Assembly (NCBI RefSeq): GCF_015142735.1
Contig: NZ_JACSPN010000009.1
Coordinates: 77,160 to 120,573, forward strand
Direction of reading: 5' to 3'
Source: Oerskovia douganii
GTDB lineage: Bacteria > Actinomycetota > Actinomycetes > Actinomycetales > Cellulomonadaceae
DNA length: 43,414 nt
Below are positions 1-43,414 of this stretch, piece after piece (within the stretch, counting starts at the first letter, position 1; every line of letters starts with the position of its first letter). The notes under the pieces were generated by a model that was not told the DNA's origin, did no database searches, and saw only the letters and a list, made by a program, of their open reading frames with translations. A program made the position numbers and the translations under genes.

Positions 1-63
1 AAGACCGTCGCGGAGCTCCGCGAGCAGGTCGTCCGCCCCCCCGGGGGCCCCGGGACGGGCTAG
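1..63 (+). CDS. C-terminal fragment of an unidentified gene, cut by the window edge
   Basis: Reading from base 1, 20 sense codons run to a TAG at 61-63. Every third codon position is G or C and the second positions are mixed, as expected for coding DNA in this genome. The encoded tail begins KTVAELREQVV and ends in Pro/Gly. Its stop shares the palindromic CTAG (60-63) with the stop of the convergent rluB. I do not recognise the family. It could be chance open frame, because only 60 bases are visible. Confidence 0.35.
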   Translation, partial: KTVAELREQVVRPPGGPGTG

Positions 64-1022
64 AGCCCGACCTCGGCCATGAGCGTGCCGAGCTCGGTAC
101 GGCCCAGGACGCGGGTCGCGCCCGGGCGCAGGTTGCCCAGGTGGATCGAGCCGATGCGGGTGCGCACGAGGCGGGTCACGGGGTGGCCGATCTCCTCGAA
201 CATGCGGCGGACGATGCGGTGACGCCCCTCGTGGAGCACGACCTCGACCATGCTGGCCTGGGGGGTCGTGTCGACGACGCGGTAGCGGTCCACCTTGGCG
301 GGGCCGTCCTCGAGCTCGACGCCGTGGAGGAGCCTGTTGGCGACGTTGCCCGCGACGCGGCCCTCGACGGTCACGAGGTAGGTCTTGGAGACCTCGTACT
401 TGGGGTGCGTCAGGCGGTTGGCGAGCTCGCCGTCGTTCGTCAGGAGCAGCAGCCCCTCGCTGTCGGCGTCGAGGCGCCCGACGTGGAAGAGGCGCTCGGG
501 GCGCGTCGCGACGAACTGCGTGAGCGCGGGGCGCCCCTCGGGGTCGTGCATCGTGGACACGACGCCGAGCGGCTTGTTGAGCGCGATCGTCACGAGGGAC
601 TGGTCGAGCTGGACCCGCATGCCGTCGACGTGGATGACGGCCTTCTCGGGGTCGACGCGCACACCGAGCTCGCGCACCACGACGCCGTCGACCTCGACAC
701 GGCCTGCGGCGATCAGGTCCTCGCACGCGCGGCGCGAGCCCAGGCCTGCGGTCGCGAGGACCTTCTGGAGGCGGACGCCGTCGGCGACGTGGACGTCACG
801 CTGGGGGCCCTGGGGGGTCGCGCGGCGACGCGGCGGGTTGCTCTTGCCCGCCTGGGGGTCGCCCGCCCACCCGCGTCCCGCACCGGAGCGGGGGGCCGCG
901 GAGCGCTGACCTGCCGACCGCCCACCGCCCGCGCGACCACTGCCCGGTCGACCCGTGCCCGAGGTGTTCTCGGACCGCTGTCCTCGGGCGGCCGGACGGC
1001 CACCCTCGCGTGCGCTGCTCAT
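60..1022 (-). CDS. rluB: Pseudouridine synthase, RluB/RsuA family
   Basis: A 320-residue enzyme that converts a specific uridine of rRNA (23S by family) to pseudouridine. The first 75 or so residues are a basic Gly/Arg/Ser-rich extension, common in actinobacterial members. An S4 RNA-binding domain follows (about 83-120, RLQKVLATAGLGSRR) and then the catalytic domain. The catalytic Asp is D185 in GRLDADSEG. The ATG at 1020-1022 has an AAGGA-type ribosome site just upstream and overlaps the scpB stop (ATGA), which implies translational coupling. It is the last gene of the xerD-parA-scpA-scpB-rluB run. The family is clear; the exact rRNA target is inferred from homologues. Confidence 0.93.
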   Translation of the reverse strand: MSSAREGGRPAARGQRSENTSGTGRPGSGRAGGGRSAGQRSAAPRSGAGRGWAGDPQAGKSNPPRRRATPQGPQRDVHVADGVRLQKVLATAGLGSRRACEDLIAAGRVEVDGVVVRELGVRVDPEKAVIHVDGMRVQLDQSLVTIALNKPLGVVSTMHDPEGRPALTQFVATRPERLFHVGRLDADSEGLLLLTNDGELANRLTHPKYEVSKTYLVTVEGRVAGNVANRLLHGVELEDGPAKVDRYRVVDTTPQASMVEVVLHEGRHRIVRRMFEEIGHPVTRLVRTRIGSIHLGNLRPGATRVLGRTELGTLMAEVGL

Positions 1023-1801
1023 GATGTTCCTTCGTCGTTCGTGCTGGGTCGAGCGTCGTCGGGCAGGGCCGGCGGCCGCGGCTGCGCGCGGTCGCTCCCG
1101 CCCCCGGACGCTCCGAGTGTGCGGTCTGCGGCGTCGACGATCGAGTCGACGTCCGGCAGGTGAGGCGCGAGGGCGGGGAGCTCGTCGAGCGACGAGAAGC
1201 CCATGCGCTCCAAGAAGTATCCCGTGGTTCCGTACAGGACCGCACCCGTCGAGGGATCCTGACCGACCTCCGCGACGAGCCCGCGGGTCGTCAGCGTCCG
1301 TACGACGCCGTCCACGTTCACGCCGCGCACGGCCGAGATCTGGCCGCGCGTGACCGGTTGACGGTACGCGACGACCGCGAGGGTCTCCAAAGCGGCCTGC
1401 GTCAGGCGCGCGCTCTGGCCCTCCAGGAGGAACCGTCCGACGACGTCGGCGAACACCGGCGCCGAGTAGATGCGCCATCCTCCGCCGGCCTGGCGCAGGT
1501 CGAAACCGCGGGGCCTGCCGCCGAGCTCGCCGCGGTACTCCGCGGCCAGCTCGCCGAGCAGGTCCTCGACCTCGCGCTGCGGCAGTCCGAGCGCAGTGGC
1601 GAGCTGGACGGCCGGGATGGGCTCGTCGGCGACCATGAGGACGGCCTCGAGGGCCGCGAGCGCCCCGCCCGGCAGGTGCTCGGCGCTGAACGTCACGTCC
1701 GGGGCGTCGGTCTCGCGGGGGACGGCGCCGGGCGCGCTCCCCTGCGCACCACCGCCGTCGCCGGTGCTCGTGGTGCTCGTCCCGACCGTGTCCTGCGTCA
1801 T
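1019..1801 (-). CDS. scpB: Segregation and condensation protein ScpB
   Basis: A 260-residue kleisin-associated subunit of the SMC-ScpA-ScpB condensin that helps organise and separate chromosomes. The winged-helix core starts near residue 45 (ALEAVLMVADEPIP) and contains the conserved stretches ALETLAVVAYRQPVTR and GTTGYFLERMG typical of ScpB. The acidic N-terminus and the disordered C-terminus (after about residue 230) are variable regions. Start and stop overlap scpA and rluB by ATGA junctions, so the three are very likely co-translated. Confidence 0.95.
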   Translation of the reverse strand: MTQDTVGTSTTSTGDGGGAQGSAPGAVPRETDAPDVTFSAEHLPGGALAALEAVLMVADEPIPAVQLATALGLPQREVEDLLGELAAEYRGELGGRPRGFDLRQAGGGWRIYSAPVFADVVGRFLLEGQSARLTQAALETLAVVAYRQPVTRGQISAVRGVNVDGVVRTLTTRGLVAEVGQDPSTGAVLYGTTGYFLERMGFSSLDELPALAPHLPDVDSIVDAADRTLGASGGGSDRAQPRPPALPDDARPSTNDEGTS

Positions 1802-2979
1802 GCTCTCCCCGTTCCTGCGTGCGTCTCGTCGGCGGTGCGCACCGTGCCGTCCGCCATCTCGCCGCCGCCGTCCGCGGCAGCCAAGGCCGCGCGGTCCGCA
1901 GCGACCTCCACGTCGTCGTCGCCCACGAGCACGTCGCCGTCGTCGAACTCCTCGCCCACGGCCGCGAGCGCGTCCAGCGCGCCGTCCCCCTCGTCGTCGG
2001 CGCCCGTCCAGCGGACCGTGAGCTCACCGAGCGCCTCGACCTGCTCGAACGCGACGAGCCCCTCACGGAAGAGCTCGAGCAGCGCGAGGAAGCGCGCGAC
2101 CACGACGATCGTCTCGCCCGCGTCGGCGACGAGCACGCGGAAGGACGCGGCTCCCTCGCGGCGCAGCAGCCCGACGACGATGCTCGCCTGCTCGCGCACG
2201 CTCACCGCGGGCGCGTGCAGGTGTGTCAGCGACACCCCGGGCGGGGGCGCCTTGGGCTCGAGGGCCTTGGCCGCCATGGCCGCGAGCTGGTCGGGGCCGA
2301 GCTTCCACACGAGCTCGGGCAGCAGGGCCGCGAGGTGAGGTTCGAGCTGCACGATGCGCGGGAAGCGGCGCCCCTCGGTCGCGAGCCGGTCCGCGATGAC
2401 CGCGGAGACCTGCTTGTAGGCGCGGTACTGCAGGAGCCGGGCGAACAGCAGGTCGCGGGCCTCGAGCAGCTCGAGGTCCTCGGCGCTCTCGACGTCGCCC
2501 GTGGGCAGCAGCCTGGCGGCCTTGAGGTCGAGCAGGGTCGCGGCGACGAGCAGGAACTCGCTCGCGGTGCCCAGGTCCCAGCCGGGGTGCCCGCCGCGCC
2601 CGGGGACGGGGCGACGCGAACGCCCGGGACGAGCGGCGCCGTCGGGCACCGTGCCCGACGGCTCGGCCCGCGCCGCCTCCTCGGCCTCGCGTGCGAGGCG
2701 CTCGGCCGTGCGGATGTACGCGATGAACTCGTCCGTGACCTGCGAGAGCGCGATCTCCGTGATGTCGAGCTTGTGCTTCGCGATGAGCGAGAGCAGCAGG
2801 TCGAAGGGGCCCGAGAAGTTCTCGAGGTGCACCTCGAACGCGGGGTTGCCGTTCCGGTCGGTCGAGGGGACGGCCGGCGCGGGGGCCTCCGCGGAGGCGG
2901 TCGACGGTGGGGCGGGCTGCTGGTCCTGCGTGGCGTCCGCCCGGGCGGACGCCGGTGCGGTCTCAGGCAGCGTCGCCAC
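1798..2979 (-). CDS. scpA: Segregation and condensation protein ScpA (kleisin)
   Basis: The kleisin subunit that bridges SMC heads. The typical N-terminal motif FEVHLENFSGPFDLLL begins near residue 47 and is followed by IAKHKLDITEIAL. The C-terminal winged helix lies around 270-340. At 393 residues it is longer than many ScpA proteins because of an Ala/Pro-rich N-terminal extension, a basic Pro/Gly-rich insertion near 110-130, and an acidic C-terminal tail. The GTG start at 2977-2979 lies inside parA (17-base overlap). A start nearer the core is possible, but no clearly better site was seen. Confidence 0.93.
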   Translation of the reverse strand: MATLPETAPASARADATQDQQPAPPSTASAEAPAPAVPSTDRNGNPAFEVHLENFSGPFDLLLSLIAKHKLDITEIALSQVTDEFIAYIRTAERLAREAEEAARAEPSGTVPDGAARPGRSRRPVPGRGGHPGWDLGTASEFLLVAATLLDLKAARLLPTGDVESAEDLELLEARDLLFARLLQYRAYKQVSAVIADRLATEGRRFPRIVQLEPHLAALLPELVWKLGPDQLAAMAAKALEPKAPPPGVSLTHLHAPAVSVREQASIVVGLLRREGAASFRVLVADAGETIVVVARFLALLELFREGLVAFEQVEALGELTVRWTGADDEGDGALDALAAVGEEFDDGDVLVGDDDVEVAADRAALAAADGGGEMADGTVRTADETHAGTGRA

Positions 2980-3928
2980 GGGCGACCAGCTCGCGGGCGA
3001 GCTGACGGTAGGCCGTCGCGCCCGGGTGGGAGGGGGCGTAGACCGTGATGGGCTCGGCCGCGACCGACGCGTCGGGGAACTTCACGGTGCGCCCGATCAC
3101 GGTGTGCAGGAGCTTGTCGCCGAAGGCCTCGTGCACGCGCGCCACGACCTCGCGCGAGTGCAGGGTGCGCGAGTCGAACATGGTCGCGAGGATGCCGTCG
3201 ACCTCGAGGCGCGGGTTGAGGCGGTCGCGCACCTTCTCGATGGTCTCGACCAGCAGGGCGACGCCGCGCAGCGCGAAGAACTCGCACTCGAGCGGGATGA
3301 GGACGCCGTGCGCGGCCGTGAGGGCGTTGACGGTCAGCAGGCCCAGGGAGGGCTGGCAGTCCACGAGGATCACGTCGTACTCGTCCTGCACGGGCCGCAG
3401 GACCCGCGCCAGCACGGACTCGCGCGCGACCTCTCCCACGAGCTGGACCTCTGCCGCGGACAGGTCGATGTTGGCGGGCAGCACGTCGAGGTTCTCGACG
3501 GCCGTGGGCACGATGACCTCGCGGATGTCCGCGCCACGCTCCATGAGGAGGTTGTAGACCGTGCGGTCGAGGTCGTGCGGGTTGACGCCCAGGCCCACCG
3601 ACGCGGCGCCCTGCGGGTCGAAGTCGACCAGCAGGACCTTGCGCCCGTACTCGGCGAGCGTCGCGCCCAGGTTGATGGTCGTGGTCGTCTTGCCGACCCC
3701 GCCCTTCTGGTTGCACATCGCGATGATGCGCCCGGGACCGTGCGTGGCGAGCACGGCCGGCACGGGGAAGTCGGGGATCTCGCGGCCGACGGGATCGACC
3801 CGGGGGGTGCTGTCGGGTGCGACGTCCGCACCGCCGTCGACGGCGCCCGCCACCGTGTCGACGCGTGCGTCGAACGGTCCGGCGGCGTCCTGGATCTCGC
3901 TCGGGGCCTGGCTGCTCACGTCCGCCAC
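2963..3928 (-). CDS. parA: ParA/Soj-family chromosome-partitioning ATPase
   Basis: A 321-residue P-loop ATPase with a deviant Walker A, KGGVGKTT, at 75-82, followed by INLGATLAEYGRKVLLVDFDPQG. An N-terminal extension of about 65 residues precedes it. Members next to scpAB in actinobacteria are orphan ParA-like proteins; no parB is present here. The role is therefore inferred to be chromosome organisation together with SMC-ScpAB, rather than classical ParABS partition. The start is GTG (3926-3928), preceded by GAGG at short distance. The gene sits 60 bases after xerD. Confidence 0.92.
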   Translation of the reverse strand: MADVSSQAPSEIQDAAGPFDARVDTVAGAVDGGADVAPDSTPRVDPVGREIPDFPVPAVLATHGPGRIIAMCNQKGGVGKTTTTINLGATLAEYGRKVLLVDFDPQGAASVGLGVNPHDLDRTVYNLLMERGADIREVIVPTAVENLDVLPANIDLSAAEVQLVGEVARESVLARVLRPVQDEYDVILVDCQPSLGLLTVNALTAAHGVLIPLECEFFALRGVALLVETIEKVRDRLNPRLEVDGILATMFDSRTLHSREVVARVHEAFGDKLLHTVIGRTVKFPDASVAAEPITVYAPSHPGATAYRQLARELVARGDAA

Positions 3929-3988
3929 GCTACCTCAGGGGCCCGCGTGCGACGCGAGCACGCGCCGGAGTGGCGCGAACCCGCACCG

Positions 3989-4996
3989 TCAGCCCAGGGC
4001 GCGCGGGTGCGCCGACGCGTAGACCTCGCGCAGCGACTCCCGCGTCACGAGGGTGTAGATCTGGGTCGTCGTCACCGAGGCGTGCCCGAGCAGCTCCTGG
4101 ACCACGCGCACGTCGGCACCGCCCGCGAGCAGGTGGGTCGCGAACGAGTGCCGCAGCGTGTGGGGAGAGATGCGCTCGGGGTGCTCGAGCCCCGCACGCT
4201 CCGCCGCGGTGCGCAGGACCGCCCACGCGCTCTGGCGGCTCAGGCGAGCGCCGCGGGTGTTGAGGAACACGGCCGGGGTGCCGCGGCCCGTGGCGGACAG
4301 CGCGGGCCGCCCCCGCACCAGGTAGGCGTCCAGGGCCCGCACCGCGTACGACCCGACGGGCACGACGCGCTCCTTGGCCCCCTTCCCGAACAGGCGCACG
4401 GCCCCCGTGCCGAGGTCCAGGTCGTCGACGTCGAGGCTCACGGCCTCGGAGATGCGGGCACCCGTGGAGTACACGAGCTCGAGCAGCGCGCGGTCCCGCA
4501 GCGGCCCCGGGCCCTCCCCCGCACCGGCGGCCTCGAGGATGGCCTCGACCTCCTCCGCGGAGATCGCCTTGGGCAGGCGTCTGCCCTGCGCGGGCGGGCG
4601 CACCTCGGCCGACGGGTCGGTGCCGGTGTGCCCCTCGAGCGCGCAGAAGCGGTGCCACCCGCGCACCGCGGCCACGGACCGGGCCGTCGACGACGGCGAG
4701 AGGAGCGCGGCGCCGTCGGCCCCCGTGCGGACCGTGGTGACGTAGTCCGTGACGTCGGCCGGGACGACGTCCGCGGGTTCCGTGCGGCCCCGCGTCGCGA
4801 GGTACGCGGCGTACCGCGCGAGGTCGCGACGGTACGCCGCGACCGTGTTCGGGGACAGCCCGCGCTCGACCGTCAGGTGGGCGAGGTACTCGCGCACCGC
4901 ACGGTCGAGGGCTGCGGGCAGCGGCGGGGCCTCCCCCGCGGGAGCAGGCTCAGGCCCGACGGCGAGCGCGGACTCCTCCGCAGCGGCGCGCGTCAT
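3989..4996 (-). CDS. xerD: Site-specific tyrosine recombinase XerD
   Basis: A 335-residue integrase-family recombinase that resolves chromosome dimers at dif, usually together with XerC (not in this window). The N-terminal SAM-like core-binding domain spans about 30-125 ([20 protein letters not shown]). The catalytic domain carries the full set R181 (STGARISEA), H279 and R282 ([13 protein letters not shown]), H305 (LLGHASV) and nucleophile Y314 (TQIYT). It lies with chromosome-segregation genes, has no attachment-site repeats around it and has host-like composition, so it is a housekeeping recombinase rather than a phage integrase. Confidence 0.93.
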
Positions 4997-5047
4997 CGCG
5001 CACCGGCTGCAGGTCGAACGATCATCCCGTGGTTCCCGGGCCGACCG

Positions 5048-6046
5048 TCAGAAGGGGAGGAACACGTCGACCGCGACGGCGACGAACAGGAGGGTCAGGT
5101 AGGTGATCGAGGCGTGGAACACCTTCATGGCCCCGAGCTTGCCCTTGGTCGGGTCGTTCGCGCGGCGCAGCATCAGGATGCACAGCGCGAGGAACCAGGC
5201 GCCCAGACCGATCGCGACGACGCCGTAGACCCACGTCATGGGCGCGAGCCACCACAGGGCGAGCGACGAGGCGATCATCGCGACCGTGTAGGCGATCATC
5301 TCGCGCGCGACCTTGCGGTTGTCGGCGACGACCGGGAGCATCGGGACGCCCGCGTTCGCGTAGTCCTTCTTGAACTTGATCGACAGCGGCCAGTAGTGCG
5401 GCGGCGTCCAGAAGAAGATCACGAGGAACAGCGCGACCGCGGACCAGCTCAGCGACTCCGTGACGGCCGACCAGCCGATGAAGACCGGCATGCAGCCCGC
5501 GATGCCGCCCCACACGATGTTCTGCGGCGTGCGCCGCTTGAGGATCATGGTGTAGCCGACGACGTAGATCGCGATGGCGGCGAACGTGAGCCACGCCGAG
5601 GGGGCGTTGACGAGCCGCGCGAACCAGACGAGCGCCACGACGCCCAGGACCGTCGCGAAGACCAGCGCGGCCCGCGGGGAGATCTCCCCCGTCACGAGCG
5701 GTCGACGCTTGGTGCGGTTCATGAGCTCGTCGATGTCACGGTCGATGTAGCAGTTGAAGACGTTGGCCGACGCGGCGGCCAGCGTGCCGCCGACCAGCGT
5801 CTTGACGACCAGCCAGAAGTCCGGGAAGCCGCCCTGGGCGAGGATCATGGTGGGCAGCGTGGTCACGAGCAGGAGCTCGATGATGCGCGGCTTCGTCAGG
5901 GCGATGTATGCACCGATCGTGCTCCGGATCCCCGCGACGGCGCTGCCGTCCGCGGTGACACGGGGCTGTCCGGCGACCTGGGCGGTCGCGGCAGGACGAG
6001 ACGGATGACCCGTCTCGTCGATCGGTGCCTGGCTCGTGGTGTGCAC
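5048..6046 (-). CDS. ctaB: Protoheme IX farnesyltransferase (heme O synthase)
   Basis: A UbiA-superfamily polytopic membrane enzyme that attaches a farnesyl group to heme b to make heme O, needed for cytochrome c oxidase. The 332-residue product has a soluble N-terminal 40 residues, then multiple hydrophobic helices. The prenyl-diphosphate/Mg-binding motif is [20 protein letters not shown] at 98-117, and a second conserved loop reads [17 protein letters not shown]. The start is GTG at 6044-6046 without a strong ribosome site, so it could begin further in; the core begins near [15 protein letters not shown]. It is divergent from tkt. Confidence 0.94.
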
Positions 6047-6466
6047 GCGCTTCGGTGTTCCGTTCTGGCGAGGAAAGCGGGGGGCGTCGTCCGGCAGCCG
6101 GGGCGTGTCGGCACCGACCCGCTGGACGTCCGTCTTATGTTACGTCTCCCCCTCTGGTGCCGCCGCCCTGGGCCGTCGGGCAAAAGTGTGAGATCGGACC
6201 GCGATCCACCCCGTGGTCGGGGCGGGACGCCCTCCGGGGGTCCGCGTATAGGCTGGGTCGAGCAACCGACGGCCTGGTGCCCTGGTGGCCCGCGTGGCGT
6301 CCTGCCTTCGTGGTGACCACCGTCCGGACCGGCCGGCCGCCCGCTCGGCCCCGGCTCCACCTGTGAGCGACCGGGCGTGTGCGACGGAATAGTTCAACGG
6401 TTGATCCTTGTTGTGTCGACGATGATCCGGGGCGCAGACTCCGGACGGGAAAGAGGTCCGGTAAAC
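6047..6466. promoter_or_regulatory. Divergent ctaB/tkt control region, no gene seen
   Basis: No convincing coding frame lies in these 420 bases. Minus strand: a TAACAT box at 6137-6142 could be the -10 for ctaB, leaving a leader of roughly 85 bases. Plus strand: overlapping TATAGG/TAGGCT at 6247-6254 is a -10 candidate, but far from tkt. Close to tkt there is a small dyad, TCAAC-G-GTTGA, at 6394-6404, followed by TTGATC. The -35 elements are weak, so promoter assignments are tentative. Confidence 0.4.
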
Positions 6467-8623
6467 GTGTTCGTTCCTGCCAACCAGCCCCTCGAGTGGT
6501 CCCCTCTGGACGACCAGGCTGTCAAGACCATCAAGGCCCTGGCGGCCGACGCCGTCGAGAAGGTCGGCAACGGCCACCCGGGGACCGCGATCTCGCTCGC
6601 CCCCGCTGCGTACCTGCTCTTCCAGAAGGTCATGCGCCACGACCCGGCGGACTCGCACTGGGTCGGCCGCGACCGGTTCGTGCTCTCCGCGGGCCACTCC
6701 TCGCTCACGATCTACCTCCAGCTCTTCCTCGCCGGCTACGGCCTGGAGATCGAGGACATCGAGGCGCTGCGCACCTGGGGCTCCAAGACCCCGGGCCACC
6801 CCGAGTACAAGCACACCAACGGCGTCGAGATCACCACGGGCCCCCTCGGCCAGGGCCTCGCGTCCTCGGTCGGCATGGCCATGGCGGCCCGCCGCGAGCG
6901 CGGCCTGCTCGACCCGTCGGCGGCGCCCGGCGAGAGCCCGTTCGACCACCACGTGTACGTCATCGCCTCCGACGGCGACCTGCAGGAGGGCGTGACCTCC
7001 GAGGCCTCCTCGCTCGCGGGCCACCAGCAGCTCGGCAACCTCATCGTGATCTGGGACGACAACAAGATCTCGATCGAGGACGACACGGACATCGCCTTCA
7101 CCGAGGACGTCCTCGCGCGCTACGAGGCGTACGGCTGGCACACCCAGAAGGTCGACTGGACCCAGGGCGGCACGGGCTACGCCGAGAACGTCGACGAGCT
7201 CGCCGCCGCGGTCGCCGCGGCGCAGGCCGAGACCGGCAAGCCCTCGATCATCGCGCTGCGCACGATCATCGGCTGGCCCTCGCCCACCAAGCAGAACACC
7301 GGCGGCATCCACGGCTCCGCGATGGGTGCGGACGAGATCCGCGGCCTCAAGATCGAGCTCGGCCTCGACCCCGACACGTCGTTCGACGTCCCCAGCGAGG
7401 TCCTCGAGTACACGCGCGCCGTGGGCGAGCGCGGCGCCGAGCTGCGCGAGCGCTGGAACACCGCGTTCGAGGCGTGGAAGGTCGCCAACCCCTCCGGCCA
7501 CGCGCTCCTGCAGCGCCTCGAGGCCCGCGAGCTGCCCGCCGGCTGGACCGAGTCCCTGCCGACGTTCGAGGCGGGCAAGGACGTCGCGACGCGCGCCGCC
7601 TCCGGCAAGGTCCTCTCGGCCCTGGCCGACACGCTGCCCGAGCTCTGGGGCGGCTCTGCCGACCTCGCCGGCTCGAACAACACGACCATGGACGGCGAGC
7701 CCTCGTTCGTCCCGGCCGAGCACGCGACCAAGAAGTTCCCCGGGCACGAGTACGGCCGCACGCTGCACTTCGGCATCCGTGAGCACGCCATGGGCTCGAT
7801 CCTCAACGGGATCGTCCTGCACGGCGGTACCCGCGCCTACGGCGGCACGTTCCTCACGTTCTCCGACTACATGCGCCCCGCGGTCCGCCTCGCGGCCCTC
7901 ATGGAGATCCCGTCCACGTTCGTCTGGACGCACGACTCGATCGGCCTGGGCGAGGACGGCCCCACGCACCAGCCCATCGAGCACTTCGCCGCGCTGCGCG
8001 CCATCCCCGGCCTCGACGTCGTCCGCCCGGCCGACGCCAACGAGACCGCCTGGGCCTGGCGCACGATCCTCGAGCACACCGACCGCCCGGCCGGCCTCAT
8101 CCTGACCCGCCAGAACGTCCCGACGTTCCCCCGCGGCACGGACGGCTTCGCCGACGCGTCGGGCACCGCCCGGGGCGGCTACGTGCTGCTCGACACCGAG
8201 GGCACGCCCGACGTGATCCTCATCGGCACGGGCTCCGAGGTCCAGCTCGCGGTCGAGGCGCGCGAGCAGCTCGCCGCCGACGGCATCGCGGCCCGCGTGG
8301 TCTCCCTGCCGAGCCGCGAGTGGTTCGACGCGCAGAGCCCCGAGTACCGCGAGAGCGTGCTCCCGGCGGCCGTCAAGGCACGCGTCTCGGTCGAGGCGGG
8401 CATCGCCCAGGGCTGGCGGGACCTGGTCGGCGACGCCGGCCGCTCCGTGAGCCTCGAGCACTACGGGGCGTCGGCGGACTACAAGATCCTCTACCGCGAG
8501 TTCGGGATCACGTCCGAGGCCGTCGCGGCCGCCGCGAAGGAGTCGATCGAGGCGGCCCGCACGGGTGCGGCCCCCGGTGGCGCTCCCGTCCCCTCGGTCG
8601 GTGGCACTGGCGACCAGCTCTGA
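6467..8623 (+). CDS. tkt: Transketolase
   Basis: A thiamine-diphosphate enzyme that moves two-carbon units between sugar phosphates in the non-oxidative pentose-phosphate pathway; 718 residues from the chosen start. The GTG at 6467 was preferred because GAGGT lies 9 bases upstream and the protein then begins about 9 residues before the conserved LEWSPLDDQAVKTIKALAADAV. Conserved features are GNGHPGTA (near 34-41), the ThDP/Mg motif SDGDLQEG (near 167) with downstream DDNKISIEDDT, and the pyrimidine-domain GIREHAMG (near 435). First gene of the tkt-tal-zwf-opcA-pgl operon. Confidence 0.96.
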   Translation: MFVPANQPLEWSPLDDQAVKTIKALAADAVEKVGNGHPGTAISLAPAAYLLFQKVMRHDPADSHWVGRDRFVLSAGHSSLTIYLQLFLAGYGLEIEDIEALRTWGSKTPGHPEYKHTNGVEITTGPLGQGLASSVGMAMAARRERGLLDPSAAPGESPFDHHVYVIASDGDLQEGVTSEASSLAGHQQLGNLIVIWDDNKISIEDDTDIAFTEDVLARYEAYGWHTQKVDWTQGGTGYAENVDELAAAVAAAQAETGKPSIIALRTIIGWPSPTKQNTGGIHGSAMGADEIRGLKIELGLDPDTSFDVPSEVLEYTRAVGERGAELRERWNTAFEAWKVANPSGHALLQRLEARELPAGWTESLPTFEAGKDVATRAASGKVLSALADTLPELWGGSADLAGSNNTTMDGEPSFVPAEHATKKFPGHEYGRTLHFGIREHAMGSILNGIVLHGGTRAYGGTFLTFSDYMRPAVRLAALMEIPSTFVWTHDSIGLGEDGPTHQPIEHFAALRAIPGLDVVRPADANETAWAWRTILEHTDRPAGLILTRQNVPTFPRGTDGFADASGTARGGYVLLDTEGTPDVILIGTGSEVQLAVEAREQLAADGIAARVVSLPSREWFDAQSPEYRESVLPAAVKARVSVEAGIAQGWRDLVGDAGRSVSLEHYGASADYKILYREFGITSEAVAAAAKESIEAARTGAAPGGAPVPSVGGTGDQL

Positions 8624-8636
8624 CCATCCGTAGATT

Positions 8637-8671
8637 CCAGGAGGGGGCGGTCATCGCCCGCCCCCTCCTGG
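8637..8671 (+). terminator. Intercistronic stem-loop between tkt and tal
   Basis: A perfect 14-bp stem (8637-8650 with 8658-8671) and a 7-base loop, 14 bases after the tkt stop. No U-run follows and tal continues 42 bases later. It is more likely an mRNA stabiliser or partial terminator that sets the tkt:tal ratio than a full stop. Confidence 0.6.
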
Positions 8672-8713
8672 ACCGTCCGTGAGGACGGCCGCCAGACGAC
8701 GAGAGGGAGAGCC

Positions 8714-9853
8714 ATGTCCGTCCAGCACAGCACTGCGCCAGCACCCGTCCGTGAGCTGTCGGAGGCGGGAGTCTCCATCTGGTTGGACGACCTCTCCCGT
8801 GAACGCCTGCGCGGCGGAGGGCTCGCCGAGCTGATCTCCTCGCGGGCGGTCGTCGGTGTCACGACCAACCCCACGATCTTCGCGAGCGCCCTCGCGGCGG
8901 GCGACGCCTACGACGCACAGCTCGCCGAGCTGGCCGCCGCCGGGACCGACGTCGAGGCAGCGGTCGAACGGATCACCACGGACGACGTCCGCGAGGCGGC
9001 CGACGTCCTGCGGCCGGTCTACGACGCGACAGACGGGGTGGACGGCCGCGTCTCGATCGAGGTCGACCCGCGCCTGGCCCGCGACGCCGACCGCACGGTC
9101 GAGACCGCTGTCCGCCTGTGGCGGACGGTCGACCGTCCCAACGTCCTCATCAAGATCCCCGCCACGGTCGAGGGCCTCGACGCGATCGAGCGCACCCTGG
9201 CCCAGGGCATCAGCGTCAACGTGACGCTCATCTTCTCCCTGGCCCGCTACCGCCAGGTCATGGACGCCTTCCTCGCGGGGCTCGAGCAGGCCCGCGACTC
9301 CGGCCACGACGTGACGCGCATCGCCTCGGTCGCCTCGTTCTTCGTCTCGCGCGTGGACTCGGCGGTCGACCCCGCCCTGACCGCGATCGGGACCCCCGAG
9401 GCCCTGGAACAGCGCGGCCGCGCCGCGATCGCCAACGCGCGGCTCGCGTACGAGGCCTACGAGCAGCTCGTCCAGACCGACCGGTGGCGCGCGCTGGAGT
9501 CCGCGGGCGCCCACCCGCAGCGGCCCCTGTGGGCCTCGACGGGCGTCAAGAACCCGGACTACCGCGACACCATGTACGTCGACGAGCTGATCGCTCCCGG
9601 TGTGGTGAACACCATGCCGCAGGCCACGCTCGACGCGTTCGCGGACCACGGTGTCGTGCTCGGCGACACCGTCGCGGACACCTACACCGCCTCGCGCTCG
9701 ACCCTGGAGGCCATCGAGTCGTTCGGGGTCTCCCTCGACCAGGTCACCGAGCACCTCGAGGCGGAGGGCGTCCAGAAGTTCGAGGCCAGCTGGACCGAGC
9801 TGCTCAGCACCGTCGCCGCCGGTCTCGCCCGCGCGGGCGACGGCGCACCGTGA
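8714..9853 (+). CDS. tal: Transaldolase
   Basis: Transfers a dihydroxyacetone unit between sugar phosphates in the pentose-phosphate pathway. The 379-residue length matches the longer actinobacterial TalB-type proteins. The conserved [10 protein letters not shown] lies near residues 50-59, and the Schiff-base lysine is K147 in [12 protein letters not shown]-type substrate-loop residues and [12 protein letters not shown] follow. The ATG at 8714 has a GAGGGAG ribosome site 5-6 bases upstream. Its TGA overlaps a GTG that opens the small ORF downstream. Confidence 0.95.
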
Positions 9854-10017
9854 CCTCCTCCCGCGCGACCGGCGCACCGCACGGCGCCGCACCGGCGTCC
9901 GCGGACCTGGACGCCTCCGTGGTCACCCACGACCACCACCTAGGCTCTGTCCCGGTCCGCCGGACGGGCCGCCCGACCATCCCATCCCCCGCCGACGAGA
10001 ACGGTGACATCAGTTGA
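9850..10017 (+). CDS. Possible 55-residue ORF linking tal and zwf
   Basis: A GTG at 9850 overlaps the tal stop (GTGA). The frame stays open for 55 codons and its TGA (10015-10017) overlaps the TTG start of zwf (TTGA). The product is Ala/Ser/Pro-rich at the start with a His-containing middle ([10 protein letters not shown]), and no family is recognised. A TAGGCT -10-like hexamer at 9941-9946 suggests a zwf promoter inside it, which argues that the frame may be leader sequence rather than protein. Both junctions matching could be chance. Confidence 0.3.
9941..9946 (+). promoter_or_regulatory. Candidate internal -10 box for zwf
   Basis: TAGGCT, the same hexamer seen just before uvrC and in the ABC-exporter promoter, lies about 70 bases ahead of the zwf start. 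The -35 position (around 9918-9924, GTGGTC) is poor. It would allow zwf-opcA-pgl to be expressed separately from tkt-tal. Confidence 0.35.
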
Positions 10018-11555
10018 GACCGGCAAAGATCAGCGCAGAGCACAACCCGCTGCGCGACCCGCGTGACCTTCGACTCCCCCGCATCGCCGGGCCCAGCGGC
10101 CTCGTGATCTTCGGCGTCACGGGCGACCTCGCCCGCAAGAAGCTCATGCCCGCCGTGTACGACCTCGCCAACCGCGGTCTGCTCCCGCCCGGCTTCGCAC
10201 TCACGGGGTTCGCGCGCCGCGACTGGGCCGACCAGGACTTCGCCAAGGTGGTGCGCGACGCCGTCGAGCAGTACGCGCGCACGCCGTTCCGCGAGGCGAC
10301 CTGGAAGCAGCTCGCCGAGGGCATCCGGTTCGTCCAGGGCGAGTTCGACGACGAGCAGGCGTTCGAGCGCCTGCGCACCACCGTCGAGGAGCTCGACAAG
10401 GAGCGCGGCACGGGCGGCAACCACGCGTTCTACCTCTCGGTCCCGCCCAGCGCGTTCCCCCTGGTCTGCGAGCAGCTCTCGCGCTCCGGGCTCTCGCGCT
10501 CGGGCGAGGACGCCTGGCGCCGCGTGGTCATCGAGAAGCCGTTCGGCCACGACCTGACCAGCGCGCGCGAGCTCAACGACGTCGTCTCCAAGGTCTTCTC
10601 GCCGGACTCGGTCTTCCGCATCGACCACTACCTGGGCAAGGAGACCGTCCAGAACATGCTGGCGCTGCGGTTCGCCAACCAGCTCTACGAGCCCATCTGG
10701 AACGCGCACTACGTCGACCACGTCCAGATCACCATGGCCGAGGACATCGGCATCGGTGGCCGCGCCGGGTACTACGACGGGATCGGCGCCGCCCGCGACG
10801 TCATCCAGAACCACCTCATCCAGCTCCTCGCGCTGACCGCGATGGAGGAGCCCGTCTCGTTCGACGCCGAGTCGCTGCGCGCCGAGAAGCTCAAGGTCCT
10901 CTCGGCCGTGCGGCTCCCGCGCGACCTGGGCCGCCACACCTCGCGCGGCCAGTACTCGGCCGGGTGGCAGGGTGGCGAGGAGGTCGTCGGGTACCTCGAG
11001 GAGGACGGCATCTCGCCCGAGTCCACGACCGAGACGTTCGCCGCGATCCGCGTCGACATCGACAACCGTCGTTGGGCCGGGGTCCCGTTCTACCTGCGCA
11101 CGGGCAAGCGCCTGGGACGCCGCGTGACGGAGATCGCTGTCGTCTTCAAGTCGGCCCCGCACCTGCCGTTCGAGTCCTCCGCGACGTCCGAGCTGGGCAA
11201 GAACGCGCTCGTGATCCGGGTCCAGCCCGACGAGGGGGTGACGATCCGCTTCGGTGCCAAGGTGCCCGGGACCGCCATGGAGGTCCGCGACGTGACGATG
11301 GACTTCGGCTACGGCCACGCGTTCACCGAGTCCTCCCCCGAGGCCTACGAGCGGCTCATCCTCGACGTCCTGCTGGGTGACCCGCCGCTCTTCCCGAGCC
11401 ACGAGGAGGTCGAGCTCTCCTGGAAGATCCTCGACCCGATCACGGCGTTCTGGGAGTCCAAGGGCGCGCCCGACCCCTACCGCTCGGGCACCTGGGGTCC
11501 GGAGTCGGCCGACGAGATGATGGCCCGCGACGGCCGCACCTGGCGACGCCCGTGA
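10014..11555 (+). CDS. zwf: Glucose-6-phosphate 1-dehydrogenase
   Basis: Oxidises glucose-6-phosphate to 6-phosphogluconolactone with NADP+, the entry step of the oxidative pentose-phosphate pathway. The 513-residue product has the coenzyme-binding GVTGDLARKKLMPA near residues 35-48 and the substrate motif RIDHYLGKE at 202-210 (H205 and K209). The start is a TTG at 10014, chosen because the conserved NPLRDPRD…LPRIAGPSGLVIFG region follows at the usual distance; no good ATG or GTG lies nearer. In actinobacteria the active enzyme commonly needs OpcA, which is encoded next. Confidence 0.95.
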   Translation: MRPAKISAEHNPLRDPRDLRLPRIAGPSGLVIFGVTGDLARKKLMPAVYDLANRGLLPPGFALTGFARRDWADQDFAKVVRDAVEQYARTPFREATWKQLAEGIRFVQGEFDDEQAFERLRTTVEELDKERGTGGNHAFYLSVPPSAFPLVCEQLSRSGLSRSGEDAWRRVVIEKPFGHDLTSARELNDVVSKVFSPDSVFRIDHYLGKETVQNMLALRFANQLYEPIWNAHYVDHVQITMAEDIGIGGRAGYYDGIGAARDVIQNHLIQLLALTAMEEPVSFDAESLRAEKLKVLSAVRLPRDLGRHTSRGQYSAGWQGGEEVVGYLEEDGISPESTTETFAAIRVDIDNRRWAGVPFYLRTGKRLGRRVTEIAVVFKSAPHLPFESSATSELGKNALVIRVQPDEGVTIRFGAKVPGTAMEVRDVTMDFGYGHAFTESSPEAYERLILDVLLGDPPLFPSHEEVELSWKILDPITAFWESKGAPDPYRSGTWGPESADEMMARDGRTWRRP

Positions 11556-11616
11556 CCGCACCGATCTCCCGCCTGCCCCGGAACCCCGGCCGGACCTCGA
11601 ACTGGAGCCCCACCTC

Positions 11617-12534
11617 ATGATCATCGATCTCCCCGAGACGACGACCAATGCGGTCAACAAGCGCCTCGTGAAGCTGCGCGACGAGGGTGGTGCCGTGGCC
11701 CTCGGTCGCGTCCTGACCCTCGTCGTCCTGGCCGAGGAGGCCGACGTCGAGGACGCGGTCGCCGCGGCCAACGGCGCCTCGCGCGAGCACCCCTGCCGCG
11801 TCGTGGTCGTCGCGCCCGCCAACAAGCGAACGACGGCCCGGCTCGACGCCCAGATCCGCATCGGGGGCGACGCGGGGGCCAGCGAGGTCATCATCCTGCG
11901 TCCCTCGGGTCCGCTGGTCGCGCACACCGACACCCTGGTGATGCCGCTCCTGCTCCCGGACGCCCCGATCGTGGCCTGGTGGCCCCGCGAGACGCCTGAC
12001 AACCCGTCGGCGGACCCGGTCGGCCAGATGGCCCACCGCCGCATCACGGACGCGGTCAACGCCGGCAAGTCGCTCCAGACGCTCCAGCGCCTGAGCAAGA
12101 GCCACCACCCGGGCGACACGGACCTCGCATGGACCCGCGTGACCCTGTGGCGCGGCCTCATCGCGGCCGCGCTCGACCAGCCGCCGTACGAGTCGGTGAC
12201 CGCGGTCGAGGTCGAGGGCGAGGAGCACCACCCCTCGGTCGACATCCTCGCGGCATGGCTCGCCCAGCAGCTCCGGTGCCCGGTCCGGCTCGTCCGCCGC
12301 CGTGGCGTCGAGGGCATCACCAAGGTGACGCTCGAGCGCAAGGGCGGGCCCGTGGTGCTGTCCCGCCCCGACGGGCGCATCGTGACGCTGACCCAGCCCG
12401 GGCAGCCGGACCGCTGCCTCTCGCTGCCCCTGCGCCAGCTCGAGGAGTGCCTCACCGAGGAGCTGCGCCGGCTGGACCCCGACGAGGTCTACGGCGAGGT
12501 CCTCACCAAGGGCCTGGCAAGGATCGGCGAATGA
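11617..12534 (+). CDS. opcA: OpcA, glucose-6-phosphate dehydrogenase assembly protein
   Basis: A 305-residue protein of the OpcA family, which in cyanobacteria and actinobacteria is required for assembly or activity of Zwf. Recognisable stretches are MIIDLPETTTNAVNKRL at the N-terminus, CRVVVVAPANKR, and PIVAWWPRETPDNPSADPVG near 110-130. No enzymatic motif is expected. A GGAG lies 8-9 bases before the ATG. The stop overlaps the pgl start (ATGA), consistent with one operon serving the oxidative branch. Confidence 0.93.
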   Translation: MIIDLPETTTNAVNKRLVKLRDEGGAVALGRVLTLVVLAEEADVEDAVAAANGASREHPCRVVVVAPANKRTTARLDAQIRIGGDAGASEVIILRPSGPLVAHTDTLVMPLLLPDAPIVAWWPRETPDNPSADPVGQMAHRRITDAVNAGKSLQTLQRLSKSHHPGDTDLAWTRVTLWRGLIAAALDQPPYESVTAVEVEGEEHHPSVDILAAWLAQQLRCPVRLVRRRGVEGITKVTLERKGGPVVLSRPDGRIVTLTQPGQPDRCLSLPLRQLEECLTEELRRLDPDEVYGEVLTKGLARIGE

Positions 12535-13310
12535 CGGCCGGCTCCGGGGCTGCGTCCCCGTCGCACGGGCCACGGCTCGTCGTCGTGCACCCGGACGCGG
12601 GCGTGCTCGCCGAGGCCGTCGCGGCCCGGCTCCTGACCCGCGTCCTCGACATCCAGTCCGTGCGCACCCCGGTCCACGTGGTCCTCACGGGCGGGACGGT
12701 CGGCATCCGTTCGCTCGCGGCCGTGGCCGCGCACCCGGTGCGCGACGCCGTCGACTGGACGGGCGTCCACCTGTGGTGGGGCGACGAGCGGTTCCTGCCC
12801 ACGGGTGACCCCGAGCGCAACGAGACGCAGGCGCGCGAGGCCCTGCTCGACCACCTGCCGACCCTGCCCCCGGAGAACGTGCACGTCGTGCCCGCGCCGG
12901 GTGACGGCGTCGGGACCCCCGAGGAGTCGGCCGCGCTGTACGCGGACGAGATCTCGCGCTTCACGCCCGACGGCGCCACGCACCTCGCGTTCGACGTCCT
13001 CCTGCTGGGCATGGGCCCGGACGGACACGTCGCGTCGCTGTTCCCCGGGAACGCGGGGCTCGACGCGCAGGGGACGACGACCGGGGTGCACGACTCCCCC
13101 AAGCCGCCGCCGGAGCGCGTCTCGCTGACGTTCTCCGCGATCCAGGCGGCCCAGGAGGTCTGGGTCGTCGCCGCGGGCGCGGAGAAGGCCCCTGCGGTGG
13201 CCTCGGCCCTCGCCGGTGACCCCGTGACCACGACCCCGGCGGCCGGGGCGCTCGGGACGCAGCGCACGCTGTGGCTCGTCGACCTCGCAGCGAGCGGCCG
13301 CGTGTCCTGA
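12531..13310 (+). CDS. pgl: 6-phosphogluconolactonase
   Basis: Hydrolyses 6-phosphogluconolactone made by Zwf. The 259-residue product has the DevB/SOL-type motifs LTGGTVGIRSL near 55-65, WWGDERFLP near 83-91 and LLGMGPDGHVASLFPG near 160-175. The start ATG at 12531 overlaps the opcA stop. Last gene of the operon; two strong hairpins follow. Confidence 0.94.
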   Translation: MTAGSGAASPSHGPRLVVVHPDAGVLAEAVAARLLTRVLDIQSVRTPVHVVLTGGTVGIRSLAAVAAHPVRDAVDWTGVHLWWGDERFLPTGDPERNETQAREALLDHLPTLPPENVHVVPAPGDGVGTPEESAALYADEISRFTPDGATHLAFDVLLLGMGPDGHVASLFPGNAGLDAQGTTTGVHDSPKPPPERVSLTFSAIQAAQEVWVVAAGAEKAPAVASALAGDPVTTTPAAGALGTQRTLWLVDLAASGRVS

Positions 13311-13316
13311 CCGGAC

Positions 13317-13344
13317 GGGCCGGCGGCAGCCCGTCCGCCGGCCC
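13317..13344 (+). terminator. Hairpin after pgl
   Basis: A perfect 10-bp GC stem (13317-13326 with 13335-13344) and 8-base loop, 6 bases after the pgl stop. Without a U-run it may act together with the larger hairpin downstream. Confidence 0.5.
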
Positions 13345-13393
13345 AGGTCGCTCCCGGGAGCACCGGAGCGCCCGGGAGAGCTCGCAGGATGCA

Positions 13394-13434
13394 GCACAGC
13401 GGGGCCCGTCCGACATGGACGGGCCCCGCTGTGC
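13394..13434. terminator. Bidirectional terminator between pgl and rbpA
   Basis: A perfect 18-bp stem (13394-13411 with 13417-13434) and a 5-base loop GACAT, between the convergent pgl and rbpA. Such long GC-rich hairpins without U-runs are the usual terminator style in this window. Confidence 0.8.
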
Positions 13435-13485
13435 GGTGTGTCCTGCCCTGCCCGGGCGGGACGGTGACGACGTGTGGTGAGGGGC

Positions 13486-13833
13486 CTAGCGGCCGCGGCG
13501 TGCTCGGAGCGCGGCGAGCGCCTCCTCGAGCAGCGCGACCCCGTCCTCGTCGCTCCGGCGCTCCTTCACGTACGCGAGGTGCGTCTTGTACGGCTCGTTG
13601 CGCAGCGCGCTGGGCGGGTTCGCCGGGTCGAGGCCCGCGGGCAGACCGCAGCGCGGGCAGTCCCAGGTCTCGGGCGTGACGATCTCCGCCTCGGACGAGA
13701 AGCTGGGCCGGGTCTCGTGACCGTTGGCGCACCAGTAGGCGACCCAGACACGCGGTGCGATGTCGCCCCGCTCCGTCTCCCCCAGCGGGCCCGCACCGAC
13801 GCGAGACCCCTTGATAGCACTGCCACCAGCCAC
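13486..13833 (-). CDS. rbpA: RNA polymerase-binding protein RbpA
   Basis: An actinobacteria-specific transcription factor that binds RNA polymerase and principal sigma factors and aids open-complex formation. The 115-residue reading from GTG (13831-13833) was chosen over an upstream in-frame GTG at 13852-13854. GGGAG lies 7 bases before it, and the product then starts at the family-typical AGGSAIKGSRVGAGP. The zinc-type Cys/His set is visible in YWCANGHETRPSF and WDCPRCGLPAG. The sigma-interaction region NEPYKTHLAYVKERRS follows. It lies 76 bases after secG. Confidence 0.93.
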   Translation of the reverse strand: MAGGSAIKGSRVGAGPLGETERGDIAPRVWVAYWCANGHETRPSFSSEAEIVTPETWDCPRCGLPAGLDPANPPSALRNEPYKTHLAYVKERRSDEDGVALLEEALAALRARRGR

Positions 13834-13909
13834 GACTTCACTCCCCTGACTCACGACCGTCCGCGTCCCGGAACGGTTCCCTACCCCGTGCCGCCGGTGC
13901 GGCGCAGGG

Positions 13910-14152
13910 TCAGCTGACCTTCTGGATGAGCCCCAGGAGGACGATCACGACGGTCCACGTGATCGCGAACGTGATGGTGATGCGGTTGAGGTTCCGCTCG
14001 GCCACCCCCGAGCTGCCTGCGCTGCTCGAGATGCCGCCACCGAACATGTCGGACAGGCCGCCGCCCTTGCCCTTGTGCATCAGCACGAGGAGGGTCAAGA
14101 AGCCGCTGGTGATGACCAGCAGGATCTGGAGAATGATGCGCAGCGCGTCCAC
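13910..14152 (-). CDS. secG: Preprotein translocase subunit SecG
   Basis: A small inner-membrane subunit of SecYEG. The 80 residues contain two hydrophobic helices (about 4-24 and 58-77) joined by a Gly/Ser-rich loop with the family motif VLMHKGKGGGLSDMFGGG. The frame is open further upstream, but GTG at 14150-14152 was chosen because AAGGA lies 7 bases before it and the length fits the family. Downstream of tpiA, as in many actinobacteria. Confidence 0.92.
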   Translation of the reverse strand: MDALRIILQILLVITSGFLTLLVLMHKGKGGGLSDMFGGGISSSAGSSGVAERNLNRITITFAITWTVVIVLLGLIQKVS

Positions 14153-14350
14153 GAGTACGTCCTTGGCTCTGGGTCCACGTCGAGAAGTCGAGAGCGGACC
14201 GCACGGTTGTCCTGGACCGACCTGCGAGGCGCAGGTGCGGCACCGAGGACAAGGGTAGGCGACGCGGGGCCGATCCGACGAACCGATCCACCGGGTGGTC
14301 GATGCTGGCGGACAGGTCACCGTGCGTGTCGGGCTACCGCGAGGAGAGTC

Positions 14351-14408
14351 CTCCGCGGTGCGCGGAGGCGACGCTGCCGGGGCGCGCCGCGTGGCACGAC
14401 CCGGCAGC
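14351..14408. terminator. Two hairpins after tpiA
   Basis: A 7-bp stem-loop (14351-14357 with 14361-14367) and a 9-bp stem-loop (14373-14381 with 14400-14408) lie directly downstream of the tpiA stop. They could reduce read-through from the gap-pgk-tpiA operon into secG. The rest of 14153-14350 shows no gene. Confidence 0.45.
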
Positions 14409-14416
14409 GGCGGGGA

Positions 14417-15214
14417 TCAGGCCCCGGTCTGGTGCGACTGGAAGCGCGCGATCTTCGCGAACTCCTCCGGGTCGAGGCTCGCGCCGCCGACCAGTGCGCC
14501 GTCGACGTCCTGCTCCTTCATGAGCTCGGCGATCGACGACGACTTGACCGAACCGCCGTAGAGGACGCGGACGGCGTCCGCCACCTCGGCGGAGTACAGC
14601 TCCGCGAGACGGGCACGGATCGCGCCGGCGACCTCCTGCGCGTCCTGCGGCGTGGCGACCTCGCCCGTGCCGATGGCCCAGACGGGCTCGTACGCGATGA
14701 CGACCTTGGCGGCGTCCTCGGCCGAGAGACCCTCGAGGGCGCCGTCGACCTGCGCGAGCGTGTAGGACACCTGCTCACCGGCCTTGCGGACCTCGAGCGC
14801 CTCGCCGACGCAGATGATCGGGATCAGGCCGTGGGCCAGGGCGGCCTTCGACTTGGCATTGACGAGCGCGTCGTCCTCGCCGTGGTACTGGCGGCGCTCC
14901 GAGTGCCCGATCGCGACGTAGGTCACGCCCAGCTTGCTCAGGAACACGGGCGAGATCTCACCCGTGTAGGCACCCGAGACGTGCTGCGAGACGTCCTGCG
15001 CGCCGTACGTCAGCTCGAGCTTGTCGGCGTCGACGAGCGTCTGCACGCTGCGCAGGTCCGTGTACGGTGCGAGCACCGTGACCTCGACCGCCGAGAAGTC
15101 GTGCTTGGCGTCCTTGAGGGCCCAGGCGAGCTTCTGGACCGTGTGGATGGCCTCCTGGTGGTCCAGGTTCATCTTCCAGTTGCCCGCGATGAGCGGGGTA
15201 CGTGCATCAGTCAT
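14417..15214 (-). CDS. tpiA: Triose-phosphate isomerase
   Basis: Interconverts dihydroxyacetone phosphate and glyceraldehyde-3-phosphate. The 265-residue TIM barrel carries all catalytic residues: K14 (AGNWKMN), H104 (IGHSERR) and E176 ([11 protein letters not shown]), plus the phosphate-loop YGGSVKSSS near the C-terminus. It follows pgk by 42 bases in the same operon. Confidence 0.97.
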
Positions 15215-15256
15215 GGTGTCTACCTTCTGTGAGCCGTGAGGCTGCGGGGGTGGGGG

Positions 15257-16456
15257 TCAGGCCTCGAGGACCGCGAGCCCCGGGAGGGACTTGCCCTCGA
15301 GGAACTCCAGGCTCGCGCCGCCACCGGTCGAGATGTGGCTGAAGCCGGCCTCGTCGAAGCCGAGGATGCGCACGGCCGCAGCGGAGTCGCCGCCGCCGAC
15401 GATCGTGAACGCGCCGTTCGCGGTCGCGTCGACCAGGGCCTGCGCGACAGCACGGGTGCCACCGGAGAACGCCTCGAACTCGAACACGCCTGCGGGGCCG
15501 TTCCAGACGACCGTCTTGGCGTCGACGATCTTGCTCGCGAACAGCTTCTGCGACTCGGGGCCGATGTCCAGGCCGATCTTGCCGTCCGGGATCGCGTCCG
15601 CGGGCACGACCTCGTAGGGCGCGTCGGCGGCGAACGAGTCGGCCGCGAGGATGTCGGTCGGCAGGACGATCTCGACGCCCGCCTTCTCGGCGTCCGCGAG
15701 GTAGCCCTTCACGGTGTCGATCTGGTCCGTCTCGAGGAGCGAGTTGCCCACCGAGTAGCCCTTGGCCGCGAGGAACGTGAAGACCATGCCGCCACCGATG
15801 AGCAGGCGGTCCGCCTTGGTCAGCAGGTTGGCGATGACGCCCAGCTTGTCGGAGACCTTCGAGCCACCGAGCACGACGACGTAGGGGCGCGCGGGGTCCT
15901 CGGTCGCCTTCTTGAGGGAGTCGACCTCCTTGAGCACCAGCTCGCCCACGGCGGACGGCAGCACCTTGGCGATGTCGTAGACCGAGGCCTGCTTGCGGTG
16001 CACGACGCCGAAGCCGTCCGAGACGTACGCGTCGGCGAGCGAGGCGAGGTCGGCGGCGAGCGACTCGCGCTCGGCGTCGACCTTCGAGGTCTCGCGGGGG
16101 TCGAAGCGGATGTTCTCGAGCAGCGCGACCTCGCCGTCGCCCAGCGCGGCGACCGTGGCCTTGGCGGACTCGCCGACGGTGTCCTGCGCGAGCGTCACGG
16201 GGGCGCCGAGCAGCTCGCCCAGGCGGGCCGCGACGGGGGCGAGGGAGTACTTGGCGTCGGGCTCACCCTTGGGGCGACCGAGGTGCGCGGTCACGACGAC
16301 CTTCGCACCGGCGTCGGTCAGCCGCTTGAGCGTGGGGAGCGCGGCGCGGATACGGCCGTCGTCCGTGATGGTCGTCCCGTCGAGGGGGACGTTGAAGTCC
16401 GAACGGACGAGCACGCGCTTGCCGCGCAGGTCGCCGAGGGAGTCGATGGTCTTCAT
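15257..16456 (-). CDS. pgk: Phosphoglycerate kinase
   Basis: Transfers phosphate between 1,3-bisphosphoglycerate and ADP. The 399-residue, two-domain protein has the substrate motif [10 protein letters not shown] near residues 18-27, [10 protein letters not shown], the hinge-side [12 protein letters not shown] and the C-terminal nucleotide-binding [12 protein letters not shown] at 16454-16456 was preferred over a GTG two codons upstream because AGGAG is 7 bases before the ATG and too close to the GTG. Confidence 0.97.
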
Positions 16457-16505
16457 GAGCACACTCCTGGTCTGAACAGGTCGAAACAGGTCACGTCACA
16501 CATGA

Positions 16506-16558
16506 CTGCGTCCGCGTGCATGGGCGGCCAATCGGGCCGGCCACGCACGCGGACGCAG
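16506..16558 (-). terminator. Long stem-loop between gap and pgk
   Basis: A perfect 14-bp outer stem (16506-16519 with 16545-16558) encloses a further imperfect GC stem. It sits 28 bases after the gap stop and 50 or more bases ahead of the pgk start. A likely role is partial termination or mRNA processing/stabilisation, giving more gap than pgk transcript. Confidence 0.55.
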
Positions 16559-16586
16559 AATTCACCTCACGTCGCAGGGACGGAGA

Positions 16587-18054
<1,468 letters not shown>

Positions 18055-18095
18055 GCGAAGGGGGCGCGTGCCCGCCGGGCGCGCGCCCCCTTCGC
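18055..18095 (-). terminator. Terminator of the whiA operon
   Basis: A perfect 14-bp stem (18055-18068 with 18082-18095), 13-base loop, ending 20 bases after the whiA stop. Confidence 0.7.
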
Positions 18096-18114
18096 AGGTG
18101 GCCGGTGGGACGGG

Positions 18115-19095
18115 TCAGACGTCGAGCAGGTCCGGGCTCAGGCCCGCCTCGGTGTCCGGGATGCCGAGCTCGGCCGCGCGCTTGTCCGCGGTCGACAGCA
18201 GCCGGCGGATACGACCCGCCACGGCGTCCTTGGTCAGCGGCGGCTCGGCGAGCTGTCCCAGCTCCTCGAGCGAGGCCTGCTTGTGCGCGAGCCGCAGCTC
18301 GCCGGCCTCACGGAGGTGGTCCGGGAGGTCCGGGCCGAGGATCTCGAACGCGCGCTCGACACGGGCGCCCGCGGCGACCGCAGCACGAGCCGAACGGCGC
18401 AGGTTCGCGTCGTCGAAGTTCGCGAGCCGGTTCGCGGTGCCGCGCACCTCGCGGCGCTGGCGACGCTCCTCCCAGACCACGACGGTCTCGTGGGCCCCGA
18501 GCCGGGTCAGCATCGCGCTGATCGCCTCGCCGTCCCGGATCACGACCCGGTCGACCCCCCGCACCTCGCGAGCCTTCGCGGAGATCCCCAGGCGCCGGGC
18601 GGCACCGACGAGCGCGAGCGCGGCCTCGGGTCCGGGGCACGTCACCTCGAGCGCCGAGGAGCGGCCCGGCTCGGTCAGCGAGCCGTGCGCGAGGAACGCA
18701 CCACGCCACGCCGCCTCGGCCTCGCCGACGCCCGCCGAGACCACCTGCGGCGGCAGCCCGCGCACGGGCCGTCCACGGTTGTCGAGCAGGCCCGTCTGCC
18801 GGGCCAGGGACTCACCGTCCTTGACGACCCGCACGACGTAGCGGCTGCCGCGTCGCAGCCCCCCCGCCGACACCACGATCAGCTCGCTCGTGTGCCCGTA
18901 CACGTCGCTGATCGTCTGCCGGAGCCGTCGGGCCGCGATCGCCGTGTCGAGCTCCGCCTCGATCACGATGCGCCCCGAGATGATGTGCAGCCCTCCCGAG
19001 AACCGGAGCATGGCCGAGACCTCCGCCTTGCGGCAGGAGGTCTTGTCCACCTTGAGTCGCGCGAGCTCGTCCTTCACCTGTGCCGTCAACGCCAT
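18115..19095 (-). CDS. whiA: DNA-binding regulator WhiA
   Basis: A 326-residue regulator with an N-terminal LAGLIDADG-homing-endonuclease-like domain (about 1-200; it lacks nuclease activity by family knowledge) and a C-terminal helix-turn-helix (about 215-310, with [20 protein letters not shown] and [23 protein letters not shown] split over two helices). In streptomycetes it works with WhiB in sporulation septation; in other bacteria it links division to metabolism. ATG at 19093-19095 has GGGAGG 8 bases upstream. Here it is the last gene after uvrC-rapZ-yvcK, separated from yvcK by 216 bases. Confidence 0.95.
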
Positions 19096-19311
19096 GGCGA
19101 CATCCTCCCATCAACGAGCAACGATCGTGACCGCCTTCTGCCACGAGGGACGTCCCGACGCGGGGCACGAGCCGCTGGTGCGGCTGACCGTTCACGCGCC
19201 CGCATAGGGCGCCGGGGACCGTGCGGTGTCCTCGCGCCGGGGCGGGCAAGGCTGTCCGTCGGTGACCGGTGCAGGTGGGTGCAGGCCGATCCCGGGCTGG
19301 TCGGCTCCCGC
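19096..19311. other. yvcK-whiA spacer
   Basis: No gene. A small dyad at 19170-19185 (AGCCGC-TGGT-GCGGCT) could fold in the transcript between yvcK and whiA. No strong promoter is apparent. Confidence 0.35.
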
Positions 19312-20274
19312 TCAGCGCGCCGAGGTCCCCACGTCCCCCAGGAAGCCGTCGAAGACGTCGCGCAGGGCGGCGGCGAGGCGCAGCGCGTCGTGCTGCGGGG
19401 TCCCGTCCGAGCGCCCCACCTGGCGCAGCAGCAGGCGCGCCCCTGTCCTCGCCGACTCGTCGACGAGGAGCCCGATGTCCTCCGCCGCGCTGGGGTCCGC
19501 GATCACCGCGTCGATACGCAGGTCGGGCGCGTGCTTGTGCAGCGCCTCGAGGTGGTCGGTCGCGGTCAGGCCGAACGTCTCCCCCGAGGTGTTCGAGAGG
19601 TTCAGGACGACGCAGCGCCGGGCCGAGGTGTCGTGCAGCGCGCGCGCCAGCTCGGGCACGAGCAGGTGCGGCATGACCGAGGAGTACCAGGACCCCGGCC
19701 CCAGGACGACCCAGTCGGCCGCCATCACCGCCTCCACGGCCTCGGGGCAGGCGGGCGGGTCGGGCGGCACGAGCCGGAGCTGCTCGATCCGCTCGTGGGT
19801 CAGGGCGACCTGGCTCTGCCCCACGATCGTGGCGAGCCCGTCCCCCGTCCGGACGTCGGCCTCGATGCCGAGCGGGACCGCGGCCATGGGAAGGACCCGC
19901 CCCCGGGCCCCGAGCAGCTTGCCGACCCAGTCCAGCCCCGCGACCGGGTCGTCCAGCAGCTCCCACAGCGCGACGATCAGGAGGTTGCCGACCGCGTGCT
20001 GGTCGAGGTCGCCGCTCGAGGAGAACCTGTGCTGCAGGACCGAGCTCCACGTCCGTCCCCACTCGGAGTCGTCGCACAGGGCCGCGAGCGCCATCCGGAG
20101 GTCTCCGGGGGGCAGGACGCCGAGCTCGGCCCGCAGGCGCCCGGAGGACCCGCCGTCGTCGGCGACGGTCACCACGGCCGTGATGCGGTCGGACATGAGC
20201 CGCAGGGCCGAGAGCGTCGCGGACAGGCCGTGCCCGCCGCCGAGGGCCACGACCGCCGGGTTGACGAGTGGCAC
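19312..20274 (-). CDS. yvcK: YvcK/CofD-like factor
   Basis: A 320-residue protein of the YvcK branch of the CofD (2-phospho-L-lactate transferase-like) family. In other bacteria YvcK is needed for growth on gluconeogenic carbon sources and for normal cell-wall synthesis, and it binds UDP-sugars. Seen here: the N-terminal glycine-rich VVALGGGHGLSATLSALR, TVADDGGSSGRLR, and GVLPPGDLRMALAAL. The GTG start is only 3 bases past the rapZ stop, with AAGGAG placed 6 bases before it. Confidence 0.93.
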   Translation of the reverse strand: MPLVNPAVVALGGGHGLSATLSALRLMSDRITAVVTVADDGGSSGRLRAELGVLPPGDLRMALAALCDDSEWGRTWSSVLQHRFSSSGDLDQHAVGNLLIVALWELLDDPVAGLDWVGKLLGARGRVLPMAAVPLGIEADVRTGDGLATIVGQSQVALTHERIEQLRLVPPDPPACPEAVEAVMAADWVVLGPGSWYSSVMPHLLVPELARALHDTSARRCVVLNLSNTSGETFGLTATDHLEALHKHAPDLRIDAVIADPSAAEDIGLLVDESARTGARLLLRQVGRSDGTPQHDALRLAAALRDVFDGFLGDVGTSAR

Positions 20275-20277
20275 GGG

Positions 20278-21240
20278 CTACTCCTTGCCGAGGTCGCGGG
20301 CAGTGACGGTGACGCGCTGGCCGAGAGCTCTCAGCCGTTGCGCGAGCACCTCCGAGATCGCGACCGAGCGGTGCTTGCCCCCGGTGCAGCCCACGGCGAT
20401 GGTCACGTAGCGCTTCTCCTCGGCGAGGTACCCCGCGAGGACCGGCTCGAGCGCGCTCACGTACCGGTCGACGAACTCGAGGGCGCCGGGGCGGGCGAGG
20501 ACGTAGTCGCGCACGGGTTCGTCCCGGCCCGTGAGGTGCCGCAGCTCGGTGATCCAGTACGGGTTGGCGAGGAACCGCATGTCGACGACGTGGTCGGCGT
20601 CGAGCGGGATGCCGTACTTGAACCCGAACGAGACCACGTTGATCCGCAGCGTCTCCGGAGTTCCTTCGGCCACGGCCGCGCGGACCTCGCGGGCGAGGTC
20701 GTGGACGTTGAGCTCCGAGGTGTCGATCACGACGTCCGCACGCTCCTCGACGCTCGAGACGAGGCGTCGCTCCTCGGCGATGCCGTCCAGGATGCGCCCG
20801 TCTCCCTGCAGCGGGTGCGGGCGCCGCACCTGCTCGTACCGGCGCACGAGGACCTCGTCGGACGCGTCGAGGAACAGGATGCGGTAGAAGACCCCGGCGT
20901 CCCTCAGGTGCTTGAGCACGTCGAGGAGGTCGGTGAAGAACCCTCCGCCGCGCACGTCGACGACGGCGGCGATCCGCTGCACGCTGGACCCGGCGCGGGT
21001 CATCATGTCGACGAGGGGCACGAGCATGCGCGGGGGCATGTTGTCCACGACGTACCAGTCGAGGTCCTCGAGCACCGCGGCGGCCCGGCTGCGTCCGGCG
21101 CCGGACATCCCGGTGATCACGAGGACCTCGGCGTCGGACCGCTCGGGGGCGGGCGTGGCCGCCTCGATCACGGGGATGCCCTGGGGGACGGTCGTCGGGG
21201 CGGGTTCGGAGCTCATGTCACCAGCATGCCAGCCGCTCAC
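20278..21240 (-). CDS. rapZ: RapZ-type nucleotide-binding protein
   Basis: A 320-residue P-loop protein; the E. coli homologue RapZ binds glucosamine-6-phosphate and controls a small RNA, while the actinobacterial role is less clear. The Walker A motif is GMSGAGRS at 44-51, and the conserved C-terminal ligand-site segment is [14 protein letters not shown] at 21238-21240 overlaps the uvrC stop (GTGA); an alternative ATG is at 21214-21216 and removes 8 residues without affecting the domain. Confidence 0.93.
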
Positions 21241-23507
21241 GGAGCCCCGGGCCCGGCGGCCGCGCCGGGCGTGTCCGCCGCGGCGCTGCCACCGCCCTGC
21301 CCGACGGCGTCGCGCCCCTCGGGCGGGAGGGCGTCGGACGTGCCCGTCCCGCCGGTGCGCGGTGCGGACGCGTCGGGCTCACGGGGCGCGGCGCCGTCGG
21401 GCGTGGACGGGGCAGGTGCCGCGCCGACGGGCGGGGCCTCCCCCGGCGCGGAGGCCGACGGCTCGCCGGCTCCTGCGCTGCCGGTCGCCTGCGACGAGGC
21501 CGGCCGCAGCGCCGCCACGACCGCGGCCGCGGTCGCCGCCCCCATCCCGGGGACCGTCGCGATCTCCTCGGCCGACGCCGCACGCAGACGCTTGAGCGAA
21601 CCGAAGTGGGTCAGCAGCGCCTTCTTGCGTGCCGGCCCGAGCCCGGGGACGTCGTCCAGGGCGGAGGCGGTCATGGCCTTGCCGCGCTTCTTGCGGTGGT
21701 AGGAGATCGCGAACCGGTGCGCCTCGTCACGGACGCGCTGGAGCAGGTAGAGCCCCTCGGAGCTGCGCTGCAGGATCACGGGGTAGTCCTCCCCCGGCAG
21801 CCAGACCTCCTCGAGCCTCTTCGCGAGCCCGCACAGCGCGACGTCGTCGATCCCGAGCTCGGCGAGCGCCCGGGCGGCCGCCGCGACCTGGGGAGGCCCG
21901 CCGTCGACGACGACGAGGTTGGGCGGGTAGGCGAAGCGTGCCGCGCGACCTGCCGGGGCGTCGGCGCCCACCTCGCCCGACCGGGGTACGTACCCCGCGG
22001 CGACCGCGTCGGCGTCGTGTGCCGTGTCGTCGTCCGCCCCCAGGTCCATCTCGACGTCCGTCGCCTGCGAGCGGTCCGCGAGGTACCGCTTGAACCGACG
22101 GGTGATGACCTCGTGCATGGCCGCGGTGTCGTCGCGCGCCCCCAGCCCCTCCGGCCCACGGATCGCGAAGTGGCGGTACTCGCTCTTGCGCGCGAGCCCG
22201 TCCTCGAAGACCACCATGGACGCGACCTGGTGCGTGCCCTGCGTCGTGGACACGTCGTAGCACTCGATGCGCAGCGGCGCGGTCTCCAGGCCCAGCGCCT
22301 CCTGGATCTCGCGCAGGGCCTGGCTGCGGGTCGTGAGGTCGCCCGCGCGACGGGTGCGGTGCAGCGCGAGGGCGTGCTCGGCGTTCTTGTGCACCGTCGC
22401 CGCGAGCTCTCGCTTGTCCCCCCGCTGAGGCACGCGGACGTCGACCTTCGCCCCGCGCAGACCCGTGAGCCACGCCACGACCTGCTCGGTGTCGGGCGGA
22501 AGGACCGGCACCAGCACCTCCCGGGGGACGACGCTCGACGAGGGGGACGAGGAGTCGCCCAGCGCCTCGTCGACCGAGCCGTAGACCTGCTGGAGGAGGT
22601 GCTCGACGAGCTCCGCGTCGGTCACGTCCTCGACCTTCTCGACGATCCATCCCCGCTGGCCACGGATGCGGCCGCCACGGACGTGGAAGACCTGGACCGC
22701 GGCCTCGAGCTCGTCCCCCGCGAGCGCGAAGATGTCCGCGTCCGTCGCGTCGCCCAGCACCACGGCGTTCTTCTCCATGGCCCGCTCGAGGGCCAGGATG
22801 TCGTCACGCAGCCGCGCCGCCTGCTCGTACTCCATCGCCGCGGCGGCCTCCTTCATCTTGGCCTCGACGCGACGGATGAACTTGGCGGTGTCACCGGCCA
22901 TGAAGTCGCAGAAGTCCTCCGCGAGCGCGTGGTGGTCCTCGGGGGAGATCCGTCCGACGCAGGGGGCCGAGCACTTGTCGATGTACCCGAGCAGGCACGG
23001 GCGCCCCGTCTGCTGGGCGCGCTTGAAGACGCCGGCCGAGCACGTGCGGACCGGGAAGACACGGAGCAGCAGGTCGAGGGTCTCCCGGATGGCCCAGGCG
23101 TGCCCGTAGGGCCCGAAGTACCGGGTCCCGGGGCGCTTGGCGCCGCGCATGACCTGGGCGCGCGGGAACTGCTCCCCCAGGGTCACGGCGAGGTACGGGT
23201 ACGACTTGTCGTCGCGGTACTTGACGTTGAAGCGCGGGTCGAACTCCTTGATCCACGAGTACTCGAGCGCGAGCGCCTCGACCTCGGTCCCCACGACCGT
23301 CCACTCGACCGACGCGGCCGTCGTGACCATGGTCTGGGTGCGGTAGTGCAGGTTCGTCAGGTCCTGGAAGTAGCTGCCGAGGCGTGCCCGCAGGTTCTTG
23401 GCCTTGCCCACGTAGATGACACGGCCGTGCTCGTCGCGGAAGCGGTACACGCCCGGTGACGTGGGGATCTCTCCTGGTGCGGGGCGGTACGAGGACGGGT
23501 CGGCCAT
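21237..23507 (-). CDS. uvrC: Excinuclease ABC subunit C
   Basis: Makes the dual incisions flanking damage marked by UvrA-UvrB. From ATG (23505-23507) it has 756 residues. Order: GIY-YIG nuclease (about 14-100, [11 protein letters not shown]…[19 protein letters not shown]), a Cys-rich segment near 165, the UvrB-interacting UVR motif near 215-245, the RNase H-like nuclease ([10 protein letters not shown]), and two helix-hairpin-helix motifs ([25 protein letters not shown]). It is longer than most UvrCs because of an acidic insertion near 476-522 and an Ala/Pro/Gly-rich C-terminal tail of about 90 residues. First gene of uvrC-rapZ-yvcK-whiA. Confidence 0.96.
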
Positions 23508-23608
23508 GCCTGCCAGCCTAGGACAGTGCACCCACACGTCCGCCCCCTCGGGGCGACGCACGTGACGCCCGTCACACACGAACGGGGATCCGCCGCTAGG
23601 GTGACCGC
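23508..23608. promoter_or_regulatory. Divergent leaderless promoters of uvrC and the osmC-like gene
   Basis: On the minus strand TAGGCT (23515-23520) ends 7 bases before the uvrC ATG; on the plus strand TAGGGT (23597-23602) ends 6 bases before the osmC-like ATG. In each case transcription would start at or next to the start codon, and neither gene has a good Shine-Dalgarno sequence. The -35 regions are weak. The two promoters share a spacer of about 75 bases. Confidence 0.6.
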
Positions 23609-24094
23609 ATGGGCGCCCTTCACTCCTACGCCGCGACCGTCCGCTGGACGGGGGCCGGCCAGACCGGAACCACCACCTACACCGCGTACAGCCGGGACCA
23701 CGACGTCGAGCTCGCCGGGAGGCCGACGCTCCCGGGCACTGCCGACCCCGCGTTCCGCGGCGACCCGGCCCGCTACAGCCCCGAGGAGCTGTTCGTCGCG
23801 AGCCTGTCGCAGTGCCACATGCTGTGGTTCCTGCACCTCGCGTCCGCCGCGGGGATCGTCGTGCGCGAGTACACGGACGAGGTGACGGGCACCATGCGGG
23901 TCGAGTCGGCCGGCGCGGGACAGTTCACGGACGTCACCCTGCACCCGCACGTCGTGGTCGACGACGGCCCCCAGGTCAGCGACCAGGCCGTCGCCGAGGT
24001 CCATCGCCGCGCGCACGACCACTGCTTCCTGGCACGGTCCGTGAACTTCCCGGTCCTGCTCGAACCCGCCCCGCTGCGCACGCACGCCGCCTGA
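23609..24094 (+). CDS. OsmC-family protein
   Basis: A 161-residue member of the OsmC/Ohr fold, which reduces organic hydroperoxides through two cysteines. Two reactive-site-like cysteines are visible: one in [16 protein letters not shown] (near 70) and one in [14 protein letters not shown] (near 141). [14 protein letters not shown] is the typical helix entry. It is closer to the YhfA/OsmC-like subgroup than to Ohr, an inference from the motif spelling. It is convergent with uvrA (23 bases apart) and probably translated from a leaderless mRNA. Confidence 0.88.
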
Positions 24095-24117
24095 GACGGG
24101 CCACCCCGCGGCGGAGC

Positions 24118-27100
24118 TCAGTCGCTCGTCGGCTCGGCCTTCTCCGCTGCGGCCTTCCGGGCGGCAGCCTTCCTGGGGGCCGCAGCCTTGGGGGCGGCCG
24201 ACGCCTTGACGGTCGTCGAGGACTCGTTCGCCGCGGCCGTCGTGGACGACTTGCGTGCGGCCGTCTTCCGAGGCGTCTTCGCGGCCGAGGCCTTGCCCGC
24301 CGTGGCGGACGAGGACTTCTTGGGCAGGGGCGCCACCGGGATCGGGTCCCCCGTGAGGACCTCCGCGAGGAACCGACCGGTGTGGCTCGCCGGGACCGCC
24401 GCGACCTGCTCCGGCGTTCCCTCCGCGATGACCCGACCTCCCCCGGAACCGCCCTCGGGGCCCATGTCGATGACCCAGTCCGCGTTCTTGATGACGTCGA
24501 GGTTGTGCTCGATCACGAGGACCGTGTTGCCCTTGTCGACGAGCGACTGGAGGACCGCGAGCAGCTTGCGGATGTCTTCGAAGTGCAGGCCCGTCGTGGG
24601 CTCGTCCAGGACGTAGATCGTCCGGCCCGTCGACCGCTTCTGCAGCTCGCTCGCGAGCTTGACGCGCTGGGCCTCACCACCCGAGAGGGTGGGCGCCGGC
24701 TGACCGAGGCGCACGTAGCCGAGGCCGACCTCCGAGAGCGTCTTGAGGTGCCGCGAGATCGTGGGGACCGCCGCGAAGAACTCCGAGGCCTCCTCGATGG
24801 GCATGTCGAGCACGTCCGCCACGGTCTTGCCCTTGAAGTGCACCTCGAGCGTCTCGCGGTTGTAGCGCGCGCCGTGGCAGACCTCGCAGGGGACGTAGAC
24901 GTCCGGCAGGAAGTTCATCTCGATCTTGATGGTCCCGTCGCCCGAGCACGCCTCGCAGCGCCCGCCCTTGACGTTGAACGAGAAGCGCCCAGGCGTGTAG
25001 CCACGGACCTTGGCCTCGCTCGTCTCGGCGAAGAGCTTGCGGACGTGGTCCCAGACCCCCGTGTAGGTCGCGGGGTTCGACCGCGGGGTGCGCCCGATGG
25101 GCCCCTGGTCCACGTGCACGACCTTGTCGAGGTTCTCGAGCCCCGTGATGCGACGGTGACGGCCCGCGACCTGCCGCGCCCCGTTGAGCTCGTTGGCGAG
25201 CACGGTGTAGAGGATCGAGTTGACCAGCGTGGACTTCCCCGAGCCCGAGACCCCGGTGACGGCGGTCAGGGTGCCGAGCGGGAAGCTCACGTCGATGCCC
25301 TCGAGGTTGTGCTCTCGCGCACCGATGACCGTGACCTGACGGTCCTTGTCCACGGGTCGGCGCGACGCGGGCAGCGGGATGCTGCGGCGTCCTGCGAGAT
25401 AGGCGCCCGTGACGGACTCGGGGGCCTCGAGGAGCCCCGCGTAGTCGCCCGAGTGGATCACGCGACCGCCGTGCTCGCCGGCCCCCGGCCCGATGTCCAC
25501 GATCCAGTCGGCGGCACGGATGGTGTCCTCGTCGTGCTCGACGACGATGAGGGTGTTGCCCAGGTCCCGCAGACGGGTCAGCGTGTCGATGAGGCGACGG
25601 TTGTCGCGCTGGTGCAGCCCGATGCTCGGCTCGTCCAGGACGTACAGCACACCCACGAGCCCCGAGCCGATCTGCGTCGCGAGGCGGATGCGCTGCGCCT
25701 CGCCGCCCGAGAGGGTCCCTGCGGGACGCTCGAGCGAGAGGTAGTCCAGGCCGACGTCGAGGAGGAAGCCCAGCCGGGCGTCGATCTCCTTGAGGACCTC
25801 GGTCGCGATGGCCTTCTGGCGGGTGCCCAGCTCGAGCGAGCCGAGGAACGCGGCGGCCTCGCGCAGCGGCAGACGGCAGACCTCCGCGATCGACTTGTCG
25901 CCGACCTTGACCGCGAGGACCTCGGGCTTGAGGCGAGTGCCCTCGCACACCGGGCACGGCGTCTCGCGCATGTACGCCTCGTACTTCTCCTTGGACCACT
26001 CCGACTCGGTCTCGCCGTGCCGGCGTTCCAGGAACGTCACGACCCCCTCGAAGCCGGTCGAGTACTGGCGCTCGCGCCCCCAGCGGTTCTTGTACCGGAC
26101 GTGGACCTCGTGGTTCTGGCCGTAGAGCACGGCCTGCTGGGCGCGCTGGGGCAGCGCGCGCCACGGCACGTCCATGGAGAAGCCGAGGTCCGAGGCCAGG
26201 GCCGTCAGGACGCGGTTGAAGTACTCCGAGGAGATCTGCGCCCAGGGGGCCACCGCGCCCTCGGCCAGCGACTTCTCGTCGTCGGGGATCACGAGGTCCG
26301 GGTCCACCTCGAGGCGGAAGCCGATGCCCGTGCACTCGGGGCACGCCCCGTAGGGAGCGTTGAAGGAGAAGGTGCGCGGCTCGATCTCGTCGAGCGTGAG
26401 CTCGTGGTCGTTGGGGCACGCGCGCTTCTCGGAGAAGCGTCGCTCACGCTGCGGGTCGTCCGCGTCGGCGTCCACGAGCTCGACGACGACGAGCCCGCCC
26501 GCGAGCCCCAGCGCCGTCTCCACGGAGTCCGTGAGCCTGCGCTGGACGCCCTCGCGCGAGACGAGACGGTCGATCACGACCTCGATGTCGTGCTTGAGCT
26601 TCTTCTCGAGCGTGGGAGGGTCCGTCAGCTGGACGACCTCTCCGTCGACCCGTGCGCGCGCGAACCCCTTGGACTGCAGCTCCTTGAAGAGCTCGCTGTA
26701 CTCGCCCTTGCGTCCGCGGACCACGGGCGCCAGGACCTGGTAGCGCGTGCCCTCCGGCAGCTCGAGGAGGCGGTCGACGATCTGCTGCGGCGTCTGGGCC
26801 TGGACCTTCTCGCCGCAGACCGGGCAGTGCTGCGTGCCGGCGCGCGCGAACAGCAGGCGGAGGTAGTCGTAGACCTCGGTGATGGTGCCCACGGTCGAGC
26901 GCGGGTTGCGGTTGGTCGACTTCTGGTCGATCGAGACCGCGGGCGAGAGCCCTTCGATGAAGTCGACGTCCGGCTTGTCCATCTGCCCGAGGAACTGGCG
27001 GGCGTACGCGGACAACGACTCGACGTAGCGGCGCTGCCCCTCGGCGAAGATGGTGTCGAACGCGAGGGAGGACTTGCCGGACCCCGACAGGCCCGTGAAG

Positions 27101-27186
27101 ACGATGAGCTGGTCCCTCGGCAGGTCGAGGTCGACGTTGCGGAGGTTGTGCTCGCGGGCACCAGCGATGACAAGGCGATTGCTCAC
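24118..27186 (-). CDS. uvrA: Excinuclease ABC subunit A
   Basis: The damage-sensing ATPase of nucleotide excision repair; 1022 residues from GTG 27184-27186. Two ABC-type ATPase modules are visible: Walker [11 protein letters not shown] near 32-41 and [10 protein letters not shown] in the second half, each with a later LSGGEAQR signature. Zinc-binding CPVCGE and [17 protein letters not shown] modules are present. GTG was chosen because [17 protein letters not shown] is the family N-terminus. The last 70 or so residues are a Lys/Ala/Thr-rich tail ([25 protein letters not shown]) beyond the usual UvrA end. Confidence 0.97.
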
Positions 27187-27192
27187 CGAAGC

Positions 27193-27231
27193 ATCGTATG
27201 CCTCGACCCTGACATTCGCACACCTGTTCGA
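27193..27231 (-). promoter_or_regulatory. uvrA leaderless promoter with SOS (LexA) box
   Basis: TACGAT (27193-27198) ends 6 bases before the uvrA GTG. At 27216-27231 the minus strand reads TCGAAC-AGGT-GTGCGA, one base off the actinobacterial LexA consensus TCGAAC-N4-GTTCGA, and it covers the -35 position. LexA binding there would block the promoter, so uvrA should be DNA-damage inducible. Confidence 0.65.
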
Positions 27232-27364
27232 CCCCTCGGTTCCACCGCCGACCGTCGGGAGCGACGTCCCCGACGGCCCGGATCCGCCGGCGGGCCCCGT
27301 GACCAGCGCGCCGACCGGCGTCCCGACCCGTGCGCACGGCACCGCAGGTGCGGACGAGACACGC

Positions 27365-27393
27365 GTCACACGGTCCGCCTCGCGTGCCATACT
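27365..27393 (+). promoter_or_regulatory. Promoter of the metallo-beta-lactamase-fold gene
   Basis: GTCACA (27365-27370), a 17-base spacer and CATACT (27388-27393): four of six matches to each sigma-70 consensus hexamer. Transcription would start near 27400, exactly where the 24-base dyad begins. Confidence 0.55.
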
Positions 27394-27399
27394 CGGCCG

Positions 27400-27423
27400 C
27401 GAGCAGCCCGGCCGGGCTGCTCG
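27400..27423. repeat. 24-bp perfect dyad ahead of the MBL-fold gene
   Basis: A loop-free perfect inverted repeat (half site GAGCAGCCCGG, axis between 27411 and 27412). It lies over the predicted transcription start and 23 bases before the ATG. It could be an operator at +1 or a leader hairpin. Confidence 0.6.
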
Positions 27424-27445
27424 AGCGACGGGACGGGGAGCGCAC

Positions 27446-28153
27446 ATGGGCTACGGCGGCGACGTGGTGGTCGGAGGACCGAGCGACCTGCGCGTCCTCG
27501 ACGAGCTCGAGGTCCGCAAGGCGGCCGTCGGCCCCTCCGCGAACAACACCTACCTCCTGACCTGCCGGGCCGGCGGAGCCCAGCTCCTCGTCGACGCCGC
27601 CGCCGACGCCGACCGGCTCGTCGCCCTCGTGCGCGAGGGGTCGCCCGACGCTCGCCTCGACCTGATCGTCACGACGCACCGCCACCTCGACCACGTGGGA
27701 GCGCTCGAGTCGCTCGTCGCCGTCACCGGGGCCCCGGTCGCCGCAGGCGCCCCGGACGCGGAGGCCGTCAGCGAGGCGACCGGGGTCGCGATCACGCGCC
27801 CGCTGCACGACGGCGACACGATCGTCCTCGGCCACGTCACCCTCGAGGTGATCGGCCTGCGGGGCCACACCCCGGGGTCCGTCGCGCTCGCCTACCGCGA
27901 ACCCGAGCACGCGAGCGGCCCCGGCTCGCTGCCCGGGCGCGTGCACCTGTTCACGGGGGACACCCTGTTCCCGGGCGGGGTCGGCAGCACGTCGAACGAC
28001 CCCGCGCGCTTCGCCCAGCTCTACGCCGACGTCACCACGAAGCTCTTCGACCGGTACGACGACGCCACCTGGGTGTACCCCGGCCACGGCCTCGACACGA
28101 CCCTCGGGGCCGAGCGCCCGCACCTCGACGAGTGGCGCGAGCGCGGGTGGTAG
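27446..28153 (+). CDS. Metallo-beta-lactamase-fold hydrolase
   Basis: A 235-residue zinc hydrolase of the MBL superfamily, glyoxalase-II-like in architecture. The metal ligands are all present: H78, H80, D82 and H83 ([10 protein letters not shown]), H141 (RGHTPGS), D172 ([10 protein letters not shown]) and H214 (YPGHG). Substrate cannot be told from sequence; hydroxyacylglutathione/mycothiol-type thioesters are possible because such actinobacterial proteins often act on thiol esters (inference). ATG at 27446 has GGGGAG 6-7 bases upstream; an open frame extends further upstream but through uvrA. Divergent from uvrA. Confidence 0.9.
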
Positions 28154-28223
28154 CCCCCTCCGGTCCGGCGGGCCGCCCCGAGGCCCGGGACCAGGGGCCG
28201 GCCTCGGTCCGGAGAGTGCTTGA

Positions 28224-28532
28224 ATGAGCGCCATGCCGATCTTCGCCGTGACCTACACGTACGCCGACCGCCCCACCGTCCTGGACGAGCACCGCCCTGA
28301 GCACCGCGCCTTCCTGCGCGGGCTGCTCGACGACGGCACGCTGCTCGCGTCCGGCCCGCTCGCCCAGGACGCCGCCAACCCCGCCGGCGCCCTCCTGCTG
28401 GTCGACGCGCCGGACGAGGGGGCGGTCGCGACGGCGCTCGACGCCGACCCGTTCGCGCGCGAGCACGTCATCACCCGCCGGACCGTCCGCCCCTGGTCCC
28501 CCGTCATCGGCCCCTGGGCCGACCGCGCCTGA
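28224..28532 (+). CDS. YciI-like protein
   Basis: A 102-residue ferredoxin-like-fold protein of the YciI family. It begins IFAVTYTYADRP and has the conserved His/Arg segment LDEHRPEHRAFLRGL, the DGTLLASGPL turn, GALLLVDAPD and a C-terminal region ending WSPVIGPW. Function is poorly defined in the family. ATG at 28224 was preferred over 28233 because GGAG lies 9 bases upstream. It follows the MBL-fold gene by 70 bases and could be in its operon. Confidence 0.85.
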   Translation: MSAMPIFAVTYTYADRPTVLDEHRPEHRAFLRGLLDDGTLLASGPLAQDAANPAGALLLVDAPDEGAVATALDADPFAREHVITRRTVRPWSPVIGPWADRA

Positions 28533-28574
28533 CCGCACCGGCACCCTCGACGGGCGACGCGCCCCCGGACGCGC

Positions 28575-28608
28575 GACGGCCCGCCTCCCCGAGGGGAGGC
28601 GGGCCGTC
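28575..28608. terminator. Bidirectional terminator between YciI-like gene and terC operon
   Basis: A 15-bp perfect stem closed by a CGAG tetraloop (28575-28608), between the convergent YciI-like gene and the terC pair. Confidence 0.75.
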
Positions 28609-28644
28609 CGCGTACCAGGCGAGCAGGCGCCCGACGCGAGCGCG

Positions 28645-29658
28645 CTACGAGGGCGCGTCGACGTCGTCGGGCACCGGCTCGAGCCTGCTCGACGCACGCG
28701 TGCGCAGCAGGCTCGCCACGGTCGTGACCCCGAGCGCGCCCACGATGACCACGAGCGAGAGCCAGATCGGGACCGTCGGGACGGCCTCGACGTGCTGCCC
28801 GCCGTTGATGAACGGCAACGTGTTCTCGTGCAGCGCCTCGAGGATGAGCTTGATCCCGATGAAGCCCAGGATGACCGCCAGCCCGATCGGCAGGTAGACC
28901 AGGCGCTCGAGCAGCCCACCCAGCAGGAAGTAGAGCTGACGGAGCCCCATGAGGGCGAAGACGTTCGTCGTGAACACGATGAACGGGTCCTGCGTCAGGC
29001 CGAAGATCGCCGGGATCGAGTCGAACGCGAACAGCAGGTCCGTGCTGCCGATCGCGAGGAACACGACGAGCATGGGCGTGAAGAGCTTCTTGCCGTCGAC
29101 CACGGTCCGCAGCCTGCCGCCGTCGTACGTCTGCGACAGGGGAAGCACCCGGCGCAGCGACCGGATCAGCCGGTTCTCCTGGTACTCCTCCGGCTCGTCC
29201 CCGCCCGCGACCAGCTTGACCGCGGTGTAGATCAGGAACGCCCCGAAGAGGTAGAAGACCCACACGAACTGGGCGATGATCGCGGCGCCCGCGAGGATGA
29301 ACGCACCTCGCAGCACGAGCGCCACGATGATCCCCACCATGAGCACCTTCTGCTGGTGCTCCCGCGGCACGGCGAACCTCGTCATGATGATGACGAACAC
29401 GAAGAGGTTGTCCACGGACAGGCTGTACTCGGTGAGCCAGCCCGCGTAGAACTCGACCGCGGGAGCACTGCCGCCCACGAGGGCGACGAGGCCGCCGAAG
29501 ACCAGTGCCAGGGCGACGTAGAACGCCACCCACAGGCCGCTCTCCTTCATCGACGGCACGTGCGGCCGACGGCCCACGACCACCAGGTCGACGAGCAGGA
29601 GGACGACGAGGGCCGTCAGGGACGCCGCCTCGAACCAGAACGGCAGCTCGTGCTGCAT
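28645..29658 (-). CDS. TerC-family membrane protein (second of tandem pair)
   Basis: A 337-residue polytopic membrane protein of the TerC/Alx family; several members export Mn2+ or supply it to secreted enzymes. About eight to nine hydrophobic helices. The paired acidic metal motifs are D83-N84 (LSVDNLFVF) and D207/D213 (STDLLFAFDSIPAIFGLTQ). It lacks the TerD-like parts of true tellurite operons. The start overlaps the stop of the upstream terC gene (TGATG), so both are made from one mRNA under the predicted riboswitch. Confidence 0.92.
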   Translation of the reverse strand: MQHELPFWFEAASLTALVVLLLVDLVVVGRRPHVPSMKESGLWVAFYVALALVFGGLVALVGGSAPAVEFYAGWLTEYSLSVDNLFVFVIIMTRFAVPREHQQKVLMVGIIVALVLRGAFILAGAAIIAQFVWVFYLFGAFLIYTAVKLVAGGDEPEEYQENRLIRSLRRVLPLSQTYDGGRLRTVVDGKKLFTPMLVVFLAIGSTDLLFAFDSIPAIFGLTQDPFIVFTTNVFALMGLRQLYFLLGGLLERLVYLPIGLAVILGFIGIKLILEALHENTLPFINGGQHVEAVPTVPIWLSLVVIVGALGVTTVASLLRTRASSRLEPVPDDVDAPS

Positions 29659-30656
29659 CAGTAGGTCTCCTTCTCCAGCTGTCGGCGGTCGCTACGGTCC
29701 TTCGCGAGGCTCGCGATCGTGGTGATCGCCAGCGTGACCACGATGAAGCCGAGCGAGACGGCCGTGGAGATCTCCGGGATGGCCGTGATGTGCTCACCAC
29801 CGTTGATGAACGGGATCTCGTTCTTGTGCAGCGCGTGGATGAGCAGCTTGATCCCGATGAAGCCGAGGATCGCGGCCAGCCCCCAGGCCAGGTACACGAG
29901 GCGGTCCAGCAGACCGTCGATCAGGAAGTAGAGCTGACGCAGACCGAGCAGCGAGAACGCGTTGGCCGCGAAGACGAGGAACGTCTCCTGCGTGAGACCG
30001 AAGATCGCGGGGATCGAGTCCACCGCGAAGAGCAGGTCGGCGCTGCCGATCGCGATCATCACGATGAGCATGGGCGTGATGTAGCGCTTGCCGTCGATCT
30101 TGGTGAACATGCGGTCCTCGACGTACGCGTCCGTCGTCGGGAACAGGCGGCGCGTGAGGCGCAGGACGCCGTTCTCCTTGTACTCCTCGTCGTCGTGCGA
30201 CCGCGCACTCTTGATCTGCGCGTACGCCGTGTAGATCAGGAAGGCGCCGAAGATGTAGAAGACCCAGCTGAAGTTCTCGATCAGCGCGGCGCCCAGGAAG
30301 ATGAAGATCGTGCGCAGGACCAGCGCGATCGTGATCCCGATCAGCAGCACCTTCTGCTGGTACAGCCTGGGCACGCGGAAGCTCGTCATGATGAGGACGA
30401 ACACGAAGAGGTTGTCGACCGACAGGCTCTTCTCCGTGATGTACCCGGCGAAGTACTCACCGCCGTAGACCGAGCCGAAGTAGGCCCAGATCCCGACCCC
30501 GAAGAGCACCGCGATCCCGACGTAGCCGGCGGACCACCACGAGGCTTCCTTGAGGGTGGGAGCGTGCGGGGTGCGGACGTGGCCCACGAAGTCGAAGGCC
30601 AGCATCGCGACGATCACCCCGATCGTCGCGACCCACATCCAGACAGGAACATCCAT
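29658..30656 (-). CDS. TerC-family membrane protein (first of tandem pair)
   Basis: A 332-residue TerC/Alx-type transporter. Matching acidic motifs are D81-N82 (LSVDNLFVF) and D207/D213 (SADLLFAVDSIPAIFGLTQ). The cytoplasmic loop near 150-190 is charged (ARSHDDEEYKENG) and differs from the partner protein, so the two may not be fully redundant. ATG 30654-30656 was chosen over the adjacent GTG because GGAGG lies 8 bases before it. The Mn2+ role is inferred from the family and the upstream riboswitch. Confidence 0.93.
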   Translation of the reverse strand: MDVPVWMWVATIGVIVAMLAFDFVGHVRTPHAPTLKEASWWSAGYVGIAVLFGVGIWAYFGSVYGGEYFAGYITEKSLSVDNLFVFVLIMTSFRVPRLYQQKVLLIGITIALVLRTIFIFLGAALIENFSWVFYIFGAFLIYTAYAQIKSARSHDDEEYKENGVLRLTRRLFPTTDAYVEDRMFTKIDGKRYITPMLIVMIAIGSADLLFAVDSIPAIFGLTQETFLVFAANAFSLLGLRQLYFLIDGLLDRLVYLAWGLAAILGFIGIKLLIHALHKNEIPFINGGEHITAIPEISTAVSLGFIVVTLAITTIASLAKDRSDRRQLEKETY

Positions 30657-30687
30657 CACACATACCTCCGGTACGTAGCGTCGAGTA

Positions 30688-30830
30688 CCGAAGGTCTCTT
30701 CCGCCCTCGGATCACCGAACCGCCCGGAGGCGGCCGCGAGAGGTGACCGTGCAGGACCGGTGACACCGGGCCGACGACTGCGCCGACCGTGATGACGACA
30801 TCACCGTGTTCAGGAATACTCCCCTTCAAC
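30688..30830 (-). ncRNA. Predicted yybP-ykoY (Mn2+) riboswitch ahead of terC pair
   Basis: Read on the minus strand, the leader starts with GAAGGGGAGUA (GGGGAGUA at 30817-30824). It continues with a hairpin containing GAUGUCGUCAUCACGG (about 30787-30803) and ends in GAAGAGACCUUCGG (about 30687-30700). The 5' GAAGG pairs with the 3' CCUUC to close helix P1. GGGGAGUA and the GUCAUCACGG-type loop are the hallmark of the yybP-ykoY manganese-sensing class, which by established knowledge often controls terC/alx and mntP genes. Between P1 and the terC ribosome site lie about 30 bases, suited to translational control. Confidence 0.8.
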
Positions 30831-30836
30831 CGAGCA

Positions 30837-30842
30837 AGCATA
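30837..30842 (-). promoter_or_regulatory. -10 box of the riboswitch-terC transcript
   Basis: TATGCT on the minus strand ends 7 bases before the expected first base of the riboswitch (about 30830). The -35 region is GC-rich and unclear. Confidence 0.5.
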
Positions 30843-30936
30843 GGGCATCGTGCGATGCCGGCCCCCTCGCCTCCCACAACGCGTCGAGCCGTGCGGTTCT
30901 TCCGGCACGCCTCCCGCCGCGGCGCCCGTCAGGTGC

Positions 30937-31359
30937 TCACTGCACGCAGAACTCGTTGCCCTCGGGGTCCTGCAGGACGATCCAGAACTCACCGTCCTCG
31001 TCCATCTCCTGGAGCACGGTCGCCCCGAGCGAGACGAGGTGCTGCGTGTGCGAGCGGACGTTGCGCACCCTCTCGTCGCCCTGTCCGTCGACCCCCACGT
31101 CGATGTGCATGCGGTTCTTGGCCGTCTTGCCCTCGGGGACCTGCTGGACGAAGATCCGTGGCCCCACGCCGTCCGGGTCCACGATCGCGGCGAACGCGTT
31201 GAACCGGTCCGGGCTCATGCCCCAGGACGCCATCGCGGCCTCCCAGTCGTCGAACCCGTCGGGCGGTGGCTGCGCGACGTAGCCGAGCGCCTCGCACCAG
31301 AAGGCCGCGAGCGCCCGGGGGTCCGCTGCGTCGAACGTGATCTGGACCGTGCGTGCCAT
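30937..31359 (-). CDS. VOC-fold (glyoxalase-like) protein
   Basis: A 140-residue vicinal-oxygen-chelate protein of the glyoxalase-like/PhnB-type group common in actinobacteria. Family features: VQITFDAADPRALAAFWCEALGY at the N-terminus, RIFVQQVPEGKTAKNRMHIDV in the middle and VLQDPEGNEFCV at the end. The substrate is unknown; members act in antibiotic resistance, aromatic metabolism or detoxification. ATG 31357-31359 has GAGGG 6-7 bases upstream. It lies 107 bases after uvrB on the same strand. Confidence 0.85.
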   Translation of the reverse strand: MARTVQITFDAADPRALAAFWCEALGYVAQPPPDGFDDWEAAMASWGMSPDRFNAFAAIVDPDGVGPRIFVQQVPEGKTAKNRMHIDVGVDGQGDERVRNVRSHTQHLVSLGATVLQEMDEDGEFWIVLQDPEGNEFCVQ

Positions 31360-31466
31360 GTGATCCCTCGTCCTCTCCCGAGCGCCGGGCCGACGGCGTC
31401 GGTCGGGCGGTGCCCTGGCGTCCGGCGGCGCCCCGTGCAGGCGGTCGCCGTCGTCAGGGCGTGTCG

Positions 31467-33563
31467 TCAGGCGGTGGCCGACTGCATCTGCCGCAGCTCC
31501 TTCTTGAGCCCGGAGATCTCGTCGCGCAGGCGCGCGGCGAGCTCGAACTGCAGCTCGGCCGCTGCGGCGTGCATCTGGTCGCTCAGCTCCTGGATGAGGT
31601 CGGCGAGCTCGCCCGCCGCGACCCCCGCCAGCCGGTTCGACGTCGCCCCCTCCTTGGGGCCGCCGGGGACCGGGGCGCGACCCTTGCCGGGCTGCCGGTA
31701 GCCGCCCGCGAGGAGCTCCTGCGTGTCGATGTCCTCCCGGGCGAGCATGTCCGTGACGTCGGCGATCTTCTTGCGCAGCGGCATGGGGTCCACACCGTGC
31801 TCGAGGTTGTACGCGACCTGCTTCTCGCGGCGCCGCGTGGTCTCCTCGATCGCCTGGGCCATGGCGGGGGTGATCTTGTCGGCGTACATGTGGACCTGGC
31901 CGGACACGTTGCGCGCCGCACGACCGATCGTCTGGATGAGGGACGTGCCCGATCGCAGGAAGCCCTCCTTGTCCGCGTCGAGGATCGCGACGAGCGAGAC
32001 CTCGGGCAGGTCGAGCCCCTCGCGGAGCAGGTTGATGCCGACCAGGACGTCGTACTCCCCCATCCGCAGCTCGCGCAGGAGCTCGACGCGGCGCAGCGTG
32101 TCGACCTCGGAGTGCAGGTACCGGACCCGGACGTCGCGCTCCAGGAAGTAGTCCGTGAGGTCCTCGGACATCTTCTTGGTCAGGGTCGTGACCAGGACGC
32201 GCTCGTTGCGCTCGACCCGCTCACGGATCTCGTGGAGCAGGTCGTCGATCTGCCCCGTGGTCGGCTTGACCACGATCTCCGGGTCGACCAGACCGGTGGG
32301 GCGGATGATCTGCTCGACCACGCCGTCCGACATCGAGAGCTCGTACTTGCCCGGCGTCGCCGAGAGGTACACCGTCTGCCCGATCCGCTCGACGAACTCC
32401 TCCCAGCGCAGCGGCCGGTTGTCCATGGCGCTCGGCAGGCGGAAGCCGTGGTCGACGAGGTTGCGCTTGCGCGACATGTCACCCTCGAACATCGCCCCGA
32501 TCTGGGGCACGGTCACGTGGGACTCGTCGATCACGAGGAGGAAGTCCTCGGGGAAGTAGTCCAGCAGCGTGTGCGGCGCGGTGCCGGGCTCTCGCCCGTC
32601 GATGTGCCGCGAGTAGTTCTCGATCCCCGAGCACGACCCGATCTGGCGCATCATCTCGATGTCGTAGGTGGTGCGCATGCGCAGACGCTGCGCCTCGAGG
32701 AGCTTGTTCTGCCGCTCCAGCTCCGCGAGCCGCTGCTCGAGCTCGGTCTCGATCGACGTGATCGCGCGCTCCATGCGCTCCGGGCCGGCGACGTAGTGCG
32801 TCGCGGGGAACAGGTTGACGCTCGTCTCCGACCGCACGACCTCTCCCGTGAGCGGGTGGAGCAGGTGGATCGCCTCGATCTCGTCGCCGAAGAACTCGAT
32901 GCGGATCGCGAGCTCCTCGTAGACCGGGATGATCTCGACCGTGTCGCCGCGCACCCGGAACGTGCCGCGCGTGAACGCCATGTCGTTGCGCGTGTACTGC
33001 ATGGTGACGAACTGGCGCAGCATCGCGTCCCGCTCGACCTGGTCCCCGACGTCGAGCCGGACCATGCGGTCGACGTACTCCTGCGGCGTGCCCAGGCCGT
33101 AGATGCACGACACCGAGGCCACCACGACGACGTCACGGCGCGTCAGCAGCGACGACGTCGCGGAGTGACGCAGGCGCTCGACCTCGTCGTTGATCGAGGA
33201 GTCCTTCTCGATGTAGGTGTCCGTCTGCGCGATGTAGGCCTCGGGCTGGTAGTAGTCGTAGTACGACACGAAGTACTCGACCGCGTTGTTGGGGAGCAGC
33301 TCCCGGAACTCGGTCGCCAGCTGCGCCGCCAGGGTCTTGTTGGGCGCCATGACCAGGGTGGGCCGTTGCAGCTCCTCGATGAGCCACGCCGTCGTCGCCG
33401 ACTTCCCGGTACCCGTGGCCCCGAGGAGCACCACGTCCTTCTCGCCCGCGCGCAGGCGCTCGGAGAGCTCGGCGATGGCCGTGGGCTGGTCTCCGGACGG
33501 GGTGTAGTCGGAGATGACCTCGAACGGGGCGACGGTGCGCTGGAGATCGGTGACAGGTCGCAT
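31467..33563 (-). CDS. uvrB: Excinuclease ABC subunit B
   Basis: The helicase-fold damage-verification subunit; 698 residues from ATG 33561-33563. Order: Walker [12 protein letters not shown] near 42-52, the DNA-strand-separating beta-hairpin [11 protein letters not shown] near 100-110, DESH box (VIDESHV) near 345, helicase motif [13 protein letters not shown] near 545, and the C-terminal UVR domain ([20 protein letters not shown]) that contacts UvrC. A longer open frame upstream was rejected because the family N-terminus is [16 protein letters not shown]. Confidence 0.97.
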
Positions 33564-33569
33564 GGTTCC

Positions 33570-33575
33570 ACGGTA
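33570..33575 (-). promoter_or_regulatory. -10 box giving leaderless uvrB mRNA
   Basis: TACCGT ends 6 bases before the uvrB ATG, matching the arrangement at uvrA and uvrC. No LexA-like box was found nearby. Confidence 0.5.
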
Positions 33576-33673
33576 CGGCGAGCCACCGACAACCGGCCGC
33601 TCGGCCCGTCGGCCCCATCGGCCGCCGAGGCGCCGTCGTGAGGATCGGCGCCGGTTTTCACCCGGTTGAAGAT

Positions 33674-33703
33674 TTGGCGTGTCGCGAAGGCCGCCCCTAA
33701 TGT
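33674..33703 (+). promoter_or_regulatory. Promoter of the choice-of-anchor-A gene
   Basis: TTGGCG (33674-33679), 18-base spacer, TAATGT (33698-33703). Transcription would begin near 33710, giving a leader of about 110 bases that is less GC-rich than the rest of the window (33760-33800) and has no clear fold. Confidence 0.5.
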
Positions 33704-33820
33704 CGCGGTGATCCCACGCTTCTCGTGACATCCCTCACCAAACCCGACAGCGGGCCACGACGTGCCGTTGATTAGTACGCAAACCTTACTTTCAGCCTCG
33801 ACCCTCTCCCGGAGACGACG

Positions 33821-35308
33821 ATGTTCCTCAGCTCGACACGCAGGGCACCCCGGCGCCCCCTCCTCGGCCTGCTCACCGCAGGTGCGCTGACCGCAGGCCT
33901 GCTCGGTGCCGCAGGAGCGCCCGCGGCCTTCGCAGCCCCCGCGTCCACCACGAAGGCTCCGTCGACGTGCCCCGCTGACGGCGTCTTCCCCGACATCACC
34001 ACCGGGCCGGGCAACCTCGTGCTGGACACGGGCGTCGCCGTCTACGTCGGGGGGAACTACGTGGCCCACCCCGCCGCGGCCGAGTCCGAGGGCCTGCTCG
34101 TCGTCGCGGGCGACGCCACGTTCTCCTCGGGCCAGTTCAACGTCGGCACCGTCGGCGGAGGATCGGGCGTCACGCCCGCCGGGGGTGCCGCCATGCTCGT
34201 CGTCGGCAAGGACCTGACGCTCGAGAGCGGCCCCGTGCAGGTCGGCTTCGGCACCGACCCGGGCGGCGCTGTCGTCGTCGGGGGCAAGATCGTCGGCAAG
34301 AACCACCTCGAGACGAACGGCACGGGCGACGCGAGCGTGTCCGCCGAGGTCACGGAAGGCGTCGGCTCCGCGAAGGCCCTCGCCCCGTACGCCGCGCTCG
34401 GGAGCTCGCTGGGCAGCATCTCCCAGGACCTCGCCCGCACCCCGGTCAACGGCCGCACGCAGATCGAGGGGAACGCGGTCTCGTTCGTCGGCGACGGCAC
34501 CCGGAGCACGCAGGTCTTCTCCGTCAGCGCAGCGCAGCTCAACTCGATCCGCGAGGTCAGGTACTCGGGCCTCGCCGCGGGCACGCCGGTCGTCATCAAC
34601 GTCTCGGGTGACGGCGTCGACTTCTCGCCCAACTACCAGGCGCTCAACGCGCGCCGGGTCGACGACGTCGCCACGAGCGCGAGCATCGGGACGTTCGCGG
34701 GCCGCGTCCTGTGGAACTTCTCCGAGGCGACGTCGGTGACCCTCGGGACCGCCGACCAATTCGTCGGCAGCGTGCTCGTGCCCTCCGCGAGCAGCACGGT
34801 CGAGATCAAGACCAGCACCAACGGACGGCTGTACGTCGGAGGCGACCTGAGCTTCGCCGGTGCCGCGGGCCCCGCCGGTCTCGAGCACCACAGCTACCCG
34901 TGGATCGGCTCGGGCGCGTTCGGGTGCACCCTGACCGTCCCCCCGACCACGGGCACCGACGGTGGCGGGCAGGAGCCGTCCGACCCCACCGACGAGCCCG
35001 GCTCGACCGACGAGCCGAGCGTGGAGCCCGGCGAGCCGGGTGAGGGCAGCCTGGTCCCCACGCCGACGGCCACCACCCCGGCCCCGCTCGACGAGACCAC
35101 GCCCGTCGCGGACCCGGTCACCCCTGCCCCCGGCGCAGCGAACCCGGTGCAGGACGAGGACGTGCCCGGCGCAGCCGCCACGGAGGACGGCGGCCTCGCC
35201 GCCACGGGCGCGCAGACCGCCGTGATCGTCCTGATCGCCGTGGCGCTCCTCGCGGGCGGCACGTGGCTGGTCCTGCTGGCACGCCGACGCGCGGCCGCGT
35301 CGCGCTGA
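33821..35308 (+). CDS. Sortase-anchored choice-of-anchor-A family surface protein
   Basis: A 495-residue secreted wall protein. Signal peptide: basic RRAPRR at 7-12, hydrophobic core 14-33, cleavage likely after AFA near 38. The body (about 50-365) is a beta-rich choice-of-anchor-A domain with repeated strands such as LVLDTGVAVYVGGNYV, LLVVAGDATFSSGQFNVG, AAMLVVGKDLTLESGPVQVG and RLYVGGDLSFAG. C50 and C369, the only two cysteines, bracket it. Then comes a Pro/Thr/Glu-rich stalk (about 370-455), LAATG (459-463), a hydrophobic helix and a basic tail, the pattern for class E sortase. ATG at 33821 has GGAGA 6 bases upstream. Function unknown. Confidence 0.88.
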   Translation: MFLSSTRRAPRRPLLGLLTAGALTAGLLGAAGAPAAFAAPASTTKAPSTCPADGVFPDITTGPGNLVLDTGVAVYVGGNYVAHPAAAESEGLLVVAGDATFSSGQFNVGTVGGGSGVTPAGGAAMLVVGKDLTLESGPVQVGFGTDPGGAVVVGGKIVGKNHLETNGTGDASVSAEVTEGVGSAKALAPYAALGSSLGSISQDLARTPVNGRTQIEGNAVSFVGDGTRSTQVFSVSAAQLNSIREVRYSGLAAGTPVVINVSGDGVDFSPNYQALNARRVDDVATSASIGTFAGRVLWNFSEATSVTLGTADQFVGSVLVPSASSTVEIKTSTNGRLYVGGDLSFAGAAGPAGLEHHSYPWIGSGAFGCTLTVPPTTGTDGGGQEPSDPTDEPGSTDEPSVEPGEPGEGSLVPTPTATTPAPLDETTPVADPVTPAPGAANPVQDEDVPGAAATEDGGLAATGAQTAVIVLIAVALLAGGTWLVLLARRRAAASR

Positions 35309-35327
35309 CGACCGGGCGACGCAGCAC

Positions 35328-35373
35328 GACGGCCGAGGCCCCCAGGTAGGCACACCTGGGGGCCTCGGCCGTC
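35328..35373. terminator. Strong bidirectional terminator
   Basis: A perfect 20-bp stem (35328-35347 with 35354-35373) and 6-base loop, between the convergent choice-of-anchor-A gene and pcp. Confidence 0.85.
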
Positions 35374-35429
35374 CTCCGGCGACCGTCACCGCCGAGGCGC
35401 GGGCGCCGGCCGGGAGGCAGGCAGCCTCG

Positions 35430-36122
35430 TCAGTGCTCGGTCCCCCCGGAGACCGCCAGGGGCGCGACGTGCGCCGGACGACCGTCGCCGCGCGCGGGCT
35501 CGGCGTCGAGATCCGCGAGGGCCGTCTCGACGACGACCCGCAGCCCCTCGACGACCGCGGCGAGAGGCAGGGACGCACCGTCGGGCCCCTGGCTCCCGGG
35601 CGCTCCCGTCGCGCTCACCTCGGGGACGTGCACGAACCCGGCCCGGACGCCGTCGCGCCCGTCCGCCCACCGCATGAGGTCGTAGAACGTCGCGTTGCAC
35701 ACGTAGGTCCCCGCGGTGCTCGACACCGCGACGGGGACCCCGGCCTCACGCACCGCGACCAGGACAGGCTTGAGGGGCAGGGTCGTGAGGTAGCCGACCG
35801 GCCCTCCCTCGACCACGGGCACGTCGACGGGGGCCTCCCCCGCGTTGTCGGGGATGCGCGCGTCGACCACGTTGATCGCGACGCGCTCGAGGCGGAGCGC
35901 GCTCGTCCCGGCGGCGAGGCCGACAGCCACCACGACCCGGGGCCGGTGCTCCTCGACGGCCGCCCGCAACGCGGGCCACGCCCCCGCGAACGTGCACGGG
36001 AGCTCGACCGCGACGAGCCGCTCGTCCCCGTGCCACGTGTCGCGCAGCGCACGCACGGCCTGCCAGGACGCGTTGGTCGCGGCGCCGTCGAACGGTTCGA
36101 ACCCGGACAGCAGGACGGTCAC
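35430..36122 (-). CDS. pcp: Pyroglutamyl-peptidase I
   Basis: A cysteine peptidase that removes N-terminal pyroglutamate from peptides; 230 residues. The catalytic triad is visible as E79 (RLERVAINVVDARIPDN), C142 (TAGTYVCNATFYDLM) and H165 (AGFVHVPEV), close to the canonical 81/144/168 numbering. GTG 36120-36122 was chosen because MTVLLSGFEPFDG is the family start; it overlaps the coaE stop (GTGA). An open frame of 13 codons further upstream was rejected. Confidence 0.94.
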   Translation of the reverse strand: MTVLLSGFEPFDGAATNASWQAVRALRDTWHGDERLVAVELPCTFAGAWPALRAAVEEHRPRVVVAVGLAAGTSALRLERVAINVVDARIPDNAGEAPVDVPVVEGGPVGYLTTLPLKPVLVAVREAGVPVAVSSTAGTYVCNATFYDLMRWADGRDGVRAGFVHVPEVSATGAPGSQGPDGASLPLAAVVEGLRVVVETALADLDAEPARGDGRPAHVAPLAVSGGTEH

Positions 36123-36736
36123 GCGAGCTCCTCGGCCGTCTCCTGGACGATCCGCTCCCACAGCACGTCGACCTCGGCGCGCAGCGCCTCCGGGGCGCCG
36201 CCACCGTCGAGCGTGACGTCGGCGACCGCGAGCCGCTCGGCGTCCGTGGCCTGCGCGGCGATGCGCGCCCGGGCCTCGTCCTCGCTCATGCCCCGCACGG
36301 AGACGAGGCGCCGCAGGCGCACGTCCTCGGGAGCCACGACCACGGCGACCAGGTGGAACGACTCGGCCTGCCCCGTCTCCACGAGCAGCGGGATGTCGTG
36401 CACGACGACGGCGCGCGGGTCGCGTGCGGCGACGAGGGCCTCGCGCTCGGCGGACAGGCGCCGCACCTCGGGGTGGACGATCCCGTTGAGCCTGCCGCGG
36501 GCCGCGTCGTCGCCGAACACGATCGTCCCGAGCCGCGCACGGTCGAGCGATCCGTCGGGCGCGAGGACGTCGGCGCCGAACGCCTCGACGATCTCCGCGA
36601 GCCCCACGGTGCCGGGAGCGACCGCCTCGCGTGCGAGGACGTCGGCGTCGATGACGCAGGCCCCGAGCTCGGCGAACCGATCGAGGGCCACGGACTTTCC
36701 TGCTGCGATCCCGCCGGTCAGGCCTACGCGAAACAT
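36119..36736 (-). CDS. coaE: Dephospho-CoA kinase
   Basis: The last step of coenzyme A synthesis: phosphorylates dephospho-CoA. 205 residues from ATG 36734-36736, with P-loop GGIAAGKS near 8-15, the CoA-binding VHPEVRR and VVVHDIPLLVETG. AGGA lies 7 bases before the ATG. In many actinobacteria a longer CoaE carries a C-terminal UPF0157 (GrpB) domain; it is absent here. Starts 16 bases after the marR stop, so it is probably co-transcribed with it. Confidence 0.95.
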   Translation of the reverse strand: MFRVGLTGGIAAGKSVALDRFAELGACVIDADVLAREAVAPGTVGLAEIVEAFGADVLAPDGSLDRARLGTIVFGDDAARGRLNGIVHPEVRRLSAEREALVAARDPRAVVVHDIPLLVETGQAESFHLVAVVVAPEDVRLRRLVSVRGMSEDEARARIAAQATDAERLAVADVTLDGGGAPEALRAEVDVLWERIVQETAEELA

Positions 36737-36752
36737 GGGTCCATCCTGCCAG

Positions 36753-37217
36753 TCAAGCCTCGTGCGCACGCCCCGGGGCCGGGCCGGGCTCGTCGGCCAC
36801 GACGCGCAGCAGGCGGATGAGCTCGTGCCGGTCGTCGGCGTCGAGGCGCGACAGGAGCGTCCCTGCGCTGGTCTCGCGCTCGGCGGCGACCGCTGCGAGG
36901 GTGCGTCGGCCGTCCTCGGTCAGTTCGACGAGGGTCGCTCGACGGTCCGTGGGGTCGGGCAGCCTGCGCACGAGCCCGGCGGCCTCGGCGTCGTCGACCT
37001 TCGAGGTGACGGACCGGGGGGCGACGTCGAGCATGCAGGCCAGCGCACTGGGACGCTGGGGGCCGTCGCAGTGCGCGAGGGCGCGCAGCATGCGGTACTG
37101 CCCCGGGGTCGTCCGGGCCCGACCGAGACGCTCCCCCGCCTCGCGCCGCACCGCACGCATCGCGGCGTGCAGGAGGGTGAGGAACTCGGCGTTCTCGGCG
37201 TCGATGTCTGTCGTCAC
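36753..37217 (-). CDS. MarR-family transcriptional regulator
   Basis: A 154-residue winged-helix repressor-type protein. The recognition region is GPQRPSALACMLDVAPRSVTSKVDDAEAAGLV, followed by the wing RRLPDPTDRRATLVELT. GTG 37215-37217 was chosen because a TTCACA-17-TAGTCT promoter ends 7 bases before it, indicating a leaderless mRNA; the open frame runs 15 codons further upstream. Divergent from an ABC exporter, its likely target together with its own gene. The ligand cannot be read from sequence. Confidence 0.9.
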   Translation of the reverse strand: MTTDIDAENAEFLTLLHAAMRAVRREAGERLGRARTTPGQYRMLRALAHCDGPQRPSALACMLDVAPRSVTSKVDDAEAAGLVRRLPDPTDRRATLVELTEDGRRTLAAVAAERETSAGTLLSRLDADDRHELIRLLRVVADEPGPAPGRAHEA

Positions 37218-37224
37218 AGGCACG

Positions 37225-37275
37225 AGACTAGTCGCCCGCCGAAGCATTGTGAACCACCTCATGGTGAGGTAGGCT
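37225..37275. promoter_or_regulatory. Overlapping divergent promoters and operator, marR/ABC exporter
   Basis: Minus strand: TTCACA (37248-37253), 17 bases, TAGTCT (37225-37230) for marR. Plus strand: TTGTGA (37247-37252), 17 bases, TAGGCT (37270-37275) for the exporter. The two -35 boxes occupy nearly the same bases. In the exporter spacer lies the dyad ACCTCA-TGG-TGAGGT (37256-37270), a good MarR-type operator candidate that would repress the exporter and hinder marR. Confidence 0.7.
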
Positions 37276-37331
37276 CACTAACGGCGTCGAGGCCCCTCCT
37301 CCGCTGCTCCCTCCGACCTCCTGGAGGCCAC

Positions 37332-39278
37332 GTGTCCTTCCCCTCATCCTTCGGCGGCGGCTCCGGCATGCGCACCTTCCGCCAGGACTCCTCGATCACC
37401 AAGCAGCGGCTCCACCGCGGCACCGTCCGGCGCATCCTCGGCTTCGCGCGCCCGTACAAGGCGCAGCTCACCGTGTTCATGGTGCTCATCGCGCTCAACG
37501 CCGCCGCGGGCGCCGTGACCCCGCTGCTGTTCAAGTACCTCATCGACAACGGCATCACGGCCGGGCGGGTCGACGTCGTCGTCGAGATCTCGCTCGTCGT
37601 CGCGGGCATCGCCCTCGCGTCCGGGCTGCTCAGCGTCGGCGAGCGCTGGTTCTCCGCCCGCGTGGGCGAGGGCCTCATCCTCGACCTGCGCACCGCGGTG
37701 TTCGACCACGTGCAACGCATGCCCCTCGCGTTCTTCGCCCGCACGCGCACCGGGGCCCTCGTCCAGCGCCTGAACGGCGACGTGCTCGGCGCGCAGCAGG
37801 CGTTCACCTCCACGCTGTCCAACGTCTTCTCGAACCTGCTCACGGTCGTGTTCGTGCTCGCCGCGATGCTCTCGATGTCCTGGGAGCTCACGCTCATCGC
37901 GCTCGCGCTGCTGCCCGTGTTCGTCCTGCCCGCCCGCTGGGTCGGACGTCGGCTCGCCGGGATCACGCGCGAGAGCTACACCCTCAACGCCGACGCTGCC
38001 CAGATGATGAACGAGCGGTTCAACGTCGCAGGTGCCCACCTCGTCAAGATCTTCGGACGACCCGAGCAGGAGTCCGCGACATACGCGGAGCAGGCCGGCC
38101 GCGTCCGCGACATCGGGGTGACGGCCGCCATGTACGCCACGGTCTTCCGCGTCGCGCTGACGACCGTCGCGTCCGTCGCGGTCGCGATCGTCTACGGGCT
38201 CGGGGGCGTCATGGCCATCCGTGGCACGCTCACCGTCGGCGTCGTCGTCGCCCTCACGGCCTACCTCGCGCGCCTCTACGGGCCGCTCACCGCGCTCTCC
38301 AACGTCCAGGTCGACGTCATGACGGCGCTCGTCAGCTTCGAGCGCGTCCTCGAGGTGCTCGACCTGGAGCCGTCCGTGACCGACGCCCCGGACGCGAGCG
38401 ACCTGTCCGACGACGTCGCCCGCCACGGCGCGACCCTCGCCCTCGACCACGTCACCTTCCGCTATCCCGGGGCCGCGGACGTCTCGCTCGCGTCGCTCGA
38501 GGCCGTCGCGACCGTGAGCTCGGACCCCACCACCGACACGCTCAGCGACGTCTCGTTCGAGGTCCCGGCCGGCGCGATGGTCGCGATCGTCGGCCCCTCG
38601 GGCGCAGGCAAGACCACGATCTCCCAGCTCGTCACGCGGATGTACGACCCCACGCACGGTGCGGTGCGCATCGCTGGACGCGACCTGCGGGAAGTGACCC
38701 AGAGGTCGCTGCAGGACACCGTGGGAGTCGTCTCCCAGGAGGCGCACCTCTTCCACGACACGATCGCCGGCAACCTGCGGTACGCCAAGCCGGACGCCAC
38801 CGACGCCGAGCTGTGGACCGCCCTGCGCCAGGCGCACGTCGCAGAGCTCGTCGAGTCCCTGCCCGCCGGCCTCGAGACCGTGGTCGGCGACCGCGGCTAC
38901 CGGCTCTCGGGCGGCGAACGCCAGCGGCTCGCGATCGCCCGCCTCTTCCTCAAGGCGCCGGCACTCGTCGTGCTCGACGAGGCCACGGCCCACCTCGACT
39001 CCGAGTCGGAGGCAGCGGTCCAGCTCGCGCTCGACGCCGCGCTCGACGGACGGACGTCGCTCGTGATCGCCCACCGTCTGTCCACGATCCGCCAGGCCGA
39101 CATGATCGTCGTGCTCGACCAGGGGCACGTCGTGGCGACCGGCACGCACTCCGAGCTGCTGGTCCACGGCGGGCTCTACGCCGAGCTCTACCGGACCCAG
39201 TTCGCGACCACGGCCGAGGCGGGCACGTCCGGCGAGGCGCTGAGGTCCGACGACGACGCGGAGCCGCTCCCCGTGTGA
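37332..39278 (+). CDS. ABC exporter, fused permease-ATPase half-transporter
   Basis: A 648-residue type IV (MsbA/multidrug-like) exporter. The N-terminal 60 residues are cytoplasmic and six helices span about 55-330. The ATPase carries Walker A GPSGAGKTT (421-429), signature LSGGERQRL near 525, Walker B ALVVLDEAT near 545 and the switch His in VIAHRLSTI. The extra segment DLSDDVARHGATLALDHVTF precedes the ATPase. GTG 37332 has GGAGG 4 bases before it; an ATG at 37368 is an alternative. Divergent from marR, which suggests drug, toxin or lipid export, unproven. Confidence 0.93.
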   Translation: MSFPSSFGGGSGMRTFRQDSSITKQRLHRGTVRRILGFARPYKAQLTVFMVLIALNAAAGAVTPLLFKYLIDNGITAGRVDVVVEISLVVAGIALASGLLSVGERWFSARVGEGLILDLRTAVFDHVQRMPLAFFARTRTGALVQRLNGDVLGAQQAFTSTLSNVFSNLLTVVFVLAAMLSMSWELTLIALALLPVFVLPARWVGRRLAGITRESYTLNADAAQMMNERFNVAGAHLVKIFGRPEQESATYAEQAGRVRDIGVTAAMYATVFRVALTTVASVAVAIVYGLGGVMAIRGTLTVGVVVALTAYLARLYGPLTALSNVQVDVMTALVSFERVLEVLDLEPSVTDAPDASDLSDDVARHGATLALDHVTFRYPGAADVSLASLEAVATVSSDPTTDTLSDVSFEVPAGAMVAIVGPSGAGKTTISQLVTRMYDPTHGAVRIAGRDLREVTQRSLQDTVGVVSQEAHLFHDTIAGNLRYAKPDATDAELWTALRQAHVAELVESLPAGLETVVGDRGYRLSGGERQRLAIARLFLKAPALVVLDEATAHLDSESEAAVQLALDAALDGRTSLVIAHRLSTIRQADMIVVLDQGHVVATGTHSELLVHGGLYAELYRTQFATTAEAGTSGEALRSDDDAEPLPV

Positions 39279-39567
39279 GCCCGCAGGACGCCGCGCCCGT
39301 CGGCGCCCTGTCGGCTCCCCGGGGCACCGGCGCCCCGAGGACACGCGGGCGCCGTGGCGCGGCTGCGGCCTGCGGGGTACGGCCACGGGTGCGGTCGGCG
39401 GCCTGTGCGTCCGTGCAGGATCGACGCACGCAGGACGCCCTGCGGCCGGATCGAGCACCAGGCGTGACCGCCCGAGCCCTCACGACGTCCGGGCACGACG
39501 AAGGCCCGCCACCCGAAGGTGGCGGGCCTCGTCATGACGTCACCCCGGCCGTGAGGCCAGGAGGAGA
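39279..39567. terminator. Spacer with rpsA terminator hairpin
   Basis: No gene is visible between the exporter and rpsA. At 39502-39529 a 12-bp perfect stem with a CGAA tetraloop (39502-39513 with 39518-39529), extendable past one bulged base, lies 39 bases beyond the rpsA stop and likely terminates both convergent units. Confidence 0.7.
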
Positions 39568-41040
39568 TCAGTTACCGGTGAGCTTCTCGCGCAGAGCGGC
39601 GAGCGCCTCGTCCGAGGCCAGCGTGCCGGCAGCCTCTTCCTGGACCGGGGTCGAGGAGTAGGTGGCAGCGGAGCTGGCGGAGGACTCGCCCGAGGTCGCA
39701 GCCTCGTCGTCGGCCTTGAGAGCCTCGGCGACCTGCTTGCGGTGAGCCTCCCAGCGCTCGTGAGCCTTCGCGTACTGCGACTCCCACGTCTCGCGCTGAG
39801 CCTCGAAGCCCTCGAGCCACTCGTTGGTCTCGGGGTCGAAGCCCTCGGGGTACTTGTAGTTCCCCTGCTCGTCGTACTCGGCAGCCATGCCGTACAGCGC
39901 GGGGTCGAAGTCGTCCGACTCCGGGTCCACGCCCTCGTTGGCCTGCTTGAGCGACAGCGAGATGCGGCGACGCTCGAGGTCGATGTCGATGACCTTGACG
40001 AAGACCTCGTCACCGACGTTGACGACCTGCTCGGGCAGCTCGACGTGGCGGACAGCCAGCTCGGAGATGTGCACGAGGCCCTCGATGCCGTCCTCGACGC
40101 GCACGAACGCACCGAACGGGACGAGCTTCGTGACCTTGCCCGGCACGACCTGACCGATGGCGTGCGTCCGGGCGAAGGTCTGCCACGGGTCCTCCTGCGT
40201 CGCCTTCAGCGACAGGGAGACGCGCTCGCGGTCGAAGTCGACGTCCAGGACCTCGACCGTGACCTCCTGGCCCACCTCGACGACCTCGGAGGGGTGGTCG
40301 ATGTGCTTCCAGGACAGCTCGGAGACGTGCACCAGACCGTCGACGCCGCCGAGGTCCACGAACGCACCGAAGTTGACGATCGAGGAGACGACACCGGGGC
40401 GCACCTGGCCCTTCTGCAGGGTCTGCAGGAAGGTCGAGCGAACCTCGGACTGCGTCTGCTCGAGCCACGCACGACGCGACAGGACGACGTTGTTGCGGTT
40501 CTTGTCGAGCTCGATGATCTTCGCCTCGATCTCCTTGCCGACGTACGGCTGGAGGTCGCGGACGCGGCGCATCTCCACCAGCGACGCGGGCAGGAAGCCG
40601 CGCAGGCCGATGTCGAGGATGAGGCCGCCCTTGACGACCTCGATGACGGTGCCGGTGACGACGCCGTCCTCTTCCTTGATCTTCTCGATCGTGCCCCAGG
40701 CACGCTCGTACTGAGCGCGCTTCTTGGAGAGGATCAGGCGACCTTCCTTGTCCTCCTTCTGGAGGACGAGGGCCTCGACTGCGTCACCGACCTTGACGAC
40801 GTCCCCGGGGTCCACGTCGTGCTTGATGGACAGCTCGCGGGAGGGGATGACGCCCTCGGTCTTGTAGCCGATGTCGAGGAGAACCTCGTCGCGGTCGACC
40901 TTGACGATCGTGCCTTCGACAATGTCACCGTCATTGAAGTACTTGATGGTGGCGTCGATGGCGGCAAGGAAGTCCTCTTCGGTGCCGATGTCGTTGATGG
41001 CAACCTGAGGTGCGGACTTCGCGGGGGTGGAGATGGTCAT
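39568..41040 (-). CDS. rpsA: 30S ribosomal protein S1
   Basis: An mRNA-binding ribosomal protein; 490 residues. Four S1 RNA-binding motifs in sequence: about 37-105 (GDIVEGTIVKVDRDEVLLDIGYKTEGVIP), 122-185 (GVVTGTVIEVVKGGLILDI), 210-275 (GQVRPGVVSSIVNFGAFVDLGGVDGLVH) and 295-360 (GQVVPGKVTKLVPFGAFVRVEDGIEGLVH), followed by an acidic, Ala/Ser-rich C-terminus. It is a four-domain actinobacterial type rather than the six-domain E. coli type. ATG 41038-41040; GGAG is 12 bases upstream, rather far. Confidence 0.96.
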   Translation of the reverse strand: MTISTPAKSAPQVAINDIGTEEDFLAAIDATIKYFNDGDIVEGTIVKVDRDEVLLDIGYKTEGVIPSRELSIKHDVDPGDVVKVGDAVEALVLQKEDKEGRLILSKKRAQYERAWGTIEKIKEEDGVVTGTVIEVVKGGLILDIGLRGFLPASLVEMRRVRDLQPYVGKEIEAKIIELDKNRNNVVLSRRAWLEQTQSEVRSTFLQTLQKGQVRPGVVSSIVNFGAFVDLGGVDGLVHVSELSWKHIDHPSEVVEVGQEVTVEVLDVDFDRERVSLSLKATQEDPWQTFARTHAIGQVVPGKVTKLVPFGAFVRVEDGIEGLVHISELAVRHVELPEQVVNVGDEVFVKVIDIDLERRRISLSLKQANEGVDPESDDFDPALYGMAAEYDEQGNYKYPEGFDPETNEWLEGFEAQRETWESQYAKAHERWEAHRKQVAEALKADDEAATSGESSASSAATYSSTPVQEEAAGTLASDEALAALREKLTGN

Positions 41041-41339
41041 TGAGTTCGATGCTCCGATGCGGACAGGAAGTAGTTCGGATAGGGATGTTGCTGTGGTGGT
41101 CACCACCGGTGACCTCCGCTCCGAGCACGGAACGGCCCCGCCACGACGGACACGAGCGGACACGCGTCGAGTCTTCGGCGGGAGGTAGGGCGGTAGGCGC
41201 ACTGCACCGTCAGACATCCTATCGACGGATCGGCGGAGCGGTCAAAGGGAGAGCGTGGCGTTGCACGCGCTCTCACGTGTGCTCCGTCACCTCGGGATCC
41301 CCTCCCCGTCCCCACGACCGGCTGCGCCCGCACGCGCGC
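41041..41339 (-). promoter_or_regulatory. rpsA promoter and long structured leader
   Basis: No gene is seen in this stretch. TTGACC (41240-41245), 18 bases, TAGGAT (41216-41221) is the best sigma-70-type promoter in the window. It implies a leader of about 165 bases. The leader holds a perfect dyad GGTCACC-ACC-GGTGACC at 41098-41114. Long structured leaders fit S1 autoregulation known in other bacteria; this case is inferred. Confidence 0.6.
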
Positions 41340-41367
41340 CGGCCGCTCGCGAAGCCACGAGCGGCCG
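41340..41367 (-). terminator. pfkA terminator hairpin
   Basis: A perfect 10-bp stem (41340-41349 with 41358-41367) and 8-base loop, 20 bases beyond the pfkA stop. Confidence 0.6.
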
Positions 41368-41387
41368 ACGGGCAGGGCGATCCCGGG

Positions 41388-42413
41388 TCAGGACAGGGCG
41401 TGCGCGACCCGCAGCAGCTCCGCGGGGACGTGCTTGACCTTGCCTGCGATCTCGTCGAGCGGGACGAGCACGACGCTCTCGCCGCGCAGCGCCGTCATGA
41501 CCTTCGACTCGCCGCGCGAGATCGCGTCGACCGCGGCGACCCCGAACCGGCTGCCGAGGATGCGGTCGGTGGGCGTGGGCTCCCCGCCACGCTGCACGTG
41601 CCCCAGGACCGTGAGCCGCGTGTCGAAGCCCGTGCGGCGGGCGATCTCGGCCGAGACCCGCTCGCCGATCGAGCCCGCGATGATCTCGCCGTACTTCCCG
41701 AGCTCCTGGGTGAACTCCATGCTGCCGCCCTCGCGGGGCACCGCCCCCTCGGCGACGACCACGATCGAGAAGTTCGCGTGCGCGCGGTGACGGTGGCGCA
41801 GGAACTTCTCGATGGCGTCCATGTCGAACGGGTCCTCGGGCGCGAGGACGACCTCGGCGCCGCCGGCGATCCCCGCGTTGACGGCGATCCAGCCCGCGTG
41901 ACGCCCCATGACCTCGACGACCATGACGCGGTTGTGGCTCTCCGCGGTCGTGTGGACGCGGTCGATCGCCTCGGTGGCGATGTTCACGGCCGTGTGGAAG
42001 CCGATCGACAGGTCGGTGCCCTCCACGTCGTTGTCGATCGTCTTGGGGATCGCGACGATGTTGACGCCGGCGTCCGCGACCTTGCTCGCGGCGTGCAGCG
42101 TGCCGTCACCACCGATGCAGATCATGGCGTCGAGCCGCTCCGCCTCGACCGTCGCGAGGACCGCGTCGATCCCGCCGTCGGACGCGTGCGGGTGGAAGCG
42201 CGCCGTGCCGAGGAGGGTCCCTCCGACAGGGAGCACGTTCCGGATGTCCTGGCGTCCGAGCGGGATGATGTCGCCGTCGACGACGCCCTTCCACCCGTTC
42301 CGGAAACCGATGATGGTGTGACCGTACTCGCCCATCCCCTGCTTGACGACGGCCCTGATGGCCGCGTTCAAACCGGGGCAGTCCCCGCCACCTGTGAGCA
42401 GACCGATGCGCAA
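41388..42413 (-). CDS. pfkA: 6-phosphofructokinase
   Basis: Phosphorylates fructose-6-phosphate, the committed step of glycolysis; 341 residues. N-terminal nucleotide-binding RIGLLTGGGDCPGLNAAIR; GGDGTLHAA at 101-109; PKTIDNDVEGTD at 123-134 (catalytic D127 in TIDND); MGRHAGW; and GHVQRGGEPTPTDR. Gly at 104 with Lys at 124 is the mixed set found in group III enzymes, usually read as ATP-dependent, whereas PPi enzymes have Asp104. The start is TTG (42411-42413) with GAGG 6 bases upstream; no better start is nearby. Confidence 0.94.
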   Translation of the reverse strand: MRIGLLTGGGDCPGLNAAIRAVVKQGMGEYGHTIIGFRNGWKGVVDGDIIPLGRQDIRNVLPVGGTLLGTARFHPHASDGGIDAVLATVEAERLDAMICIGGDGTLHAASKVADAGVNIVAIPKTIDNDVEGTDLSIGFHTAVNIATEAIDRVHTTAESHNRVMVVEVMGRHAGWIAVNAGIAGGAEVVLAPEDPFDMDAIEKFLRHRHRAHANFSIVVVAEGAVPREGGSMEFTQELGKYGEIIAGSIGERVSAEIARRTGFDTRLTVLGHVQRGGEPTPTDRILGSRFGVAAVDAISRGESKVMTALRGESVVLVPLDEIAGKVKHVPAELLRVAHALS

Positions 42414-42544
42414 CTCGAACCTCGTCTCGTGATGAGTGATCGTCGGAAGGCGGACCAGCGCCTTCGCTCGACCGACCAGCCCTCAGCCTATCGACCACCA
42501 GGGACGATGCCGTGGAACGACCCTCGGCACGAGACGATGGATGC

Positions 42545-43354
42545 ATGACGGATGAGACGATCGGTTCGGTCGGGTACCGCGACGTCCCCCCTGCACAGGG
42601 CGGGGCGGCCGGGCGCTCGTGGTGGGACGCCAACGCCGAGGAGTACCTCGACGAGCACGGGGACTTCCTCGGCGCGGTCGACTTCTGCTGGTGCCCCGAG
42701 GGGCTGCGCGAGTCCGAGGCGCACCTCCTGGGCGACCTCGCAGGACGGCGCGTGCTCGAGCTCGGGGCGGGTGCCGCCCAGTGCTCGCGGTGGCTCGTGT
42801 CGCGCGGCGTCGAGGCGGTCGCGACGGACGTCTCGGGCGGGATGCTCGCAGCGGGCGCGCGGCTCAACGCGTCGACGGGCATCGCCGTGCCGCTGGTCCA
42901 GGCCGACGCACGCCGCCTCCCCTTCGCGGACGCGAGCTTCGACGTCGCCTTCACCTCGTTCGGCGCCATCCCCTTCGTGCCCGACGCCGCCTCGATCCAC
43001 CGCGAGGCCGCTCGCGTCCTGCGCCCGGGGGGCTCGTGGGTCTTCTCGGTGACCCACCCGGTGCGCTGGGCATTCCCCGACGACCCGAGCGAACGGGGCC
43101 TGACGGCGCACCGCTCCTACTTCGACAGGCGCCCCTACGTCGAGACCGACACCTCCGGTCGCGTCACCTACGCGGAGTACCACCGCACGCTCGGGGACCA
43201 CGTGCGCGAGGTCGTGGGTGCGGGTCTCGCGATCGAGGACGTGGTCGAGCCGGAGTGGCCGGCAGACAACCAGGAGGTCTGGGGCGGCTGGGGACCCGTC
43301 CGGGGCGCCTACCTGCCGGGCACGGCGATCTTCCGGACACGCCTGACCGGCTGA
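42545..43354 (+). CDS. SAM-dependent methyltransferase, class I
   Basis: A 269-residue methyltransferase of the type-11 group. Motif I is VLELGAGAAQCSRWL at 70-84, the acidic residue binding the ribose is in VATDVSGGML, motif II is QADARRLPFADASFDVAFTSF and the post-motif VLRPGGSW. The N-terminus has SWWDANAEEYLDEHGDF, typical of a large actinobacterial subfamily of unknown substrate. ATG 42545 is chosen over an upstream ATG at 42512 because it begins the family-typical region; no strong ribosome site precedes either. Divergent from pfkA. Confidence 0.88.
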   Translation: MTDETIGSVGYRDVPPAQGGAAGRSWWDANAEEYLDEHGDFLGAVDFCWCPEGLRESEAHLLGDLAGRRVLELGAGAAQCSRWLVSRGVEAVATDVSGGMLAAGARLNASTGIAVPLVQADARRLPFADASFDVAFTSFGAIPFVPDAASIHREAARVLRPGGSWVFSVTHPVRWAFPDDPSERGLTAHRSYFDRRPYVETDTSGRVTYAEYHRTLGDHVREVVGAGLAIEDVVEPEWPADNQEVWGGWGPVRGAYLPGTAIFRTRLTG

Positions 43355-43374
43355 GCAGAGGCCCTCGACCGGCG

Positions 43375-43414
<40 letters not shown>

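Follow-up and report, generated by a model that had tools for sequence, protein, structure and literature searches.

The window analysed here, 43,414 nucleotides of an Oerskovia douganii contig, carries on its minus strand two tandem genes for TerC-family membrane proteins, terC1 and terC2, which overlap by a single base and are preceded by a conserved leader. Both products pass the Pfam PF03741 gathering cut-off of 27.8 bits. The main features of the locus, the leader motifs being read from the sequence, are as follows.

28645..29658, minus strand: terC2, second TerC-family protein (Pfam PF03741, 169.4 bits; 54% identity to terC1)
29658..30659, minus strand: terC1, TerC-family membrane protein (Pfam PF03741, 176 bits; 40% identity to Escherichia coli Alx)
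30665..30669, minus strand: Shine-Dalgarno sequence GGAGG, 8 nt 5' of the ATG at 30656 and 5 nt 5' of the GTG at 30659
30698-30690, minus strand: leader motif GAGACCTTC
30796-30787, minus strand: leader motif GTCATCACGG
30824-30817, minus strand: leader motif GGGGAGTA
30837..30842, minus strand: -10-like promoter element TATGCT (TANNNT at this spacing in 37 of 54 leaders)

Translation of terC1 probably starts at the ATG at 30656. A glyoxalase-like gene and uvrB, recognized by their Pfam domains, lie upstream of the terC pair, and a long minus-strand frame at 24118-27447 is presumably uvrA, which it resembles. The closest named relatives, Oerskovia rustica, O. turbata, O. merdavium and O. enterophila, each have a terC1 that is 95% identical. 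An initial annotation of this DNA had described the tandem, overlapping terC-type genes and a set of minus-strand leader motifs, and all of these were recovered at the terC pair, with Pfam TerC domains in both genes and GGGGAGTA, GTCATCACGG, GAGACCTTC and TATGCT in the leader. The interval that it gave (29658-30842) covers the leader and terC1 but leaves terC2 (28645-29658) outside.

Comparative fold of the leader

Sixty-six loci were fetched with terC1 as the query, 64 of them with upstream DNA (L060 and L064 are without). The heptamer GGGAGTA was found within 330 nt upstream in 60 of these 64 terC leaders and is absent in L059, L062, L066 and L067; six of the 60 are identical to another, leaving 54 distinct leaders for alignment. 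As these were chosen by GGGAGUA, that motif is no independent evidence. The invariant columns of the alignment are CG.CA..ACG, C.G and AGAC.U, and the AGAC on the 3' side of L1, which was not a selection criterion, is present in 54/54 leaders. A TANNNT element ending 4-16 nt 5' of P1.1 was found in 37 of the 54 leaders compared with 2 of 1080 control windows farther upstream, which agrees with the -10 box that had been placed at the RNA start (TATGCT, 30842-30837); a search at the leader for sigma-70-like promoters that include a -35 element gave no match.

The fold was drawn from the window sequence and then counted on a sequence-only alignment of the 54 leaders. Its predicted parts are listed here with the alternative hairpin discussed below; R1 is the covariance model built from the 54 aptamers.

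30690..30827, minus strand: predicted Mn2+ riboswitch aptamer (alx-type, three-way junction), from P1.1 to P1.1' (R1 match and alignments)
30823..30827, minus strand: P1.1 5' strand GAAGG (P1.1 with 99.3% of cells paired)
30817..30822, minus strand: L1 5' strand GGAGUA (3' strand GAGA at 30695-30698)
30813..30816, minus strand: P1.2 5' strand UUCC (3' strand GGAA at 30699-30702; 4/4 pairs double-changed, 94.0% of cells paired)
30796..30805, minus strand: P3.1 5' strand (3' strand at 30759-30768; 10 pairs, 7 double-changed, 91.5% of cells paired)
30789..30795, minus strand: L3 bulge UCAUCAC, with the predicted Mn2+-discriminating adenosine at 30793
30769..30788, minus strand: P3.2 hairpin closing the L3 leg (7 pairs, 6 double-changed, 83.5% of cells paired)
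30703..30758, minus strand: P4 hairpin, of variable length among leaders (3 foot pairs by RNAalifold, each double-changed in some leaders)
30690..30694, minus strand: P1.1 3' strand CCUUC, the anti-Shine-Dalgarno strand, which can pair with 30823-30827 or with 30665-30669
30665..30694, minus strand: ribosome-binding-site hairpin CCUUCGGUAC/GUACCGGAGG, the predicted OFF state (10 bp in the window)

Across the 54 distinct leaders, 19 of the 26 helix pairs change on both sides with pairing kept, and 91.4% of 1356 cells are paired, a value that none of 500 shuffles equalled and that slid versions of the fold approached to 53.3% at most. The covariation score was 0.397 compared with 0.190 in shuffles, although kinship among the 54 leaders can beat shuffles without structure. 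P1.1 flanks the L1 strands GGGGAGUA and GAGAC, one of the marks of the class; double changes occur in two of its five pairs, and at the second of these 29 leaders have G-C, 23 have A-U and two have G-U. RNAalifold, run on the same alignment, recovered P1.1, P1.2, most of P3 and the foot of P4 but not P3.2. The backing for the proposed P3 comes entirely from comparison, folding of the single sequence, which favours a local hairpin GUGAUG/CAUCAC, having been rejected as support for it.

The distance from GGGAGUA to CG[U/A]CANNACG is 16-19 nt in all 54 leaders and is filled by P1.2, a short linker and P3. This leaves no room for a P2 helix, and the predicted junction is therefore three-way; the four-way junction with P2 was found in none of the 54. 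The initial annotation was very probably right in its assignment of the class; its reading of the aptamer form is corrected, as the P2 hairpin is absent. P2 is not universal in the class, since E. coli alx lacks it and the Streptococcus pneumoniae mgtA aptamer, compared here by description, is given a three-way junction in a review (PMC9495176), so that the junction seen here is not new in kind. The mgtA aptamer controls a Mn/Ca ATPase, not a TerC protein. An intermediate form, read by eye, was noted in L073 and L075, where a P2 hairpin occurs together with the L3 sequence UCAGUAC.

Covariance searches and the relation to alx

The Rfam model RF00080 (yybP-ykoY, release 15; gathering cut-off 45 bits) gave no match at gathering in the whole window, none on the leader even at E<=10, and none at gathering among 16 related loci. 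The scan that had been proposed as a check on the leader thus came out negative, and on its own this would overturn the reading as a Mn2+ riboswitch. The test is nevertheless uninformative, because RF00080 misses alx as well: a 251-base scan of the E. coli alx leader gave no match at E<=10, and RF00080 was accordingly set aside as the deciding test. Even the E. coli mntP leader reaches only 41.6 bits, under the cut-off, and across 198 Actinomycetota genomes RF00080 gave 14 at E<=0.1 and 1 above the cut-off (with stricter filters and some candidates per genome scored). The silence of RF00080 is a limit of the model and not a boundary of the class, and its blind spot includes alx. Weak RF00080 matches elsewhere in the own genome (L001 and L002; 12.1 and 8.5 bits) were rejected as being at chance level, as were weak snoRNA matches on the other strand of the leader (14.6 and 13.2 bits, with cut-offs of 50 and 40).

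R1 was built from the 54 actinobacterial aptamers only and was run on the window, on the chance-level loci L001 and L002 and on ten outside loci. The window aptamer, itself among the 54, scored 90.7 bits (E 5.4e-22, model positions 1-107). The E. coli alx leader was matched over the full length (1-107) at 61.5 bits and E 3.5e-14, E-values being rough, with one inserted base before P3. Six of the eight loci that RF00080 had found in the phylum (L069-L076) were also found, at 16.6-38.6 bits and mostly with inserts at the P2 site, L072 and L076 giving no match; nor did R1 match the E. coli mntP leader at E<=10. No convincing further aptamer was found in the own genome with R1, the next best match scoring 21.5 bits (E 0.085). 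In the 198 Actinomycetota genomes, with the same stricter filters and some candidates per genome scored, R1 matched 47 genomes at E<=0.01, with 59 matches. Part of the gain over RF00080 is to be expected, as the sample contains the window's genome along with relatives of the sequences used for training.

The genes following 30 of the 59 R1 loci were examined. TerC genes were the commonest (20, the window's own included), the remainder being P-type cation ATPases (6), a GDT1 gene, a Na/Ca exchanger, a SAICAR synthetase and a contig end (one each). Judged by gene family, this set fits a manganese regulon. The six loci that precede P-type ATPases mean that the ligand could include another ion.

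The likeness to alx extends to details. Both leaders have GGGGAGUA and GAGACCUU around L1, a P1.2, no P2, a P4 hairpin and a TerC gene downstream, and the L3 bulge is UCAUUAC in alx and UCAUCAC here. The Oerskovia platform consists of the P1.1'/ribosome-binding-site hairpin and is followed by two terC genes. The alx product is annotated in its record as a TerC-family Mn exporter, and an alx 5'-UTR reporter has been reported to be activated by Mn, alx being counted in the yybP-ykoY family (PMC9603457). The mntP leader, for which Mn activation of a reporter and Mn-controlled translation are reported in the same paper, shares the L1 core but differs in having P2 and an L3 of GUCAACAUACU. The crystallized Mn2+ riboswitches of Lactococcus lactis (yoaB) and Xanthomonas oryzae share the P1.1 switch helix, L1, P1.2 and an L3 with the invariant discriminator A. 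Published accounts give them four helices or a four-way junction, together with control of a transcription terminator, in contrast to the three-way junction and translational control predicted here. Full-length recovery of alx by R1, together with an L3 that keeps most of the Mn-site residues, bears out the earlier assignment to the yybP-ykoY class, and the comparison indicates that the leader is very probably a riboswitch of this known class.

Older Rfam models had already predicted yybP-ykoY leaders in actinobacteria, that of Corynebacterium glutamicum terC among them, and RNA-seq is reported to have shown some of these (PMC3890552, PMC4046766, PMC3917459); a survey covers such predicted leaders (PMC3766115). 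The leader of C. glutamicum cg2157 (terC), whose architecture was compared by description, was an Rfam prediction seen in RNA-seq (PMC3890552) and scored 49.13 bits with the older RF00080 model; C. glutamicum is absent from the present RF00080 matches at E<=0.1 among the 198 genomes, searched with stricter filters. Titles and abstract openings, in a literature search that covered few subscription papers, name neither this element nor P2-less actinobacterial aptamers. The leader is a new member of a class already known, and what is usefully added is where RF00080 is blind and how far the alx-type form extends.

Predicted metal site and proposed switching

The Mn site of the L. lactis riboswitch is reported to comprise G9, U39, C40, A41, U44 and C45 (PMC9190785), and in X. 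oryzae A41 corresponds to A48, which is invariable (PMC6754395). The L3 bulge of the leaders reads U-C-A-N-N-A-C, seven bases as in L. lactis 39-45, and all 54 leaders have the C, both A residues and the C at its end, the U being replaced in two (L022 and L026). With the register inferred from pairing, L3 appears to keep most of the L. lactis Mn-site residues, those equivalent to C40, A41 and C45 in all 54 leaders, while the U44 position is occupied by A. Mn2+ is thus very probably the ligand of the Oerskovia leader, as judged from these residues and from the relatives of the aptamer.

The P1.1 3' strand CCUUC and the GGUAC that follows it can form ten pairs with GUACCGGAGG, which contains GGAGG, so that five bases are claimed by both P1.1 and the ribosome-binding-site hairpin, which exclude each other. 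In 50 of the 54 leaders, but not in the other four, a helix of 7 bp or more can form from the P1.1 3' strand, compared with 6.6% of shuffled tails; the opposite strand of that helix includes a Shine-Dalgarno-like motif in 46 of 54. On the alignment 87.0% of the cells of this hairpin are paired (slid versions reach 49.0% at most); its double-changed pairs were not above shuffles, 235 of 500 being as high. The best RNAfold structure of the leader contains the OFF hairpin at about -76.5 kcal/mol (-76.2 to -76.5), and forcing P1.1 gives -75.6, which is 0.9 kcal/mol above the best; neither structure has P3 as drawn. A transcription terminator in the leader was considered and rejected, there being no terminator-like match in it; a single such match lies at the start of terC2 (29656-29643), where 0.9 would be expected by chance.

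Since the 3' side of P1.1 doubles as the anti-Shine-Dalgarno strand, control is predicted to be translational. Mn2+ is reported to stabilize P1.1 (PMC6754395, PMC11087558) and, given the competition described above, a translational ON switch is the simplest mechanism. At low Mn2+, CCUUC and GGUAC would pair with GUACCGGAGG and hide the ribosome-binding site of terC1. At high Mn2+ an ion held between L1 and the L3 bulge UCAUCAC would dock the two legs and so stabilize P1.1, freeing the ribosome-binding site for translation of terC1, and the one-base overlap would allow terC2 to be translated as well. This would yield two diverged TerC-family proteins that may export Mn2+, load it into secreted enzymes, or both. 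We put the probability of this proposal as a whole, an alx-like, P2-less, Mn2+-sensing yybP-ykoY riboswitch with translational ON control of both terC genes, at about 0.88.

It is unlikely that the leader is a variant of the same RNA class tuned to another ion (Ca2+, Fe2+, Co2+ or a mixture), with the TerC pair handling that ion. According to one review a shift in specificity is likely for some of the common yybP variants (PMC7266159), another gives the S. pneumoniae mgtA aptamer a higher affinity for Ca2+ than for Mn2+ (PMC9495176), and the P-type cation ATPases behind 6 of the 30 R1 loci would suit such a variant. Against this, L3 has the discriminator A and the neighbouring C described for the Mn site in L. 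lactis, a response to Mn is reported for alx, the closest relative with test data, and TerC is the commonest downstream gene (20/30 loci). A sensor of alkaline pH, for which Mn2+ would be secondary, is decidedly improbable. The alx reporter, from a leader that the Oerskovia one resembles, rose 3.5-fold at pH 8.5 alone and was strongest at pH 8.5 with Mn (PMC9603457), but the same paper reports Mn activation of both the alx and the mntP reporters, and nothing in the Oerskovia sequence itself points to pH. We give very little credence to a conserved leader unrelated to metals, such as a protein-binding site, an attenuator or a transcription terminator: the missing RF00080 match and the strong hairpin right before the gene would be compatible with it, while the homology to alx, the metal-transporter families downstream, the absence of a terminator-like match in the leader and the conserved Mn-site residues argue against it. 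A chance match in GC-rich DNA, prompted by the shortness of the motifs and the silence of RF00080, has negligible probability when 60 of 64 related leaders carry the motif, the helices covary and the next best R1 match in the own genome scores 21.5 compared with 90.7 bits.

The terC pair and its predicted regulation

Two TerC genes were found within the fetched DNA at 44 of the 66 loci, some species being counted twice. In a tree of 111 rows (midpoint root, some long branches) the 44 second copies and two single-copy genes stand behind a branch with 100/96 support, and the 44 first copies and 15 single-copy genes behind one with 97/89. This split suggests that the duplication is older than the separation of these families; the terC duplication thus probably predates the family split, and most single genes probably reflect loss of the second copy. 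The two proteins, claimed from the start to be non-identical, do prove so (54% identity) and belong to separate old lineages. They share the acidic residues D23, E76, D82, E158, D208 and D214 (terC1 numbering) with Alx. TerC proteins have been linked both with the transport of Mn and with the metalation of enzymes that are secreted (PMC10550928, PMC12096827), and by analogy with these relatives both proteins may export Mn2+. In Vibrio parahaemolyticus, Mn is reported to induce a TerC gene and a gene of GDT1/TMEM165 type that have yybP-ykoY leaders, with no drop in RNA-seq coverage at the leader (PMC13274385).

A search for second aptamers with R1 covered 35 of the 66 loci. In six loci of Geodermatophilaceae type (L052-L057) a second aptamer (71.9-83.3 bits) lies between spaced terC genes. 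In five of them (L052, L053, L054, L056 and L057) the genes are 316-434 nt apart, and the aptamer and a CCUCCGG/CCGGAGG-type hairpin stand directly before terC2, while in L055 the second aptamer is separated from the GTG of terC2 by a short frame and a -10-like TAGAGT. Six other spaced loci of this type (L045, L046, L048, L050, L051 and L063) had no second aptamer and instead showed a -10-like TANNNT with a GTG start shortly after it. Spaced loci with and without an aptamer of their own suggest that terC2 is often, but not always, kept under the control of the switch.

On a wider scale, P2-less alx-type aptamers could form a separate branch, predominant in Actinomycetota and for the most part missed by RF00080, whose members like alx would read Mn2+ and alkaline pH together, with the missing P2 marking the pH-coupled subclass; we regard this extension as tentative and rather doubtful. 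The standard annotation model, RF00080 in Rfam 15, overlooks one form of Mn2+ riboswitch, the one to which E. coli alx belongs. The spread of R1 ties actinobacterial TerC, P-type ATPase and GDT1 genes to manganese, and a naturally occurring pair of diverged TerC proteins governed by a single predicted switch would help in asking why a cell keeps two.

Gene order and a second aptamer between the terC genes

On the minus strand of the window the predicted riboswitch and the terC pair follow uvrB and a glyoxalase-like gene, and a frame beyond terC2 is uvrA-like. Judged by eye, several relatives also have a stretch similar to the uvrB end directly upstream of their aptamer.

Window, 24118-33731, minus strand, in order: uvrB, glyoxalase-like gene, riboswitch, terC1, terC2 and, further on, the uvrA-like frame

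Six Geodermatophilaceae loci (L052-L057; coordinates here and below are counted within each fetched locus) carry a second predicted Mn2+ aptamer, of the same type as the first, between terC1 and terC2. The two aptamers within one locus are not identical in sequence. Between the second aptamer and terC2 of L055 lie a short frame and another -10-like element.

Second predicted Mn2+ aptamers
L052: 4259-4358
L053: 4271-4370
L054: 4155-4255
L055: 4114-4227
L056: 4271-4371
L057: 4155-4255

The record of another locus, L046, is labelled Bacillus sp. AZ43 (unverified); it is probably a mislabelled actinobacterium, because both of its TerC proteins cluster with Blastococcus in the tree.

Variant forms of the aptamer

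The E. coli alx leader (L077, 850-1100) was not matched by RF00080, the Rfam 15 yybP-ykoY model, in a scan at E<=10. Two loci have an intermediate form, with the L3 bulge UCAGUAC as in the P2-less group and yet a P2 helix, and a TerC gene follows in both. Two others read GGGGCAGUA in loop L1, that is, GGGGAGUA with one inserted base, and despite this insertion a TerC gene lies downstream.

L073 and L075, near 1501-1620: intermediate-form aptamer, P2 with L3 UCAGUAC
L100 and L104, 1501: aptamer with variant L1

Other genes behind the aptamer

A SAICAR synthetase gene, which one would hardly expect a Mn2+ switch to control, follows the aptamer in L107, where a U-rich terminator-like hairpin was also recognized by eye downstream of the aptamer.

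L107, 1501-1592: aptamer
L107, 1719-2603: SAICAR synthetase gene

The alx-type aptamer also precedes a GDT1-family gene (L105), a Na/Ca-exchanger-family gene (L097) and, in other Actinomycetota, genes for P-type cation ATPases (L084, L085, L090, L092, L099 and L103), which suggests that these ATPases are Mn2+ (or Ca2+) pumps.
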